Made by a program: the position numbers and the translations under genes. Below the pieces are notes generated by a model, which had not been told where the DNA came from, searched no databases, and worked only from the letters and a program-made list of their open reading frames with translations. Positions 1 through 64,000 of a DNA stretch of 64,000 nucleotides are shown one piece after another; the first letter of the stretch is position 1, and the number at the start of each line of letters is the position of its first letter. Origin of the DNA: Oscillospiraceae bacterium (GTDB lineage: Bacteria; Bacillota; Clostridia; Oscillospirales; CAG-382); the NCBI GenBank assembly GCA_015063885.1, contig SVTH01000005.1, forward strand, positions 1-64,000. The letters run 5' to 3'.

Positions 1-1
1 G

Positions 2-151
2 TCGTTGGCACTGGAGCCGACGAAGGATGGTATGCTGCGTTTTAGAATGATGTTCGATTATTTCCAGCCACTGCACACCAAAGAGGAACACGAAGCTTTC
101 CTGCGAGAAGCAGCGCGGAATCTACAGCAAAAGATTGAGGAGTTATCGTAA
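2..151 (+). CDS. 3' end of an unknown gene (partial)
   Basis: Only the last 49 codons are in the window, open from base 2 to a TAA at 149-151. The visible tail is charged and predicted helical, ending in AARNLQQKIEELS. The final A of the stop is the first base of the next gene's ATG (TAATG), so the two are probably translationally coupled and belong to one unit. No family is recognised. The base composition is more AT-rich than the main chromosome to the right, as in the rest of this accessory segment. Confidence 0.6.
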   Translation, partial: SLALEPTKDGMLRFRMMFDYFQPLHTKEEHEAFLREAARNLQQKIEELS

Positions 152-474
152 TGGAGAATCAAGACACGCGCTTGCAGCAGGCAATAGCATCATTGCGCTA
201 CATCGGTGCGGAAATACATAACCGACGCGAGAAGTTAAAAAAGAGCGTAGCCAGCATAGCGTTTGTGACAAGGATATCCCGTGAAGAAATCGAGATGATC
301 GAGCGCGGTGAAGACACCGGCAACGCAGCGGACATCATGGTACTATGTGAGGTACTCGGAATGGATTACGCTGAATTAATGCTGGCAGCGTTAAAGTACG
401 GCAGCGAACAAAGCGGCGGTGAAACGGATAAGCCAAAGATCATCAAAGGCGGTTTGTTCAAGGGAAAAAGTTGA
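151..474 (+). CDS. small Xre-like helix-turn-helix protein
   Basis: A 107-residue protein. Residues about 20-77 read as an Xre/Cro-type helix-turn-helix: a first helix with NRREKLKKS, then SIAFVTRISREEIEMIERGED as the turn and recognition part, and a final helix with DIMVLCEVLGMDYAELM. The tail is short, basic and glycine-rich (KPKIIKGGLFKGKS). The start overlaps the stop of the upstream gene by one base. Such small regulators are common on integrative elements and phages, and the AT-rich setting with a transposase fits that. The regulated target is not visible. The domain assignment is fair, the role is inferred. Confidence 0.65.
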   Translation: MENQDTRLQQAIASLRYIGAEIHNRREKLKKSVASIAFVTRISREEIEMIERGEDTGNAADIMVLCEVLGMDYAELMLAALKYGSEQSGGETDKPKIIKGGLFKGKS

Positions 475-533
475 CCTAAAGTTCGCAATTACCCCCGCGA
501 GTTGACCTTTTATCCGCAATATCGCATCTGAAC

Positions 534-584
534 ACACCATTGAAATCCGAACCCCTAAAGTTCGAATTACAATGGTGTTTTCTT
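534..584 (+). terminator. long imperfect hairpin downstream of the HTH gene
   Basis: Two 19-base arms (534-552 and 560-578) pair with only two mismatches around a 7-base loop and are followed by a T-rich stretch. It could terminate the upstream unit. The words CTAAAGTTCG and AATTAC inside it also occur just upstream at 476-492, so it may instead be part of an element end. Confidence 0.5.
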
Positions 585-714
585 TATAAATTCTCATTTT
601 ATGCGGCTTTTCAAGGTCGCATTTTTTATTTTTCAATCGGACTCAAAAACAGAAAAATGCGAATTTTGACAAAAACTAAAACCAAAGCATCATTGTCAAA
701 CCCCCGCTGTCCGA

Positions 715-1518
715 TTACTCTATTTCAATCATCCCGAAAGTCACCGCACATTCCCGTTCTTTTTGTTCCGGAGTCTTGTATTGTATCTTCGAATGAGGAC
801 GGCGTGTGTTATAAAATTCTATGTAATCATCTATGGCTTGGTACAAGTCGGTTTCGGTTCTATATTTCTTCCTATAAAGCTCCTCTCTTTTCATAGAAGC
901 AAAGAAAGATTCAATAACAGAATTGTCATACGGAACATACGGTCTTGAAAAAGAACGCACAAGCCCCATATCACGCATCAAATCTCTAACCATTTTCGTG
1001 CTTGTTTTAACACCTTTGCTTTTCAAAACGGCCGCTATCTTCTCCGCTCCGAAAATTTGGTGGTTTTCGTCAAAGATTTCTTGTATTTGAATACGCAATT
1101 CTTCGCGCCGTTTGGCATACCACGTATTATCTCGTTTGTTTCGCAGAACATGGTTGTAATAAGTTCCACGAGCAATGTCTAACGCATCGCAAATCATATG
1201 AACGCTATATTCTCCGGACAACTTTTCAGCTACATAGAGCTTTTGCTGTAAAGGGGCGTTAGGTAATACATTCGCCTTTTTGATAATTTCAATAATACCT
1301 TCCAACCTTTTTACTTTGGCTTCAAGTAAGTTGAAGTTCCGCAAAGTTAAGCCTTTTCGTTTCGCTTCCGCTTGCTCTGCTCTATAATCTGATAGCCACT
1401 TGTAAAAGGTGCTTTTTGAAATCCCGACAGATTTGATAATACTTGTAGGTGACTCGGATTTAGATATATAACGATCCAAAATCGCTTGCTTCTCCTCATT
1501 TGTAAATTTTGATTTCAT
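715..1518 (-). CDS. IS3-family transposase with internal deletion
   Basis: A 267-residue single-frame product combining the usual OrfA and OrfB regions. Residues 1-60 hold the N-terminal HTH (SPTSIIKSVGISKSTFYKWL), and residues 85-188 resemble the HTH_21 region of OrfB (SVHMICDALDIARGTYY, IFGAEKIAAVLKSKG, MVRDLMRDMGLV). It then jumps straight to the C-terminal end of the rve core (PYDNSVIESFF, E203) and the family ending FYNTRRPHSKIQYKTPEQ. About 110 residues carrying the first two acidic residues of the DDE triad are missing, so it should be catalytically dead; intact relatives are about 380 residues. A good ribosome site (aggagg) precedes the ATG. No convincing terminal inverted repeats were found, so the element ends are left open. 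Confidence 0.85.
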   Translation of the reverse strand: MKSKFTNEEKQAILDRYISKSESPTSIIKSVGISKSTFYKWLSDYRAEQAEAKRKGLTLRNFNLLEAKVKRLEGIIEIIKKANVLPNAPLQQKLYVAEKLSGEYSVHMICDALDIARGTYYNHVLRNKRDNTWYAKRREELRIQIQEIFDENHQIFGAEKIAAVLKSKGVKTSTKMVRDLMRDMGLVRSFSRPYVPYDNSVIESFFASMKREELYRKKYRTETDLYQAIDDYIEFYNTRRPHSKIQYKTPEQKERECAVTFGMIEIE

Positions 1519-1585
1519 GATACAATCCTCCTTCTGAAGATTATATCACAAATGAAAGAATTATCTATAACAGGATAGTTAAGAG

Positions 1586-1614
1586 TTGAAAAATGTCTAA
1601 ATTTGTGTTATAAT
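1586..1614 (+). promoter_or_regulatory. sigma-A promoter of the DUF2971 gene
   Basis: TTGAAA at 1586-1591 and TATAAT at 1609-1614 are separated by 17 bases. An AAGGAGAG ribosome site follows at 1656-1663. Confidence 0.8.
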
Positions 1615-1666
1615 ATTTAAGAATCATAAAAAAGTATAATGGCATAAGATTTATCAAGGAGAGAAA

Positions 1667-2563
1667 ATGAAGAAAATAGAATATTATCACTACACTTCAT
1701 TAAAAACACTTTTTTCAATTATTACAAATAATGAGTTGTGGCTTTCTAATTTGCAAAATTCTAATGATCCAAACGAGTTCTATTTAACGTGCGATGAGTA
1801 CAATTCTTACATCGATGCTTTAGGAAAGAATCCCTATGATGGAAAACCATATATTCTTGAAAACAACGGCATATATGGAGATACATATGGTCTTTCGTTT
1901 ACATCAAGTGGAGATAATTTAAGTCAGTGGGAGCGTTATGGCGATTCATTGGAAGGCGTGTCAATACACTTTGACATTCAGTTGTTGCAAAAAGTATTGA
2001 AGAAAAAATATGATTTTTCTTTTGATTTTGGATCTGTTAAATATACAGAATCAGAAAAAAGAAAGTTTATAGAAAGCAAAATAAAAAAGATCAATTTTGA
2101 AAATTTTTCAGGTTGCGCAATTCAAAAGTGGACAATGGAGGCAATCTACTTTATTGAATATTACAATCAAGCACAGATGCTATTCAAAAAAGAAGCTTTT
2201 TGCGGAGAACAGGAGTACCGCTTGTTTTTTGATCCTACGTACTATGATTTCTTTTATGATCTTTTTATGAAACACCCATATCCGCAATTGGATGCAGCTA
2301 AAGAAAAATTAAAAAAAAGATACAACCATGTAGCGAACACACTCAAGATTTTGGAGAAAGATAAAAAGTTTGCGTTGATGCGAAACGGAATAAATAGTTA
2401 TATAACGCTTAATTTATCATTGTTAGGAGATATCAAAACTAAGTTAATTAAAGAGATTATATTGGGGCCTAAATGCAAACAAGACCCAAAAGAATTAAAA
2501 GACTTTTTATGTTTCTATGGTTATGACGTTCAGGTTAGGAAATCCGAAATATCGATACGATAA
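1667..2563 (+). CDS. DUF2971 family protein
   Basis: A 298-residue soluble protein. The opening YHYTSLKTLFSIITNNELWLSN followed by NDPNEF, and the later SFTSSGDNLSQWERYGD with GVSIHFD, are the conserved blocks of DUF2971, a family of unknown biochemistry that often occurs on mobile elements and sometimes near defence genes. The sequence is strongly AT-rich and lysine-rich, unlike the chromosome to the right, which suggests transfer. It has its own promoter and ribosome site, and a strong hairpin terminator lies downstream, so it is a stand-alone gene. A defence role is only inferred from family context. Confidence 0.75.
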   Translation: MKKIEYYHYTSLKTLFSIITNNELWLSNLQNSNDPNEFYLTCDEYNSYIDALGKNPYDGKPYILENNGIYGDTYGLSFTSSGDNLSQWERYGDSLEGVSIHFDIQLLQKVLKKKYDFSFDFGSVKYTESEKRKFIESKIKKINFENFSGCAIQKWTMEAIYFIEYYNQAQMLFKKEAFCGEQEYRLFFDPTYYDFFYDLFMKHPYPQLDAAKEKLKKRYNHVANTLKILEKDKKFALMRNGINSYITLNLSLLGDIKTKLIKEIILGPKCKQDPKELKDFLCFYGYDVQVRKSEISIR

Positions 2564-2634
2564 AAATAAACTGTTGGTAAGGTTCAAATCCCGTAAGCAC
2601 TTTACAAAAAATATCTTTTTTATAGCCCTTTCAC

Positions 2635-2672
2635 AAAAAATTCGACAAGTTTCGGCTTGTCGAATTTTTTTA
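2635..2672. terminator. strong bidirectional terminator hairpin
   Basis: Perfect 15-base arms (2635-2649, 2656-2670) around a 6-base loop, with an A-run on the left and a T-run on the right. It ends transcription of the DUF2971 gene. Confidence 0.85.
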
Positions 2673-2722
2673 TCCAAACCGCAGGCTTGGTATATCTTCA
2701 CGCGGCACGCGTGCATCGTTCT
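2672..2722. repeat. hairpin-chain repeat (short copy)
   Basis: Small hairpins (CCAAACCGCAGGCTTGG, then ACGCGGCACGCGT) are separated by a TATATCTTCA linker. The same design, with the linker TATATCATCA, recurs at 9872-9990, in both cases directly after the T-run of a terminator. Confidence 0.65.
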
Positions 2723-2741
2723 TTCCAATCGCTTCCATGCA

Positions 2742-2806
2742 GTTTTGCGGTTTCGAATCGCAAAACTTTTTTATTTTTTCGTGTTTTGCGGTTTCAAATC
2801 GCAAAA
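2742..2806. repeat. tandem pair of near-identical hairpins
   Basis: Two copies of a hairpin with arms GTTTTGCG and CGCAAAAC (2742-2766) or TTTTGCG and CGCAAAA (2784-2806) and loops differing by one base stand 17 bases apart. The function is unknown; each is followed or preceded by T-rich DNA, so they may add termination strength. Confidence 0.55.
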
Positions 2807-2833
2807 ACCTCCGAGGAGTGCGTTCCCCGGAGG
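2803..2833 (-). terminator. terminator of the cyclase-family gene
   Basis: Read on the minus strand, the arms CCTCCG (complement at 2828-2833) and CGGAGG (complement at 2808-2813) form a hairpin followed by a T-run (A-run at 2803-2807). It lies 10 bases beyond the stop of the minus-strand gene ending at 2843. Confidence 0.75.
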
Positions 2834-2842
2834 CTGTTTTCT

Positions 2843-3397
2843 TTATTCTATCTCCGCAATCACGCGGCAGGGCAGGCCGGTGATGCCTGTGAAGGCCATG
2901 GGGTAGGTATGGACGGTGAAGGCTTTTCCTTGCAGTGCGGAAAGGTTCACCAGGTTTTCCACCACGAACACCCCTCTGTCGGCGCAGACCTGATCTGCGG
3001 GAATGTGCTCTTTTCCTCTGCGGATGCCGCCGAAATCCAGCCCGATAACAGAGACCTGCTTTTCCAGAAGGGCGTCGATCAGCTCGTAGGACAGCATGGG
3101 TCCTTTGGAGAAATACCCGGTTGCCCCGTAGGCCACCTTCTCTCCGTAGCCGGAATAGAAGGCCACGAAGGTCCCCGGCTCCACCTTGGAAAGGTCCGCG
3201 TCACCGACGCCGATCTCCTCCCCTTCCACGTGGGAAACGTCAAAAAGGATGCCCTGTCTTTCGGTGTATTCCAAGGGAAACTCCTTGTCCATCACGTCGA
3301 AATGGGTGCCCAGGTGTCCCTCCAGGGCGGGGTCGTTCAGTTCCTTTGCCTCCTGCAGCATGGCGGGAGTGACGGGCAGGGTGAGATCCAGCAGCAT
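2843..3397 (-). CDS. cyclase-family metal-dependent hydrolase (kynurenine formamidase-like)
   Basis: A 184-residue protein of the cyclase family (PF04199 type). The metal-binding signature is seen as GHLGTHFDVMD near residues 27-37; further conserved features are the central VIGLDFGGIRRG block and the late HTYPMAFTGITGLPCRVIAEI ending. Family members hydrolyse amides or lactones such as N-formylkynurenine; the true substrate here is unknown. The frame is open further upstream, but the start at 3397 is preferred because GGAGGT stands just before it and the promoter at 3429-3457 lies inside any longer version. It is divergent from the GRAM-like gene and has its own terminator, so it is monocistronic. 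Confidence 0.8.
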   Translation of the reverse strand: MLLDLTLPVTPAMLQEAKELNDPALEGHLGTHFDVMDKEFPLEYTERQGILFDVSHVEGEEIGVGDADLSKVEPGTFVAFYSGYGEKVAYGATGYFSKGPMLSYELIDALLEKQVSVIGLDFGGIRRGKEHIPADQVCADRGVFVVENLVNLSALQGKAFTVHTYPMAFTGITGLPCRVIAEIE

Positions 3398-3428
3398 GGG
3401 AATACCTCCGAAAGCTTTCTTTGTTTTC

Positions 3429-3457
3429 AGTATACCACAGTCCCGCCGAAATGTAAA
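3429..3457 (-). promoter_or_regulatory. promoter of the cyclase-family gene
   Basis: On the minus strand TTTACA (complement 3452-3457) and TATACT (complement 3429-3434) are 17 bases apart. It stands back to back with the plus-strand promoter at 3475-3503. Confidence 0.75.
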
Positions 3458-3474
3458 GCCATGAAAAAAGAAAA

Positions 3475-3503
3475 TTGACAGGCGGACTTTTTTGTGGTAT
3501 ACT
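3475..3503 (+). promoter_or_regulatory. promoter of the GRAM-like gene
   Basis: TTGACA at 3475-3480 and TATACT at 3498-3503 with a 17-base spacer. Confidence 0.85.
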
Positions 3504-3537
3504 ACCTTCACAGCAAGCAAAGGAAGGCAACTGCACC

Positions 3538-3834
3538 ATGAAAAATTACGTTGGACAAAAATTCACCGCCAACCTTCTGAAGGACAAAGAAGGCTTTGGG
3601 GGCATTATGACCTTTTTCGACGATCGGTTGGAGTTCGAGGCGTTTTTCAAGGATCAGCTTCCTCACAAGCTGGTGATCCGTTACGGGGACATCCACAAGG
3701 TCGCCGCCGTGATGACCTGCGGCATCATTCCCAACGGGTTGAACGTATGGACGGACGAGGGGGAGACCTTCCGCTTCGCCATCTGGCACCGCAAGAAGAT
3801 CGCGGCGTTCTTACGTGGAAAAGCAGGGGTATAA
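3538..3834 (+). CDS. GRAM/PH-like small protein
   Basis: A 98-residue protein with a beta-rich pattern typical of GRAM/PH-like folds: GIMTFFDDRLEFEAFF, then a strand with LVIRYGDIHKVAAV, then GLNVWTDEGETFRFAIWHRKKIAAFL. Such domains usually bind lipids or proteins, but in Clostridia most are uncharacterised. The ATG at 3538 is chosen because the promoter's -10 box (3498-3503) lies inside the longer open frame and an AGGAAGG site sits about 10 bases upstream. It is followed directly by a terminator, so it is a single-gene unit. Confidence 0.65.
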   Translation: MKNYVGQKFTANLLKDKEGFGGIMTFFDDRLEFEAFFKDQLPHKLVIRYGDIHKVAAVMTCGIIPNGLNVWTDEGETFRFAIWHRKKIAAFLRGKAGV

Positions 3835-3842
3835 GCCTTTTG

Positions 3843-3870
3843 ACCGACGCTTTCGGGGCGTCGGTTTTTG
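3843..3870 (+). terminator. terminator of the GRAM-like gene
   Basis: Hairpin ACCGACGC - TTTCGG - GGCGTCGGT followed by TTTTTG. Confidence 0.85.
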
Positions 3871-3879
3871 TTTCCCCTC

Positions 3880-3908
3880 TTGCAATCCGCCGATAAATAT
3901 GCTACAAT
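3880..3908 (+). promoter_or_regulatory. promoter of the membrane-paralogue/beta-galactosidase unit
   Basis: TTGCAA at 3880-3885 and TACAAT at 3903-3908 with a 17-base spacer. A GGAGGAG site follows just before the ATG at 3944. Confidence 0.8.
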
Positions 3909-3943
3909 TTACAAGAAAGAACATATCCCCACGGAGGAGCCCT

Positions 3944-4749
3944 ATGAAGCCCGTTTTCTGTACCGACGTTACCGACAACAAGCACAGCACCGCCATCCAC
4001 GGCGAGGAATTTATTTTTGCCTCCATTTCCGACGACGTCCGTCGGGAGGTCAACGCCACCATGGAGGAGGCCGCCAAGCCCTTGAAGCAGGCGGAGCTTC
4101 CTCTTTTGCTGAGGATTCTGCGCTTTGCGGGGCTTTGCTTTGCCATGGCCATGGGCGTCACCATGTTTGACGGCGGCTTTCAGGTCATCAGACTGCTGTT
4201 GTGCCTTGCGGGGCTTGCCGTTTATATCGGTCTTACCCTGTACGCAGGGAAGCGCAAGGAAGCCCTGGTGAAGAAGATGGGCGCAGAGCCCATGATGGAT
4301 GCCATGGAAAAGGTCACCCATCGTGTGATGGAGGAGCTGGAGATCCCCGCCGATGCCGTCGTCGCAGACGTGATCTGCTTCCGCTATAAGGAAAAGGAGG
4401 GCAAGCGGGAGGCGGTGCTTTCCGCAGGAGGCGTCAGGTACGTGAACGTTGAGGTGTACTGCTACAAAAACGACACCCATTTATTCCTTGCGGACATGGA
4501 GCGGGTGTACGCCATCCCTCTGCAGGGGTTGCGCACCATCACCGCCGTTCACGAACCCATCACCCTCGCCCGCTGGAACAAGCCCTACGGCCCCCGCGAG
4601 TACGGCGTAGAGCAGACCGCCAGAGGAACCGTCCCCACTGACGTGCACTATATTCTGGAATTCACCGCCGGAGGCGAGGACTACGGCATCTACTTCCCCG
4701 TTTACGAGCTGGAAGCTATCAAGCAGCTCACGGGGCTGGACGAAGGAGA

Positions 4750-4753
<4 letters not shown>
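3944..4753 (+). CDS. membrane protein, first of a tandem paralogous pair
   Basis: A 269-residue protein of unknown function. It has a soluble N-terminal part with FCTDVTDNKHS, two adjacent membrane segments at about residues 55-100, and a soluble C-terminal part with HLFLADMERVYAIPLQGL and EDYGIYFPVYELEAIKQLTGL. The next gene shares this plan and its C-terminal motifs ([30 protein letters not shown]), so the two arose by duplication. The start at 3944 has a GGAGGAG site; the upstream frame extension overlaps the promoter and is rejected. Its stop overlaps the next start (ATGA), indicating translational coupling. Confidence 0.7.
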
Positions 4754-8464
<3,711 letters not shown>

Positions 8465-8481
8465 GGCGCAAGCGCCAAAAA

Positions 8482-8516
8482 AACAGACGCAGGCAAACCC
8501 TGCGTCTGTTGTTTTT
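8482..8516. terminator. bidirectional terminator between lacZ and the esterase gene
   Basis: Perfect 12-base arms (8482-8493, 8499-8510) with A-run on the left and T-run on the right, placed between two converging genes. Confidence 0.9.
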
Positions 8517-8524
8517 TGGGATGG

Positions 8525-9505
8525 TTACGCTTTTTTCTTTTTCAGCACCAACAGCACCACGGTGACGAGAACGATCACCGCCAATGCGGAGAGGGCGATG
8601 ATCCAGCCCAAGGGGGAGGTGCCTTCCTCTGCTACGGAGGATTCTTGGGGCTCGGCGGAAGGGACGGAGGCTTCTGCGGATTCCGCAAGGGATTCCTCAA
8701 GGGATTCTTCCTCGGACTCCTCTACGGGATAACGGGTGGAAAGCTTGTAGGTCAACAGCTCCCGGAGCATCCCGGGGTGGGCAAAGGCGTCGTTCCAGAT
8801 GCCGTGGCCCTTGCCGGGGTATTCCACGTACTGTACCAGCTCGCCCCCTGCGTCACGGATGGCCTGTACGGTGTCCCGAGAGCCGGAAACGGGAACGGCG
8901 TCGTCCGCATCCCCGTGGAACACGAAGAGGGGGGTGTCCTTCAAAGCTTCCGCCTGAGAGGGGTCACCGCCGCCGCAAACCAACACGCCTGCGGCAAAGT
9001 AATCGTTGTGGCGCATCATCAAGTCCCAGGCGCCGAAGCCGCCCATGGAAAGGCCGGAGGCGTAGATACGGTCGGCATCCACGTTGAACTCCTCCTGCAA
9101 AGCGTCCAACAGCTCAACAACAGCCTTCAGCTCGTTGGATTCGGGGACGGCGTCAATGGAGTAAGCGCCGTTTGCCCAGGGGGTGTCCACCCATTGGTTG
9201 TTCACAGGGCACTGAGGCGCCACGATGATACACTCCGGCAGGGTGTCCGCCAGATACTGCACGCAATGGAAGAGCTGAAGCTCGTTGTCGTTGCCTCTCT
9301 CCCCTGCGCCGTGGAGAAAGACGATCATGGGATAGGACTTGGTCTCGTCGTAAGTCTCGGGCAAAACCAAACGGTAGGGCAAAACCGTATCCTTGTTTTC
9401 AAACACACGCTTTTCCGTGGCCTTTACGTCCACCCCTGCGGAAACGGAAAGCACGCAGAGGGAAAGCATCACGGCCGCCAAAAGCAGGGCAATTACTTTT
9501 TTCAT
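8525..9505 (-). CDS. secreted alpha/beta-hydrolase esterase (PHB-depolymerase/feruloyl-esterase-like)
   Basis: A 326-residue exported hydrolase. Residues 1-24 form a signal peptide ending SVSAG. The catalytic domain runs from about 35 to 255: IVFLHGAGERGND with the oxyanion region, nucleophile S153 in GLSMGG, acid near D199-D201 in FHGDADDAVP and H234 in GKGHGIW. A Ser/Glu-rich linker (about 262-295) leads to a membrane segment and a KKKK tail, so the enzyme is anchored and faces outward. Substrates could be polysaccharide acyl esters. The longer open frame is rejected: it would overlap the promoter, and AAGGAG precedes the ATG at 9505. Confidence 0.85.
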   Translation of the reverse strand: MKKVIALLLAAVMLSLCVLSVSAGVDVKATEKRVFENKDTVLPYRLVLPETYDETKSYPMIVFLHGAGERGNDNELQLFHCVQYLADTLPECIIVAPQCPVNNQWVDTPWANGAYSIDAVPESNELKAVVELLDALQEEFNVDADRIYASGLSMGGFGAWDLMMRHNDYFAAGVLVCGGGDPSQAEALKDTPLFVFHGDADDAVPVSGSRDTVQAIRDAGGELVQYVEYPGKGHGIWNDAFAHPGMLRELLTYKLSTRYPVEESEEESLEESLAESAEASVPSAEPQESSVAEEGTSPLGWIIALSALAVIVLVTVVLLVLKKKKA

Positions 9506-9539
9506 AAACAAAAACTCCTTTTTTGGGTCTCTTTTTCTC

Positions 9540-9568
9540 AGTGTATCACATTTTTCCGCCTTTTGCAA
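9540..9568 (-). promoter_or_regulatory. promoter of the esterase gene
   Basis: On the minus strand TTGCAA (complement 9563-9568) and TACACT (complement 9540-9545) are 17 bases apart. Confidence 0.75.
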
Positions 9569-9617
9569 GACGGTTTGGCACGTGGCGAAAAAAAGTTCAA
9601 AAAAATCGAAAAACCAC

Positions 9618-9646
9618 TTGACAACGGGGTTCTTTTGTGCTATACT
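9618..9646 (+). promoter_or_regulatory. promoter of the tRNA-Thr/tRNA-Tyr unit
   Basis: TTGACA at 9618-9623 and TATACT at 9641-9646 with a 17-base spacer, 28 bases before the first tRNA. Confidence 0.85.
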
Positions 9647-9674
9647 TGCTCTTGCCGCTGATGAAGCGAAACTT

Positions 9675-9749
9675 GCTGGTGTGGCTCAATGGCAGAGCAG
9701 CTGATTTGTAATCAGCAGGTTGGGGGTTCGACTCCCTTCACCAGCTCCA
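9675..9749 (+). tRNA. tRNA-Thr (TGT)
   Basis: Acceptor GCTGGTG pairs with CACCAGC, followed by T and an encoded CCA. The anticodon arm CTGATTTGTAATCAG has TGT in the loop, and the T-loop is TTCGACT. It is the first gene of a two-tRNA operon. Confidence 0.95.
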
Positions 9750-9755
9750 GAATAT

Positions 9756-9840
9756 GGGAGAATTCCCGAGTGGCCAAAGGGGACAGACTGTAAATCTGCT
9801 GGCATCGCCTTCGGTGGTTCGAATCCACCTTCTCCCACCA
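9756..9840 (+). tRNA. tRNA-Tyr (GTA)
   Basis: An 85-base class II tRNA. Acceptor GGGAGAA pairs with TTCTCCC, the anticodon loop contains GTA (GACTGTAAATC), a long variable arm follows, the T-loop is TTCGAAT, and CCA is encoded. It lies 6 bases after tRNA-Thr. Confidence 0.95.
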
Positions 9841-9871
9841 AAAATCCTCGTTCTTGGAACGAGGATTTTTT
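9841..9871 (+). terminator. terminator of the tRNA unit
   Basis: Arms AAAATCCTCGTTC and GAACGAGGATTTT around a 3-base loop, followed by more T. Confidence 0.9.
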
Positions 9872-9990
9872 ATTCAAACCGAAGGTTTGGCATATCATCA
9901 CCGCGCGAAGTGCGGTGCATATCATCAAGGTCGGCAAGCCGACCTTGTATATCATCACGCCCCCGGCGTGCATTCTCCTGCGGATATGCT
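9872..9990. repeat. hairpin-chain repeat (long copy)
   Basis: Four small hairpins in a row (CAAACCGAAGGTTTG; CACCGC/GCGGTG; AAGGTCGGCAAGCCGACCTT; CACGCCCCCGGCGTG) are separated by the linker ATATCATCA. The same design appears at 2672-2722. It is fused directly to the remnant of a four-helix-bundle gene. Confidence 0.75.
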
Positions 9991-10162
9991 TTCCAAATTT
10001 GGAATTGCTCTGAAGGAATGTCGGGAAACGGAAGGATGGTTGCAGTTGCTGTTCAACACCTCCGTTCTTGACGAGACAACCTTCAAGAAGCACAGAAACC
10101 TTTGCGGACGTATCAGACGAATGCTGATTTCAAGCTGCAGAACGTTAAAAGAGAAGATTTGA
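9985..10162 (+). pseudogene. 3' remnant of a four-helix-bundle (S23/Avd-like) protein gene
   Basis: The frame ending at the TGA 10160-10162 translates to KFGIALKECRETEGWLQLLF and onward through the region CGRIRRMLISSCRTLKEKI. This is the C-terminal half of the four-helix-bundle family related to proteins of 23S rRNA intervening sequences; the usual pattern is IALKEC.ET..WL.LL ... LI..L..I....K. The N-terminal half is missing and is replaced by the hairpin-chain repeat, so no functional start remains. These small genes are often dispersed with hairpin repeats in Clostridia, so the pair may be the decayed remains of one element. Confidence 0.6.
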
Positions 10163-10169
10163 TTTTATA

Positions 10170-10199
10170 AACACCAAGCCCACCAAGCTTGGTGTTTTC
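10170..10199 (+). terminator. terminator after the four-helix-bundle remnant
   Basis: Arms AACACCAAGC and GCTTGGTGTT around a 7-base loop, followed by TTCTTT. Confidence 0.75.
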
Positions 10200-10206
10200 T
10201 TTCCCC

Positions 10207-10236
10207 TTGACATCCCATCCCCTCTCGTGGTATACT
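10207..10236 (+). promoter_or_regulatory. promoter of the 10264 gene
   Basis: TTGACA at 10207-10212 and TATACT at 10231-10236, spacer 18 bases; AAAGGAGA ribosome site follows. Confidence 0.8.
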
Positions 10237-10263
10237 GTAAAAAAATGCAAAGGAGATACGATC

Positions 10264-11340
10264 ATGGGACTTTCTTTAACCTCGATCCACATATACAGCG
10301 ATTCTGTTCCCGCCGATTGCGGTTTCAACTTCCGCAGTTTTTCCGAAAACTGGTTCACCTGTATAGATCCGCTCCCTTGCGAAGAAATGAAAAACACATA
10401 CTCCGCGGCGAGAACGCTTTCCAAAAAGACCTCTTCCACCGTGCTGTGGTTCTATTTGCTTGACAGCGATATGATCTGGATGACCTTTTTCAAGGACGGA
10501 AAGACCGCCGCCAGCTACACCAACGACGGCTTCACCCCCGGGAAAAAGCTTTTCTCCATCCCCGCTCTGGTGGGCTATGAAGACGGAAACAAAAAACGGA
10601 TCTCCAATATTCTTGCTTGCCCGGACGTGCTTTTGAAGATAGAAATGCTGGAAGAATTTTTCGGTGTGGATCTGCTGTTTGAGCCCTACCTTTTGGAAAC
10701 GGATCAAAACCTTTCCCGCACACGGGGAGATACCCTTTACAAGCAATATATCCAAGAAGAAAAGCCTCAATCTCACCGCAAACCGCTCATGGCACTGAAA
10801 TGCATCGTAAAGTTCCCGGGAAAGCTTTACGACCACTATTTTGAAGGGCGCTGGCCCTCCGAAAAGCATTACTTTTTGCTTCAGACAAAGCAGGAAGACG
10901 GCAGTGCTCCCTATGTTCCCGTCCGCTTCACAGGAGCAGGGTTTGAGCCATGCGACCCGAACCATTTTGAAAACAGCGCCCCTCCCCGCTTCAACAACGA
11001 TCCGCGCTTTCGGATAGCATTTTCTGCCGATAATGGCCGCGGCAAAGTCCATGTTGAATTTACCGACCAAGCCCCCGCCCTATTCCAAGGAAAGGCGTTC
11101 CCTCTCCCTGCGGGCTATTTCCCCGCTGACTTTTTGCCTACAGGCGAGTTTCTTCTCAGCGGCCACAACAGGCTGGCTGTGGTCAATTCCGAAAAAGCCG
11201 TTCTTGCCAATCCTACCTTCAAGGGAGAGCTTGTGGACATTTTGGATGGACACATTGTCACCACTACGGGACACAGCTTTTACTACGGAGACGAGCCCGG
11301 CGCCATGATCTATATTTATCAATTGCAACCCAACGACTAA
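10264..11340 (+). CDS. hypothetical protein, 358 residues
   Basis: A soluble protein with no signal peptide or membrane segment and no family I recognise. The first half has recurrent aromatic residues (SFSENWFTCIDPL, LWFYLLDSDMIWMTFF, YEDGNKKRISNIL), the second half looks beta-rich, with many short strands and PLPAGYFPADFLPTGEFLLSG. The start at 10264 is chosen because AAAGGAGA lies just before it and the promoter overlaps the longer frame. The next gene starts 46 bases downstream with its own AAAGGAGG site and may be cotranscribed. Confidence 0.6.
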   Translation: MGLSLTSIHIYSDSVPADCGFNFRSFSENWFTCIDPLPCEEMKNTYSAARTLSKKTSSTVLWFYLLDSDMIWMTFFKDGKTAASYTNDGFTPGKKLFSIPALVGYEDGNKKRISNILACPDVLLKIEMLEEFFGVDLLFEPYLLETDQNLSRTRGDTLYKQYIQEEKPQSHRKPLMALKCIVKFPGKLYDHYFEGRWPSEKHYFLLQTKQEDGSAPYVPVRFTGAGFEPCDPNHFENSAPPRFNNDPRFRIAFSADNGRGKVHVEFTDQAPALFQGKAFPLPAGYFPADFLPTGEFLLSGHNRLAVVNSEKAVLANPTFKGELVDILDGHIVTTTGHSFYYGDEPGAMIYIYQLQPND

Positions 11341-11386
11341 AGCCGATATATCAGTTTCCTGAGAAAAAACGCAAAGGAGGTTCCCC

Positions 11387-12301
11387 ATGGAGCTTTTGAC
11401 CCTGATTTCCACCGTTATCTGCGATCTTGACCCTATGGGGCTGCTTGCAGGCGGTGCGCCGGAAGACGAATACGAGCCGGAGATCCGGGAGATCGGAGAA
11501 CGGATCACCCCGGAGCTTTCCGCAGAGGAGATCGCTTCCCTGATGGCGGAGGTGTTCTCACGGATGTTTTCTATGGAAGAACCGGCGGAAAAATACCTCA
11601 CGGCGGCAAAGGGCGTCCGCGACGCATTGCAGGGGAAGACAGTCTTCTACGACACGTGGGAAGAAGGGAAGGTCACGATCATCCCCGCCGTTTTCTCCGC
11701 GCAGTTCGTGAAGGTGATGAAATACCTCCCGCTGTACCGAGAGGAGCTTCCCCGATTCCGCAAGGATCCCGCCCACATATACGGCCTGCCCTTCTACGAC
11801 TCTCCCGAGAAGGAATACCACGGCACGGACCGCCGTTGGGAGCGCCAGCGCTGGAGGTTTTTTCCGAAAAAGGAGCAGAAGCAGATCGGCAACGCTTACG
11901 TCCGTGAGTACCTGATGCCCGGCAGACCTGTGCGGGACGAGAAGTTTGCTATGAGCTACCTGCAGCTTCTCCACCGCCGGGAGGATTTTGAGCTGATCTG
12001 GGTACGGCTTACGGAGAGCCACGAGGAGATCCCGGCAGGGTACGCCTTTTTCGGCTACGATATTTCCTACCCGCCGGATTTTGACGGCGGCTTCTCCATG
12101 ATCTGTGACTGTATGTTCATCTGCCGCTGGCACGGTTGCGACTCGGAGGGGACGTTATTCGCCGAGGATTTCGCCAAGCTGAACCGGCACGGCCTGTTTG
12201 ACCGCAAGGAGGACGCCCTGGAGTACCTTTATAAATACGTGGGAGAAGACTGGACGGAAACCGGTTGGTACGGCATTTTTGAAGTGTACGGAAAAGACTA
12301 A
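11387..12301 (+). CDS. hypothetical protein with DUF1871-like N-terminus
   Basis: A 304-residue soluble protein. The N-terminal 75 residues (DLDPMGLLAGGAPEDEYEPEIREI) resemble DUF1871, a small helical family of unknown function whose members share the DP.GL...GAP.DEY pattern. The rest (about 85-304) is rich in aromatic residues and acidic patches and is not recognised. AAAGGAGG at about 11374 supports the ATG. It is the last gene of a probable two-gene unit; a hairpin at 12378 may end it, after which the repeat region begins. Confidence 0.6.
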   Translation: MELLTLISTVICDLDPMGLLAGGAPEDEYEPEIREIGERITPELSAEEIASLMAEVFSRMFSMEEPAEKYLTAAKGVRDALQGKTVFYDTWEEGKVTIIPAVFSAQFVKVMKYLPLYREELPRFRKDPAHIYGLPFYDSPEKEYHGTDRRWERQRWRFFPKKEQKQIGNAYVREYLMPGRPVRDEKFAMSYLQLLHRREDFELIWVRLTESHEEIPAGYAFFGYDISYPPDFDGGFSMICDCMFICRWHGCDSEGTLFAEDFAKLNRHGLFDRKEDALEYLYKYVGEDWTETGWYGIFEVYGKD

Positions 12302-12377
12302 AACGCAAAAGGAGGGGCTTTATAGAACTCCGAAATACAAGGCTCGTTTTCTTGACAGCGAGCTTATTTGACCCAAC

Positions 12378-12413
12378 AAACGCTCCTTTGCGGGGCGTTT
12401 TGTATAGGGCGCA
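12378..12413 (+). terminator. terminator-like hairpin at the left border of the first repeat pair
   Basis: Arms AAACGCTCC and GGGGCGTTT with a short loop. The right arm runs into the words GCGTTTTGTATAGGGCGCAAGAA, which recur at 26790-26813 at the left border of the second repeat array, so this is both a possible terminator and a repeat-border module. Confidence 0.5.
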
Positions 12414-12453
12414 AGAAACGTAACCTTTATATCGGCCGCTACAGCGCCCGATG

Positions 12454-12825
12454 GTCACCCTGAGCAAGGCAGGGAGCACGGTACTTGCAACAGGAGCACA
12501 CGGTAAAATCCCTGCCGCGTCGAACTCTTATGAGTGGCGTGAGCCCGAATAAGAGTCAAAAAATGCCAAGCATTTTTTGAGGGTATGGCTACATATTCGC
12601 ACTACCGCTTTTTCCCGTTCCGTTAGTTACTTAAAACAGTTCTTACGTTACAGAAAGGATACATCTAATTCCCAACCATATCCCTGCGGGGCGCTCCGCA
12701 CCCCTTGGTTTTGCTCCGAACGGTGCTGACGCACCTTTCCTTCTCCGCAAAACTTCGACTCCGCCGCGGGATTGCCTTCGTTTTCCTATCCTTACACCCT
12801 TCTCCGCGGCTCCGCTCAGAATGAC
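12454..12825. repeat. GTCAY-CTGAGC unit 1 (372 bases)
   Basis: The unit opens with GTCACCCTGAGCAAGGCAGG and closes with GGCTCCGCTCAGAATGAC, which are imperfect inverted copies of each other. It is of the 'GCAAGGCAGGGAGCAC' subtype, shared with units 4 and 7. The interior carries AAAAAATGCCAAGCATTTTTT and TATCCCTGCGGGG hairpins. No coding capacity is believed. Confidence 0.8.
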
Positions 12826-12883
12826 AGTCCGAGGGAAAGAACGGCAAAAACGCTACGTATAGCACAACCGCTACCCCCTGTTT

Positions 12884-13249
12884 GTCACTCTGAGCGAGTG
12901 CGGGATAGAGCCGTCGCGGCTGTGCACAATGAAACAACCCGCACGAGTCGAACTTCCGCGCATGGCGTAAGCCTAAGCGGAAGTCAAAAAATGCCAAGCA
13001 TTTTTTGAGGGTATGGTACCCCCTTCGCACTACCGCTTTTTCCGTTCCGTCGGTTACTTAAAACAGTTCTTACGTTACAGAAGGGTAGATCTAATTCCCT
13101 ACCATATCCCTGCTAATCCCCTTTCGGGGGCTCTTCGCACCCCTTGGTTTTCTCCGCTCGGCTGCGCCTCGACTACGAAAACTTCGGCTCCGCCGCGGGA
13201 TTGCCTTCGTTTTCCTAACACCCTTCTCCGCGGCTCCGCTCAGAATGAC
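12884..13249. repeat. GTCAY-CTGAGC unit 2 (366 bases)
   Basis: Same ends and interior as unit 1, but of the second subtype (GCGAGTGCGGGATAGAGCCG at the left). A 58-base spacer containing GCTACGTATAGCAC separates the two units. The 12302-13340 gap holds nothing beyond these units and the flanking hairpins. Confidence 0.8.
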
Positions 13250-13302
13250 GACAAAGGGTAGCGGTGGTGCTATACGTCGCTTTTCTTGCGTCCCCACACC
13301 CC

Positions 13303-13336
13303 AAAAAGGCACTTACGATCACTCGCAAGTGCCTTT
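13303..13336 (-). terminator. terminator of the dockerin gene
   Basis: On the minus strand, an AAAGGCACTT arm and its complement AAGTGCCTTT enclose a loop and are followed by TT and G-rich DNA. It lies directly after the stop at 13340. Confidence 0.75.
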
Positions 13337-13339
13337 CTT

Positions 13340-14428
13340 TTATTCCTTACAAAACCGTTCTTTCAAAAGTGCCGCGTCGGAGGCGTCGGTTTTGCCGTCG
13401 CCGTTCAGGTCTCCGCGGGCGGCTTGCTCCGGGGACAGGGTGTCCGCCCCTTCCCCGTGGCGCTTCAGCACCAGGTAATCCACGGGGTTCACGTTGCCGT
13501 CCCCGTTCACGTCCCCGGTAAGGTAGGGAGGTGTATCGTGGAGCTTATCCGTATACTCGGCGATGAGATCTGCCACCTCTGCCCCGGTATGCTTTGCGTC
13601 CCCGCCGTAGATGGCGGCAAGCTGCTCCTTGTAGTTCACACGGTCCACGATGGCCAGACCGTGATCCACCCCCGTGGTGCATTTGGTGTTTCTTGCGTTG
13701 GAAACCCCAAGAACCGCCTTGATGAAGGCGTTGTACTCCTTGCAGTCGTCGCTGACCAACCCCACGATGAAGCACCCCGCAGAGCTGTAGGAGGTGGGGG
13801 TGATGCCGTCGGCGGGTGCGTTGCGGAACTGACTGCGGGCGTGAATGTTGATGGCGGTGGAGGAGCTGGTATAGCTGTCCGTAGCGGTACATCTCACCGC
13901 CGCCGCTTTGCCGAAGTTGTCCTCCAGATGCAAGGCCGCGTAGCCTCCCCCGTGATTGGTGGAAATAATGTTATACACCCCGTCCCGCACGGTGGGCACG
14001 GGAGTCCCCTCGTTGGTGGCGGGGTTGCGGGGGTTGTCCGGGAGGGTGGAGCATTTTTCCGATTCAAACACCACGGTCAGTCTGCCGTCTACCTCCTGCA
14101 CCACGGCCACGTAGGCGCCCATGCGGTAGGTGTTGTAATCCCCGTAGGTGGGGTGGTTCGCCATGTCGCTGCAGCCCTCGAAGAAGAACACCACGCTGTC
14201 CCCGTTCTTCAGATTCCGCGCCACGCGGTAATTCTCTTTTTCGGAAAGGATGTGGTATTTCATCATCCGATTCACGTAGGAGATCTTTGCCGGGTCGGAC
14301 AAAATGGTGCACCGCACCCCGCCCAGATCCTCCTCGGTGTAATGAGCCGTCTCCGCGCTCACCCCTGCGGGAAGCACGGAAAACAACAGTCCCGCCGTTA
14401 AAAACAAACCAAGCCATCTCTTTTTCAT
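13340..14428 (-). CDS. secreted dockerin type I protein with H...SxGC motif
   Basis: A 362-residue exported protein. Residues 1-25 are a signal peptide (LGLFLTAGLLFSVLPAGVSAE). The middle domain has NIHARSQ followed by SYSSAGCFIVG; the H...S.GC arrangement recalls YkuD-type L,D-transpeptidases and related peptidoglycan enzymes, but I cannot confirm the fold. The C-terminal 60 residues are a type I dockerin with two calcium-binding repeats (GDVNGDGNVNPVDYLVLKR and GDLNGDGKTDASDAALLKE). Dockerins bind cohesins; no scaffoldin is in the window. The start at 14428 is favoured by the TGGAGGA site and because the promoter's -10 box lies inside the longer frame. Confidence 0.8.
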   Translation of the reverse strand: MKKRWLGLFLTAGLLFSVLPAGVSAETAHYTEEDLGGVRCTILSDPAKISYVNRMMKYHILSEKENYRVARNLKNGDSVVFFFEGCSDMANHPTYGDYNTYRMGAYVAVVQEVDGRLTVVFESEKCSTLPDNPRNPATNEGTPVPTVRDGVYNIISTNHGGGYAALHLEDNFGKAAAVRCTATDSYTSSSTAINIHARSQFRNAPADGITPTSYSSAGCFIVGLVSDDCKEYNAFIKAVLGVSNARNTKCTTGVDHGLAIVDRVNYKEQLAAIYGGDAKHTGAEVADLIAEYTDKLHDTPPYLTGDVNGDGNVNPVDYLVLKRHGEGADTLSPEQAARGDLNGDGKTDASDAALLKERFCKE

Positions 14429-14453
14429 GTCAGATCCTCCACCCTTTTTTCTT

Positions 14454-14482
14454 AGTATACCCTCTCGGCAAACGATTGTCAA
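14454..14482 (-). promoter_or_regulatory. promoter of the dockerin gene
   Basis: On the minus strand TTGACA (complement 14477-14482) and TATACT (complement 14454-14459), spacer 17. Confidence 0.85.
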
Positions 14483-14542
14483 CAGAAAGATAAAAGATTG
14501 CCCCCAAAAGCAATATCAACTGAAATTCAACATGGGTTTTCC

Positions 14543-14572
14543 TTGACATTCCGCCGTTTTTCGTGCTAAAAT
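14543..14572 (+). promoter_or_regulatory. promoter of the Xre-RDD gene
   Basis: TTGACA at 14543-14548 and TAAAAT at 14567-14572, spacer 18. Confidence 0.7.
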
Positions 14573-14601
14573 AACGCCAAACGAACCGTGGGAGGGATTC
14601 T

Positions 14602-15654
14602 ATGAACGACTATCAATTCGGAAATTTCGTATACAGACTGCGGGAGCAGAAAAAGATGACCCAGGCAGAGCTGGCACGGATGCTGGGGGTCACCCCTGCG
14701 GCGGTTTCCAAATGGGAAAACGGAAGCTCCAAGCCCCGCACGGAGGTGCTGTTCCGTTTGGCGGAGATCCTGGGCGTTCGTCCCGAGGAGCTGATGGCAG
14801 GGCATCTCATAGAGAATCCCACGCTGGATCCAGAGGTAGTGAAGCAGATCAACGAACGGTACGAATACCTTCGGAAAGTGGACGCTTGTAATCAAGGCGG
14901 TGCCAAGGCCAGACGCATTTTTGCTTGGTGGTTGGATTGGATCTGTCTCGGGTTCGGGGCTCTTTTGCTCGTAGCGGCAGTGCAAAGTTCCAACCGACCC
15001 TTTCTCTTGCTCATGGCAATGTTGTCCTTCCCGGTCTGCTTTGTCTTGCGGGAGCTGATCTTCGGCGGGCGCTCTTTGGGAAAGCGCATTACAAAGCTGG
15101 AGATCCTGGATCGGGTCTCAGGCATGCCTGCTTCCGCAAAACAACGAGTCGTTCGCAGTCTTCTTTTCTTTTTGGTACAAATCGATGTAATCGTTCTCCT
15201 CGCCACAGGTGTCTCCTTGGGGGACAGGCTCGCCCACACCGTGGTGGTCCCGCTCTCTGTTTTGAAGCCCGAGACGGGTGACGTAAGCCGCATCAATCAA
15301 TACAGCGTACCCAAAGCATCCCAAAAGCTGTGGATCATCATTCCTTGCCTTATCGCCGCTTTCGCCGCCCTTGTTTTCGGAGTCACCGTCTTCTTTTTGA
15401 ACAAGGTAAAAACTACGGAAGAATATCATCACGCTCTTCTCTATTTGATCGAAAGTGAGACCTTTCTGCAAAACGACTTCACCGAAGAGGATGTCCGACT
15501 CACAGGCTTTTCTCAAAGCACGAAAACCTCCGACGGTTATACCATCGAAACCCTGGAATATCGTTTTTCCGTAAAAGGCAAAACGTTCCCGGTGGTTTAC
15601 CACAGAGAAGAGGGGGAATGGAGGCTCTGCCCGGATTGCACTCCGTTCTCTTAA
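14602..15654 (+). CDS. Xre-type HTH regulator fused to an RDD membrane domain
   Basis: A 350-residue membrane-bound regulator. Residues 5-68 are a clear Xre HTH (LREQKKMTQAELARMLGVTPAAVSKWENG). Residues about 95-215 form an RDD-type membrane domain with the opening KARRIFAWWLDW and three hydrophobic segments, including FGGRSLGKRITKLEI. Another membrane segment follows at about 233-258, and a C-terminal domain of about 85 residues (TEEYHHALLYLIESE ... GEWRLCPDC) should lie outside the cell. The layout suggests a one-component sensor whose outer or membrane part controls a cytoplasmic DNA-binding domain. It has its own promoter and GGGAGG site. The ligand is unknown. Confidence 0.8.
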   Translation: MNDYQFGNFVYRLREQKKMTQAELARMLGVTPAAVSKWENGSSKPRTEVLFRLAEILGVRPEELMAGHLIENPTLDPEVVKQINERYEYLRKVDACNQGGAKARRIFAWWLDWICLGFGALLLVAAVQSSNRPFLLLMAMLSFPVCFVLRELIFGGRSLGKRITKLEILDRVSGMPASAKQRVVRSLLFFLVQIDVIVLLATGVSLGDRLAHTVVVPLSVLKPETGDVSRINQYSVPKASQKLWIIIPCLIAAFAALVFGVTVFFLNKVKTTEEYHHALLYLIESETFLQNDFTEEDVRLTGFSQSTKTSDGYTIETLEYRFSVKGKTFPVVYHREEGEWRLCPDCTPFS

Positions 15655-15682
15655 AAAAGTTTTACTTTTTTTCGAAAACCCC

Positions 15683-15711
15683 TTGCAAAAAGGAAAAAGA
15701 TATAGTACAAT
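15683..15711 (+). promoter_or_regulatory. promoter of the glycine riboswitch transcript
   Basis: TTGCAA at 15683-15688 and TACAAT at 15706-15711, spacer 17, just before the riboswitch. Confidence 0.8.
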
Positions 15712-15734
15712 AACGAAAATCAAATACACGGCGT

Positions 15735-15938
15735 ATGACGCTTGCAGGAAAAGTCCAAAAAGGACTACCGAAGGAATAACACTCTCAGGTTCCGCAAAAA
15801 GGCGGAGAAGGACTGTAAGCCGACGTCACTTTGGAGAAGCTCATTGAATTGAGTGCCGAAGGTGCAAAGCAGACCTCTGCTAAATCTCTCAGGCAAAAGG
15901 ACAAAGTCGTAACCTCCTTTTTTAAGGGGTGCCTTTTT
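15735..15938 (+). promoter_or_regulatory. tandem glycine riboswitch (gcvT element) with expression platform
   Basis: Two aptamers in a row are seen. The first has ACTACCGAAGGAATAACACTCTCAGGTTCCGC (about 15764-15795, split here by position). The second has TTTGGAGAAGCTC, then TGCCGAAGGTGCAAAGC and AAATCTCTCAGGCAAAAGG, ending ACAAAG near 15905. These are the hallmark words of the gcvT glycine-sensing RNA. A run CCTCCTTTTTTAAGGGG with CCTTTTT (15913-15938) can form a hairpin and probably is the expression platform. It controls the AGCS symporter that starts at 16012. Confidence 0.92.
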
Positions 15939-16011
15939 GCGTAGTGTTTTTATTGACGGTTTGCGTTTTGCAAGCCGTGTTTTTCTTTGTAATGGAAAGG
16001 AAACGAACGTT

Positions 16012-17535
16012 ATGGACGCATTTCTGCAAAAAGTCACCGAGATCAACGGCGTGCTGAACAGCTTTATCTGGGGTGTTCCCGGGCTGGTGCTGTTGATCGG
16101 TACGGGTATTCTGCTCACTCTGCTGACCAAGGTCTTCCAGATCTCCCACGTGGGGCACTGGTTCAAAAACACGGTGGGCACTCTGTTTGGGAAGGACGGC
16201 GCCTCCAAAAAGCGGGACAAAAAGGCCATTTCCCAGTTCCAGGCCCTGTGTACCGCCCTTGCCGCTACGGTGGGTACGGGGAACATCGCAGGCGTTGCCG
16301 CCGCCATCGTGGTGGGCGGTCCCGGTGCGGTGTTCTGGATGTGGGTGGCCGCCTTCTTCGGGATGATGACCAACTACTCCGAGAACGTTTTGGGCATCTT
16401 CTTCCGCCGCCGCAACAAAAACGGCGAGTGGTCGGGAGGCGCCATGTATTATCTGAAGGACGGCTTGGGCAAAAAGAAGGGCTTTAAGACCATCGCCTCC
16501 GTTCTGGCGGTGCTATTTGCCTGCTTTGCCATTCTTGCCTCCTTCGGCATCGGCAACATGGGTCAGGTGAATAAGATCACTCTGAACCTGCAATCCGCTT
16601 TCTTTGAAAACACCGATCTGGGCACCCTTGGCGGCGTTCCCGTGCTGGGTCTGATCATCGGCGTGGCGCTGATGATCCTTGGCGGGCTGATCATCATCGG
16701 CGGTCTGCAGAGGATCGCCTCCTTTGCGGAGCGTGTAGTGCCCTTTATGGCCATCACCTACGTCATCGGCGCTCTTGGGGTGATGTTCCTGAACATCGAG
16801 AACGTGGGCGCTATGTTTGCCGCTATCTTCCGCTTTGCCTTCACCACCCGTGCAGCCACCGGCGGCGTGGTGGGTACCGTGTTCCTGGCCATGACCCAGG
16901 GCTTCAAGCGGGGCGTGTTCTCCAACGAGGCAGGTCTTGGCTCCTCCGTGATGGTGCACAGCTCCTCCGACGTCAAAGAGCCTGTTCGCCAGGGGATGTG
17001 GGGCATCTTCGAGGTGTTCTTTGACACCATGATCGTCTGCACCATGACCGCCATCGTGGTGCTGTCCTCCGGCTACATTGATCTGGCCACCGGCAACCCC
17101 ACCGTGGCAAAGCTGGACGACTCCACCCTGGTTTCCCGCGTGTTCGGGGACACCTTCGGCGTGGCAGGAGAATGGTTTATCGCCATCGCTATGCTGCTGT
17201 TCGCCTTCACCACCGTGCTGGGCTGGTCTCAATACGGCTCCAAGGCGGTGGAATACCTCTTCGGCACCAAGGGCGTGAAGGTCTACAAGGTGATCTTCGT
17301 CGTCATGATCATTTCCGGCGCCGTGATGACCTCCTCCCTGGCATGGGATATCTCCGACACCTTCAACGGCTTTATGATGGTGCCCAACCTCATCGGCGTG
17401 GTGGCCATGTGTCCCTTGGTGGTGAAGATCACCAAGAATTACGTGGACCGCAAGATCAAAAAGAAGGACGTCTCTCCCCTCCTTTCCTACGACCCCGAGA
17501 TCCAAAAGGAAATGGAGCAAAAGGAAGAGGGTTAA
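16012..17535 (+). CDS. sodium:alanine/glycine symporter, AGCS family
   Basis: A 507-residue inner-membrane transporter with about ten or more hydrophobic segments. Family signatures include FIWGVPGLVLLIGTGILLT near the start, GTGNIAGVAAAIVVGGPGAVFWMW near residue 85-110, SGGAMYYLKDGLG, and GFKRGVFSNEAGLGSSV near residue 300. AGCS proteins import alanine or glycine with sodium. The glycine riboswitch in the leader indicates glycine as the relevant ligand. The ATG at 16012 with GGAAAGGAAACG upstream is preferred; the longer frame would start inside the riboswitch platform. A terminator follows. Confidence 0.93.
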   Translation: MDAFLQKVTEINGVLNSFIWGVPGLVLLIGTGILLTLLTKVFQISHVGHWFKNTVGTLFGKDGASKKRDKKAISQFQALCTALAATVGTGNIAGVAAAIVVGGPGAVFWMWVAAFFGMMTNYSENVLGIFFRRRNKNGEWSGGAMYYLKDGLGKKKGFKTIASVLAVLFACFAILASFGIGNMGQVNKITLNLQSAFFENTDLGTLGGVPVLGLIIGVALMILGGLIIIGGLQRIASFAERVVPFMAITYVIGALGVMFLNIENVGAMFAAIFRFAFTTRAATGGVVGTVFLAMTQGFKRGVFSNEAGLGSSVMVHSSSDVKEPVRQGMWGIFEVFFDTMIVCTMTAIVVLSSGYIDLATGNPTVAKLDDSTLVSRVFGDTFGVAGEWFIAIAMLLFAFTTVLGWSQYGSKAVEYLFGTKGVKVYKVIFVVMIISGAVMTSSLAWDISDTFNGFMMVPNLIGVVAMCPLVVKITKNYVDRKIKKKDVSPLLSYDPEIQKEMEQKEEG

Positions 17536-17540
17536 GAAAG

Positions 17541-17579
17541 AAGCTCTGCAAAGGCAATACGGCTTTTGCAGGGCTTTTT
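17541..17579 (+). terminator. terminator of the AGCS gene
   Basis: GCTCTGCAAAGGC pairs with GGCTTTTGCAGGGC around a 5-base loop, followed by TTTTTG. Confidence 0.8.
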
Positions 17580-17604
17580 GCGTGAGGGAGGCGGAGTGGG
17601 TTGC

Positions 17605-17898
17605 GGGACGCCGTGGACGTCGTCCCGATGCATGGGCAAAAATCAAACCGGTTTCTCACGCGGCAGGAAGGGCTCCAAGCGAATCTTTTGCCGTTCTCTT
17701 GGCGGGAGAAAGCGCTGTGCTTTATCTTTTCCTCGGTTCGGGTCCGTAGGGGTCGACGTCCTCGGCGACCCGAAAAGCGTTGCGCCACGAAACGCTTCCA
17801 CGCCCTTCTCGGTGCGGAGAACGGAGCAACACTATGTAAAACAAGCCCTATTCCCGCAGGTTGGATGGCGAAAAGCCGTTTTGTTGTCCCACGCAAAC
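17605..17898. repeat. 300-base tandem repeat, copy A (294 bases)
   Basis: The copy begins with the palindromic GGGACGCCGTGGACGTCGTCCC and includes CCTCGGTTCGGGTCCGTAGG and GCGTTGCGCCACGAAACGC. It is followed directly by a second, nearly identical copy. Its open frames are by-products of the repeat and have no ribosome sites. Confidence 0.85.
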
Positions 17899-18206
17899 GG
17901 GACGCCGTGGACGTCGTCCCCTACAAATACGCATGATGCATGGGCAAAAATCAAACCGTTTTCTCACGCAGCAGGAAGGGTTCCGGGCGAATCTTTTGCC
18001 CTTCTCTTTGCGGGAGAAAACGCTGTGCTTTATCTTTTCCTCGGTTCGGGTTCGTAGGGGTCGACGTCCTCGGCGACCCGAAAAGCGTTGCGCCACGAAA
18101 CGCTTCCACGCCCTTCTCGGTGCGGAGAACGGAGCAACACTATGTAAAACAGGCCCTATTCCCGCAGGTTGGATGGCGAAAAGCCGTTTTGTTGTCCCAC
18201 GCAAAC
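17899..18206. repeat. 300-base tandem repeat, copy B (308 bases)
   Basis: Nearly identical to copy A. It differs mainly by an extra CTACAAATACGCATGATGC stretch after the opening palindrome and by a few point changes, so the duplication is recent. Confidence 0.85.
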
Positions 18207-18325
18207 GGGACGCCGTGGACGTCGTCCCCTACAAATACCCATGATGCAGGGGCATAAATCGAACTGTTTTCTCACGCAGCAGGAAGGGTTCCAAGCGAAG
18301 CTTTTGCCGTTCTCTTTGCGGGGAA
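18207..18325. repeat. 300-base tandem repeat, truncated copy C
   Basis: Only the first ~118 bases of the unit are present (opening palindrome to TCTCTTTGCGGGG). The copy breaks off just before the promoter of the MFS gene. With copies A and B this accounts for the whole 17.6-18.35 kb gap. Confidence 0.8.
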
Positions 18326-18354
18326 ACCGCCCAACGTCCTTAGCCATTTTTCTC

Positions 18355-18383
18355 TTGCAAAACGGAAGGATGTATGATATACT
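18355..18383 (+). promoter_or_regulatory. promoter of the MFS/GDPD unit
   Basis: TTGCAA at 18355-18360 and TATACT at 18378-18383, spacer 17. Confidence 0.8.
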
Positions 18384-18415
18384 GTAGGCAAACGAAAGGA
18401 AAAGGAGTATTCTCT

Positions 18416-19810
18416 ATGAAGCTCAACTACAAGCGCGTGATGCTGGTGGGCATGGCGTTCTTCCTGATCTCTGCCTTTTGGCAGGCCTACGACGCCATCG
18501 TTCCCCTGATTTTGACCAACCATTTCGGGATGCCTCAGACCGCCTCCGGTGCGGTGATGTCCTTGGACAACGTTCTGGCGGTGTTTATGCTCCCCATTTT
18601 CGGCGCTATTTCTGACCGAACCAACACCCGCTTCGGCAAGCGGACACCCTTTATCTTCTTCGGCACCATCGCCGCGGTGATCTCCTTCGTTTGCCTTACC
18701 TTTATCGACAACTATCAATTGGCAAAGATGGCTTCCGCAGAGCTGATCCCCGCTGACGGAGTCGCCTCGGAGGCGTTGCAAAAGCTGACCTGGCAGCTGA
18801 CCCTCACCAACGTCTGGCCTCTGGTAGGCTTTATCGCCACCCTGCTTGTGGTGCTCATCGCCATGGCAACCTTCCGCTCCCCTGCGGTGGCTCTCATGCC
18901 CGACGTCACCGTGAAGCCTTTGCGCTCCAAGGCCAACGCCGTCATCAACCTGATGGGCACGGCAGGCGGTATCATCGTCCTGATCTTGGGTATGGTGTTT
19001 GCCACCTCCAAGAATAAATTCATGTCCTACACCGGCTACGTGCTGGCGGTGTGCGCCGTGATGCTGTTGGGCTTTTTGCTGTTCTTGCTCACCGTCAAAG
19101 AAAAGAAGTGGGCATCGGAAATGGAAGAGGACACAGTGAAATACGGCCTGGCGGAGCCCGCTTCTCCCGAAACGGCAACCAAAAAGGAAAAGCTTCCCCC
19201 CGCACAGCTCCGTTCCCTGCTGTTGATCCTGGCCTCCGTGGCTTTGTGGTTCATCGGCTACAACTCCATCACCAGCAAGTATTCCGTTTACGCCTCTAAC
19301 GTGCTGGGCTTTGACTACAACTTCACCCTCATCGTTGCCCAGGCGGCGGCAATCGTTTCCTACATCCCCGTGGGCATTGTGTCCTCCAAGCTGGGGAGAA
19401 AGAAGACCATCCTGGCAGGCGTTATCATGCTGGCAACAGCCTTTGGGGTCGGCACGTTGGTCTCTCCCGACACCCCTGCGGTGATCATGTACCCCGTATT
19501 CGCCCTGGCGGGTATCGGCTGGGCCTCCATCAACGTCAACTCCTTCCCCATGGTGGTGGAGCTGGCAAGCAAGGGGGACGTGGGTAAGTACACCGGCTAT
19601 TACTACACCGCCTCCATGTCCGCCCAGATCGTGGCACCCATCCTTTCCGGCGTGCTGTACGACGCCTGCGGGATGCGGTACACCTTCTTCCCCTTCGGTG
19701 CGGTGTTCGTGGTGTTCTCCTTTATCACCATGCTTCTGGTGAAGCACGGCGACTCCCGCCCCACGGAAAAGAAGTCCGCCCTGGAACAGCTTGGCGGCGG
19801 AGATGATTGA
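18416..19810 (+). CDS. MFS transporter, sugar-cation or SLC45-like
   Basis: A 464-residue major-facilitator protein with about twelve hydrophobic segments. MLPIFGAISDRTNTRFGKRTPFIFFG after the second segment is the family loop (D-R-T-x-x-R-x-G-K-R), and SSKLGRKKTILAG is its C-terminal counterpart. FRSPAVALMPDVTVKPLRSKANAVINLMG resembles sucrose/oligosaccharide-type MFS proteins, so a sugar or glycoside may be the substrate; this is inference. The ATG at 18416 has AAAAGGAG upstream; the longer frame overlaps the -10 box. The glycerophosphodiesterase gene starts 3 bases after the stop, so the two form an operon. Confidence 0.85.
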   Translation: MKLNYKRVMLVGMAFFLISAFWQAYDAIVPLILTNHFGMPQTASGAVMSLDNVLAVFMLPIFGAISDRTNTRFGKRTPFIFFGTIAAVISFVCLTFIDNYQLAKMASAELIPADGVASEALQKLTWQLTLTNVWPLVGFIATLLVVLIAMATFRSPAVALMPDVTVKPLRSKANAVINLMGTAGGIIVLILGMVFATSKNKFMSYTGYVLAVCAVMLLGFLLFLLTVKEKKWASEMEEDTVKYGLAEPASPETATKKEKLPPAQLRSLLLILASVALWFIGYNSITSKYSVYASNVLGFDYNFTLIVAQAAAIVSYIPVGIVSSKLGRKKTILAGVIMLATAFGVGTLVSPDTPAVIMYPVFALAGIGWASINVNSFPMVVELASKGDVGKYTGYYYTASMSAQIVAPILSGVLYDACGMRYTFFPFGAVFVVFSFITMLLVKHGDSRPTEKKSALEQLGGGDD

Positions 19811-19813
19811 GTT

Positions 19814-20617
19814 ATGACCGTACTGTATATCCTTTTGGGCGTGCTTTGCGCCCTGATCTTGCTGTATCTTCTCCTGCTCGTCCGTCCGAAGGGCAGGAAG
19901 CCGGAGGATGACCGCTTGCTTTGCGAATACGCCCACAGAGGGCTCCATGACGATACCGTTCCCGAAAACTCTCTGCAAGCCTTTGCAAAAGCGGCGGATG
20001 CGGGCTTCGGCATCGAGCTGGACGTTCAGCTTTCTTCCGACGGGGTGGTGATGGTGTTCCACGACTATTCCCTTGCCCGCATGACGGGAAAGGAGGAAAA
20101 GCTGAAAAACCTCACCGCGGGGGAGCTGCAAGCCCTCTCCCTGGCAGGCACGGAGCAGACTGTCCCCGCTTTTTCGCAGGTTTTGGCTCTGGTAAACGGC
20201 AGAGTTCCCCTGCTGGTGGAGCTGAAGGGGGAGGATCTGAATTCCGCCCTCTGCCCCAAGGTGGCAGAGCTTTTGAAGGACTACCAAGGACCTTACTGCA
20301 TAGAGTCCTTCAACCCCCTGCTGGTGAAGAACATGAAGAAATACCTGCCCCGCGTTTACTGCGGACAGCTTTACACCAACGTGTGCAGGGATAAGAAAAA
20401 GTATTCCCCGCTGAATATGATCCTTTCCTCCATGGGCTTCAACTTCTTGGCAAGGCCCAACTTCATCGCCTATAACGATAAGGACAGAAACGCCCTCCCC
20501 GTCAAGCTGGCTACAAGGCTTTACAAAGCCCCCCGCTTCGTGTGGACGGTGAGAACCAAAGAAGAGCTGGCTCTTTGCCGTGAAAACGGAGAATTTGCCA
20601 TCTTTGAGAACCTGTAA
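19814..20617 (+). CDS. membrane-anchored glycerophosphodiester phosphodiesterase
   Basis: A 267-residue protein with an N-terminal membrane segment (LYILLGVLCALILLYLLLLV) and a GDPD TIM-barrel domain. Seen motifs are AHRG with the catalytic histidine (about residue 40), PENSLQAF, ELDVQLSSDG with metal-binding acids, and FHDYSL with the second histidine. The family hydrolyses glycerophosphodiesters to glycerol-3-phosphate and an alcohol. The gene starts 3 bases after the MFS gene with a weak GGAG site, so it is coupled to it. The transporter could import the substrate or export a product, which is not proven. Confidence 0.88.
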   Translation: MTVLYILLGVLCALILLYLLLLVRPKGRKPEDDRLLCEYAHRGLHDDTVPENSLQAFAKAADAGFGIELDVQLSSDGVVMVFHDYSLARMTGKEEKLKNLTAGELQALSLAGTEQTVPAFSQVLALVNGRVPLLVELKGEDLNSALCPKVAELLKDYQGPYCIESFNPLLVKNMKKYLPRVYCGQLYTNVCRDKKKYSPLNMILSSMGFNFLARPNFIAYNDKDRNALPVKLATRLYKAPRFVWTVRTKEELALCRENGEFAIFENL

Positions 20618-20621
20618 ACCG

Positions 20622-20650
20622 AAAGCCCTGCGAAAAAAGCGGGGCTTTTC
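20622..20650 (+). terminator. terminator of the MFS/GDPD unit
   Basis: AAAGCCCTGC pairs with GCGGGGCTTT around a 7-base loop, followed by TCTTG. Confidence 0.75.
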
Positions 20651-20725
20651 TTGTCAGAAGCGGTGGGCAAACGTTGTCTTCTATGAATGAAGACACAAAA
20701 ACTACGAAAAAGGAGGAACAAGCCT

Positions 20726-21286
20726 ATGGATGACCGTGGAATCATCACCCTTTACAACCGGCGTGACCAACGCGCCATCACCGAGACCTCTGCCAAATAC
20801 GGCAGGTACTGTCTTTCCATCGCCCGCAACATTCTTTGGAATATGCAGGACTGTGAGGAATGCGTCAACGATACCTGGCTCCACGCCTGGAACGCCATTC
20901 CCCCTGCACAGCCCAACTGTCTCAAGCTGTTTTTGGCAAAGATCACCCGCAATCTCTCCCTCAATCGCCGAAAAGAAAGCAGCCGCCAAAAGCGAGGCGG
21001 CGGAGAATACCCCCTTGCCCTGGAGGAGGTGGGAGAATTCATCCCCGGGGGCAGCTCTGTGGAGACCGCCATGGAGGAGCTGGCGTTTATGGAAGCCGTT
21101 GCCGCCTTTCTCCGAAGGCTCCCCCAAAAGGAATGCGGCATTTTCATCCGCAGATACTTCCATATGGACACCACCGCCGCCATCGCCGACCACTTTTCCA
21201 CCACCGAGGGGAACGTGCTGAAGATCCTCTCCCGCACCCGCAAAAAGCTAAAGGACTACTTAGAACAGGAGGGCTATACGGTATGA
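20726..21286 (+). CDS. RNA polymerase sigma factor, ECF-like
   Basis: A 186-residue sigma-70 family protein. Region 2 is seen at about 10-75 (YGRYCLSIARNILWNMQDCEECVNDTWLHAW) and region 4 at about 120-180 (FLRRLPQKECGIFIRRYFHMDTTAAIADHF with STTEGNVLKILSRTRKKL). The length fits ECF factors. The ATG at 20726 follows AAAGGAGG; the longer frame is rejected. Its stop overlaps the start of the next gene (ATGA), which encodes a membrane protein likely to act as its anti-sigma or sensor. The recognised promoters are not visible. Confidence 0.85.
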   Translation: MDDRGIITLYNRRDQRAITETSAKYGRYCLSIARNILWNMQDCEECVNDTWLHAWNAIPPAQPNCLKLFLAKITRNLSLNRRKESSRQKRGGGEYPLALEEVGEFIPGGSSVETAMEELAFMEAVAAFLRRLPQKECGIFIRRYFHMDTTAAIADHFSTTEGNVLKILSRTRKKLKDYLEQEGYTV

Positions 21287-22752
21287 AAACAGAACGGTTT
21301 CTGGAGCTGATGAACGACCTGCCCGAGGAGCTTCTGCAAAAGGGAGAAACGCCCCGCAGAAAACGCTCCTTCCCGTTGCTTGCCGCGGCGGCGTGTATCA
21401 CCCTCCTTGCGGGGATCTGTCTGTTCCCCCTGTTCACCGCCTCCCCCACGGACGTTCCCCACGGGGAAAGCTTTGGGGAAAGCTCCTTGGACGAAAGCTC
21501 CGGGGATGTCTCCTACGAGCCCATCGTGATCCCCGTGGTACCCTTGGAGCCCTCCTCACCCCAAGCCCTCTCCGGGCAAAGCCTGCATTTTATACAAGGT
21601 TCTTCCGCAAACGGTTCCGGCGGGGCTTCCGCGCCGCCGCGCTTTGAGTTCTCGGTTTATGCCCAATGCGTGGTGAAGGCCAAGCTGACGGAGGTCCTTG
21701 AAGACCTTTATCAGCCGCTGGAGGTCTCCCCTTCCTATCGCCCCACCCAATACCGATTGCTGAAATTCGAAACCTTGGAAGTATATCGGGGAGAGGACGT
21801 ACCCTCGGAATTTTACTACCGTATTCCCGCTTACTTGCAGGGAGAGTTCACCAAATACGATTGCTTCTTCCTGTCCATGTCTCAAGTGGGGCTTGCAGGC
21901 TACGCCACCGTCAACCTGACGGAGAGCGCGGTGGAGCAGTTGCGTCTGCCCTTGTTTGAGGATTACTTGGGCAAGCCCCAGCTGGGGGGGATCATCGCCT
22001 TCACAGACGGCGTTTTTGACGAAAGCCTGTGGCAGGACGAAAGCTGGATCTACGGCTATCAGTTCGGAGACCATCTGCTAGATGCGGAAGACCCCTATCT
22101 GGTGGTACACCGTGGCTACAGGGAAGAAGATACGGCGGCCGCCATTCGGGAGCAGATAGCAGACCTGTCTTACCCGCCCGAAAAGGTTTTATACCTTTCC
22201 AGTCTGCCGGAAGGAGAGGCAAAAGCCCTGGCAGAGGAATTGCTCTCCATGGAAAACGGGATCTATGCCCATTGGACAACCGTTTCCTCCGCGGTCTTCA
22301 CCCGCTTTATCGACGGTTGCCAAACGGAGGAACGAATCGTCATCGATTTCGCCACGGGAGAGATCACCCCGTCGGAGGTCTCCTACACCCCGTCGGATCT
22401 GGAAAGCCTGCCAAACATCGCCCTTTACGCCGAAATGCTGGCAAAGTCCTACCGGGAACGGCTTCCCACTCCGCCCTTGGTGGATCCCGCAGGCAAGGAG
22501 CTGCTCTCTTTGAGCGTCTACGCCTGGTACGCCAAGGCGGGAGACCAAGTCTACGGGGTCTGCAAGACCACTTGGGTGTATTACCAAGACGGAGAAGGAT
22601 ATACTGCCTACAACTATTTCGACGAGGCCTATCTTCTTTGCACCCCGGAAGAGAACCGCACCGTCACCAGAGAAGAGCTGATCGAGCTGTTGGGGATCCG
22701 CAACCTGCTGCGCTACCCCTTGGGAGAAGCCTACGAGATCCCCCTGTGCTGA
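21283..22752 (+). CDS. membrane protein, probable anti-sigma partner
   Basis: A 489-residue protein overlapping the sigma gene by four bases. A short cytoplasmic N-terminus (MKTERFLELMNDLPEELLQKG) recalls the helix of anti-sigma domains, one membrane segment follows at about 28-50, then a Ser/Gly/Pro-rich linker and a large outer domain of about 380 residues (from about residue 110) without recognised family. The arrangement, one gene after an ECF sigma and translationally coupled, is that of an anti-sigma factor with an extracytoplasmic sensor. AGGAGGG precedes the ATG at 21283. The much longer frame from 20860 runs through the sigma gene and is not used. Confidence 0.7.
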   Translation: MKTERFLELMNDLPEELLQKGETPRRKRSFPLLAAAACITLLAGICLFPLFTASPTDVPHGESFGESSLDESSGDVSYEPIVIPVVPLEPSSPQALSGQSLHFIQGSSANGSGGASAPPRFEFSVYAQCVVKAKLTEVLEDLYQPLEVSPSYRPTQYRLLKFETLEVYRGEDVPSEFYYRIPAYLQGEFTKYDCFFLSMSQVGLAGYATVNLTESAVEQLRLPLFEDYLGKPQLGGIIAFTDGVFDESLWQDESWIYGYQFGDHLLDAEDPYLVVHRGYREEDTAAAIREQIADLSYPPEKVLYLSSLPEGEAKALAEELLSMENGIYAHWTTVSSAVFTRFIDGCQTEERIVIDFATGEITPSEVSYTPSDLESLPNIALYAEMLAKSYRERLPTPPLVDPAGKELLSLSVYAWYAKAGDQVYGVCKTTWVYYQDGEGYTAYNYFDEAYLLCTPEENRTVTREELIELLGIRNLLRYPLGEAYEIPLC

Positions 22753-22770
22753 AAAAAACTTTGCAAAACA

Positions 22771-22799
22771 TTGACAGCCGCCTTTCTTTTTGGTATAAT
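22771..22799 (+). promoter_or_regulatory. promoter of the SDR gene
   Basis: TTGACA at 22771-22776 and TATAAT at 22794-22799, spacer 17; a consensus-strength site. Confidence 0.9.
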
Positions 22800-22838
22800 G
22801 AAGTAACCTTATGAATACCACCGAAAGGAACTGATATT

Positions 22839-23639
22839 ATGAGCTTTTTGCAAGGAAAAACCGCCATCATTACCGGGGCGGGCTACGCTGTGCTTTCCGA
22901 CGGGAAGTGCGGCTCCATCGGTTACGGCATTGCCACCGCATACGCCAAGGAGGGAGCCAACCTGGTGATCACCGGGCGTAACGTTCCCAAGCTGGAAAAG
23001 GCAAAGGAAGAGCTGGAAAAGCTGTACGGCATCAAGGTTCTGGCATTGCAGGCGGACATCTCCGCAGGCAGTGACAACGAAGCCACCGCAAAAATGGTGG
23101 CGGAAAAGGCTATGGAAGCCTTCGGCCGTATCGACGTGCTGATCAACAACGCCCAGGCCTCCGCCTCCGGGGTGACCATCCAGGATCACACCACCGAACA
23201 GTTTGACCTGGCTATGTATTCCGGGCTGTACGCTACCTTCTATTATATGAAGGCCTGCTACCCCTATCTGAAGGAAACCCAAGGAAGCATCATCAACTTC
23301 GCCTCCGGTGCGGGATTGTTCGGCAACTACGGACAGTGCGCCTACGCCGCCGCAAAGGAGGGCATCCGAGGTCTTTCCCGCGTGGCCGCCACGGAATGGG
23401 CAAAGGACGGCATCAACACCAACGTGGTCTGCCCCCTGGCCTGGACGGCACAGCTGGAGAAGTTCCAAAACGCCTACCCCGAGGCCTTCAAGGCCAACGT
23501 GAAGATGCCTCCCGCAGGGCATTTCGGCGACCCGGAAACGGAGATCGGCAGAGTCTGCGTGCAGCTTGCCAACCCCGACTTTAAGTACCTCAACGGCGAG
23601 ACCCTCACCCTGGAGGGCGGCATGGGCCTGCGTCCTTAA
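22839..23639 (+). CDS. short-chain dehydrogenase/reductase (SDR)
   Basis: A 266-residue NAD(P)-dependent oxidoreductase of the classical SDR fold. The nucleotide loop is TGAGYAVLSDGKCGSIGYG, longer than the usual TGxxxGxG by an inserted segment. Other motifs are VLINNAQAS (NNAG-like), the catalytic serine in FASGAG, and YAAAK (Y-x-x-x-K) at about residues 168-172. The C-terminus YLNGETLTLEGGMGLRP is typical. Substrate unknown. It has a strong own promoter; the next gene begins 17 bases downstream and may be cotranscribed. Confidence 0.88.
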   Translation: MSFLQGKTAIITGAGYAVLSDGKCGSIGYGIATAYAKEGANLVITGRNVPKLEKAKEELEKLYGIKVLALQADISAGSDNEATAKMVAEKAMEAFGRIDVLINNAQASASGVTIQDHTTEQFDLAMYSGLYATFYYMKACYPYLKETQGSIINFASGAGLFGNYGQCAYAAAKEGIRGLSRVAATEWAKDGINTNVVCPLAWTAQLEKFQNAYPEAFKANVKMPPAGHFGDPETEIGRVCVQLANPDFKYLNGETLTLEGGMGLRP

Positions 23640-23656
23640 AGCAAGGGAGGCTCCTT

Positions 23657-24715
23657 ATGAACCTGCAACAACAACGCGCGATTTCTTTGCGGAACCATTT
23701 GAAGGCCACGTACACCCAGGCAAGAGGCAATTTGCTGTTGATGCTGGTCTGCACCGCCCTCAACCTCCTGCTTCTGGCCACAGGCGTGGAGTATATGATC
23801 CTGTTTTCCGCCACGGTACCCTATCTTTCCATGGCCTTCGGTCTGCTGGCTGAAACGGGAGTCCTGCTGATCCCCGGCGTCCTGCTGTCCCTTGCCATCG
23901 TAGCGGTGTATTTCCTCTGCTGGCTGCTTTCCAAAAAGAACCCCCGCTGGCTGATGGCGGCGTTGGTGCTGTTCATCATCGACACGGTGTGTCTGGTCGC
24001 CTTCTATATCCTGGCGAAGGATTTCACCGGGATCATGGACGTGCTGTTCCACGCCTGGGTGCTGTATTACCTGATCTCCGGGGTTCGGGCAAACAAACGG
24101 CTGGAAAAGCTCCCTCCCGAGGACGTCACCTACGTGGACGATTTCCGCCTGGAGAACGCCCCCGCGGGGGAAACCGTTTTCCCCACGCCCAAAGAACAAC
24201 GCACCACGGATTGGGAATTCGACTTTTCCACCCTGCCTCATTGGGAGAATCGTTTGGAGATCCCCTATATCTACGATGCGTTTCTCCCCTTTGAGAAAGC
24301 GGATCTGCTGTTCTGCGTGACCTCCGTGGCAGAGGTCACCATGTTGAATTACAGAGGCTTCTTTTCCATTCTGGAAAACAAAGAATCTCCCCGGGTGGTG
24401 TTCTCCTTCCCAAAAGGGATCGTGGGCCCCAACCTGTACCCCAGCGGGAAGGAAGGGTATCTCTGCTTCGAAGCCTACTGCCGCGGGAAGGGCTCCGTAT
24501 CACTGTTATACAGCGTCCACCGCAAAGCCTTTGCGGTTTTGGAGCGGCCTTCCGGGAATCTTGCAGGAGCTCGGTTCTCCGAGGACGAGGAAACGGTCAC
24601 CCTGGTGGAGGGCAATAGCTCCTCCTTGCAGTTTGTGATCGACACCCTCACCTGGATTCCCCCGGAACAGCTGGAAGAAACCCTGAAAAGCATGGAAAAG
24701 CCCGCTACCGATTGA
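23657..24715 (+). CDS. four-helix membrane protein, paralogue of the 29292 gene
   Basis: A 352-residue protein with four hydrophobic segments in the first 150 residues and a soluble C-terminal domain of about 180 residues. That domain contains TTDWEFDFSTLPHWENR, AEVTMLNYRGFFSILENKESP and VLERPSGNLAGARFS, which are nearly repeated in the product of 29292-30386; the two are paralogues about 5.6 kb apart. The N-terminal membrane part is much less conserved than the C-terminal domain. No known family is recognised. AGGGAGG lies before the ATG and the SDR gene is 17 bases upstream. Confidence 0.7.
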   Translation: MNLQQQRAISLRNHLKATYTQARGNLLLMLVCTALNLLLLATGVEYMILFSATVPYLSMAFGLLAETGVLLIPGVLLSLAIVAVYFLCWLLSKKNPRWLMAALVLFIIDTVCLVAFYILAKDFTGIMDVLFHAWVLYYLISGVRANKRLEKLPPEDVTYVDDFRLENAPAGETVFPTPKEQRTTDWEFDFSTLPHWENRLEIPYIYDAFLPFEKADLLFCVTSVAEVTMLNYRGFFSILENKESPRVVFSFPKGIVGPNLYPSGKEGYLCFEAYCRGKGSVSLLYSVHRKAFAVLERPSGNLAGARFSEDEETVTLVEGNSSSLQFVIDTLTWIPPEQLEETLKSMEKPATD

Positions 24716-24733
24716 AAAAACTCTTAATTTTTC

Positions 24734-24765
24734 AAAAAATCCCCACATACCGTGAGGATTTTTTG
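24734..24765 (+). terminator. terminator after the 23657 gene
   Basis: AAAAAATCCCCAC pairs with GTGAGGATTTTTT with one mismatch, T-rich tail. Confidence 0.8.
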
Positions 24766-24812
24766 CTTTTCGGTTGTATAAAGGGTGAAAGAACAAAAAA
24801 GGAGGTTTCTCT

Positions 24813-25334
24813 ATGAACGGAAAAAGGAAATGCAAGATCTTAAAAGAGATCAGAAAGCAGATCGCCAAGGACAACGACATCGCCTTCGTCACCTCGGAAT
24901 GTAAGCACCAAGGCAATTGCAAGGGCACCTGCCCCAAGTGCGAATGGGAGGTGCGCTACCTGGAAGCGGAGCTGGAAAAGCGGCGTATGGCAGGGAAGCA
25001 GGTGGTAGTGGCGGGCATCGCCGCGGCCATGGTACTGACCTCCTCCTGCACGCCCGACGTGGAGGACACCTCTTCTGACACCCCCTCCAAGACGGCAAGC
25101 GAATACAGCGAAATGGTGGACGGCCAAATGCTTCCTCCCGAAAGTGTGGACGAGCCCTTAATGGGCGACCCCATGCCCGAAAGTTCGGAAACGGAGACCA
25201 TGGGCGAGGAGGTTCCTCTCCCCGGGGAAGTGCCCGAGGAGACCTCCGACGAATTTTGGGAGGGAGAGATCGCACCTCCCGAAGACTTTTCCGAGGACGA
25301 GCTGATGGGCGATCCTGCCCCCGACGAAGAATAA
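24813..25334 (+). CDS. Cys-rich N-terminal motif protein with acidic tail
   Basis: A 173-residue protein in three parts. Residues 1-60 form a conserved clostridial module: KCKILKEIRKQIAKDN, then C30, C36, C40 and C43 in ECKHQGNCKGTCPKCE, then VRYLEAELEKRR. Four cysteines at this spacing could bind zinc or an iron-sulfur cluster. Residues 63-78 are hydrophobic and end in LTSSC, a weak lipobox-like end. The rest is low-complexity, rich in Glu, Pro and Ser with a repeated MGDP motif (LMGDPMPESS, LMGDPAPDEE). I have seen the Cys module in front of various clostridial proteins but know no function for it. AAAGGAGG precedes the ATG. The lipoprotein gene follows 24 bases on. Confidence 0.65.
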   Translation: MNGKRKCKILKEIRKQIAKDNDIAFVTSECKHQGNCKGTCPKCEWEVRYLEAELEKRRMAGKQVVVAGIAAAMVLTSSCTPDVEDTSSDTPSKTASEYSEMVDGQMLPPESVDEPLMGDPMPESSETETMGEEVPLPGEVPEETSDEFWEGEIAPPEDFSEDELMGDPAPDEE

Positions 25335-25358
25335 CACACAAGGAAAGGGGAAAAGGAA

Positions 25359-26669
25359 ATGATGAAAAGATGGACGGCTTTCTTTCTGCTGTTGACCCTG
25401 CTTTCCGCCTGCCTTTGGGGCTGTAACGCTCCCGCAGCAGAACACGTTTCCGACCGGAAACAGGAAGAAAGCAAAACCGCAAGCACACCCCCGGAAAATA
25501 GCGAGACCTCCCGCCCCGGGGAGCAGGAAAGCGAACTACCCGCCGTAGACGGCGGAGCGGCGCTTTACGCCTCCTCTGCGGATATCGTTGCCCCGCTGGT
25601 GGGCTTCCTCTGGTCGGAGCATCATGAAGCGGGAGAGGACGGAATGATGCACGGTGTCTCCGCGGACGGCATGGGGATCTACGAGTTCTTATTGCAGGAA
25701 AACCTTGTGATTCCCACCCTCTACGCCGAAGACGGCAGGATCACCCCCCTCCTCCCGGAGAACGCTTCCCTGTCGGGGATTTACCTGCTGGAAGATCTGC
25801 GGAAAGACGCCGACACCGTACCCGTCACCATGGAGGGGCTGGAAGGCCTGTCCCCGGGCAGGTACTACGTGGTCACCAGGGTGGAATATACCCACGGTAC
25901 AGGGAACCGCTCCTGCGACGAGCATTTGTTTGCGTTGGTGGTGGGGGAGCTCCCCCTCCCGGAGAACGTAGGGACGGTGAAGCTTCTGCGGTACACCCCC
26001 GACGGCTGGGGGATCTCCGTGAAGGATATCAGCGAGTACGCCATCGCTTCGGAACTGGTAGCGGCACTTGAGGGGCTTGCCCCCACGGGAGAGACAGAGC
26101 CTAAGATCTCCGACGATACCTTGACCCCCGGCGGCGGGGATTACCCCGTGGAGCCCGGCACCTTGTGGGTGGAAACGGAAGACGCTCTGTATCGGGTGTC
26201 CTGTGACTTTAACGCAGTCTGTCTGGTGGAGACCGCCTTCGGGGAAGGAAGGGTTTTGGAGCTGACGGCGGAGGCGACGCACCTGCTTTTCGGCGGGTGG
26301 TACTACGCCCCCTACGACTTCTATATCGCCGGTTACCAAAGCGGGGACAGCCGTATGGAGCTGAAAAACGTATTCCCCGCCCCCTCGGCGGTGGCCATCT
26401 CCGTGAAGGAGGTCTACGTGGAGAAGGAATTCCACGGGGAAAACAACAAGGTGGTTTTGGAGCTGGTCTCCCCGGTGGATCAAACCCTGCACGTGAGCTA
26501 TCACAGCTACGCCAGCGACGACAATCGGGGCAGTGACGGCGGTGAGACGGTGGAGCTCCGGGCGGGGATCCCCGTCACGGTGGAGTGTACCTTCTACGGC
26601 TTCAATTTCCGTTATTGGCTCGCCATCCGCGCAGGAAATACCACGGTGGAGCTGCAAATCGACCCGTGA
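25359..26669 (+). CDS. lipoprotein of unknown function
   Basis: A 436-residue exported lipoprotein. The signal peptide FFLLLTLLSACLWGC ends in a lipobox with C22, followed by a Ser/Glu/Pro linker to about residue 65. The outer part is beta-rich (FSVYAQ-like strands are absent; instead LWVETEDALYRVSCDFN, HLLFGGWYYAPYDFYIAGYQ and a C-terminal Ig-like stretch VELRAGIPVTVECTFYGF). Two adjacent ATG codons (25359, 25362) are possible starts; the first is given. It is in one unit with the upstream Cys-module gene and is closed by a terminator. No family is recognised. Confidence 0.65.
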   Translation: MMKRWTAFFLLLTLLSACLWGCNAPAAEHVSDRKQEESKTASTPPENSETSRPGEQESELPAVDGGAALYASSADIVAPLVGFLWSEHHEAGEDGMMHGVSADGMGIYEFLLQENLVIPTLYAEDGRITPLLPENASLSGIYLLEDLRKDADTVPVTMEGLEGLSPGRYYVVTRVEYTHGTGNRSCDEHLFALVVGELPLPENVGTVKLLRYTPDGWGISVKDISEYAIASELVAALEGLAPTGETEPKISDDTLTPGGGDYPVEPGTLWVETEDALYRVSCDFNAVCLVETAFGEGRVLELTAEATHLLFGGWYYAPYDFYIAGYQSGDSRMELKNVFPAPSAVAISVKEVYVEKEFHGENNKVVLELVSPVDQTLHVSYHSYASDDNRGSDGGETVELRAGIPVTVECTFYGFNFRYWLAIRAGNTTVELQIDP

Positions 26670-26679
26670 AAAGAAAAGG

Positions 26680-26707
26680 AGAAGCGGTTTTCGCCGCTTC
26701 TTTTTTT
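26680..26707 (+). terminator. terminator of the 24813/25359 unit
   Basis: AGAAGCGG - TTTTCG - CCGCTTCT followed by seven T. Confidence 0.9.
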
Positions 26708-26732
26708 GTGAGAAGACGGAAGGTATCAAACG

Positions 26733-26896
26733 CGTATGGCAAAACCGACGCCATGCAATCCTCACCGCGGTCGCAAAACGACGCTTCAGCGGCGTTTTGT
26801 ATAGGGCGCAAGAACGAGCAAAGCGTTGTGCGGGAAAACGCTACGCATATGGACAACACAACCCCTGTTTGTCACCCTGTAAACGGCACTGCGGTT
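26733..26896. repeat. left border region of the second repeat array
   Basis: This stretch contains small hairpins, the border words GCGTTTTGTATAGGGCGCAAGAA (26790-26813, also at 12391-12413) and ATGGC-CGACGCCAT (also near 29180). No gene is seen in it. Confidence 0.5.
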
Positions 26897-26970
26897 GAAA
26901 AAACGGCGAAGCCGTTTTTAACGTCGGCGTACTGACGCTACTTTTAAATCCGCACTCAATCGCCGACTTG
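26897..26970. repeat. left arm of a 74-base inverted repeat around the array
   Basis: AAAAACGGC...GCCGTTTTTAACGTCGGCGTACTG in this arm is matched in reverse complement by 29020-29092. The outer 45 bases (AAAACGGC hairpin to GTACTGACGCTAC) and the inner CGCCGACTTG are nearly identical; the middle is diverged. Confidence 0.8.
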
Positions 26971-27328
26971 GTCACTCTGAGCGAGTGCGGGATAGAGCCG
27001 TCGCGGCTGTGCACAATGAAACAACCCGCACGAGTCGAACTTCCGCGCATGGCGTGAGCCTAAGCGGAAGGCAAAAAATGCTAAGCATTTTTTGAGGGTA
27101 TGGCTACAGATTTGCACTACCGTCTTTTCCGTTCCGTCAGTTACTTAAAACAGTTCTTACGTTACAGAAGGGTACATCTAATTCCCTACCATATCCCTGC
27201 GGGGCGCTCCGCACCCCTTGGTTTTCTCCGCTCGGCTGCGCCTCGACTACGAAAACTTCGACTCCGCCGCGGGAGAGCCTTTTCTTTCCTATCCTTACAC
27301 CCTTCTCCGCGGCTCCGCTCAGAATGAC
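26971..27328. repeat. GTCAY-CTGAGC unit 3 (358 bases)
   Basis: Opens with GTCACTCTGAGCGAGTGCGG and closes with GGCTCCGCTCAGAATGAC. It is of the 'GCGAGTGCGGGATAG' subtype like units 2, 5 and 6, with AAAAAATGCTAAGCATTTTTT inside. Confidence 0.85.
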
Positions 27329-27385
27329 AATCGAATTGATATAGCTCAATAAGCGCTACGTATATCGACAACGCAACCCCTGTTT

Positions 27386-27748
27386 GTCACTCTGAGCAAG
27401 GCAGGGAGCACAGTATTTTCCATAGGAGCACACGGCAAAATCCCTGCCGCGTCGAACTCTTATGAGTGGTGTGAGCCCGAATAAGAGTCAAAAAATGCCA
27501 AGCATTTTTTGAGGGTATGGTTACACATTTGCTATACCGCTTTTTTTCGTTCCGTCAGTTACTAAAAAAACAGTTCTTACGTTACAAAAAGGTCGATCTA
27601 ACTCCCAACCATATCCCTGCGGGGCGCTCCGCACCCCTTGGTTTTCTCCGCTCGGCTGCGCCTCGACTACGAAAACTTCGACTCCGCCGCGGGAGAGCCT
27701 TTTCTTTCCTATCCTCCCCCCCTTCTCCGCGGCTCCGCTCAGAATGAC
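27386..27748. repeat. GTCAY-CTGAGC unit 4 (363 bases)
   Basis: Same ends as unit 3; 'GCAAGGCAGGGAGCACAG' subtype like units 1 and 7. It is separated from unit 3 by a 57-base spacer with GCTACGTATAT. Confidence 0.85.
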
Positions 27749-27807
27749 AATCGTAGGGTAAGGGTAGCAAAAACGCTACGTATAGCACAGCCGCTACCCC
27801 TTGTATT

Positions 27808-28175
27808 GTCACTCTGAGCGAGTGCGGGATAAAGCCGTCGCGGCTGTGCACAAGGAAACAACCCGCACGAGTCGAACTTCCGCGCATGGCGTGAGCCTAA
27901 GCGGAAGGCAAAAAATGCTAAGCATTTTTTGAGGGTATGGTTACACATTTGCTATACCGTCTTTTCCGTTCCGTCAGTTACTATAAACAGTTCTTACGTT
28001 ACAGAAAAGTTGATCTAATTCCAAACCATATCCCTGCGGGGTGCAAAGCACCCCTTGGTTTTGCTCCGAACGGCACTAACGTGCCTTGCTTTCTCCGCAA
28101 AACTTCGACTCCGCCGCGGGATTGCCTTTTCTTTCCTATCCTTACACCCTTCTCCGCGGCTCCGCTCAGAATGAC
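27808..28175. repeat. GTCAY-CTGAGC unit 5 (368 bases)
   Basis: 'GCGAGTGCGGGATA' subtype. The right third has CCTTGGTTTTGCTCCGAACG in place of the CTCCGCTCGGCTGC variant of units 3, 4 and 7, so the sub-blocks have been exchanged among units. Confidence 0.85.
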
Positions 28176-28232
28176 AGTCGAATTGATATAGCTCAATAAG
28201 CGCTACGTATATCGCAAACCTTGCCTTTTATT

Positions 28233-28602
28233 GTCACCCTGAGCGAGTGCGGGATAGAGCCGTCGCGGCTGTGCACAATGAAACAACCCGCACGAGTCGA
28301 ACTTCCGCGCATGGCGTGAGCCTAAGCGGAAGGCAAAAAATGCCAAGCATTTTTTGAGGGTATGGCTACTCCTTTGCACTACCGCTTTTCCCGTTCCGTC
28401 AGTTACTATAAAACAGTTCTTGCGTTACAAAAAAGGTTGATCTAATTCCCAACCATATCCCTGCGGGGCGCAAAGCACCCCTTGGTTTTGCTCCGAACGG
28501 TGCTGACGCACCTTTCCTTCTCCGCAAAACTTCGACTCCGCCGCGGGATTGCCTTTTCTTTCCTATCCTTACACCCTTCTCCGCGGCTCCGCTCAGAATG
28601 AC
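28233..28602. repeat. GTCAY-CTGAGC unit 6 (370 bases)
   Basis: 'GCGAGTGCGGGATAG' left part with the GCTCCGAACGGTGCTG right part. Closing end GGCTCCGCTCAGAATGAC. Confidence 0.85.
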
Positions 28603-28659
28603 AGTCGAATTGATATAGCTCAATAACCGCTACGTATATCGACAACACCACCCCTGTTT

Positions 28660-29019
28660 GTCACTCTGAGCAAGGCAGGGAGCACAGTGCTTTCCATAGG
28701 AGCACACGGCAAAATCCCTGCCGCGTCGAACTCTTATGAGTGGCGTGAGCCCGAATAAGAGTCAAAAAATGCCAAGCATTTTTTGAGGGTATGGCTACAT
28801 ATTCGCACTACCGCTTTTTTCCGTTCCGTTAGTTACTTAAAACAGTTCTTACGTTACAAAAAGGTCGATCTAACTCCCTACCATATCCCTGCGGGGCGCT
28901 CCGCACCCCTTGGTTTTCTCCGCTCGGCTACGCCTCGACTACGAAAACTTCGACTCCGCCGCGGGAGAGCCTTTTTTTCCTATCCTTACACCCTTCTCCG
29001 CGGCTCCGCTCAGAATGAC
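28660..29019. repeat. GTCAY-CTGAGC unit 7 (360 bases)
   Basis: 'GCAAGGCAGGGAGCACAG' subtype, last unit of the array. It abuts the right inverted-repeat arm with no spacer. Confidence 0.85.
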
Positions 29020-29092
29020 CAAGTCGGCGCATTACGTTGGCAAAACGGGTAGCATCAGTACGCCGACGTTAAAAACGGCAAAGCCGTTTTTT
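29020..29092. repeat. right arm of the inverted repeat around the array
   Basis: CAAGTCGGCG and GTAGCATCAGTACGCCGACG followed by AAAAACGGCAAAGCCGTTTTT match the reverse complement of 26897-26970. The arm begins at the base after unit 7, just as the left arm ends at the base before unit 3. Confidence 0.8.
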
Positions 29093-29224
29093 CTGAGCGC
29101 CTGCTGAAACCTGGGGAAAGAACGGCAAAACCGCTACGTATAGCACGAACTTTGCCCTACAAACGGCACTGCGTATGGCACAACCGACGCCATGCCGTTG
29201 TCCGAGCCCGGCGACATTCCCCAC

Positions 29225-29253
29225 TTGACAAGAAAAGCCGTTTTTGCTATACT
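29225..29253 (+). promoter_or_regulatory. promoter of the 29292 unit
   Basis: TTGACA at 29225-29230 and TATACT at 29248-29253, spacer 17. Confidence 0.85.
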
Positions 29254-29291
29254 GAACACACAACCACCCCGCAAGAAAGGAGCGCCCTCTC

Positions 29292-30386
29292 ATGAGTCTG
29301 AAACTATCCACCTACGATTACCACCGCGCCGCTTTGGTGCGCCGCTACGCTTTGGCGAGGAGGTTCCTTTTGATCTTCTCCGTGCTTTCCCTCCTGACCC
29401 AGGGGCTGGTGTTTATGGGCATCAATTTCTTCTGGGGACTGGGCACCTTTTCCGCCCCCTTTTACAGCACTCTGTTGATGTCCAACTTCCTCACAATCGG
29501 TGCCGATACAGGTTGGATCCTTTTGACGTTTTTGTTTGCCTTTGGGCTCCCCGTGCTTTACCTGCTTTGCAGCATCCACAGCAAGAGGAGTAGCGGCTGG
29601 CTTTTGACAGGCACCATTCTCTTTGGGCTGGATACCGTCTGCACGGTGTTTTTGTATCTTTCGCTGCTTCCCATGGATGCTATGTCCGCCTTTGTGCTGG
29701 GCGGATTGGACCTGGGGTTGCATATCTTCCTGTTTACCGTCTTCCTGCGGGGGACCCTTGCGGATTATCAGCTGGGCGTCATGCCTGCCTACTCCTACAA
29801 GCAGACGCCCGACAGCTTCCGCTTGGAGGAGGACGTCCCTGCCCCTCAGCCCAAAACCCAAAGGGTCATGCCCCAACCCAAGGGAGAACGTACCACCGAT
29901 TGGGAATTTGACTTTGCCTCCCTGCCCTATTGGAAGACCCGTGAGCACATCCCTTTCGTTTTCGATATCTTCCTGCCCTGCCCAAAAAAGGATCTGCTGT
30001 TCTGCGTTCATACCGTGGCGGAGGTCTCCATGCTGAATTATAAGGGCTTCTTTGCCATTTTGGAAAACAAGGAGTCTCCCCGCGTAGTGTTTGCCTCCCA
30101 AAAACGCATCGTCGGGCCCAACCTGTACGTCAGCGGCGAAGAGGAATATCTGTGCATGGAAAGCTTCTCCCCGGAAAAGGGCGCCGTGATGCTGCTGTAC
30201 AGCGTCAGCCGTAAGGCCTTTGCCGTGCTGGAGCGGGATTCCGGCAATCCCGCAGGGGCGTTCTTCTCCCGCAACGAGCAGACCGTTACCCTGGTGACGG
30301 AGGACGGCGATTCCTTGCAGTTCTCTGCGGAAAACCTGACCTGGCTGCCATTGGAGCAGTTGGATTCCGCCGAGTTCCTGCAGTAA
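29292..30386 (+). CDS. four-helix membrane protein, paralogue of the 23657 gene
   Basis: A 364-residue protein with four hydrophobic segments (about 20-165) and a soluble C-terminal domain sharing TTDWEFDFASLPYWKTR, AEVSMLNYKGFFAILENKESP, GPNLYVSGEEEYLC and AFAVLERDSGNPAGA with the product of 23657-24715. The paralogue's domain is closely related along its whole length, the membrane part only in plan. Function unknown. AAAGGAG lies before the ATG, and the promoter at 29225 drives it, together with the next gene 13 bases downstream. Confidence 0.7.
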   Translation: MSLKLSTYDYHRAALVRRYALARRFLLIFSVLSLLTQGLVFMGINFFWGLGTFSAPFYSTLLMSNFLTIGADTGWILLTFLFAFGLPVLYLLCSIHSKRSSGWLLTGTILFGLDTVCTVFLYLSLLPMDAMSAFVLGGLDLGLHIFLFTVFLRGTLADYQLGVMPAYSYKQTPDSFRLEEDVPAPQPKTQRVMPQPKGERTTDWEFDFASLPYWKTREHIPFVFDIFLPCPKKDLLFCVHTVAEVSMLNYKGFFAILENKESPRVVFASQKRIVGPNLYVSGEEEYLCMESFSPEKGAVMLLYSVSRKAFAVLERDSGNPAGAFFSRNEQTVTLVTEDGDSLQFSAENLTWLPLEQLDSAEFLQ

Positions 30387-30399
30387 AAAAGGAGTGCCC

Positions 30400-30987
30400 A
30401 TGAAAAACGCATTACGCTCTGTGCGGGACGTGATCCTGCTGATTTTGCTCTTACCCTTGCTCCTGTTTGTTTTCGCCTGTTACCTTCTCACCTTCCCCAT
30501 CACGTTTTTCCGCTACCGCCGCTCCCCGTATTACAAAGACACGGGAGAGAAGTGCAAGCTGTGGGGACTTACCGATTACGTCCGCTTGTATAACGTCATC
30601 AAGAAAAACGGCCTTCCCATGACCTACCTGCGGGCGAAGGAAGTGAGCCTCACGGGTTACGGCTACTGGATCTTGGGCAACGCCGCCGTGACTTTCGGCT
30701 ACGAGCCGGAATACGACGAGCAAACGGAAGCCTGGCTGTCCAAACAAGAGGATGAGGAAGGAGAGGCCTCTACACCCCGCCCTTTATGGGAAGCTTATCT
30801 GGAGGAGTGCAATTCCCTCCCCGGGGGAGAAGGGTGCCGCTTTGTGTACCTTCTGGTGGATGGGGAGGAGGTTCCCGAGGGTGCCGTGTTATCCTTCGAG
30901 ACCTATCGGATCGTCCCCTGTGATCTCAAGAAGCCTTTGCCCGCCTTGGAGGAGATCTTACAAGCGGAGAAGAGCAGCCGTTCATAA
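30400..30987 (+). CDS. membrane-anchored hypothetical protein
   Basis: A 195-residue protein with an N-terminal membrane segment (VILLILLLPLLLFVFACYLLTFPITFF) followed by a basic stretch and a soluble domain of about 150 residues (LTDYVRLYNVIKKNGLPMTYLRAKEVS, GYWILGNAAVTFGYEPEYDEQTE, PLWEAYLEECNSLPGGEGCRFVYLLVDGEEVP given in pieces). No family recognised. AAAAAAGGAG ends 5 bases before the ATG at 30400; an in-frame GTG six bases earlier is too close to the site. It is the second gene of the 29292 unit. Confidence 0.6.
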   Translation: MKNALRSVRDVILLILLLPLLLFVFACYLLTFPITFFRYRRSPYYKDTGEKCKLWGLTDYVRLYNVIKKNGLPMTYLRAKEVSLTGYGYWILGNAAVTFGYEPEYDEQTEAWLSKQEDEEGEASTPRPLWEAYLEECNSLPGGEGCRFVYLLVDGEEVPEGAVLSFETYRIVPCDLKKPLPALEEILQAEKSSRS

Positions 30988-30991
30988 CCAC

Positions 30992-31022
30992 AAGAAGCGG
31001 TTTCCCCCGCTTCTTTTTTTTG
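30992..31022 (+). terminator. terminator of the 29292/30400 unit
   Basis: AAGAAGCGG - TTTCCC - CCGCTTCTT followed by a T-run. Confidence 0.9.
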
Positions 31023-31032
31023 TTCTCCCCCA

Positions 31033-31061
31033 TTGCAAAACGAAAAAGGATATGCTACAAT
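31033..31061 (+). promoter_or_regulatory. promoter of the URO-D/HD/SGNH/phosphoesterase operon
   Basis: TTGCAA at 31033-31038 and TACAAT at 31056-31061, spacer 17. Confidence 0.8.
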
Positions 31062-31090
31062 AAAAACACTTCAAATACGGGAGAATACTT

Positions 31091-31693
31091 ATGTACAACG
31101 CTTATCATAAAAAAGAAGACGAACGGTTGCTTCTCACCCCGGAGATGATCTTCTCCCACCAAAAGAAGAAGGCAGTAGAAGACCTGCTGATGTCCTTGGG
31201 GGCGTTGGTATTTTTCGTTCTCATCTGGATCGCCGACATCGCGGCCATCTCCGAAGTCATTGGCGCAGAGGAAGCCACCTTCTCTCCTTTGCTCGCCATC
31301 GCTCCCATCCTGGCCGGCGGCTTGTTTACCAGCTGTTTCTGCATCCATCAATGGATCCAAACCGCGTCTTCCGTCTCCTGCGCCTGGGGCAGAAGGTACC
31401 GCATGGACGTGGACACCCTGGAACGGGTCTCCGAGGGAGAATACGAAAAGCTCCCCTTCTTCTCCTTCAAGCGTTTTTGGGGACGGGGAAGAGGAAACTT
31501 GGCATACAGAGAACGGCAAACCACCGTCACTGCCTACTACTTTGCAAAGAACGGCAGAGCCACCTCCCGCTATATCTCCACCCACGACGGAGATTTTGAC
31601 GGGGACAGCTTCTATCTGGTGGTTCGTGAAAAGGACGGCTTCATTTTAGGAGCCTACAACACCAAAAAATACCGATTGGAGACACCTATATGA
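31091..31693 (+). CDS. two-helix membrane protein of unknown function
   Basis: A 200-residue protein with two hydrophobic segments (about 33-57 and 67-90) and a soluble C-terminal part (RRYRMDVDTLERVSEGEYEKLPFFSF, TTVTAYYFAKNGRATSRYIS in pieces) that may fold as a small beta domain. No family recognised. It is the first gene of an operon of five; its stop overlaps the start of the URO-D-like gene (ATGA at 31690-31693), so translation is coupled. Confidence 0.65.
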   Translation: MYNAYHKKEDERLLLTPEMIFSHQKKKAVEDLLMSLGALVFFVLIWIADIAAISEVIGAEEATFSPLLAIAPILAGGLFTSCFCIHQWIQTASSVSCAWGRRYRMDVDTLERVSEGEYEKLPFFSFKRFWGRGRGNLAYRERQTTVTAYYFAKNGRATSRYISTHDGDFDGDSFYLVVREKDGFILGAYNTKKYRLETPI

Positions 31694-32922
31694 ACAAGGA
31701 TCAACAAATTTTACGCTCCCTGGCCTTGCAGGTGAAGGAGATCGCTTCCGATCCCAAGAATTACGAGGAAAAGGTTGCCTTCTGGACACGGCACACCGCC
31801 TTGCAGGGGGAAAAGCCTCCCGTGTTCGTCCACCCCGACGGGGCCTGGGCGGAGCTGTTGCCCTTTGACTCCATGGAGTGCGAGGAATGGATGGCAAAAT
31901 GTGTGGAATACGACCTGCGGAAGCAGCTGTTCCGCCACAAATACATCAAGGACGACGTGCCCATCACCCCCGTGGTCCACGTGCCCAAGTACGTGGAGAA
32001 CACCATGTGGGGCGTGGCTCCCAAGACGGTACGCACCGCGGCACGGGGCGCCAACAAGATCGTCCCCATCATTGAAGATCCCTCCGATTGGAAGCAGCTT
32101 TCCATGCCCGTGGTCACCCACGTGCCGGAAAAATCCGCCTTCCGCATGGAGTACATCGGGGACGCCATCGGGGACGTTTTGCAGGTGGAGCAGGTGGGCA
32201 TTACCAACTTCAGCTTCCATCTCATGCATTGGTATTGCGATTACCGCGGACTGGACAACCTGCTGTACGACCTTTACGACGAGCCGGAGATGATCCACGA
32301 GGTGATGCGCTTCTTCACCGACGGCGTGAAGAGCATGCTGAAGCAGTACGAGGAGCAGAACCTGCTGTCTTTGAACAACAACCACGTGTTCCACTACACC
32401 GGAGGCGTGGGATACAACAACGAATTGCCCAAGGAGGGTTTTGACCCCAACCGTGTGCGGCTGTGCGACCTTTGGGGTGCGGCGGAGAATCAGGAGTTCG
32501 CCCAGGTCTCCCCGGAAATGCACGAGGAGTTCGTGCTTCCCTACGTGCGGGAGATCCTGGAGCCCTTCGGCCTCAACGGCTACGGCTGCTGTGACGACCT
32601 TTCCGCCAAGCTGGACGGGGTTTTGAAGATCAACAACATCCGCCGTGTGGCGGTATGTCCCTGGGCGGACATCGCAAAATTCACCCCCGTTCTGGGGAAG
32701 AACTATATCATGACCTGGAAACCCAAGCCCATGCCTTTGGCGGCGGAGACCTTTGATCACGAAGTCGTCCGCCACGAACTGGAGGAAGGGCTCACCAAGG
32801 CCAAGGGCGGTATCATCGAGCTGGTATTGCGGGACACCCACACCTGCAAGAAACAGCCCGAGCGCTTTGGGGAATGGGTGAAGGTGGCCAGAGAAGCCAT
32901 TGACAAGGTTTGGGAGGGCTGA
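31690..32922 (+). CDS. uroporphyrinogen decarboxylase-like (URO-D superfamily) protein
   Basis: A 410-residue soluble protein resembling the URO-D/methyltransferase superfamily in its second half: VEQVGITNFSFHLMHWYCDYRGLDNLLYDLYDEPEMI, LCDLWGAAENQEFAQVSPEMHEEFVLPYVREIL, GLNGYGCCDDLSAKLD (all cited as landmarks) and DTHTCKKQPERFGEWVKVAREA at the end. The family includes true HemE and corrinoid/methyl-group enzymes. A heme role is unlikely as no other heme gene is near, so a methyltransferase or unknown role is more plausible. It overlaps the previous gene by four bases; the next gene starts with GTG one base after its stop. Confidence 0.7.
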   Translation: MNKDQQILRSLALQVKEIASDPKNYEEKVAFWTRHTALQGEKPPVFVHPDGAWAELLPFDSMECEEWMAKCVEYDLRKQLFRHKYIKDDVPITPVVHVPKYVENTMWGVAPKTVRTAARGANKIVPIIEDPSDWKQLSMPVVTHVPEKSAFRMEYIGDAIGDVLQVEQVGITNFSFHLMHWYCDYRGLDNLLYDLYDEPEMIHEVMRFFTDGVKSMLKQYEEQNLLSLNNNHVFHYTGGVGYNNELPKEGFDPNRVRLCDLWGAAENQEFAQVSPEMHEEFVLPYVREILEPFGLNGYGCCDDLSAKLDGVLKINNIRRVAVCPWADIAKFTPVLGKNYIMTWKPKPMPLAAETFDHEVVRHELEEGLTKAKGGIIELVLRDTHTCKKQPERFGEWVKVAREAIDKVWEG

Positions 32923-32923
32923 C

Positions 32924-33487
32924 GTGGAACAGCGTAAGTTTCTTGAATTCTTGGCCCTGGCGGAAAAATTGAAGTGCAACACCCGCCATTCCTTTACCAC
33001 CTCCGGGCGGAAGGAATCCGTGGCGGAGCATTCCTGGCGGCTGGCCTTGATGGCTATGCTGTGCGCCGAGGAATACCCTCATCTGGACATGAACAAGGTG
33101 ATCCGAATGTGCATCGTCCACGACCTGGGAGAAGCGGTGACGGGAGACATCCCCTCCTTTTACAAGACCAAGGATCACGAGGCGGAGGAATCCCGCGCCA
33201 TCGACACCCTGTTGGAAGGGCTCCCCTCTCCTCAAAAGGAAGAATTCGCCGCCCTGTTTGCGGAAATGGACGCCAGGGAGACGGAGGAAGCCAAGCTTTG
33301 GAAGGCCTTGGACAACCTGGAAGCGGTGATCTCCCACAACGAAGCCGCCCTTTCCACCTGGATCCCTCTGGAATACACGGAAAACCTGGTGTACGGGGAG
33401 GCAAACTGTGCCTTCTCTCCCTGGACGAAGGAGCTGCGGGAGATGCTGAAGCAGGATTCTATAGAAAAGATCGAAAGAGAACAATGA
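32924..33487 (+). CDS. HD-domain hydrolase (YfbR/HDDC2-like)
   Basis: A 187-residue protein of the HD superfamily: SVAEHSWRLALMA carries the first histidine, CIVHDLGEAVTGDIP the HD pair, and the C-terminal part has WKALDNLEAVISHNEA. Relatives (YfbR, HDDC2) are metal-dependent 5'-deoxynucleotidases; the exact substrate is not shown. The GTG at 32924 is preferred over the longer frame because it follows GGGAGGG by 6 bases and directly follows the URO-D stop. It overlaps the next gene by four bases. Confidence 0.8.
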   Translation: MEQRKFLEFLALAEKLKCNTRHSFTTSGRKESVAEHSWRLALMAMLCAEEYPHLDMNKVIRMCIVHDLGEAVTGDIPSFYKTKDHEAEESRAIDTLLEGLPSPQKEEFAALFAEMDARETEEAKLWKALDNLEAVISHNEAALSTWIPLEYTENLVYGEANCAFSPWTKELREMLKQDSIEKIEREQ

Positions 33488-34527
33488 GCTATTTTGAAGA
33501 TTTCGTTTCCAATACCACCGCTTCCTCCGCCAACCAGTTCTTCTTTTTGGCAGAGCCTAAAGAAGTCCGCACCTGCCGTGTGTTCTATCGGGTCACCGTA
33601 GGGGGAAGCTTTCCCTATTCCCTGCTGTTCGGGAATACCTTGGACAGCACCTACGGAGACGGCAAGATCGGCAAAGCCAATATGGAATGCCTCCCTTGGA
33701 GGATCCACAGCCTGAAGGCCGCCCCCTGCGAAGGGGTCACGGAAGAGGACTTGCCCTTTGTCCCCTTGGCGGAGGACGTGGAGATCACCGCAGAGCAGGT
33801 CTATTCCACCCCGCCTGTGGATCTGACGGCAGAACGCTATCTCTGCATCGAAATGACCTTCTCGGGAACCAAGCTCCCCTACCACGAGGAGACCCTGCTC
33901 CCCATTCTGAAAAAAACGGCAAGCGGCTGGCAACCCACCAAAGAAATGCCCCTGCCCTTGATGGTGGGGGTCCGTCGGGAGGTGAAAGGCCGTATCTGCT
34001 ACCTGGGGGATTCCATCACCCAGGGCATCGGCACCCCCGTGGATTCCTATACCCATTGGAACGCTTTGCTGGCGGAAAAAATGAGGAAGGACTACGCCCA
34101 TTACAACTTGGGCATCGGCTATGCAAGAGCCCACGACATCGCTTCCCACGGGTATTGGTTGGAAAGAGCTCTGCAAAGCGACGTGATCGTTCTGTGCATC
34201 GGGACAAACGACCTGCTCCAATGCTATCCCGAAGAGCAGATCAAAAACGACCTGGCGGACATCGTGGACACTATCAAAGCCGCAGGAAAGACCCTGGTTC
34301 TGCAGGCGGTGCCCCCCTTTGAGTATTGGTCCGAACCCATGGCGGCGTGGGAAAGGGTGAACGGGTTCGTAAAAGAGCGTCTTGTCCCCAAGGCAGACCT
34401 GTTCTTCGACCCTGCGCCCTTCCTCACAAAGGACGGCAAAACGCCCCTCTACGGCGGCCACCCCAACGAACAGGGCTGTTCCCTTTGGGCGGAGGCGCTG
34501 TACCAAGCCATGAAGGATTTACTATAA
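33484..34527 (+). CDS. SGNH/GDSL hydrolase
   Basis: A 347-residue esterase-like protein. The N-terminal 160 residues form a beta-rich domain (FFFLAEPKEVRTCRVFYRVT, YLCIEMTFSGTKLPYHEE). The C-terminal domain is SGNH: GDSITQGIG with the nucleophile serine (about 180), the block G region, GTNDLLQC with the conserved Asn, and HPNEQG with the catalytic His (about 330). The plan resembles carbohydrate esterases with an N-terminal accessory domain. No signal peptide is seen. ATGA overlap with the HD gene shows coupling. Substrate unknown. Confidence 0.85.
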   Translation: MSYFEDFVSNTTASSANQFFFLAEPKEVRTCRVFYRVTVGGSFPYSLLFGNTLDSTYGDGKIGKANMECLPWRIHSLKAAPCEGVTEEDLPFVPLAEDVEITAEQVYSTPPVDLTAERYLCIEMTFSGTKLPYHEETLLPILKKTASGWQPTKEMPLPLMVGVRREVKGRICYLGDSITQGIGTPVDSYTHWNALLAEKMRKDYAHYNLGIGYARAHDIASHGYWLERALQSDVIVLCIGTNDLLQCYPEEQIKNDLADIVDTIKAAGKTLVLQAVPPFEYWSEPMAAWERVNGFVKERLVPKADLFFDPAPFLTKDGKTPLYGGHPNEQGCSLWAEALYQAMKDLL

Positions 34528-34539
34528 AAAGGAGTGCCC

Positions 34540-35640
34540 ATGAATATTTTCGCCGTTATCTTCCCCCTGGTGTTCCTTTTGGGGGTCGCCGCCATCTTCT
34601 ATTTGGGGGTACGGCTGTGGAGATTCCCGCCCTTTTTGGGGAAGAAGCTTCCCATCCGTTTGCTTGCCTTCCCCGTGTTCCCTTTGATCGCCTATTTGGT
34701 GACTGTGATCCTGGGGATGTCCACCCTCTTTAACATGATCGTGATGCTCCTTCACCTGGTGGTGTTCTGGTTGCTTTGCGATCTGGGCTGGTGGATCGCC
34801 GAGAAGATCCGAAAAAAGAAGCCCCGCCGTTACTATGCGGGGATAGCTGCCATTGCCTTGACGGTAGTATATATGGGTGCAGGATGGTTTTTTGCCCACC
34901 ACGTGTTCGTCAAGGAATACAGTCTCACCACGGAAAAAGACGTGGGCCGGCTTTGCATCGTGCAGATCTCCGATTCCCATTTGGGCGTCACCTTAAGCGG
35001 CAAAGAGTTCGCCGAGGAGATGGAGAAGGTACAATCCCAAAACCCCGACGTGGTGGTGATCACCGGGGATTTCGTGGATGACGACTCCTCAAAAGAGGAT
35101 ATGCTTGCCGCCTGCGAGGCCTTGGGAGAGCTGAAGACCACCTACGGGGTGTATTTTATCTACGGCAACCACGACGACGGCTATTTCCGCAAAGGCACCT
35201 TCACCCCCGCAGAGCTGCGGAAGGCTTTGACCGACAACGACGTGGTGATCTTAGAGGACGAGACGGTGCTGATTGATAACCGTTTCTACCTCATGGGCAG
35301 AAAAGACCGTTCCGCAAGGGACCGCCTCTCCATGGAGGAGTTGACAAAGGATCTCGACCCTGCAAAATATACCCTGGTGCTGGATCATCAGCCCACGGAT
35401 TTTGAAGCTCAAACGGCTGTGGGGGCGGATCTGGTGCTTTCCGGCCATACCCACGGCGGGCACATCTTCCCCACCGGGCTGGTGGGGGTGTGGTTCGGCG
35501 GGAACGACCTGTGCTACGGCAAGGAGGTACGGGAAAGCTCCACCTTTATCGTCTCCTCGGGAATCTCCGGCTGGGCAATGCCCTTCAAGACCGGTTGTAT
35601 CTCCGAGATCGTGGTGATCCGCGTGACGGAGATATCATAA
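34540..35640 (+). CDS. membrane metallophosphoesterase (YaeI-like)
   Basis: A 366-residue protein with four hydrophobic segments in the first 125 residues and a calcineurin-like phosphoesterase domain from about 140: QISDSHLG (D, H), VVITGDFVDDDS (GD), FIYGNHDDGYF (GNHD), LVLDHQP (H) and SGHTHGGHIFP (GHTH). The two-metal signatures are all present. Relatives act on phosphodiesters or pyrophosphates at the membrane. The ATG at 34540 follows AAAAAGGAG by 5 bases; 12 bases separate it from the SGNH stop. It is the last gene of the operon, and repeat DNA begins right after it. Confidence 0.88.
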   Translation: MNIFAVIFPLVFLLGVAAIFYLGVRLWRFPPFLGKKLPIRLLAFPVFPLIAYLVTVILGMSTLFNMIVMLLHLVVFWLLCDLGWWIAEKIRKKKPRRYYAGIAAIALTVVYMGAGWFFAHHVFVKEYSLTTEKDVGRLCIVQISDSHLGVTLSGKEFAEEMEKVQSQNPDVVVITGDFVDDDSSKEDMLAACEALGELKTTYGVYFIYGNHDDGYFRKGTFTPAELRKALTDNDVVILEDETVLIDNRFYLMGRKDRSARDRLSMEELTKDLDPAKYTLVLDHQPTDFEAQTAVGADLVLSGHTHGGHIFPTGLVGVWFGGNDLCYGKEVRESSTFIVSSGISGWAMPFKTGCISEIVVIRVTEIS

Positions 35641-35677
35641 GGAAGAAGCGAATGATTGCTTGCCACCGTTGGCATTT

Positions 35678-35838
35678 AAGCCTCCCCTTAGCAAGGGGAG
35701 AGAGACCGCCGCAGGTGCTGGAAGGGATTGACTCACAGGTAAAACTTGCTTCTTGCCCTTTCACAAAAAGTATCTTTTCCCCATGGCTCAACCCCTCGGT
35801 CGGCAAAGCAGACTATTCCCCCATTCCGGGGGCAACCT
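35678..35838. repeat. MITE-like element, copy 1 (about 160 bases, short form)
   Basis: Opens with AAGCCTCCCCTTAGCAAGG and closes with GGGGGCAACCT, imperfect inverted copies. The inner part has GGAAGGGATTGACTC and CAACCCCTCGGTCGGC. It is a shortened member of the family described for copy 3. Confidence 0.75.
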
Positions 35839-35871
35839 GCGGTGCGTAAAGTTAGAGATTCAGCCGAGGTG

Positions 35872-36105
35872 AAAGGCTCCCCTTAGCATAGGGGAAGGAG
35901 GGGATTGTCCCACGGGCAAAACTAACTTTCAAAAGCCGGTAACAAGCAACACTTTCCCCGGAAGCAACGCCGACGGCACGAATCAACCGACGGCTTATAC
36001 CCACGTCTGTTTTCCCGCTACCGAAAGAATCTTTCTGCACGGCTCAACCCCCTCAGTCACGGCGGTCGGACACGCCGTGCCAGCTCCCCCTTCCAGGGGC
36101 AGCCT
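35872..36105. repeat. MITE-like element, copy 2 (234 bases)
   Basis: Left end AAAGGCTCCCCTTAGCATAG, right end CTCCCCCTTCCAGGGGCAGCCT. Subterminal words CAAAACTAACTTTC (left) and GAAAGAATCTTTC (right) are conserved in copies 2, 3 and 5; the core carries GACGGCACGAATCAACCGAC. Confidence 0.85.
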
Positions 36106-36164
36106 GTGATGCGGACGGCTTGAATTTTTCGCCAAGAAAAAGGAGTTCACTTTAGTAGGGCCGC

Positions 36165-36424
36165 AAAGGCTCCCCTTAGCAAGGGGAGCTGTCGCGCCGC
36201 TTGCGGTGTGACTGAGGGGATTGTCCCACGGGCAAAACTAACTTTCATAATCCGGTAATAAGTAGTACTCCCCTCCCCGGAGGCAACGCTGACGGCACGA
36301 ATCAACCGACGGCTTATACCCACGTCTATTTTCCCGCTACCGAAAGAATCTTTCCGCACGGTTCAACCCCCTCAGACACGGCGACCGGACACGCCGTGCC
36401 AGCTCCCCCTTCCAGGGGCAGCCT
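36165..36424. repeat. MITE-like element, copy 3 (260 bases)
   Basis: Best-preserved non-coding copy. Each end is about 55 bases and is itself a hairpin (CTCCCCTTAGCAAGGGGAG). The left end runs to GTGACTGAGGGGATTG, and the right end CAACCCCCTCAGACACGGCG...CCAGGGGCAGCCT is its inverted counterpart. Confidence 0.85.
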
Positions 36425-36457
36425 GTGATGCGTAAAGTTAGAGATTTAGCCGAGGTA

Positions 36458-37015
36458 AAAGGCTCCTCTTGGTATAGGGGAAGGAGGGTATTGCCCCAAG
36501 ATTCAAACTATCTTTCATACCGCAAGTATGTTTCAAAAGGAGACGGCTTATGGATCGAAAATACAACAAATCCATCATCTCTACTGCGAAAATGCTTCGG
36601 AAAACAATGACAAAAGAAGAAAAGCACCTTTGGTACGACTACCTCAGACGCCATCCCGCGCGTTTCACGAGACAGAAGGTGTTGGGGAAATACATTGCGG
36701 ATTTTTATTCCGCGCGAGCACAGTTGGTGATCGAGTTGGACGGCTCAGGGCACGCTACCGAAGCCGGACTGAAGCACGATGCGATCCGTACAGCTTTTCT
36801 TGAAGAGATGGGGCTAAGCGTCATCAGGATCCCCAACGGCTTGATCTGGCGAGATTTCCGTGGTGTATGCGATTATTTGGATGATGTTTTGCGACAGTTT
36901 ATTCCACAGGATGAATAGGAGTGTGCTACGAGGTTCCTTGTGTGAAAGAATCTTTCGATGTGGCTCAACCCCTCGGTCGGCAAAGCCGACTATTCCCCCA
37001 TTCCGAGGGCAGCCT
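36458..37015 (+). mobile_element. putative mobile element carrying the DUF559 gene (copy 4, 558 bases)
   Basis: The left end AAAGGCTCCTCTTGGTATAG with TTCAAACTATCTTTCA and the right end GTGAAAGAATCTTTCG...CAACCCCTCGGTCGGC...GAGGGCAGCCT match the ends and subterminal words of the neighbouring MITE-like copies. In place of their ~100-base core it holds the DUF559 gene. It is bounded on both sides by the same linker, GCGTAAAGTTAGAGATTTAG. This is what an autonomous parent of the small copies would look like; mobility itself is inferred. Confidence 0.5.
36550..36918 (+). CDS. DUF559 (Vsr-like) endonuclease-fold protein
   Basis: A 122-residue protein of the DUF559 family, related to very-short-patch-repair nucleases (PD-(D/E)XK fold). 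Seen features are an N-terminal helical part with LRKTMTKEEKHLWYDYLRR, RFTRQKVLGKYIADFY with the first acid, LVIELDGSGHA with the E-x-D core and histidine, KHDAIRTAFLEEMG, and SVIRIPNGLIW at the end. The catalytic positions look intact. AAAAGGAG stands 7 bases before the ATG. It is embedded between MITE-like ends and is the only gene in the 35.64-37.48 kb repeat cluster. No function is established for stand-alone DUF559 proteins; a role in moving or maintaining the repeats is inferred from position. Confidence 0.85.
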   Translation: MDRKYNKSIISTAKMLRKTMTKEEKHLWYDYLRRHPARFTRQKVLGKYIADFYSARAQLVIELDGSGHATEAGLKHDAIRTAFLEEMGLSVIRIPNGLIWRDFRGVCDYLDDVLRQFIPQDE

Positions 37016-37047
37016 GCGGTGCGTAAAGTTAGAGATTTAGCCGAAGC

Positions 37048-37294
37048 AAAGGCTCCCCTTAGTAAGGGGAGCTGTCGCGCCGCTTGCGGTGTGACTGAGG
37101 GGATTGTTCCACGGGTCAAACTAACTTTCAAAAGCCGGGAACAAGCAACACTTCCCCCGGAGGCAACGCCGACGGCACGAATCAACCGACGGCTTATGCC
37201 CACGTCTGTTTTCCCGCTACTGAAAGAATCTTTCCGCACGGTTCAACCCCCTCAGTCGGCTGACGCCGCCAGCTCCCCCTTCCAGGGGCAGCCT
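37048..37294. repeat. MITE-like element, copy 5 (247 bases)
   Basis: Left end AAAGGCTCCCCTTAGTAAGG, right end CTCCCCCTTCCAGGGGCAGCCT, with CAAACTAACTTTC and GAAAGAATCTTTC. Same core as copies 2 and 3. Confidence 0.85.
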
Positions 37295-37348
37295 GCGGTG
37301 CGGACGGCTTGAAATTTTACCAACGTAAAGCCCCCTTAGCAAGGCCGC

Positions 37349-37458
37349 AAAGGCTCCCCTTAGCATAGGGGAAGGAGGGGATTGTCCCACGGGCAAAACA
37401 ACTTTCAAAAGCCGGTAACAAACAACACTTTCCCCAAAGGCAACGCCGCCGTGTGACG
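37349..37458. repeat. MITE-like element, truncated copy 6
   Basis: Only the left half is present (AAAGGCTCCCCTTAGCATAG to GGCAACGCCGCCGTGTGACG); the right half is lost just before the 37487 gene. Confidence 0.75.
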
Positions 37459-37486
37459 GAGAAATTTGACGAAGGAGTGAAAACGT

Positions 37487-37741
37487 ATGGACAAAGAAAC
37501 GATTGGAACCGTACTATCTGTTGCAAAACAATGGTGGTTAAAGGTGAATACGAAACCCATACGAATGGGTGCCTTGGACGGCGCAACCTTTCCGCATATC
37601 ATTAAAGTGCAGTATGTTGTGGATGGAAACACCTACACTAAGAGAAAATGGATTGGTGCAGGTAAAGCAGTTCCTGCTGTTGGGAGCAAACTGACAGTTC
37701 TTTATTGTTCCAACAAGCCGAGTAAAGCAAAAATCCTCTAA
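37487..37741 (+). CDS. small conserved protein (DUF3592-like)
   Basis: An 84-residue soluble protein: MDKETIGTVLSVAKQWWLKV, then FPHIIKVQYVVDGNTYTKR, KWIGAGKAVPAVGSKLTVLY and CSNKPSKAKIL. The pattern of a converted pair of strands with 'GTV.SV...WW', 'VQYVVDG.TYTKRKW', 'GS.LTVLY....PSKAKI' resembles the DUF3592-type domain and is widespread in Clostridia, where homologues are sometimes misnamed as sugar permeases. No membrane segment is present, so a transport role is unlikely. AAGGAG precedes the ATG and a terminator follows. Confidence 0.7.
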   Translation: MDKETIGTVLSVAKQWWLKVNTKPIRMGALDGATFPHIIKVQYVVDGNTYTKRKWIGAGKAVPAVGSKLTVLYCSNKPSKAKIL

Positions 37742-37782
37742 TTAAACAAATTCCAATTTGTCGAATAAACAAAATAAAATAG

Positions 37783-37815
37783 AAGCCACGGATCAATGCG
37801 AACCGTGGCTTTTTG
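37783..37815 (+). terminator. terminator of the 37487 gene
   Basis: AAGCCACGG pairs with CCGTGGCTT around an 11-base loop, followed by TTTG. Confidence 0.85.
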
Positions 37816-37990
37816 TGTGCCCTGAAAGTCTATCTGTTTTTTCTTGGCAGCACTGCATTTGTAGACACAAATACAAAATACAGCATACATCTTTCGAGAT
37901 ATACCGTATTCTTGTAGAACTGTCCTTTAGAGTACGCTTCTAACCTTCATTTTTTGTTTTTTAATAAAACCCAAACGTTTCCGAAAACCA
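37816..37990. other. intergenic stretch without recognised features
   Basis: AT-rich non-coding DNA between the terminator and the next promoter. A 61-codon open frame at 37758-37943 crosses the terminator and has no ribosome site, so it is not called. Confidence 0.5.
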
Positions 37991-38019
37991 TTGCAAACAA
38001 CCCGATGGTATCATATGCT
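37991..38019 (+). promoter_or_regulatory. probable promoter of the hendecad-repeat gene
   Basis: TTGCAA at 37991-37996 and TATGCT at 38014-38019, spacer 17; the -10 box is non-consensus. Confidence 0.5.
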
Positions 38020-38059
38020 TGTCAAAAAGAGAGCCGAACAAAAAAGGAGATTACAAGTG

Positions 38060-38308
38060 ATGTCTAAATTCGCAGAAGCAAATGAGAAGATCGCCGAGGG
38101 CGTGGTCAAGGGTTACAAGAAGATCGAGGACGGCGTTGTCAGCGGTTACAAGAAGATCGAAACCGGTGTGGTAGAAGGTTACAAGAAGATCGAAGACGGC
38201 GTGGTGGAGGGTTTTACCAAGGTCAACGATAAGATCATCGAGAAGGTCTTCTCCAAGGAAGGCGAAACCGTAGAGGACACCAAAAAGCGCCTCTCCGGGG
38301 AGAAGTAA
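38060..38308 (+). CDS. small repeat protein with 11-residue amphipathic repeats
   Basis: An 82-residue protein. From residue 14 it repeats an 11-residue unit: GVVKGYKKIED, GVVSGYKKIET, GVVEGYKKIED, GVVEGFTKVND, then DKIIEKVFSKEGETVEDTKKRL. The repeat is also visible as a 33-base repeat in the DNA (about 38102-38224). Eleven-residue periodicity with glycine, paired valines and Lys/Glu is that of an extended amphipathic or LEA/apolipoprotein-like helix. Related small Clostridia proteins exist but I know no function. The start is supported by AAAAAGGAG upstream; a terminator closes the single-gene unit. Confidence 0.75.
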   Translation: MSKFAEANEKIAEGVVKGYKKIEDGVVSGYKKIETGVVEGYKKIEDGVVEGFTKVNDKIIEKVFSKEGETVEDTKKRLSGEK

Positions 38309-38318
38309 ATTCCAAAGC

Positions 38319-38347
38319 AAAAGGCTGAGAAAACCTCAGCCTTTTTT
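38319..38347. terminator. bidirectional terminator between converging genes
   Basis: AAAAGGCTGAG pairs with CTCAGCCTTTT around a 5-base loop, with T-run on the right and A-run on the left. It serves both the 38060 gene and the minus-strand gene ending at 38350. Confidence 0.85.
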
Positions 38348-38349
38348 CG

Positions 38350-39780
38350 TTATGATGTGGCAACGATCTCCCACGGGAATTCCCACAGGGTCACGGTGCC
38401 GGTCTCCTCGTCGTAGAGAAGGCAGGTGAAGTAATACCGTCCCTCTTCCGTGGGCAAGCGGTTATACTCTCCCGTGTAGCCGTCGTACAGCAGAATATGA
38501 TCGTACCCGCCTTGGAAGGGCAGGACCGCCTTCACCTCTTCGGGCAGATCCGAAAGCCAGTTCGCTTCCGGGGTCAAGCCCGCCTCGAAGGCTTCTCTCT
38601 CCTCGGGGGAGATCACCGCAATGCAAACGGAGGTGAACTCGTAAAAGCCATCCTCCAAAGGGGACTCCTCGTACAGGGTATTGAGCATCAGCTCCGTCTC
38701 GGGCAGAACCACTCCCAGAGAATCCTCCGCCCAGGCAAAGGTTCCCTCCGCATACTCCCGATCAATATCGGCGGCACTCTCTTTGCCGCCGACACCCATG
38801 CCAAACAGGATCAGCCCGCAAACAAGACCCGCCACGATGTTTTTGACCGCCTTTTTCTTCTTACGGCGAAGATACACACCCACCGCAAAGGAGGCGATCG
38901 GGATCAAACAAATGGGGAAAAAGAGCAGGGGGAAGCTCGCCGCAAGATAGTCGTTCCCTTCCAACAAAGTCTCTAAGTCCAGATATGCCGCCCCCAGGAT
39001 CGCCAACGAGGGAGCCAAAATGCAAAGGTACACCAAGCCGAAGGAGATCCAACGCCAGCCGCCTTTCGTGGGGGTCCTTCTGTTCTTTGCCAGACGGCTT
39101 TTCAGCAGGATCTCCAGGCGGGATTCGGGTTCCAGCTCCTCTTTTTTGAACAGGCTTACGGGGAAAAAGTATACCCTGCTTCCGTGAAACAGCTGGTAGA
39201 AGAAGCCGTCCACCACCACGTTGTCGATCTGATCGAAGGGGATGCTGTTCTGAGAGGGCGTTTCCCCTTCCCCCTTTGCGGCGAATACCAGCTCGCTGTC
39301 ATACAGGGAAACCGTCACCGTTTTTCCCGGCAAGCTTCCCAGCATGTGTCTCCGTTCTTTGATGTTGTTCCACAGCAGAAACGCCAGAATCACCACTCCT
39401 GCCAGGAGAAGCCCCACGTAAACTCTGTCCCCCTCTCCGCTCCAAACCGCCGCCGTGATCGCCACGGCGAAGGTTAGCAGAAAGAGAAAGACTGCGCATT
39501 GGTTCTTGTACATCTTCCTCAACGGCTCTTTTTCGTAGGTGAAGGTATGCACCTCCAACGCCTCCGCCTCGGCGGCTTCTTCTTTTTCTTCCCCCAAAAG
39601 CTCGTCTACGGAGATGCCGAAGATCTCCTTCAACAAAAGCAAGTTATCCACCGTGGGGAGGGTTTGATCCTTCTCCCAAAGGCTCACCGTCTGGCGGCTC
39701 ACCAAAAGCCGCTGTCCCAATTCCTCCTGGGAGAGCCCGTTTTTCTTTCTGTGCTCCTGAATGCGTTGACCAACCGTCAT
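38350..39780 (-). CDS. Xre-HTH membrane regulator, second of a tandem pair
   Basis: A 476-residue protein. Residues 1-64 form an Xre HTH (RIQEHRKKNGLSQEELGQRL, SRQTVSLWEKDQTLPTVDNLLL, FGISVDELLG). Two hydrophobic segments lie at about 95-140, a PH/YcxB-like soluble part follows (PGKTVTVSLYDSELVFAAKGEG, YFFPVSLFKKEE), then three more segments (about 245-325) and an outer C-terminal domain. Its first 200 coding bases are virtually identical to those of the neighbour at 39795-41210, while the rest is only distantly alike. The ATG at 39780 follows AGGAGGGGTGACC; 14 bases separate it from the upstream gene's stop, so the two are one operon. Confidence 0.8.
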   Translation of the reverse strand: MTVGQRIQEHRKKNGLSQEELGQRLLVSRQTVSLWEKDQTLPTVDNLLLLKEIFGISVDELLGEEKEEAAEAEALEVHTFTYEKEPLRKMYKNQCAVFLFLLTFAVAITAAVWSGEGDRVYVGLLLAGVVILAFLLWNNIKERRHMLGSLPGKTVTVSLYDSELVFAAKGEGETPSQNSIPFDQIDNVVVDGFFYQLFHGSRVYFFPVSLFKKEELEPESRLEILLKSRLAKNRRTPTKGGWRWISFGLVYLCILAPSLAILGAAYLDLETLLEGNDYLAASFPLLFFPICLIPIASFAVGVYLRRKKKKAVKNIVAGLVCGLILFGMGVGGKESAADIDREYAEGTFAWAEDSLGVVLPETELMLNTLYEESPLEDGFYEFTSVCIAVISPEEREAFEAGLTPEANWLSDLPEEVKAVLPFQGGYDHILLYDGYTGEYNRLPTEEGRYYFTCLLYDEETGTVTLWEFPWEIVATS

Positions 39781-39794
39781 GGTCACCCCTCCTT

Positions 39795-41210
39795 TCACGG
39801 ATCGGCAGTATACTCAATGGCGTACTGATCCAGAACGCCCCCGCCCGCTCGGTAGGCCACCCGCAGGAACTGATACGTTCCGCTCTCTGCGGGAAGCGTA
39901 TTGAACTCCCCCGTGGTGATGTTGTAGATGGAAAGATAATCGAACTCCATAGTCCCCACGGAAATGGGAAGCAGCTCAGCGGGCAGTTCCGTCATCCACG
40001 CGGGATCCCCCGGAAGCCCCAACTCAAACTCTATGCTTTCCTTCACCTTAAATTGTACGTTTTGGGTGGAAAAATGGGCAACCCCATCCACAAAGCCGCC
40101 GCCCTCGTAGGTTTGGACGATGGACTCGATGGGCGGAAGCTCCACCCCAAGATCCACAAGCTCTTCCTCTGCCGCCGCTCGCTGTCTTTCGTGCCACTTG
40201 ATCGTTCCGGGCATTACCGCGCAGAAGCGCAAAGCGGCGCACAACACAACAGCGCCTACGATCACGTTGTGTAACCCTTTTTTATTTTTGCACAACAAAC
40301 AGATGCCGATGATCAGGGAGCCTGCGGGAATCACCGTCGCCGGAATCATCGTCCAAGCCAAAGCAGCGTGGGGGTCATCCGCCGCCAACAAAAAGACGCT
40401 TGCACCTTCCAAAACAAAATACGTCAAATACGTAAGCCCGCAAAGAACCAAAGAAACGGCTCTCAGAAGCCCCTTGGGTTTTTTCCGCTTGCTTTGATCC
40501 TCCAGCTTCTTCAAAAGCGCTTCCAAGCGGGTCTCGGGATCATATTCTCCTTTTTCAAAAAGGGAAACGGGAATCAAATACTCCCGCCCGGAGTGGTACA
40601 TCAGGTAGAACGCACCGTCCTTTTGCACTCTTTCCAATTCTCCGTAAAGGATGCGCCCTTCCCACTCCTTTTTCCCGCCGCGGAAGAAGACAGCATACAT
40701 CTCTTCTTCGTAAAGCGCAAGGGTCAAACGATTGCCCGGCAGGAGTCGTACCCGTTTCTTTTTTCTTTTCAATACCGATCCCAGATTCCAAAACAGTAAT
40801 GCGCTTATCAAGAGCAAGGCTGCTCCAAAAACCCGATCCGTAACAAACAGGTATCTGTCCAGCAAAAGAGAGAGCCCCAACAAAACGAGAGCGATCCCCA
40901 AAACCAACCGAAGCCAAATATATCGCCGAGACATCTCCGCCAAAGGCTCCCGCCGATAGGTGATCTCCCAGCTTTCTAAGGGCGGGTTCGTTTCTCCCGC
41001 TTCTTCCTTTTTCTCGTCAGCCCCCAAAAGCTCGTCTACGGAGATGCCGAAGATCTCCTTCAATAAAAGCAAGTTATCCACCGTGGGGAGGGTTTGATCC
41101 TTCTCCCAAAGGCTCACCGTCTGGCGGCTCACCAAAAGCCGCTGTCCCAATTCCTCCTGGGAGAGCCCGTTTTTCTTTCTGTGCTCCTGAATGCGTTGAC
41201 CAACCGTCAT
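39795..41210 (-). CDS. Xre-HTH membrane regulator, first of a tandem pair
   Basis: A 471-residue protein with the same plan as its downstream neighbour. Residues 1-64 are the identical HTH. Then come two hydrophobic segments (about 90-135), a YcxB-like part (PGNRLTLALYEEEMYAVFF, YLIPVSLFEKGEYDPETRLEALL), three more segments (about 240-330) and an outer C-terminal domain ending GVLDQYAIEYTADP. Because both proteins should bind the same operator but sense with different outer domains, they may act as a two-input switch; this is inference. The longer frame is rejected: it overlaps the promoter at 41235-41263. AGGAGGGGTGACC precedes the ATG. Confidence 0.8.
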   Translation of the reverse strand: MTVGQRIQEHRKKNGLSQEELGQRLLVSRQTVSLWEKDQTLPTVDNLLLLKEIFGISVDELLGADEKKEEAGETNPPLESWEITYRREPLAEMSRRYIWLRLVLGIALVLLGLSLLLDRYLFVTDRVFGAALLLISALLFWNLGSVLKRKKKRVRLLPGNRLTLALYEEEMYAVFFRGGKKEWEGRILYGELERVQKDGAFYLMYHSGREYLIPVSLFEKGEYDPETRLEALLKKLEDQSKRKKPKGLLRAVSLVLCGLTYLTYFVLEGASVFLLAADDPHAALAWTMIPATVIPAGSLIIGICLLCKNKKGLHNVIVGAVVLCAALRFCAVMPGTIKWHERQRAAAEEELVDLGVELPPIESIVQTYEGGGFVDGVAHFSTQNVQFKVKESIEFELGLPGDPAWMTELPAELLPISVGTMEFDYLSIYNITTGEFNTLPAESGTYQFLRVAYRAGGGVLDQYAIEYTADP

Positions 41211-41234
41211 GGTCACCCCTCCTTTCGTGGTTTC

Positions 41235-41263
41235 AGTATACACGATAGCAACGAAAAAAGCAA
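41235..41263 (-). promoter_or_regulatory. promoter of the HTH-membrane regulator pair
   Basis: On the minus strand TTGCTT (complement 41258-41263) and TATACT (complement 41235-41240), spacer 17. The -35 box lies in a hairpin with arms AAGCAAGC and GCTTGCTT (41258-41280), which could itself be an operator. Confidence 0.65.
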
Positions 41264-41410
41264 GCACTAACGGCTTGCTTTTGTCAAGTTGTACTTGCAT
41301 GGGATAGTTGCGCCACGAAGTATCCGGCAATCTGCGGCAATACTCCCGCAAGTGCACAATGCAGATTCGTTTTGTCATACACCGCAAACGGGATGCCATA
41401 CCGCCTTTGG

Positions 41411-41492
41411 CGGCGGGACGTCAACCCCTACGAATCCGAACCGAGAAAAGGAGAAAACACACCCTTTTCTCCCGCAGAGGGGACGGCAAAAA
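41411..41492. repeat. diverged inverted relative of the 300-base tandem repeat
   Basis: Read on the minus strand this stretch has GCGGGAGAAAAGGG, CTTTTCTCGGTTCGGATTCG and TAGGGGTTGACGTCC, matching in order the 17.7 kb repeat words GCGGGAGAAAG, CTTTTCCTCGGTTCGG and TAGGGGTCGACGTCC. It lies in the 41.28-41.61 kb gap, which holds no gene. Confidence 0.65.
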
Positions 41493-41611
41493 GCCGGTTT
41501 ATACCCGCCTCGTTGCGTAGAAACGCAGTATCGTTATCGTCAACGCCTCCTGCGTGCGGCTTGCTTTGTTCTTCACGTGGTTTTGTCAGGGTTCTCCCCC
41601 TCCCGCAAAAA

Positions 41612-41637
41612 AACGCCGCCAAATCGGCGACGTTCTT
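41612..41637 (-). terminator. terminator of the MATE gene
   Basis: On the minus strand AACGTCGCC pairs with GGCGGCGTT around a 5-base loop (one mismatch), followed by a T-run (A-run at 41607-41613). Confidence 0.75.
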
Positions 41638-41644
41638 TTTTACA

Positions 41645-43036
41645 TTACACGGCCTGCGCCGCAACCGTCACCCGTTTTGCCAAGCGGTGCTTCACTACCA
41701 GGAAGCACACAAGCAAGGCGACGAAGGTGACGATCCAGGAAATGGGGTAGGAGATATACAGGCAGGGCAGGGTGTGGTAGCCTTCCATTTGGAAAATGGT
41801 GAAGATCCAGCCCAACCGCATGCCGCAAACGCCCAGCACCGTCACCAGCATGGGCACCAGAGAGGCGCCCATCCCGCGGAGCATACCCGACATCACGTCC
41901 ATCAGCCCGCACAGGAAATAGGTCAAGCACACGTAGCTCATACGGGTGATGCCGTAGGTGATGGCGTCCACCTCGGTTCCCAGGTAGATGGAAAGGAGCT
42001 GTTCCGCAAACAGATAGCAACCGCCCCCGAGGACGATGCCCACCGTTCCCACGGAAAGCAGGCAGATCCGCAGGATCTTCCCGAAGTTTTCGTATTTCCG
42101 CGCCCCCATGTTCTGCCCCATGAAGTTCATGGCGGTCTGGTGGAAGGCGTTCATGGAAACGTAGACGAAGCCCTCGATGTTCCCCGCAGAAGCGTTCCCG
42201 GACATGGCCACGGAGCCGAATCCGTTGATAGAGGACTGGATGATCACGTTAGAGATGGAGAACAGAGAGCCCTGGATCCCCGCGGGCAAGCCGATACGGG
42301 CGATCTTCCAAAGGGCGGAAGGGTAGATCTTCAGCTTGTTCCACACCAGACGGCAGGCGTCCCGGCGATGAGTCAGCTTGATGAGCACCAGCACGCAGGA
42401 AAGCAATTGGGAAAGGGCTGTGGCCAGGGCAACCCCCGCCACGCTCATGTGGAGTTGGGTCACGAACACAAGGTTCAACACCACGTTCACCACACCCGCA
42501 ACGGAAAGGAAGATCAACGGGCTCTTGGTATCCCCCGCCGCACGGAGGATGGAGGCGCCGAAGTTATACAGCAGCATAGGGATGATCCCCGCAAAATAGA
42601 TCCGCATATACAAAGCGGAAAGATTGATAACGTCGTCGGGGGTGTCCATCAAATGGAGCAGGGACGGGGCAAAGCCCACCCCTACGAAGGTCAAAAGGAT
42701 CCCGCCGAAGAAGGCCGCAGGGAAGGAGGTGTGCACCGTGCGGTGAACCATGTCGTCGTCCCCCGCGCCGATGCCCTGGGCAACCAAAACGCCGGAGCCC
42801 ACGGAAAGGCCCATAAACAGGTTCACGATCAGGTTGATCAAGGCTCCCGTGGCGCCCACCGCCGCCACGGCTTCCTTGCCTGCGTAACGCCCTACCACCA
42901 CCAGGTCGGCGGCGTTGAACAACAGCTGCAAGAGCCCGGTTGCAATGATGGGCAGGGTGTAAAGCACTATTTTCTTAAAAAACGGACCGGTACAAAGATC
43001 GGCGCTCCGCTTCACGGCGGCAGTCTGTGCACTCAT
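41645..43036 (-). CDS. MATE-family multidrug/sodium efflux transporter
   Basis: A 463-residue membrane protein with about twelve hydrophobic segments in two homologous halves. Family hallmarks: LPIIATGLLQLLFNAADLVVVGRYAG at the start, GLSVGSGVLVAQGIGAGDDD, ILRAAGDTKSPLIF, and in the second half GLPAGIQGSLFSISNVIIQSSINGFG, MGQNMGARKYENFGK and SGMLRGMGASLVPML. Such proteins export drugs or metabolites in exchange for sodium or protons. The position of the start is supported by AAAAAAGGAAACAGC upstream. It is a single-gene unit with a terminator. Confidence 0.92.
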   Translation of the reverse strand: MSAQTAAVKRSADLCTGPFFKKIVLYTLPIIATGLLQLLFNAADLVVVGRYAGKEAVAAVGATGALINLIVNLFMGLSVGSGVLVAQGIGAGDDDMVHRTVHTSFPAAFFGGILLTFVGVGFAPSLLHLMDTPDDVINLSALYMRIYFAGIIPMLLYNFGASILRAAGDTKSPLIFLSVAGVVNVVLNLVFVTQLHMSVAGVALATALSQLLSCVLVLIKLTHRRDACRLVWNKLKIYPSALWKIARIGLPAGIQGSLFSISNVIIQSSINGFGSVAMSGNASAGNIEGFVYVSMNAFHQTAMNFMGQNMGARKYENFGKILRICLLSVGTVGIVLGGGCYLFAEQLLSIYLGTEVDAITYGITRMSYVCLTYFLCGLMDVMSGMLRGMGASLVPMLVTVLGVCGMRLGWIFTIFQMEGYHTLPCLYISYPISWIVTFVALLVCFLVVKHRLAKRVTVAAQAV

Positions 43037-43170
43037 ATCGCTGTTTCCTTTTTTGTGTTCTTCTTTTTTACTCTACACCTTTTTCCAAGGAATTGCAACC
43101 CCGTTTTTGCCCTTTTCTGTGTCACATCGTTTTTTCCGTAAAAGAAGCGAAAAAACTTTCATTTTGCTCT

Positions 43171-43199
43171 TGACATTTGAAGCAAAGTCGTGTATAATA
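43171..43199 (+). promoter_or_regulatory. promoter of tRNA-Val
   Basis: TTGACA at 43171-43176 and TATAAT at 43194-43199, spacer 17. Confidence 0.9.
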
Positions 43200-43209
43200 C
43201 CCTACGTTC

Positions 43210-43286
43210 GTGGGTGTAGCTCAGTTGGTTAGAGCACTTGCTTGACATGCAAGGGGTCGTTGGTTCAAGTCCATTCATCCACACCA
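43210..43286 (+). tRNA. tRNA-Val (GAC)
   Basis: Acceptor GTGGGTG pairs with CATCCAC (one G-U), discriminator A and encoded CCA. The D-arm is GCTCAGTTGGTTAGAGC, the anticodon arm CTTGCTTGACATGCAAG has GAC, and the T-loop is TTCAAGT. Confidence 0.95.
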
Positions 43287-43287
43287 G

Positions 43288-43317
43288 AAAAAGCACTTCG
43301 TTTTGAAGTGCTTTTTG
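43288..43317 (+). terminator. terminator of tRNA-Val
   Basis: AAAAAGCACTTC pairs with GAAGTGCTTTTT around a 5-base loop. Confidence 0.9.
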
Positions 43318-43443
43318 TTTTTTCAAAAAACATCATATCTCTCGCCGGGCGATGTTGCGGACGGGTGATTCACGTGTCGCCCGCTGTCGGCAGCTTTTCT
43401 CCAAAATTTTACATTCCGCCGCGGCAGGGGCGGTGTATTTTTC

Positions 43444-43472
43444 TTGACAGGAAACGCCTTTTATGGTAAACT
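43444..43472 (+). promoter_or_regulatory. promoter of the DHHW/MORN unit
   Basis: TTGACA at 43444-43449 and TAAACT at 43467-43472, spacer 17. Confidence 0.75.
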
Positions 43473-43505
43473 GGCAAAAAGAGACCTTATAGGGGAGGCA
43501 GTCTT

Positions 43506-44663
43506 ATGAAAAAGGCGTTGTTGTCGATCATGCTTCTTTTATGCTTTGCTTTGATCTGCGGGTGCGCGGAAGGCGGGGCAAACGAATCCGCCGGGGAAGG
43601 CTCCGAGGAAGGGGAAAGCTCCCTGCCCATTTTGATCTCCCAAGCCCCTCAGGAAAGCTCCGCACCGAGCGAAATCTCTCTGCCCGAAGAGGACGAAAGT
43701 CCCGCAGAAAGCAGTGAAGAGATCTCCGAAGAAGTCTCGGAAGAAAGCGAGGAGGAGCCTATGTATACCGACAAGGGCGACGCAGAATTCATCCCCAGCG
43801 GCTACCTGCTTTACAACGGCGCGGCCTACTCCCAGACCTATTACAACCATGCAGCCGCCGGGAAGTATGCGGACGTATACGCCGAATACGCCAAGACCTT
43901 CCCCGGGGTGGGGATCCACGTGATCAATATGCCCGCCTCGGTGATCAACATCGAAAACCCCTTCGTGCAGGAGATGGTGAACGACCAGGGAAAGGTGCTG
44001 GATCAAAACGAGGCACGCATCCACGGCGACGTGAACTTTGTGAACCTGAAAGAGGCCTTTTTGGCTCACCGCGGGGAGTATCTCTTCTTCAAGAGCGATT
44101 TCCACTGGACACAGCTGGGGGCTTACTACGCCTATCAAGAGTTTGCAAAGTCCGTAGGACTGACTCCCACGCCCCTCTCCGCTTTTGAGACGGAGGTCAC
44201 CACCGAGACCTTCATCGGCCTCACCAACACCTACGCCAACGACCCCCGCATCAACTCCTTCTACGATACCATCCACGTGTATTGGCCCCGCAAGGAGCAC
44301 ACCATGGCGGTGTATCTCTCCGATATGAGCCTGTACCGCATTTACGATAACTGTATTCAGACCTCCATCAAGACCTATTCCTGCTATCTCACCGGAGACC
44401 AGGCCTATATCGAGATCAACGTTCCCGAAAACGATCAAGACAAAACCGTTCTGGTGATCAAGGAGTCCTCCGGCAACGCCTTCGTGCCCTTCTTGACGGA
44501 GCACTACGGCAACATCATCGTCATCGACCCCCGCCACGTGATGCTGGACGCGAGAAAGATCGTGGAGGAAAAGGGCGTGGACGATATCATCCTCTTTGCC
44601 ACCGCTTCCACCTGCGGCAGAGAGACGTACTGTAACTATTACAAGCAAATGATCGGAAAATAA
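43506..44663 (+). CDS. DHHW-family lipoprotein
   Basis: A 385-residue exported lipoprotein. The signal peptide SIMLLLCFALICGC ends in a lipobox at C20, followed by a long Ser/Glu/Pro-rich spacer to about residue 85. The outer domain holds FFKSDFHWTQLGAYYAY, the DHHW-type signature (here SDFHW) of SGNH-like proteins related to AlgX/DltD, and VIKESSGNAFVPFL, FPGVGIHVINMPASV. Relatives act in cell-surface glycan acyl transfer, but the role here is unproven. It has its own promoter; the MORN protein gene follows after 20 bases, so both may form a surface unit. Confidence 0.8.
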   Translation: MKKALLSIMLLLCFALICGCAEGGANESAGEGSEEGESSLPILISQAPQESSAPSEISLPEEDESPAESSEEISEEVSEESEEEPMYTDKGDAEFIPSGYLLYNGAAYSQTYYNHAAAGKYADVYAEYAKTFPGVGIHVINMPASVINIENPFVQEMVNDQGKVLDQNEARIHGDVNFVNLKEAFLAHRGEYLFFKSDFHWTQLGAYYAYQEFAKSVGLTPTPLSAFETEVTTETFIGLTNTYANDPRINSFYDTIHVYWPRKEHTMAVYLSDMSLYRIYDNCIQTSIKTYSCYLTGDQAYIEINVPENDQDKTVLVIKESSGNAFVPFLTEHYGNIIVIDPRHVMLDARKIVEEKGVDDIILFATASTCGRETYCNYYKQMIGK

Positions 44664-44683
44664 CCCTGTAAGGAGGGATCCCT

Positions 44684-46267
44684 TTGGCCAAAAAATGTAT
44701 CTACTGCGGCATGATCCTGGAGGGCAACCCCGACGTTTGCCCCATCTGCGGGACGCCCGTGGGCGCCAAAGGGGAGGAGCTTTCTCCCGTCATGGCATTG
44801 AACGCCGAAAACCGCCGCAAAAAGCGGATCCTGTTCTTCGCCATCCTGTTGACGGCGGCGTTACTGGCTGCCTGCGCTCTCTATTTGCCCGGACTGCTTG
44901 CCCCGAAGGAGGTTCCTCCCACACCGGAGGAGCAATGGAAGAACCATCTTCTTTTGGAGGAGCGAAGCGCAGGGGTTTGCCAAAGCCTGTTGGGGAGGGC
45001 GGAGCTGTTCTTCGTTTTCGTGGAGGACCTGTACAGCGACTGGACCCCCGAGGAAAAGGCCTCCGCCACGGAAAGGCTGAACGCCGAGGCAGACGCCCTG
45101 GAAAAGGAAGCCCTGAAGTTCGGGGTGACGTTGGAGGTCCGTCCCTATTTTACCAATTTACAGCTGATGGGCACCGCCGACCACCACGGCGAGGATTCCT
45201 GGCAAGCCCAATACGCCAAGGAGCAGGGATACGATTCCCTGGCCGCCATGCAGAGAGAGCGGGGCTCCCTTTCCGAAGAGCTTTCCGCCCCCGTGGTGTT
45301 CCTGTTTGATTATCCCGGCAGGTCCTATGCGTTCTCGGGGGGGACTTACGAAACGCCGGAATACGCCGTGCTGTTCGCCGTAGAGGACTTCCGCCACGAG
45401 CTGTTCCACCTTTACGGTGCGGAGGATTACTACTTCCACACGCTGATCGAAAGCTCCGCCCGCCTGCATCTGTCGGAGAGCATTATGAACGACGGCACCG
45501 TTACCGACGATCTCACCGCCTACGCCATCGGCTGGAAGGACACCCTCACGGAAGACGCCGCATCCTTCCTGGAGGCCACCTCGGAGCTGACCCGCAAGGA
45601 GCTGGAAAGCGCCCGTGCGAAGGATCAGGTCACGGGGACGGATACCATTGCATACGATAATGGCGACGTCTACACCGGGGAGCTGGTGGACGGCGTCCCC
45701 CAGGGGCAGGGCATCTACACCTTTGCCGACGGATCGGTCTACGAAGGCTCCTTTGAGGCGGGATATTTCCACGGCTACGGCAAGTACACCGACGTTACCT
45801 ACGGCTATACCTACGAAGGCGGGTTCCAATTCGACCTGTTCCACGGGCAGGGTGTTCTGATCTCCGACGACGGAACGAAATACACGGGGGAATTCAAGAA
45901 CGACCAATGCCACGGAAAGGGAACCTATACCTATGCGGACGGATCCACCTACGTGGGAGACTTTGCCGAGGGCTATTTCCACGGCATCGGGGAGTATTAC
46001 GATGCCGAGAGCGGCTCTCGCTATAAGGGAGAGTTCGAGAACGATCTGTTTAACGGGAAAGGCACCTTGACCTTCGGCGACGGAGACGTCTACGTGGGAA
46101 CGTTCAAGGACGACTTGTTTGACGGACAGGGCACCTATACCTTTGCCGACGGCAGGGTGTACGAGGGGCAGTTCAAACGGGACGAGTTCCACGGGCAGGG
46201 CACCATGACCTACCCCGACGGCACCGTGGAAAGCGGCACTTGGTTCGACGGTGAATTCGTAGGATAA
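44684..46267 (+). CDS. zinc-ribbon, membrane, HExxH peptidase-like protein with MORN repeats
   Basis: A 527-residue protein of unusual architecture. An N-terminal zinc ribbon (C5, C8, C19, C22 in CIYCG and CPICG) precedes a membrane segment at about 49-71. An outer domain of about 240 residues contains H238-E239-L-F-H242, an HExxH zinc-peptidase signature, followed by YGAEDYYF. From about residue 325 to the end come seven or eight MORN repeats (such as YTGELVDGVPQGQGIYTFADG, YEGSFEAGYFHGYGKYT). TTG is the start, with AAGGAGGG 6 bases upstream. The gene follows the DHHW lipoprotein gene. Proteolytic activity is inferred from the motif only. Confidence 0.8.
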   Translation: MAKKCIYCGMILEGNPDVCPICGTPVGAKGEELSPVMALNAENRRKKRILFFAILLTAALLAACALYLPGLLAPKEVPPTPEEQWKNHLLLEERSAGVCQSLLGRAELFFVFVEDLYSDWTPEEKASATERLNAEADALEKEALKFGVTLEVRPYFTNLQLMGTADHHGEDSWQAQYAKEQGYDSLAAMQRERGSLSEELSAPVVFLFDYPGRSYAFSGGTYETPEYAVLFAVEDFRHELFHLYGAEDYYFHTLIESSARLHLSESIMNDGTVTDDLTAYAIGWKDTLTEDAASFLEATSELTRKELESARAKDQVTGTDTIAYDNGDVYTGELVDGVPQGQGIYTFADGSVYEGSFEAGYFHGYGKYTDVTYGYTYEGGFQFDLFHGQGVLISDDGTKYTGEFKNDQCHGKGTYTYADGSTYVGDFAEGYFHGIGEYYDAESGSRYKGEFENDLFNGKGTLTFGDGDVYVGTFKDDLFDGQGTYTFADGRVYEGQFKRDEFHGQGTMTYPDGTVESGTWFDGEFVG

Positions 46268-46273
46268 AAAACA

Positions 46274-46315
46274 ACTCCCCGAGGGAAGCCTGGCAGCTCC
46301 TTCGGGGAGATTTTT
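46274..46315. terminator. terminator between converging genes at 46.3 kb
   Basis: CTCCCCGAGGGA pairs with CTCCTTCGGGGAG (imperfect), followed by ATTTTTATT. Confidence 0.7.
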
Positions 46316-46322
46316 ATTGCTT

Positions 46323-47270
46323 TCAATCCACGCGGTTCCGTCTTTCTCCTGCGTAGAAGGCGCGGATGTTTTCCGCCACCTCCAAAAGGAGTCTGGCACG
46401 GGACTCTTCGGCCGCCCAGCCGATGTGGGGGGTGACCAGGCAATTCTTGGCGGTGCGGTAGGGACAGGTGATGGCCATGGGTTCGGCGTCCAGCACGTCG
46501 ATGCCCGCCCCTGCGATGACGCCGTTGTTCAAGGCATCCGCCAGGGCCTGCTCCTCCACCACGGCGCCGCGGGAGGTGTTCACCAGGTAGGCGGTGGGCT
46601 TCATCATGGCCAGCTCTTCCCTGCCGATGAGGCCTTTGGTCTGCTCCGTCAGAGGACAATGGAGGGTCAGGAAGTCGGAGCGGCGAAGAACCTCGGGGAG
46701 GGTTGCAAACTCCGCTATACCGTCCTCTTTGGGGGTGCGGGTATGCACCAGAACCTTCATGCCGAAGGCGGCGCCGATCTGCCCCACCTTCTTGCCGATA
46801 CCGCCGTAGCCGATGATGCCCAGGGTCTTCCCCGCCAGCTCGTGAATGGGCCAGGAAAGGTAGTTAGAACGGGTGGAGGCGCACCAAACCCCATCCCGCA
46901 CGGAGGATTGATACTGCGGCAGAGAGGCGGCGAACTGCAAAAAGAAGCCGAACACCAGCTGTGCCACCGCATCGGTGGAGTAACCGGGCACGTTGCACAC
47001 TGCCACGCCCCGCTCCCTTGCGGTGACCAGGTCCACGTTGTTGTACCCCGTGGCAAGGAGGCAAATGCACTTCAGCTTGGGGCAGGCGTCAAAGAAGGCC
47101 TTGTCCACCACGGTCTTGTTGATGATCAGCACCTCCGCATCCTTTGCGGCGGTACGCATTTCCGTTTTGTCGTAGGACTCGCAGTAGGTCACCTCCCCCA
47201 AAGCGTCAAAGGGGGTGAGATCCATATCTCCCACCGTCACGGTGGTGCGTTCCAGAAATACGATGTTCAT
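46323..47270 (-). CDS. D-2-hydroxyacid dehydrogenase
   Basis: A 315-residue NAD-dependent enzyme of the D-isomer 2-hydroxyacid dehydrogenase family. The Rossmann loop is TLGIIGYGGIGKKVG (about 147-161), the catalytic Arg is in NTSRGAVV (about 232-239), the Glu in DVLDAEP and the His in TPHIGWAAEE (about 284). Motifs LLATGYNNVDL and NVPGYSTDAVAQ are typical. It interconverts 2-oxoacids and D-2-hydroxyacids. Lying next to the aryl-pyruvate oxidation operon, it could reduce aryl-pyruvates to aryl-lactates, which is inference. It is transcribed in the same direction as that operon but after two hairpins. Confidence 0.9.
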   Translation of the reverse strand: MNIVFLERTTVTVGDMDLTPFDALGEVTYCESYDKTEMRTAAKDAEVLIINKTVVDKAFFDACPKLKCICLLATGYNNVDLVTARERGVAVCNVPGYSTDAVAQLVFGFFLQFAASLPQYQSSVRDGVWCASTRSNYLSWPIHELAGKTLGIIGYGGIGKKVGQIGAAFGMKVLVHTRTPKEDGIAEFATLPEVLRRSDFLTLHCPLTEQTKGLIGREELAMMKPTAYLVNTSRGAVVEEQALADALNNGVIAGAGIDVLDAEPMAITCPYRTAKNCLVTPHIGWAAEESRARLLLEVAENIRAFYAGERRNRVD

Positions 47271-47284
47271 AAATCAATCCAATC

Positions 47285-47304
47285 CCCGAAAACGACAGTT
47301 TTCG
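47285..47304. terminator. small hairpin upstream of the hydroxyacid dehydrogenase gene
   Basis: CCGAAAAC - GACA - GTTTTCGG, a perfect 8-base stem 15 bases before the start codon of the minus-strand gene. It could be a regulatory hairpin rather than a terminator. Confidence 0.4.
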
Positions 47305-47328
47305 GCAAAATAAGTTTCTTTGGAGATT

Positions 47329-47366
47329 GTTAAGAACCTTTCTTTTTCGAAAGAAAGGTTCTTAAC
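47329..47366 (-). terminator. perfect 17-base hairpin after the symporter gene
   Basis: Arms GTTAAGAACCTTTCTTT and AAAGAAAGGTTCTTAAC with a TTCG tetraloop. It lies 4 bases beyond the stop of the symporter gene. No clear T-run follows on the minus strand, so it may be a transcript-end stabiliser as much as a terminator. Confidence 0.6.
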
Positions 47367-47369
47367 ATA

Positions 47370-48944
47370 TTATTCACCTAACGATTCCTTCGCACTGGAA
47401 ACCACCTTTTCGTCGTAGCAGGAGAACATCTCCTCCACGCCGTCGGGGCAGGATTTGCGGGTGAGCAGGCTCACCAAGGGTACCAACACCAAGCCCAGCA
47501 GCATGGCGAACACGCCGGAATGGAGGGAGGTCTTGAACAATACGCCGTCCAAGAAGTCCACGCCGAAGGCGAAGCCGGTGAGAGACTTCACCAGCTGTAC
47601 CAGGCTGATGGCAACACCGCAGACAAAGCTGACGTACACGGAGGCACGGCTGACCTTCTTGTGGAACAGACCGTACAGGAAGGGCGCCAGGAAGGCACCC
47701 GCCAAAGCACCCCAGGAAACGCCCATCAGCTGTGCGATGAACACAACCTTGGATTTTGCCTGGACGATGGCGATCACGGCGGAGATCACGATGAAGATGG
47801 CGATCATCACGCGCATGACAAGCATTTTCTTCTTTTCCGTCATCTTGCCCTTCATGGCAGGGCCGATGAGGTCCAGGGTGATGGTAGAGCCGCTGGTGAG
47901 CACCAGGGAGGACAGGGTGGACATGGAGGCGGACAACACCAGCACCAGCACGATGGCGATGAGCAGATCGGGCATGCCCTCCAGCATAGTGGGGATGATG
48001 GCGTCGAAGCCGTTTGCCGCCACAAACTCGGGGGTGGTGAAAAGCCGTCCGAAGCCGCCGATGAAGTAACAGCCTCCCGCCACGATGATGGCGAAGACGG
48101 TGGAGATGATGGTACCCTTCCGTACCGCCGCCTCGTCCTTGATGGCGTAGAATTTACCCACCATCTGAGGCAAGCCCCAGGTACCCAGGGAGGTCAGCAG
48201 AACCACCACCAGCAGGAAGAAGGGATCCGGCCCCAAGAAGGAGGCGAATCCGCCCGCAAAGCTTTCCCCTGCGGGAGTGGCAGCTTCCTTTTCCGCCAGA
48301 GCGACCAGAGAGGAGGTGAGTCCGCCGTTCTTGGAAAGCACCGCGGCGATCACCGCCACGATACCGCCCAGCATGATGAGACCCTGGATGAAATCGTTCA
48401 CCGCCGTGGCCATGTAGCCGCCGACGATGACGTAAATACCCGTCAGCACCGCCATGACGATGACGCATACCGCATAATCCACCCCGGGGAAGGCCATCTC
48501 GAAGAGACGGGAAAGGCCGTTGAACAGGGAGGCGGTGTAGGGGATGAGGAAGACGAACACGATGACGGAGGCCAACAGCTTCAGTCCCTTGCTCTTGTAG
48601 CGTAGCTCGAAGAAGTCCGGCATGGTGCGGGAATCCAATTTCTGGGTCATGAGACGGGTACGTCTGCCCAATACCACCCAGGCCATCAAGGAGCCGATGA
48701 AGGCGTTGCCCAAGCCGATCCAGGTGGAGGCCACGCCGAAGTTCCAGCCGAACTGCCCTGCGTAACCCACGAAGATCACCGCAGAGAAATAGCTGGTGCC
48801 GAAGGCGAAGGCCGTCAGCCAGGGGCCCACGGCGCGTCCGCCCAAAACGAAGCCGTTCACGTCCGTGGCCTTCTTGCGGCAGTAAACGCCAACCCCCACG
48901 GTAACGGCGAAAAATACGACGAGTAGTGCAAGTTTGAGGATCAT
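47370..48944 (-). CDS. sodium:solute symporter (SSS/PutP family)
   Basis: A 524-residue transporter with about thirteen hydrophobic segments. SSS hallmarks include FVLGGRAVGPWLTAFAFGTSYFSAVIFVGY at the start, WVVLGRRTRLMTQKLDSRTMPDFFELRY, IPYTASLFNGLSRLFE, GGYMATAVNDFIQG and ASMSTLSSLVLTSGSTITLD. The family takes up proline, pantothenate, carboxylates or sugars with sodium. As the last gene of the ior/paaK operon, it could import an aromatic acid or amino acid. The stop is followed by a 17-base hairpin. Confidence 0.9.
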   Translation of the reverse strand: MILKLALLVVFFAVTVGVGVYCRKKATDVNGFVLGGRAVGPWLTAFAFGTSYFSAVIFVGYAGQFGWNFGVASTWIGLGNAFIGSLMAWVVLGRRTRLMTQKLDSRTMPDFFELRYKSKGLKLLASVIVFVFLIPYTASLFNGLSRLFEMAFPGVDYAVCVIVMAVLTGIYVIVGGYMATAVNDFIQGLIMLGGIVAVIAAVLSKNGGLTSSLVALAEKEAATPAGESFAGGFASFLGPDPFFLLVVVLLTSLGTWGLPQMVGKFYAIKDEAAVRKGTIISTVFAIIVAGGCYFIGGFGRLFTTPEFVAANGFDAIIPTMLEGMPDLLIAIVLVLVLSASMSTLSSLVLTSGSTITLDLIGPAMKGKMTEKKKMLVMRVMIAIFIVISAVIAIVQAKSKVVFIAQLMGVSWGALAGAFLAPFLYGLFHKKVSRASVYVSFVCGVAISLVQLVKSLTGFAFGVDFLDGVLFKTSLHSGVFAMLLGLVLVPLVSLLTRKSCPDGVEEMFSCYDEKVVSSAKESLGE

Positions 48945-48965
48945 GGGAATTCCTCCAAGGGGAAA

Positions 48966-49397
48966 TTACAATTTCTGAATATCCGATTCCTGTACCAATT
49001 TAAAGCCTGCTTCCGACAGGGCGTTCTTTGCGCCGTCGTTGTCCTCCACCCGGAGCACCACGTAGGCGTGCTTTTCGGTGCGGGTGAGGAATGCGTACAG
49101 GTATTCGATGTTGATCCCTGCGTCGTTCAAAACGGACAACGCCTGGGACAATCTGCCGGGGGCGTCGGAGATCTTCACGGCGGTGACGGGGGTAACGTTG
49201 ACGATGTGTCCGCTTTCACGGAGGACGGTCAACGCGCTGTCCACGTCCTTGACGATCAAACGCAACACGCCGAACTCCTGGGTATCTGCCATGGAAAGGG
49301 CACGGAGATCCACGTTGTGCTGGGCAAGCTCACGGGTGACCTCTGCCATTGCGCCCTGTCTGTTTTCTACAAAAACGGTCAACTGTCTGATAGACAT
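48966..49397 (-). CDS. double ACT-domain protein
   Basis: A 143-residue protein with two ACT domains in tandem: QLTVFVENRQGAMAEVTRELAQHNVDLRAL (residues 4-33) and VKISDAPGRLSQALSVLNDAGINIEYLYAF (74-103). ACT domains bind amino acids. Such proteins recur next to paaK and ior genes in anaerobes, where they are thought to sense aromatic ligands, though this is not proven. It sits 14 bases after paaK and precedes the symporter by 21 bases. AGGAGGA precedes the start. Confidence 0.85.
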   Translation of the reverse strand: MSIRQLTVFVENRQGAMAEVTRELAQHNVDLRALSMADTQEFGVLRLIVKDVDSALTVLRESGHIVNVTPVTAVKISDAPGRLSQALSVLNDAGINIEYLYAFLTRTEKHAYVVLRVEDNDGAKNALSEAGFKLVQESDIQKL

Positions 49398-49411
49398 CTC
49401 ATATCCTCCTG

Positions 49412-50725
49412 TTAATCGTGCAGTTTTCTCTTGTCCACAACGCGGACGGCCTTGCCCTCGGAGCGGGCAATGGACTTGGGGTTCACCAGATGCACCTTGG
49501 GTTTGACGCCCACCATGGCCTTGATGGCCTCCGCCAGGGCGTTTTCTCTTGCGGAGAACTTGCCCACGGTGTCCTCAAACTGCTCGGCGGTGAGCTCTAC
49601 GTATACGTCCAGGGTGTCGGAATTGTTCACGCGGTCCACCTCGATGCGGTAGTTGGGGGGATAGCCCTCCTTCAAAAGCACCGTCTCGATCTGGCTGGGG
49701 AACACGTTGACGCCGCGGATGATCATCATATCGTCGCTTCTGCCCATGGGCTTGGACATCTTCACGTGGGTTCTGCCGCAGGAGCACTTCTTGCGGGACA
49801 GCACGCAGATATCTCTGGTGCGGTAACGAAGCAGGGGGAAGGCCTCCTTATCCAATGCGGTGAACACCAATTCGCCCTTGCTTCCCTCGGGGAGCACCTC
49901 ACCCGTCTCGGGGTCGATGATCTCCGCTAAGAAGTGGTCCTCGTTGATGTGCATACCCGACTGCTCCTCGCACTCGAAGGAAACGCCGGGGCCGGAGGTC
50001 TCCGTGAGGCCGTAAATATCGTAGGCCTTGATGCCAAGAGATTTCTCGATATCTCTGCGCATCTCCTCCGTCCAGGGCTCTGCACCGAAGATGCCCGCCT
50101 TCAGGCAGTTGTCCTCGGGCTTGTAGCCCGCTTCCTTCAGGGATTCCCCGATGTAAGCGGCGTAGGAGGGGGTACAGCAAAGGATGGTGGCCTTCAGATC
50201 CATCATAAACTGGATCTGACGCTCGGTGTTACCGGAGGACATGGGCAGGGTGAGACAGCCCACTCTGTGGGAGCCGCCGTTCAAGCCGGGGCCTCCTGTG
50301 AACAGACCGTAGCCATAGCAGACCTGGCAAACGTCCTCCTTGGTGCCGCCCACCGCCACGATGGCTCTGGCACAGCAATCCTCCCAAAGGTCGATATCCT
50401 TCTGGGTGTAGAAGGCAACCACACGCTTGCCGGTGGTGCCGGAGGTGGACTGGATGCGGACGCAATCCGAAAGGGGCTTGGCCAGCAAGCCGTAGGGGTA
50501 TGCGTCACGGAGATCCGCCTTGGAAAGGAAGGGCAGCTTTGCGATGTCCTCCAATTCCTTGATGTCGTCGGGGGTGACCCCTTTTTCTTCCATTTTGGCG
50601 CGGTAATAGGGCACGTTGTCGTAAACGTGGCGTACCTGCTTCAGCAGCTTCTCCTTCTGCAATGCCCGAAGCTGTTCAAGGGGCATCGTTTCGATCTCTT
50701 CCTGATAGTAGCGCTTTTCTGCCAT
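49412..50725 (-). CDS. paaK: phenylacetate-CoA ligase (PaaK)
   Basis: A 437-residue adenylate-forming ligase that joins phenylacetate-type acids to CoA with ATP. Seen are SADLRDAYPYGLLAKP-like start region, the AMP-binding motif STSGTTGKRV (about 95-104), YGYGLFTGGPGLNGG, AYDIYGLTETSGPG, and the C-terminal lysine region SIARSEGKAVRVVDKRKLHD. Length is typical (430-440). Next to IorAB it fits the activation or release of aryl-acetates formed by oxidative decarboxylation. It is separated from iorB by two bases. Confidence 0.92.
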   Translation of the reverse strand: MAEKRYYQEEIETMPLEQLRALQKEKLLKQVRHVYDNVPYYRAKMEEKGVTPDDIKELEDIAKLPFLSKADLRDAYPYGLLAKPLSDCVRIQSTSGTTGKRVVAFYTQKDIDLWEDCCARAIVAVGGTKEDVCQVCYGYGLFTGGPGLNGGSHRVGCLTLPMSSGNTERQIQFMMDLKATILCCTPSYAAYIGESLKEAGYKPEDNCLKAGIFGAEPWTEEMRRDIEKSLGIKAYDIYGLTETSGPGVSFECEEQSGMHINEDHFLAEIIDPETGEVLPEGSKGELVFTALDKEAFPLLRYRTRDICVLSRKKCSCGRTHVKMSKPMGRSDDMMIIRGVNVFPSQIETVLLKEGYPPNYRIEVDRVNNSDTLDVYVELTAEQFEDTVGKFSARENALAEAIKAMVGVKPKVHLVNPKSIARSEGKAVRVVDKRKLHD

Positions 50726-50727
50726 GG

Positions 50728-51300
50728 TTATTGTTCCAGTCCTTTCCCGAAGGCGATTTTATTCATTTCCACAAACTTGGGAGCCACCGTGTTCTCAATG
50801 GCCGCCAGCCATTTCTCTGCGGGAATGGGCAGCTGCTTTGCCAGCACGCCCATGAGAACGATGTTCACCGCCTTGGCACTTCCCGCTTCCTTTGCGGGGG
50901 TCAAAGCGTCCAGCCCGATGACCTTCACCCCTTTGGCAGTCAATTCCTCCAAAACCGTCTCGGGATATTCCGCCGCCCCCGTAATGACGGGCATGGGGTC
51001 GATCTGCTGGGTGTTGGCGATGATCACGCCGCCCTCCTTCAGGCAGGCCGCGTGGCGTGCCGCCTCCAGCTTCTCAAAGGAAACGATGAAATCCGCTTCC
51101 CCTTCCCCGATGACGGGAGAATATACCTTGTCTCCGTAGCGCACGTAGGTAACCACGCTTCCCCCGCGCTGGCTCATGCCGTGTACCTCGGAAACCTTTA
51201 CGTCGTATCCTTCGTCGGTGAGCAGCTTCCCTAAAAGCTTGGAGGCCAAAAGGCTTCCCTGTCCGCCCACGCCCACGATCATAATGCTTGTCGTACTCAT
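50728..51300 (-). CDS. iorB: indolepyruvate:ferredoxin oxidoreductase, beta subunit
   Basis: A 190-residue subunit of the IorAB enzyme, which oxidatively decarboxylates aryl-pyruvates to aryl-acetyl-CoA with ferredoxin as acceptor. The gamma-type fold is seen in MIVGVGGQGSLLASKLLGKLL, GYDVKVSEVHGMSQRGGSV, and ADFIVSFEKLEAAR. The start overlaps the iorA stop by four bases (ATGA), so the subunits are translationally coupled. Length fits the family. Confidence 0.93.
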   Translation of the reverse strand: MSTTSIMIVGVGGQGSLLASKLLGKLLTDEGYDVKVSEVHGMSQRGGSVVTYVRYGDKVYSPVIGEGEADFIVSFEKLEAARHAACLKEGGVIIANTQQIDPMPVITGAAEYPETVLEELTAKGVKVIGLDALTPAKEAGSAKAVNIVLMGVLAKQLPIPAEKWLAAIENTVAPKFVEMNKIAFGKGLEQ

Positions 51301-53045
51301 GCTTCATCTCCTCCTTGGAACGCACCGAAAGCGCAAAGCTGTTTGCAAACGCCGCAACCCACGCAAAGGGTGGCGTCCACCACCGCTTTCCCGCCCTTAA
51401 AGCTGATGGCGGGACAGCCCAAGGTCATACAGCGGCGGCAGGAACGGCATTTGTCGGGATCCACCGCCAAAGCGGGCTTGGCCTTCACGGTCTTCAACAG
51501 CACGCAGGGTCTGCGGGAGATGATCACCGAGGGCTCTTTCGCCGCCAGCTCCTCCTTCAGCACCCTGTCGCAGGCCTTCAGGTCGTAGGGATCCACCACG
51601 CGGACGCGGTCAATACCGATGGAGCGGCACAGCGCCTCCAGATCCACCTTCAAAGCGGGGTCGCCCTTGATGTTGTAGCCCGTGGTGGGGTTCTGCTGGT
51701 GGCCGGTCATGCCGGTGATGGAGTTATCCAGAATGATGACGGTGGAGTTGGAGCCGTTGTAGGCCACGTTGATCAGACCCGTCACCCCGGAATGCATAAA
51801 GGTGGAGTCGCCGATGACCGCAACGGTCTTCCCTTCGGCTTCTCCCTCTGATACACGGTTGAAGCCGTGGACGCCGGAAACGGAAGCGCCCATACACAGG
51901 GTGGTATCCACCGCACAAAGGGGAGCCACCGCACCTAAGGTATAACAGCCGATGTCACCCAGAACGGTGACCTTGTTCTTGGCCAGGGTGTAATACATCC
52001 CTCTGTGGGGACAGCCCGCGCACATCATGGGCGGACGGGGCGGAATGGCGCTGTCTGCGGTGATGCCCACAGCCGTCTCCTTGCCGAAGGCTTTTGCAAT
52101 GGTGGTCTGGGAGAACTCACCGAGACAAGAGAACTTCTCCTTGCCGATCACGGGAATGCCCATAGCCTTCACCGCCGTCTCGATGACGGGGTCCAGCTCC
52201 TCGATGACGTACAAAGTCTCCACCTTGGAGGCAAATTCTGCGATCAGCTTCTTAGGCAGAGGGTTGGGCATACCGATCTTCAATACGGAAACGGTATCTC
52301 CCAAGGCCTCTCTCACGTACTGATAGCAGGTGCCGGAGGTAATGATACCGATCTTCCCGTCCCCGGTGTATTCCCCGCGGTTGAAGGGGCAGGTCTCGGC
52401 GTACTCCGCCAAGGCTTCCATGCGGGCTTCCACCACGGGGTGGCGCTTCTTGGCGTTGCCGGGCATCATCACGTATTTTTCCGCCTGCTTCACGTAGGGC
52501 TTCTTTTCTCTTTGCACCCTCTCCCCCACCTCTGCGATGGACTGGGAGTGGGCGATACGGGTGCACATACGGAGCAGAACGGGGGTATCGAACCGTTCGG
52601 ACAGCTCAAAGGCCGCCTTGGCAAACTGCAAGGATTCCATGGAATCCGCAGGCTCCAGCATGGGAAGCTTGGCGGCGATGGCGTAATGACGGCTGTCCTG
52701 CTCGTTCTGAGAGGAGTGCATAGCGGGGTCGTCCGCCACGCAGACCACCAAGCCGCCGTTCACGCCCGTATAGGACAGGGTAAACAGGGGGTCCGCCGCC
52801 ACGTTCAAGCCCACGTGCTTCATACAGCACACCGCTCTGCCGCCCGCCAGGGAAGCACCGAAGGCAACCTCAAGAGCAACCTTCTCGTTGGGCGCCCACT
52901 CGCTCTTCACTTCGCTGTCGTCGTATTTTGCAAGAAATTCCGTAATTTCCGTGGAGGGGGTGCCGGGATAGCTGGATACCAGATCCGCTCCGCCCTCGTA
53001 AAGGCCTCTGGCAACCGCTTCGTTGCCGATGAGTAGTTTCTTCAT
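51297..53045 (-). CDS. iorA: indolepyruvate:ferredoxin oxidoreductase, alpha subunit
   Basis: A 582-residue thiamine-diphosphate enzyme subunit. Near the start GLYEGGADLVSSYPGTPSTEI is the pyrimidine-binding region; CAGCPHRGMYYTL and GDIGCYTLG begin the C-terminal ThDP-binding domain, with GDSTFMHSGVTGLINVAYN as the metal-binding GDS...N motif. The last 60 residues form a ferredoxin-like domain with two cysteine clusters (CRSCRRCMTLGCP, CVGCGVCKQLC). It works with IorB on indolepyruvate or phenylpyruvate from aromatic amino acid breakdown. Confidence 0.94.
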   Translation of the reverse strand: MKKLLIGNEAVARGLYEGGADLVSSYPGTPSTEITEFLAKYDDSEVKSEWAPNEKVALEVAFGASLAGGRAVCCMKHVGLNVAADPLFTLSYTGVNGGLVVCVADDPAMHSSQNEQDSRHYAIAAKLPMLEPADSMESLQFAKAAFELSERFDTPVLLRMCTRIAHSQSIAEVGERVQREKKPYVKQAEKYVMMPGNAKKRHPVVEARMEALAEYAETCPFNRGEYTGDGKIGIITSGTCYQYVREALGDTVSVLKIGMPNPLPKKLIAEFASKVETLYVIEELDPVIETAVKAMGIPVIGKEKFSCLGEFSQTTIAKAFGKETAVGITADSAIPPRPPMMCAGCPHRGMYYTLAKNKVTVLGDIGCYTLGAVAPLCAVDTTLCMGASVSGVHGFNRVSEGEAEGKTVAVIGDSTFMHSGVTGLINVAYNGSNSTVIILDNSITGMTGHQQNPTTGYNIKGDPALKVDLEALCRSIGIDRVRVVDPYDLKACDRVLKEELAAKEPSVIISRRPCVLLKTVKAKPALAVDPDKCRSCRRCMTLGCPAISFKGGKAVVDATLCVGCGVCKQLCAFGAFQGGDEA

Positions 53046-53073
53046 ATATACTCCTGAAAGTTTATTCTCAAAA

Positions 53074-54708
53074 TCAGATCATCTGCTCCGCAACCAGACC
53101 CTCGGCGCCGTACTTCTTGCGCAGGGCAGGCTTTTCGATCTTGCCCGTGGCGTTGCGGGGGACGTCGGCAAAAATGATCTTGCGGGGACGCTTGTAACGG
53201 GGCATACCCTTGCAGAACTCGTTGATCTCCTCCTCGGTGCATTCCACGCCGGGGAGAAGCTCCACGATGGCGGCGGCGATCTCGCCCAAACGGGGATCGG
53301 GAAGGCCGATCACGGCCACGTCCTTGATCTTGGGACAAGCCGCCATGAAATCCTCAATCTGCACGGGGTACAAATTCTCACCGCCGGTGATGATCACGTC
53401 CTTCTTACGGTCCACCAGATAGATAAAGCCGTCCTCGTCCTGCATGGCCATATCTCCCGTGAACAGCCAGCCGTCCTTGATGGTGTCCGCCGTGGCTTTT
53501 TCGTCACGGTAGTAGCAGACCATCACGCCGGGACCTCGGAGACACAGCTCGCCCACCTCGCCCTGCTTCACCTCGGTGCCGTCGGGATTTGCGATCTTTA
53601 CCTCCCAGCCGTAGCCGGGCACGCCGATGGCGCCCACCTTATGGATGTTCTCCACACCCAAATGGACGGCGCCGGGTCCGATGGACTCGGAAAGGCCGTA
53701 GTTGGTATCGTAATCGTGATTGGGAAAGTATTCCTTCCACCGCTTGATGAGGCTTTGGGGAACGGGCTGGGCGCCGATGTGCATCAGCCGCCACCGGGAA
53801 AGGTCAAAATCCTCTTTTTTCAGCTCGCCGCTGTCCAAAGCCGCCAAAATATCCTGGGCCCATGGCACCAACAGCCAAACGATGGTGCATTTTTCCTTGC
53901 TCACCGCATCCAGGACGAACTTGGGCTTGGTGCCCTTGAGGATCACCGCCTTGGAGCCGGAAAGGAAGGAGCCGAACCAATGCATTTTTGCGCCGGTGTG
54001 GTACAGGGGCGGGATGCAAAGGAACACGTCATCCTTGGTCTGCCCGTGGTGCTTCTGCTCCACGATGCAGGAATGCATGAGACTGCGGTGCTTGTGGAGG
54101 ATGGCCTTGGGGAAGCCGGTGGTTCCCGAGGAGAAGTAGATGGCGGCGTCGTCCTTTTCCGTCAGCCCGATATCGCGGAAGGTGCTGGCGCAGTTTTGGG
54201 CCAGGTCGTTGTAATCGTCTGCAAAGGTGGGGCAGTTGGCGCCGCAATAGATCAGCAGTCTGCCCACGGAGACCTCCTCTGCGATCTCCTCCATACGGCC
54301 GATGAACTCGGGCCCGAAGACCAAAGCGTCCACCTCCGCCAGATCTAAACAATACTTGATCTCGGAGGAGGAATAACGGAAGTTCAAGGGCACCGCCAAG
54401 GCTCCCGTCTTCAGGATCCCGAAATAGATGGGGAGCCACTCCAGGCAGTTCATCATCAGAATGGCCACCTTGTCCCCCTTGCGGATCCCTCTGGACACCA
54501 GGGCGTTGGCAAAGCGGTTTGCCTTTTCGTCAAAGACGCCCCAGGTGATCTCTCTGCGGTAACAGCTGGGCTTGTGGGCAGGCTCTACCAGGTCGTAATC
54601 CCGCCAGGTGAGACGGCGGTTCTCCTGCTGCTCCGGGTTCAATTCCACCAAAGCAACGTCGTTTTCATATATTCTTGCGTTTTTTGCAAGCACGTCAACA
54701 ATTGTCAT
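53074..54708 (-). CDS. acyl-CoA synthetase (AMP-binding)
   Basis: A 544-residue member of the ANL superfamily. Motifs: IYFSSGTTGFPKAILHKH (A3), YDTNYGLSESIGPG (A5), GWLFTGDMAMQDEDGF and DRKKDVIITGGENLYPVQIED (A7-A8), and GKIEKPALRKKYG near the end with the catalytic lysine (A10). It activates a carboxylic acid as an acyl-AMP, then CoA thioester. Being first in the ior operon, it may act on aryl-acetates or on fatty acids; the substrate is not determined by sequence. The divergent promoter at 54755 drives it. Confidence 0.88.
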   Translation of the reverse strand: MTIVDVLAKNARIYENDVALVELNPEQQENRRLTWRDYDLVEPAHKPSCYRREITWGVFDEKANRFANALVSRGIRKGDKVAILMMNCLEWLPIYFGILKTGALAVPLNFRYSSSEIKYCLDLAEVDALVFGPEFIGRMEEIAEEVSVGRLLIYCGANCPTFADDYNDLAQNCASTFRDIGLTEKDDAAIYFSSGTTGFPKAILHKHRSLMHSCIVEQKHHGQTKDDVFLCIPPLYHTGAKMHWFGSFLSGSKAVILKGTKPKFVLDAVSKEKCTIVWLLVPWAQDILAALDSGELKKEDFDLSRWRLMHIGAQPVPQSLIKRWKEYFPNHDYDTNYGLSESIGPGAVHLGVENIHKVGAIGVPGYGWEVKIANPDGTEVKQGEVGELCLRGPGVMVCYYRDEKATADTIKDGWLFTGDMAMQDEDGFIYLVDRKKDVIITGGENLYPVQIEDFMAACPKIKDVAVIGLPDPRLGEIAAAIVELLPGVECTEEEINEFCKGMPRYKRPRKIIFADVPRNATGKIEKPALRKKYGAEGLVAEQMI

Positions 54709-54754
54709 AAGCCCCTCAGAAATTACCTAAAAGTTTTTGTACGATAATGTAAAA

Positions 54755-54783
54755 ATTATATCACAGCCCCTTGTTCTTGTCAA
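54755..54783 (-). promoter_or_regulatory. promoter of the ior/paaK operon
   Basis: On the minus strand TTGACA (complement 54778-54783) and TATAAT (complement 54755-54760), spacer 17. It is divergent to the ABC transporter promoter 18 bases to its right. Confidence 0.88.
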
Positions 54784-54801
54784 TAGGTTTTTTCAATTCT
54801 A

Positions 54802-54831
54802 TTGACAGAGACGGTCAAAATGTGTTATACT
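54802..54831 (+). promoter_or_regulatory. promoter of the ABC transporter gene
   Basis: TTGACA at 54802-54807 and TATACT at 54826-54831, spacer 18. Confidence 0.8.
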
Positions 54832-54864
54832 TTTGGAAGAGACTCCCGAAAGAAGGCACATTCC

Positions 54865-57180
54865 ATGGAACAGCAAGCAAGAAAAACGGAAGAAAAGGCC
54901 AAGCCCACCCTGATGGGGAAGATCCCCCAAGCGGCATGGGCGTATTTTGCCCTCCACGGGGTGAAGAAGGAGGAGGTCCTGCTGGGAATGGCAAGCGACC
55001 TTTCCGCAGAGGGCGGCTATCTGGACGCCTATATCCTCCTGACCAAGGATACCCTGCTGGTGGCGGAGGGCTGTATGACCCTCACACGGGACAGGGATTC
55101 CCGCCGACGTGTGGAATTCTTCGACGCCCCTGCGCCAAACCGTTATGAGATCTCCCGCATCGGAGAGCCCCGGGCGGAGCTGATGCTTTCCACCGGACGG
55201 GCGGTGTGCAAGCTGGAGGGGGAGGACTACCCCCTGTTCGGTTTTTCCTCCACCTATAAGCACGACGCCACGGTATTCTGCCGTGCCATCACCGAATTGC
55301 AGGAAAACGGCTATATTTCCGCAAGGCTTCTGAAGGAAGAGGATGCGGAATACAAGATCTGCCCCAAATGCGGCAGACGGTTCCCCGACCAGGGGAGACG
55401 GTACTGCCCCGCCTGCCTGGAGACCACGGGTCTGACCATGCGGCTGGGAAAAATGTTCCTCAAATACAAGTGGTTCATGGTGATGATCTTTGCCACCCTG
55501 GGCTTGAACGTGGCCCTGGCGTTGATCGCACCCTATATCAGCAACAGCGTCCTCATCGGAGACGTGCTCACCGAGGGCGGCGCCCTGTTCGGCAAGATCG
55601 GCGCCTTGGTGCTGGTTTTGGCGGCGGTGCGGCTGCTTTCCCTTTTGGTGAACCTGGTGACGGGGATCATCAACACCAAGGTTGCGGCGGAGGTCACCTG
55701 CGATTTGAAGAAGGACATCTTCTCTTCCCTTGGCAGGCTGTCCCTTTCCTTCTTCACCAACCGTCAGACGGGCTCTTTGATGACCCAGATCAACTCCGAC
55801 TCCACCACCATTTACTGGTTCTTCTGCGACGGGTTCCCTTCTCTGTGCTCCCAGGTGATCCAGCTTTGCGTGTTGCTGGTGGTGATGTTCACCTTGAACG
55901 TGGAGCTGACCCTGTACACCTTTGTCACCATTCCCCTGTTCTTTGTCAGCTTCCGTGTCATCGGCAATTTGTTCGAAAAGCTGTACGCCAGGACCTGGTC
56001 CCGCCGTGCATCCTATAACTCCCTGATCTCCGACGTGATCAACGGCATCCGCGTGGTGAAGGCCTTCTCCCGCGAGGAAGCGGAAAAGGAACGCTTCTCC
56101 TCCCGCAGTAACGCCTCGGCGGATGCGGACAGAGAGCTGGAATACGCCTCCTCCCGCATTTATCCCTTTTTGCAGTTCGCCTTGAAGATCGGCGCCTACG
56201 TGGTGTGGATCATCGGCGGCTTCCGCGTCATGGGCGGGGAGATGGAATATCAGACTCTGGCCACCTTTGCGGCGTATTTCTCCCTGGTCTACTCCCCCAT
56301 CGAAATGCTTTCCGACATCACCAACTGGTGGAGCAACTGCCTTAACGCCCTCAAGCGTCTCTTTGACATCAAGGACGCCAGGGTGGAGGTGGTGGAGGCG
56401 GAGGACGCCAAGGATCCCGAGATCAAGGGCGACCTTGCCTTTGAGAACGTGTCCTTCTCCTACGTGGAAAACCGCAAGGTGGTGAAGAACGTGTCCTTCC
56501 GTGTGCCCGCAGGGAAGACCCTGGGCATCGTGGGGCAGACCGGCGCGGGGAAATCCACCCTGGCCAACCTGATCACCCGTCTGTACGACCCCGACGAGGG
56601 GCGGGTCACCATCGACGGGATAGACGTGAAGGAGCTTTCCTTCGCCTGCCTGCGGAAGAACATCGCCATCGTCTCCCAGGAGACCTACCTGTTCAACGGC
56701 TCTATCCTGGATAACATCCGCTACGCCAAGCCCGACGCCACCTATGAAGAGGTGCTTGCGGCGGCCAAGACTGCCCATGCCCACGATTTCATCATCAAAT
56801 TCCCCGACGGGTACAACACCCGCATCGGGCTGGGTGCGAGACAGCTTTCCGGGGGCGAACGCCAGCGGGTCTCCATCGCAAGAGCCCTTTTGAAGGATCC
56901 CAAGATCCTCATCCTGGACGAGGCCACCTCCGCCATGGACACCCAGACGGAGCGGGACATCCAGCACGCCCTGACAGCCCTTTCCCGTTCCCGCACCACG
57001 GTGATGATCGCCCACCGCCTTTCCACCCTGCGGGATGCGGATTCCCTCATCGCCATCGAGGACGGCAAGCTCATGGAAGCAGGCACCGCCTCGGAGCTGA
57101 TGGAGCAAAAAGGCGTGTATTACAAGCTCTACACCCTCCAGGCCGAAGCCTTGAAAAACGTGGGCATCGGAGAAGAGTAG
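54865..57180 (+). CDS. ABC exporter (fused membrane and ATPase) with N-terminal zinc ribbon
   Basis: A 771-residue type IV ABC exporter half-transporter. The first ~160 residues are an unusual extension with a PH-like beta pattern (DTLLVAEGCMTLTRD, AVCKLEGEDYPLFGF). A zinc ribbon follows (C166, C169, C181, C184 in CPKCG and CPACLE). Six membrane segments span about 205-480. The ATPase has Walker A GQTGAGKST (about 557-565), the Q-loop in IVSQETYLFNGS, signature LSGGERQR, Walker B ILILDEATSAMD and the switch His in IAHRLS. The start at 54865 is supported by AGAAGG; the promoter overlaps the longer frame. It is a single gene and may homodimerise. Substrate unknown. Confidence 0.9.
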   Translation: MEQQARKTEEKAKPTLMGKIPQAAWAYFALHGVKKEEVLLGMASDLSAEGGYLDAYILLTKDTLLVAEGCMTLTRDRDSRRRVEFFDAPAPNRYEISRIGEPRAELMLSTGRAVCKLEGEDYPLFGFSSTYKHDATVFCRAITELQENGYISARLLKEEDAEYKICPKCGRRFPDQGRRYCPACLETTGLTMRLGKMFLKYKWFMVMIFATLGLNVALALIAPYISNSVLIGDVLTEGGALFGKIGALVLVLAAVRLLSLLVNLVTGIINTKVAAEVTCDLKKDIFSSLGRLSLSFFTNRQTGSLMTQINSDSTTIYWFFCDGFPSLCSQVIQLCVLLVVMFTLNVELTLYTFVTIPLFFVSFRVIGNLFEKLYARTWSRRASYNSLISDVINGIRVVKAFSREEAEKERFSSRSNASADADRELEYASSRIYPFLQFALKIGAYVVWIIGGFRVMGGEMEYQTLATFAAYFSLVYSPIEMLSDITNWWSNCLNALKRLFDIKDARVEVVEAEDAKDPEIKGDLAFENVSFSYVENRKVVKNVSFRVPAGKTLGIVGQTGAGKSTLANLITRLYDPDEGRVTIDGIDVKELSFACLRKNIAIVSQETYLFNGSILDNIRYAKPDATYEEVLAAAKTAHAHDFIIKFPDGYNTRIGLGARQLSGGERQRVSIARALLKDPKILILDEATSAMDTQTERDIQHALTALSRSRTTVMIAHRLSTLRDADSLIAIEDGKLMEAGTASELMEQKGVYYKLYTLQAEALKNVGIGEE

Positions 57181-57195
57181 GAAGTTGTAGAACCG

Positions 57196-57225
57196 AACCC
57201 CTGCCATAACGGCAGGGGTTTTTGT
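57196..57225 (+). terminator. terminator of the ABC exporter gene
   Basis: AACCCCTGCC - ATAAC - GGCAGGGGTT followed by TTTG. Confidence 0.85.
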
Positions 57226-57279
57226 TGTGGAACCAAACCACTGCGGAGCCGAAGCTTTGCGAGCATACTCAGCCCTGTT

Positions 57280-57570
57280 GTCATCCTGAGCAAGCCGCGT
57301 ATGCGGCGCGTCGAAGTTTCTGTAGTCGAAGCGCATAGCGCTGAGCATCAGAAACCGAGGGGTGCATAGCACCCCGAAGGGATCTCCTCTGAGTCTGATC
57401 TACCCCTACATAGGTAAACTTACATTTTTTCGTAACGGGCGAAACAATTCTTTCCCCTCGGGAAGGGACACATCTAATCCCAACGGGATCCCGCCTGCGG
57501 CGGTTTTGCTCCATCCGCTTCGCTCCTTCCGCAAAACTTCGACTCGCCCTTCGGGCTCCCTCAGAATGAC
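57280..57570. repeat. single diverged GTCAY-CTGAGC unit (291 bases)
   Basis: Opens with GTCATCCTGAGCAAGCCG and closes with GGGCTCCCTCAGAATGAC. The interior shares GGGACACATCTAATCCCAAC and the GCTCC...CCGCAAAACTTCGACT segment with the units of the arrays, so it is a distant member. No gene lies in 57226-57629. Confidence 0.75.
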
Positions 57571-57629
57571 AGTCCGAGGGTAAGGGTAACAAAAACGCTG
57601 CGTGCATCACGCCTTCCGGCACCCCAACG

Positions 57630-57658
57630 AAACAAAGCCGACACGGTGTGCCGGCTTT
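57630..57658 (-). terminator. terminator of the homoserine dehydrogenase gene
   Basis: On the minus strand AAAGCCG and CGGCTTT pair around an 11-base loop, followed by GTTTCG. Confidence 0.7.
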
Positions 57659-57668
57659 CTTTTTATCT

Positions 57669-58700
57669 TCAAAGTGCGAAAAAGGTCTTCCCGGAGGGGA
57701 GGGTGACGGTCTTGCTGCCGCCCATCTCCTGCATGACGAAGCCTTCCTCTGCAAAAGGACGCAGGGTGGGCAGGGGCTTTTTGGAAAGGGCCTCCAGAAT
57801 ATCGCAAGCCACGGCGGAGGCGGTGGGCAGAGAGCCTGCGCCCTGGCCGTAGAATACCGTCTCGCCCACGGCGTCTCCCGTAACGGAAACGGCGTTGAAC
57901 ACGGCGCTGACAGCGGAAAGGAGGTTCCCCGCAGGTACCAGGTGGGGCGCCACGACGATGCGGACCCGACCCTCCACCAGCTCGGCAGAGCCAAGAAGCT
58001 TGATGGTGTAGCCCAGCTCTCTCGCTTCCTTGATGTGGGTATCGGTAACGGAGGTAATGCCCTCCAGGTGGGGAATGGCGGTATAGGGGATGTGCTTGCC
58101 GAAGGCAAGGCCTGCCAGGATGCAGATCTTACGGGCGGTGTCGTAGCCCTCCACGTCTGCGGTGGGGTCCTGCTCGGCGTAACCCAGAGCCTGGGCCTCC
58201 TTCAAGGCCGCCTCCATGGTGCATCCCGTCTCTCCCATGCGGGTGAGGATGTAGTTGGTGGTGCCGTTCAGGATGCCGCGGATCTTGGTGATCTTATCTG
58301 AGGTGAAGCAATCCCGCAAGGGACGGATGATGGGGATGCCCCCGCCAACGCTGGCCTCGTACAAATAGGAGACTCCCTGTGCCAGGGCAAGCTCCTCCAG
58401 CTCCTTACCGTGGGCGTCTACCACGGCCTTGTTGGAGGTGACCACGCTCTTCCCCGCAAGCAAAGCCGCCTTGCTGAACTTGAAGGCGATGTCGATGCCT
58501 CCCAGGGTCTCCACCACCACCTCGACGGCAGGGTCTGCCAGGATCGTCTCCAGATCGGTGGTGACACGGTCCTCTAAGGGATGGCCGGGGAATTTGCGCA
58601 GGTCCAGAATATATTTTACGTCCACCTCGGGATGGTTGCGGAGCACCTGGTAAACGCCTCCGCCTACCACGCCGAAGCCAAGAATTGCAATGGATCTCAT
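57669..58700 (-). CDS. hom: homoserine dehydrogenase, short form
   Basis: A 343-residue NAD(P)-dependent enzyme reducing aspartate semialdehyde to homoserine for threonine and methionine synthesis. The Rossmann loop is AILGFGVVGGGVYQV at the start; SVVTSNKAVVDAHG, YEASVGGGIPIIRPLRD (with the substrate region) and GILNGTTNYILTRM with DPTADVEGYDTARK are the family blocks. The usual C-terminal ACT domain of bacterial enzymes (about 430 residues) is absent, so feedback control by threonine is probably missing or elsewhere. It is monocistronic with its own promoter and terminator. Confidence 0.92.
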   Translation of the reverse strand: MRSIAILGFGVVGGGVYQVLRNHPEVDVKYILDLRKFPGHPLEDRVTTDLETILADPAVEVVVETLGGIDIAFKFSKAALLAGKSVVTSNKAVVDAHGKELEELALAQGVSYLYEASVGGGIPIIRPLRDCFTSDKITKIRGILNGTTNYILTRMGETGCTMEAALKEAQALGYAEQDPTADVEGYDTARKICILAGLAFGKHIPYTAIPHLEGITSVTDTHIKEARELGYTIKLLGSAELVEGRVRIVVAPHLVPAGNLLSAVSAVFNAVSVTGDAVGETVFYGQGAGSLPTASAVACDILEALSKKPLPTLRPFAEEGFVMQEMGGSKTVTLPSGKTFFAL

Positions 58701-58739
58701 ATCAAAAACGCCTTTCTTTCGGGAAGGTATGATTATCTT

Positions 58740-58768
58740 ATTATATGCGTTTTTTTGTCATTTGTCAA
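58740..58768 (-). promoter_or_regulatory. promoter of hom
   Basis: On the minus strand TTGACA (complement 58763-58768) and TATAAT (complement 58740-58745), spacer 17. Confidence 0.85.
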
Positions 58769-58828
58769 GGGGGAATAGCTATCTCCGCCTTTTTCCGTCC
58801 ATACTTCTGTTATGAAAGGAGTGGAAAC

Positions 58829-60232
58829 GTGGAGCTGACCTACCAAGAGACCATTGAAAAGCTGAAAAACGAGTTCCGTGACTGCGCAGATTTCCAGCTC
58901 GGGGAGATCCGGGCGGGGGAAAACCGCTTGGCGCTTGCCTATTTTCGGGGGCTGTGCGACCGCACGGCGGTTTCCGAGACGGTTTTGCGCCCCATGCTGG
59001 CCTGCCTGCGGCAGAAACGATTCCGGGGCAACTTCGGGGAGGTGCTGCGGAACGGCAGTATGGCCTTCCCGGGGGACTACGGGGAGGTCTCCCTTGCCCT
59101 TCTGCGGGGGGACGCCTTTTTGGCGGTGGAGAACCAAAGCGGGGTATTTTTCTGCCTGGCCCCTGTGTTTGCGGGGGTGTCCCGCGCCGTCACCCAGCCG
59201 GAGACGGACGTGACCCTGCGGGGACCGCGGCTGGGCTTTGTGGAGGATACGGACAAAAGCATGGTGCTCCTGCGGCAATTCCTGCGCACGGGGGACTTGA
59301 AGTTCACCTCCCTGTACCTGGGGGACGTGACCCGCACCCGCATCACCATCGCCTACCTGGAAAGCCGTGCGGATCTTTCCTTCGTGGAGGACTTGAAGAA
59401 CCGCCTTGCCTCCCTGGAAGCCTCGGCGGTGATGGATGCGGGATATCTGGAGCTGTTGTTACAGGGGAAAAGGAACCCCTTATTCCCCTTGATGGGGAGC
59501 ACGGAGAAGGTGGACAAGGCCGCCTCCAAGCTGTTGGCGGGGCGGGTGGCGCTATTGGTGGACGGCTCCCCCTTCGTGCTCACGGCGCCCTACGTCTTCG
59601 GGGAAAGCCTGCAATCTGCCGAGGATTACCTGCGCACCCCCTATTACGCCACCGCCATCCGCTGTCTGCGGCTGCTGTCCTTGGTGGTTTCGATCTTCCT
59701 CCCCGCCTTGTTCGTGGCCTTGGGGGAGTTCCACCCGGAGCTGTTGCCCAGGGCCATTCTGGACACCCTGGGCTCCTCCCGGGAGGGTCTGCCCTTCCCC
59801 TTGTTCTGGGAATGCTTTTTCTCCCTGTTGGTGTTTGAATTGGTGCGGGAGGTGGGAGTACGGATGCCCCGTACCGTGGGAGACGCCGTGGGATTGGTGG
59901 CCTCCATCATTTTGGGGGATGCGGCGGTGGAGGCGGGGCTGGCCTCCACGTTGGTGATCATGGCGGTGGCCCTGTCTGCGGTGTGCGCTTTCATCGTCCC
60001 CGCCATGATGTACGCCACGGTGCTGTTACGGTTCTCCTTCCTGTTTTTGGGCGGGTTTTTCGGTCTGCCCGGGATCTGCGTGGGGCTTTGCTTTCTCATA
60101 GCCTCGGTTTCCCGCTTGGAAAGCTTCGGGGTGCCCTACCTTTCCCCCCTGTCCCCCGTAAACCCCAAGGGGCTGCAGGATCTGCTGTTGACCTTGCCCA
60201 AGAAGACCTTGGGGCGCAGAGAGGAGCTTTGA
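58829..60232 (+). CDS. GerA-family spore germination protein
   Basis: A 467-residue membrane protein of the GerA/SpoVAF family, which sits in the inner spore membrane and takes part in germination. The N-terminal soluble domain has DVTRTRITIAYLESRADLSFVEDL and DAGYLELLLQGKRNPLFPLM; then come LLVDGSPFVLTAPYVFGESLQSAEDYL and about five membrane segments in the C-terminal half (LLSLVVSIFLPALFVAL onward), with PRTVGDAVGLVASIILGDAAVEAGL as the family block. The GTG at 58829 has AAAGGAG before it; the longer frame overlaps the hom promoter. Two more genes follow closely. Confidence 0.9.
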   Translation: MELTYQETIEKLKNEFRDCADFQLGEIRAGENRLALAYFRGLCDRTAVSETVLRPMLACLRQKRFRGNFGEVLRNGSMAFPGDYGEVSLALLRGDAFLAVENQSGVFFCLAPVFAGVSRAVTQPETDVTLRGPRLGFVEDTDKSMVLLRQFLRTGDLKFTSLYLGDVTRTRITIAYLESRADLSFVEDLKNRLASLEASAVMDAGYLELLLQGKRNPLFPLMGSTEKVDKAASKLLAGRVALLVDGSPFVLTAPYVFGESLQSAEDYLRTPYYATAIRCLRLLSLVVSIFLPALFVALGEFHPELLPRAILDTLGSSREGLPFPLFWECFFSLLVFELVREVGVRMPRTVGDAVGLVASIILGDAAVEAGLASTLVIMAVALSAVCAFIVPAMMYATVLLRFSFLFLGGFFGLPGICVGLCFLIASVSRLESFGVPYLSPLSPVNPKGLQDLLLTLPKKTLGRREEL

Positions 60233-60234
60233 AG

Positions 60235-60873
60235 ATGGCCTTTTTCACAGCCTTTCTCCTCACCTTTTCCTCCCTGTTGACGGCGGAGACCCTCCTCGCC
60301 CGTGTTGCGGGGGGTGCGGTGTGCCTGCTGTTGGGCTTTGGCGCAAGGGTGTTCGGCGGGAAGTGCCCCCGGTTCCTCGCCCCCTTGTTTTTGGTCTCCT
60401 GCTTTTTGCGGATGCTCCCCCTTTGGGGGTTCTTCATAGGGGAATTGGGAGACCCCAGAGGGGCAGTTTTGTTCCTTTTGGCCTGGCTTGCCCTGTTTTT
60501 ACTGGCGGCAAACAAAAAAGAAGCGCCCCCTTCCCGCCTTTTCAAGCGGTCGGCGGTGCCCTTTTCCCTGCTTGTGATGGTGCTTTGCCTCTTCACCTTG
60601 GGAGAGCTGCGGGTCTCCTTCGGGGAAGCCGATCTGCCGGGGGTGCTTTTTTGCTCCTTGTCGGGGGTTCTTTTGCTTCCAAGGTCAAAAAGCCTGCTCC
60701 AAACCTATTGCGGCATCGGGGCGGGGATCCTTCTCGCCCTGTTCCCCGCAGAATTGGGACGGGGGCTGTTCCTGGCTCTCCTTTCCCCCTTGGTTGGGGC
60801 GTGGGAGCTTTGCATGGTTTTTTCTGCGGCGGCATACACTTTACCAAAGAAAAACAAAAAAAGAAAGGGCTGA
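60235..60873 (+). CDS. integral membrane protein downstream of the GerA gene
   Basis: A 212-residue, very hydrophobic protein with about seven membrane segments (for example LLTFSSLLTAETLLARVAGG, FLAPLFLVSCFLRMLPLWGFF, AVLFLLAWLALFLLAANKK). No family recognised with confidence; its place two bases after the GerA gene suggests a germination or spore-membrane role, perhaps standing in for the GerB-type subunit, but the length is short for that. The start at 60235 follows directly; the longer frame runs through the GerA gene in another phase and is not used. Confidence 0.6.
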   Translation: MAFFTAFLLTFSSLLTAETLLARVAGGAVCLLLGFGARVFGGKCPRFLAPLFLVSCFLRMLPLWGFFIGELGDPRGAVLFLLAWLALFLLAANKKEAPPSRLFKRSAVPFSLLVMVLCLFTLGELRVSFGEADLPGVLFCSLSGVLLLPRSKSLLQTYCGIGAGILLALFPAELGRGLFLALLSPLVGAWELCMVFSAAAYTLPKKNKKRKG

Positions 60874-60880
60874 TCCTCCC

Positions 60881-61252
60881 ATGACCTTACGGCAAGAGAC
60901 CCTGCGGGAGACCTTGCAGGACGAAAACGGCGCCGTCACGGTGATCGTCAACCTGACCTTCCCCTCCCTCACCAAAAAGAACGACAAATCCGCCCTCTGC
61001 AAGCCCTTCTGCCGCTTCTACCGCAAGGTGGCGGAGGGGTTCCGTGCCTTTGCGGGAACGGAGCTCCACAAGAAAGCCAAATCCAACCCAACCGGCACCC
61101 CTCCCTGCGGGGCGGTGTTACGGTACGACTGTGAGGAAACGGAGGACGCCTTCACCGTCACCCTCTCCGGCTCGGTGTTCGACGGCTTCACCGCCCACCC
61201 CATCCCCGACGACGTGCGGACGTGGGAGAAAAAGACGGGATTGTTGCGGTGA
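60881..61252 (+). CDS. small hypothetical protein at the end of the germination locus
   Basis: A 123-residue soluble protein. It opens with QETLRETLQDENGAVTVIVN and includes CKPFCRFYRKVAEGFRAFAG, CGAVLRYDCEETEDAFTVTL and FDGFTAHPIPDDVRTWEKKT. The order of a strand, a helical stretch and later strands recalls DUF3298-like domains, but I do not assign it. It starts 8 bases after the membrane protein with a weak AAAGGG site, so it is probably the third gene of the operon. Repeat DNA follows. Confidence 0.55.
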   Translation: MTLRQETLRETLQDENGAVTVIVNLTFPSLTKKNDKSALCKPFCRFYRKVAEGFRAFAGTELHKKAKSNPTGTPPCGAVLRYDCEETEDAFTVTLSGSVFDGFTAHPIPDDVRTWEKKTGLLR

Positions 61253-61318
61253 AAAGCGGGGCAGGTTGGCGGGGAGCTATCGAAAGCAACAAGTAGCGCA
61301 ATGCGACTGCCCCCAATG

Positions 61319-61740
61319 GTCACCTTGAGCGAGTTTGCGGCGGGTTGCGCCGGCAAACGAGTCGAAACTTTTGGAGGTCAAGCCCGTAGGGTTGGCCTTG
61401 CTGGGAAAACGGCGCCGCAGAGGCGACGTTTTCGGTAGGGCGCAACCAAAAGTCGGGAAATAGCGAAGGCTTTGGCGCCCGATAAGGAGGGTCTGGGTTG
61501 CGTCTTAGGCTATCCCCTTTGGAATGAAAGAACTGTTTTATACGCCACGAAAAGATGTAAGCTTACCCCCGGAAGGGATCGTGCCATGTGCGGCTTAGAC
61601 CCTACGGGCGCTGACGCACCCGTAGTTTTTGCACAGGCTAAATCCTAAAGGATTTAACCTGCAAAAATTTCGACTCCGCCGCGGGACAGCCGCCCTTTTC
61701 CTGTCCCTTCCCCTTTCCCCGCGTCTCCGCTCAAGGTGAC
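61319..61740. repeat. single diverged GTCAY-CTGAGC unit (422 bases)
   Basis: Opens with GTCACCTTGAGCGAG and closes with CTCCGCTCAAGGTGAC, almost perfect inverted ends. An inner block AACGGCGCCGCAGAGGCGACG and GTTTTCGGTAGGGCGCAACC resembles the array border words, so a second repeat seems to be nested. No gene lies in 61253-61792. Confidence 0.75.
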
Positions 61741-61792
61741 GTCCTGAGATGGGGAATGATATAACCATAGTTGCACATAGATCCCCCAAAAA

Positions 61793-61823
61793 AACAAAAA
61801 ACTCCCGCTTTTGCAAGCGGGAG
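61793..61823 (-). terminator. terminator of the small membrane protein gene
   Basis: On the minus strand CTCCCGCTT - GCAA - AAGCGGGAG followed by a T-run (A-run at 61792-61800). Confidence 0.9.
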
Positions 61824-61831
61824 CACGGTTT

Positions 61832-62233
61832 CTATACGCAAACAGTCTTTCGCAGCTTTCTGAACAGCGCAACCAAAAGATCCAACCCGATCAAACAGGC
61901 GTAAAACACAAAAACGAACAGCAGGGCCCAATACAGCATGGCGGAGGTTCGAAACGTATCCAAAAGGGCGGCCATCCCCCACAACGCCCCGCTGAAAACC
62001 AAATGGGCGCAGGCGGTGACAAGGTCGGATACCCACGGAGCCCCTTCCCGCGGCTTCATCCAAAAGAAGGCAGGGGCTCCTACCGCCAAAGCGGCAAGCA
62101 AAAGCACCAAGGACGCAACGTCGCCGATCAGCTTCCCGTGATAGAGAAGGGTCAATACGGCAACCGCGGCGTGAACCGCCAGGGGATGCACTGCGGGAAG
62201 CAGCCATTTTTGATAGCTTTTGGTCTTTTTCAT
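61832..62233 (-). CDS. small four-helix membrane protein
   Basis: A 133-residue protein with four hydrophobic segments (HPLAVHAAVAVLTLLYHG, VASLVLLLAALAVGAPAFFWM, LVTACAHLVFSGALWGMAALL, AMLYWALLFVFVFYACLIGLDLLVALF) joined by short loops and basic ends. No family recognised. The ATG at 62233 follows AAAGGAGACGACGAG. It has its own terminator and lies between the repeat region and jag; in related genomes mnmE would often be near this point. Confidence 0.6.
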   Translation of the reverse strand: MKKTKSYQKWLLPAVHPLAVHAAVAVLTLLYHGKLIGDVASLVLLLAALAVGAPAFFWMKPREGAPWVSDLVTACAHLVFSGALWGMAALLDTFRTSAMLYWALLFVFVFYACLIGLDLLVALFRKLRKTVCV

Positions 62234-62328
62234 TCTCGTCGTCTCCTTTCCACGGCTTCATGATACCAAAAAAGGGCAGAAAAGTCAACCTTATTCCCCA
62301 AAACTTTACAAACGGTTTGCACAAAAGC

Positions 62329-62361
62329 AAAAAAATCCTCCTCCCGGTTGGGGGAGGAGGA
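62329..62361 (-). terminator. terminator of jag
   Basis: On the minus strand TCCTCCTCCC pairs with GGGAGGAGGA around a short loop, followed by seven T. Confidence 0.9.
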
Positions 62362-62376
62362 CGGAACGCTATTGAC

Positions 62377-63003
62377 TTAGTCCTTCTGGGGAGCGATGAC
62401 GATCTTACGGTCTGCACCCTCGCCTACGGAGTAGGTGGTGACGCCCTCGATCTTCTGACATTCCGCATGGACGATACGGCGCTCGTAAGCGGACATGGGG
62501 TCAAGGGCAAAAGCACGGTGGTACTTCAGCACCTTCTCCGCCATACGGCGGGCCATGCCGCAGAGGGTCTCGGCACGCTTTGCACGGTAGCCCTGAGCGT
62601 CTACGGAAACGCGGTAGTAACCGGGTCTGCCCAGGTTGGCGGACAGGGTGGCCAGGTACTGAACGGAGTCCAGCACGTCCCCTCTTCTGCCGATCAAAGC
62701 GCCCAGGCCCTGACCTACCACGTTGAGAGAAACCTCCTCTTCCGTCTCGGAAACCACCTCAACGGAAGCGTTCAGCTTCATGTTTTCAATCAGCTTTTCC
62801 AAAAATTCCACGGCACGGATGGCGGGAGTTTCGGGGATGAACACACGCACCTTCGCCTCTGCGGCGCCGATGCCGAACAAGCCCTTTTTGCCCTCCTCCA
62901 GTACCTCGTGCTGAACCTGATCGGGGGTCTTCCCCAGCTCAGCCGCGCCGTTTTCCAGCGCCAGGGCAACCGTCTTGCCGGTTGCGATCACTTCTCTTAT
63001 CAT
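62377..63003 (-). CDS. jag: Jag/KhpB RNA-binding protein
   Basis: A 208-residue RNA-binding protein. Order: Jag N-terminal domain (about 3-50, with KTVALALENGAAELG and EEGKKGLFGIG), a linker, a KH domain (about 75-145, GQGLGALIGRRGDVLDSVQYL with the GxxG loop as IGRRG) and an R3H domain (about 145-205, with RRIVH as R-x3-H). It is usually encoded after yidC and works in small-RNA binding and cell-envelope control in Bacillota. ATG at 63003 with AAGGA just upstream; a TTG two codons earlier is too close to the site. It follows yidC by 19 bases. Confidence 0.93.
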   Translation of the reverse strand: MIREVIATGKTVALALENGAAELGKTPDQVQHEVLEEGKKGLFGIGAAEAKVRVFIPETPAIRAVEFLEKLIENMKLNASVEVVSETEEEVSLNVVGQGLGALIGRRGDVLDSVQYLATLSANLGRPGYYRVSVDAQGYRAKRAETLCGMARRMAEKVLKYHRAFALDPMSAYERRIVHAECQKIEGVTTYSVGEGADRKIVIAPQKD

Positions 63004-63022
63004 AAACAATCCTTAAATATAC

Positions 63023-64000
63023 TCATTCGTTGTTGGGCTCGTCGTCCTCCGCAGAGAGCATCTCGATGGAGGTGGGCTTGCGGTAGGGAAGCTCCGACTT
63101 CTTGCCGGAGGGCTTGGGTCGTGCAGTCTCGATGTGGGCGGCGGGAGAGCTGCCGCTGACCTCAAGGTCTGCGTAGCTGTCGTCGTCCTCGTCCACCTCG
63201 ATGGTGATGACCTTCTTCTTTTTGCTCTTGGACTTAGCCATCAGCTCCTTGGCCGCCGCATCCAGCTCTTCCTGGGTGAAGCGGGGGATGGGATAGAACT
63301 TGTTCATCAAGGGCATCTTCACCATGGTCAGCAGAGTACGCCAGATCCAGTAGCAACCGATGGCCGCAGGCATCATCAGGGTGAATACGGTGGACATCAG
63401 AGGCATACCCACGGTCATGAACATACCGGGCTTGACGGGGTTGCCGTCGGGACCGGTCTGAGCGGGCTGGCTGCGCATAGTGAGCTTATGGCTGAGGAAA
63501 GAGGTCAGGAATACCAGGATGGGAACCAACAGAAGGGCCCAATCCCGCCAGGTGTCGTTTTCGCCGAAATCGAAGGAGGGCTGGTTCAACAAATTGACGC
63601 CGAACACGGTAAAGTTGGGCATCATATCCCCGAAATAAGCCTTCTCCCCGTTTGCTTCCTCCACGTAAAGGAGGTAGGGGTTCTCGTAATTTGCGGGCAG
63701 TGCGCCTGCTTCCTTCAAAGCAGCCACGTAGTCCTCGCCGAAGCGGGAGAAGACGGAGGCAACTGCGGTCTCGCGGTAGCTTGCGTTGGCTTCTGCATTG
63801 ATGGCGTATTTGTCAAAGCCGTTTTCCAGCTTCAGGATCTCCTTCTCGTCTGCCTTGGGGTCCTTAACCTGCACGGAAGCGCCCAGCTTCACCTGCTCCT
63901 CGATCAAGAGGGTGTTGGCTTCCTTGGCGGCGGCGTGATCCTTCACCAGGTTCTGACGGATGTGATCCAGGTAATCAAAGGAATACTGCGCAATGGAGGA
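63023..64000 (-). CDS. yidC: YidC/Oxa1 membrane protein insertase (5' end beyond window)
   Basis: The frame is open from the window edge (64000) to its stop at 63023, 325 residues visible. Features are a periplasm-side/extracytoplasmic stretch with FTVFGVNLLNQPSFDF, a membrane segment LLLVPILVFLTSFLSH, then MFMTVGMPLMSTVFTLMMPAAIGCYWIWRTLLTM, the classic YidC region with pore helices, and a basic-acidic C-terminal tail with MAKSKSKKKKVITIEVDEDDD. YidC inserts membrane proteins and works with SecYEG. The N-terminal part, with its first segment, lies outside. The gene precedes jag in the usual order. Confidence 0.92.
   Translation of the reverse strand, partial: SSIAQYSFDYLDHIRQNLVKDHAAAKEANTLLIEEQVKLGASVQVKDPKADEKEILKLENGFDKYAINAEANASYRETAVASVFSRFGEDYVAALKEAGALPANYENPYLLYVEEANGEKAYFGDMMPNFTVFGVNLLNQPSFDFGENDTWRDWALLLVPILVFLTSFLSHKLTMRSQPAQTGPDGNPVKPGMFMTVGMPLMSTVFTLMMPAAIGCYWIWRTLLTMVKMPLMNKFYPIPRFTQEELDAAAKELMAKSKSKKKKVITIEVDEDDDSYADLEVSGSSPAAHIETARPKPSGKKSELPYRKPTSIEMLSAEDDEPNNE

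Follow-up and report, generated by a model that had tools for sequence, protein, structure and literature searches.

The window (the whole 64,000-nucleotide stretch of DNA that was analysed) carries six related repeat units at positions 35678-37450, located after a metallophosphoesterase gene (34534-35640) and before small ORFs. Unit 4 (36458-37020, + strand) encloses an intact gene for a DUF559 (PF04480) Vsr-fold nuclease at 36550-36918 on the + strand. The gene-less units, all on the + strand, are unit 2 (35873-36108), whose left end is without the second hairpin, unit 3 (36166-36427), with a complete two-hairpin left end (36168-36225) and a right end at 36338-36427, and unit 5 (37049-37304), with a complete left end. 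The six elements described in an earlier sequence-only reading are thus present as related units, but unit 1 (35678-35856, + strand; left hairpin CTCCCCTTAGCAAGGGGAG) is degenerate and unit 6 (37349-37450, + strand) is truncated, with its right end gone.

The left end is shortened and lacks the second hairpin in units 2, 4 and 6, and in unit 4 (left end 36458-36520, right end 36944-37020) the first hairpin is also mutated. Folded as single-stranded DNA, the left end of unit 4 is no better than its shuffles (z +0.74) and its right end reaches z -1.9, while the left and right ends of unit 3 reach z -3.3 and -2.9. The reading had given the gene-bearing copy the same ends and inner words as the gene-less copies; the common inner words are present, but the identity of the ends is only approximate, because the left end has lost its second hairpin and carries a mutated first one. 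Its claim of an intact DUF559 gene with its own ribosome site held, the ORF of 122 aa being preceded by the sequence AAAGGAG. Overall, that observation was partly confirmed, right in outline and in need of these corrections. The window locus was also considered as an active element and rejected on the worn ends of the gene-bearing copy, which has probably lost its mobility.

A 17-bp near-direct repeat (CCGCGTGACGGAGATAT and CCGTGTGACGGAGAAAT, at 35619-35635 and 37449-37465) brackets the cluster, and could be an insertion trace, a likeness to the left-end tail GTGACGGAGGGAT, or chance.

The DUF559 protein

The product of the window gene matches PF04480 with an E-value of 1.2e-24, and all columns invariant in 15 relatives are kept in it, including the conserved residues E24, D51, E62, D64 and H68, from which nuclease activity is predicted. 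In Foldseek searches with its AlphaFold model (pLDDT 88), the nearest solved folds were 3hrl, a DUF559 protein, and 3r3p, the catalytic domain of I-Bth0305I, both with probability 1.00; Vsr (1cw0) ranked lower, with probability 0.95 but a weak E-value of 0.15. The significant PF04480 match and the Vsr-like fold place the protein among the DUF559/Vsr-like PD-(D/E)XK nucleases. DUF559 is the only gene inside the window element, with no gene for a DDE, HUH, serine or tyrosine transposase, and PADLOC assigned no defence family with a convincing score.

The window's genome and its sister species

Three further arrays of the window repeat were found in the same genome, all gene-less and all on contig C22 (at about 47, 102 and 108 kb). 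The only two DUF559 matches of the genome are both on contig C6, and none lies in the C22 arrays. The second DUF559 gene (C6:104365) has repeats on both sides that belong to a different family (CCTCATCC/CTTCCCC type). This genome holds one type A pair and one type C pair of nuclease and repeat. The units of the window array (35632-38313) and of the C22 arrays are linked by two recurring linkers (TGCGTAAAGTTAGAGATTTAGCC.. and TGCGGACGGCTTGAAATTTTACC..). At about 102 kb on C22 there is a 560-bp tandem duplication, and recombination also seems to contribute to array growth.

The entire cluster is absent from the sister species G009, which is 94% identical to the window genome over the neighbouring gene, and G010. 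In both, the metallophosphoesterase stop codon is followed directly by the terminator, and therefore the window has a 2.7 kb insertion (35632-38313) between that stop codon and its terminator, and two small ORFs lie in it together with the repeat cluster. A further conserved sequence, ~110 bp long (AGCACTGCATTTGT..CACAAA..GCAAAATACGGC..CCGTATTTT..GAAAACTGTCCTTTAGAG) lies at 37850-37945, 0.9 kb to the right of the gene. The same sequence is found directly to the right of DUF559 elements in one lineage (L117, L130, L132, L133, L136, L137, L138, L140, L086 and L247), and may be a companion element.

Association of DUF559 genes with flanking repeats

DUF559 matches were found in 20 of the 63 genomes of the family and in 89 of the 295 genomes of the order. 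Inverted matches between the two flanks (score of at least 30) were present at 20/40 DUF559 loci with long flanks, compared with 3/330 other genes on the same contigs, and at 45/75 DUF559 loci compared with 5/154 control genes in a set of named genomes (p = 5e-22), some genomes possibly being common to both sets. With a strict detector, which required a pyrimidine-armed hairpin plus a tail motif, a unit was found in a flank of 124/199 DUF559 loci and 16/473 control genes (p = 3e-63; loci and genomes are related by phylogeny and are not independent samples), and this excess indicates that repeats flank DUF559 more often than expected by chance. Units in both flanks were found at 23 DUF559 loci and at no control gene. 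The search for the ends across the genome and its relatives that the sequence-only reading had proposed thus recovered both the C22 arrays and an order-wide presence of flanking ends on DUF559 genes, far above controls.

These counts bear on the simplest alternative, that DUF559 genes are chance cargo caught between abundant intergenic repeats. The repeats are indeed common and arrayed in these genomes, but control genes on the same contigs are almost never so flanked, and the pairing of nuclease subfamily with repeat type across host families and the fused start and stop architecture described below are likewise at odds with this explanation, which we consider very improbable.

DUF559 genes without these ends, which had been named as evidence against the proposal, do exist: about 38% of the DUF559 loci had no unit in either flank under the strict detector. 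Many of the genomes are MAGs, which break at repeats. At one locus (L175, ~3950-4400), a DUF559 gene without hairpins lies between two near-identical direct copies of ~50 bp that cover the end of the upstream gene, as if it had been inserted with duplication of a long target or had arrived through gene conversion.

Outside the order, DUF559-like matches were mostly weak or within much larger proteins. Two strong DUF559 genes found there, L336 (in G467) and L337 (in G568), are flanked by another repeat (CCACCCCGCCC..GGGCACCCCTCC..GGAGGGGAATT), and therefore the arrangement may be wider.

Architecture of the element and its ends

The canonical element (L130-L160 and others) has the structure AAAGCCTCCCTTGTGTAAAGGGAGGTGGCACGCGAAGCGTGACGGAGGGATTGTA-ATG-DUF559-TGACAGCTCCCTTTACACAAGGGAGCCTTTTT, and in this compact form recurs in many unrelated intergenic contexts. 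The left hairpin end supplies the ribosome site (GGAGGG) and the stop codon falls within the right end, TGA stops being enriched among DUF559 genes (120/203, compared with 143/453 controls). Followed by a T run, the right hairpin end reads as an intrinsic terminator. Among 140 pairs of compact elements, left ends were 90% and right ends 99% identical, while the flanks outside were 62-65% identical and unrelated 60-mers 56%; the borders of the element are therefore sharp, since the ends are near-identical and the outside flanks approach the unrelated level.

Each end is about 50 nt long and consists of a fixed hairpin (H1), a hairpin of variable sequence (H2), and a tail (GGAGGGATTG) with a sequence that echoes the H1 3' arm. 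In type A, H1 reads CTCCCTT...AAGGGAG. The left end has an H1 of the GCC..GG kind followed by ..GACGGA, and the right end, read inward, an H1 of the GGC..GC kind followed by ..GACTGA. Compensatory changes were found in both hairpins, and the sequence of H2 varies from copy to copy yet still pairs. The covariation score was reached by 0/500 shuffles for left or right ends, and slid controls failed. The C run of the H1 arm and the G run of the tail are equally long in 138/138 informative distinct type A units (3/3 in 95 of them, 4/4 in 43), a count that excludes 10 further type A units not fitting the pattern. This suggests that the tail and the H1 3' arm would be read by one recognition surface, or would pair alternately with the 5' arm.

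No Rfam family matched the repeats, only sub-threshold chance matches being returned. When run backwards as a control, the C hairpin pattern had 49 matches in G315, which correspond to a separate abundant palindrome.

The ribosome site in the left end and the intrinsic terminator in the right end would also be expected if the ends were expression signals, or a self-regulatory structure bound by the nuclease, with the gene-less copies as their decayed remnants. This explanation appears improbable, since the gene-less copies are numerous well-formed pairs of a left and a right end, and their insertions have empty sites.

Gene-less derivatives and empty sites

Gene-less copies were also found in G281, which contains six elements of 116-142 bp, each with one left and one right end, in addition to a full type C element with its DUF559 gene. 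For two of the gene-less elements there are orthologous empty sites in G357, and for a third a paralogous empty site in its own genome, indicating that gene-less copies moved without the gene. The insertions are in intergenic gaps, and two of them separate a stop codon from its terminator hairpin. Empty sites, which had been proposed as a check, were thus found for gene-less copies, and the window cluster is absent in both G009 and G010; they cover the gene-less copies and the whole 2.7 kb island of the window, not a single DUF559-bearing element. For the DUF559-bearing element in the genus of G281, no empty site was found, the flanks being unalignable across the junctions.

No target-site duplication was consistent among the elements compared. 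A full type A element in G281 (L108, on C3) has the 10-bp sequence AAAAAAACAG on both sides, the right-hand copy forming the start of a terminator, and this is a possible target duplication.

Pairing of nuclease subfamily and repeat type

A total of 203 DUF559 loci were assembled and their flanks labelled A-F by tail motif. Between host families, flanks matched in 87% of the pairs at a protein distance below 0.3, in 62% at 0.3-0.4 and in only 3% above 0.6. The nearest protein in another host family had an equal repeat type in 78/100 cases (random 19%), while paralogs in the same genome did so in only 10/52 pairs. On the protein tree the repeat label changed 31 times, compared with a mean of about 91 and a minimum of 82 in shuffled labels. 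Flank type could also be predicted from the protein alone, with 68/83 correct for A, 28/36 for B, 21/22 for C and 13/15 for D, the own genome being left out where its identity was known. Repeat type therefore tracks the nuclease subfamily and not the host.

Copy number across genomes follows the same pairs. Type A hairpins reached at least five copies in 27/75 genomes with DUF559 and in 9/220 without a confident DUF559 (p = 2e-11), so that genomes rich in repeats and lacking DUF559, another observation named beforehand as evidence against the proposal, are a minority; they could be explained by loss, incomplete assembly or another mover. Copies of the C repeat rise with subfamily C (p = 4e-6) and not with A or D, those of the D repeat with subfamily D (p = 1.6e-5) and not with A or C, and those of the A repeat with subfamily A (p = 0.01) with modest specificity, all counts including the repeats that flank the DUF559 gene itself. 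Within these genomes the repeats are common and cluster in arrays.

Possible movers of the repeats

The hairpin ends, the insertion beside terminators and the inverted doublets resemble REPINs (PMC3686654), and an IS200/RAYT-type (HUH) transposase could move the repeats in the way that REPs are moved, DUF559 being unrelated to the movement. Against this, Y1_Tnp is absent from the window's genome and from many repeat-rich genomes, its presence in repeat-rich genomes (15/36) is similar to that in the comparison (13/44, p = 0.35), and the repeat flanks sit on DUF559 genes. A RAYT/Y1 transposase as the mover is thus disfavoured for want of any association with repeat richness, and we regard it as a very remote explanation.

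The main rival is that the gene is a homing-type parasite of repeats spread by something else: the nuclease would cleave gene-less repeats of the matching type, and gene conversion would then carry the gene into them, so that it would track repeat type without being the mover. Consistent with this are the fold, which is that of the EDxHD homing endonuclease I-Bth0305I, the use of the repeat ends as borders of the canonical gene, the existence of some repeat-rich genomes without DUF559, and the L175 gene, which lies between direct copies of ~50 bp with no hairpins. However, the number of gene-less copies rises specifically with the cognate subfamily, which would not be expected of a passive parasite unless it needs abundant targets, and no alternative mover was found, Y1/RAYT being absent from 21/36 repeat-rich genomes. 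This rival is therefore considered unlikely, though less so than the other alternatives.

We favour the explanation that DUF559 is an enzyme dedicated to moving (or maintaining) a family of short palindromic elements, with a probability of roughly 0.68. The gene-repeat association, the type specificity, the selected hairpin structure, the gene-less derivatives and the empty sites are observed, while end binding, cleavage and copying are inferred on the basis of the fold, the known EDxHD nuclease chemistry (PMC3943268) and a Caulobacter DUF559 protein reported as a driver of a DNA-damage response (PMC12907096). In the proposed mechanism, the Vsr-fold nuclease would recognise ends of its own type, probably when these are extruded or single-stranded hairpins, and would nick or cut near the tail of the end; host replication or repair would then copy the element into A/T-rich intergenic sites beside terminators. 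Gene-less copies retain just the two ends.

The sequence-only reading had proposed an autonomous element and its non-autonomous derivatives, driven or maintained by a Vsr-like nuclease. This interpretation is partly supported: the flank enrichment, the pairing of subfamily and type, the type-specific copy number, the derivatives with one left and one right end and the empty sites all agree with it, but the window copy represents an active element poorly, its ends being worn. Some repeats have moved to new places, and this suggests an undescribed kind of mobile element, a partnership like that of REP and RAYT in which a Vsr-fold nuclease would mobilise or maintain its own palindromic ends. There is about an even chance that this is a new class of mobile element, in which one Vsr-fold PD-(D/E)XK nuclease, with no known transposase, would move itself and its gene-less derivatives through two-hairpin ends, with subfamily-specific recognition and insertion beside terminators.

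Comparison with known systems

A link between DUF559 and repeats was not found in the literature naming DUF559, as far as the available text of those papers goes, nor was a comparable system among papers on palindromes, MITEs and REPs; subscription papers and preprints were largely outside both searches. If the favoured explanation is true, it would provide a function for a large family of "unknown function", and a cause for one class of intergenic repeats of gut Clostridia, for which the literature found offers no explanation. REP-like repeat populations run by a nuclease unrelated to HUH transposases would then represent a convergence. The natural enzyme and repeat pairs (types A-E) could serve directly as cognate and non-cognate substrates in studies of how a 120-aa nuclease recognises hairpins.

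The protein shares a Vsr-type fold with the Vsr patch-repair nucleases and with the Caulobacter DUF559 protein VsrA, which is tied to a DNA-damage response (PMC12907096). In contrast to Vsr, no DNA methyltransferase was noted as a partner next to the window gene, and repeats are found instead. The fold of the EDxHD homing endonuclease I-Bth0305I (3r3p) is among the nearest to DUF559, but DUF559 is only about 120 aa long, has no added DNA-binding domains, and accompanies a dispersed repeat family instead of residing in an intron, an intein or a fixed target gene.

With its inverted ends, an autonomous gene copy, short gene-less derivatives and empty sites, the system resembles insertion sequences with MITE derivatives. 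It differs from them in having no known transposase domain and no clear target-site duplication, and in its ends, which are double hairpins.

The closest parallel is with REP/REPIN sequences and their RAYT enzymes, in which the enzyme gene is flanked by cognate repeats that depend on the enzyme (PMC3686654). Both systems have palindromic intergenic repeats, often as inverted doublets, and a small gene for a single-domain enzyme with repeats of its own type in the flanks, and in both repeat abundance follows the cognate enzyme, with several enzyme and repeat pairs per genome (PMC3686654). The dependence of repeat abundance on the cognate enzyme is seen here in the type-specific copy numbers, which speak for a system that works like REP/RAYT and not for membership. 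The enzyme here is a PD-(D/E)XK Vsr-fold protein (PF04480) instead of HUH/Y1 (PF01797), and no PF01797 is present in the window's genome; the ends are two-hairpin structures with left and right asymmetry; and the canonical gene lies inside the element, its start and stop being common with the ends. The GTAG/CGTC tetranucleotide at the hairpin foot was not seen, distinct type A units beginning with (A)GCCTCCC or (A)GGCTCCC (by eye, with a search pattern that fixed the first bases). The DUF559 system therefore works much like the REP/RAYT group but does not belong to it: its enzyme has no HUH domain, no REP tetranucleotide was observed, and its gene is internal to the element.
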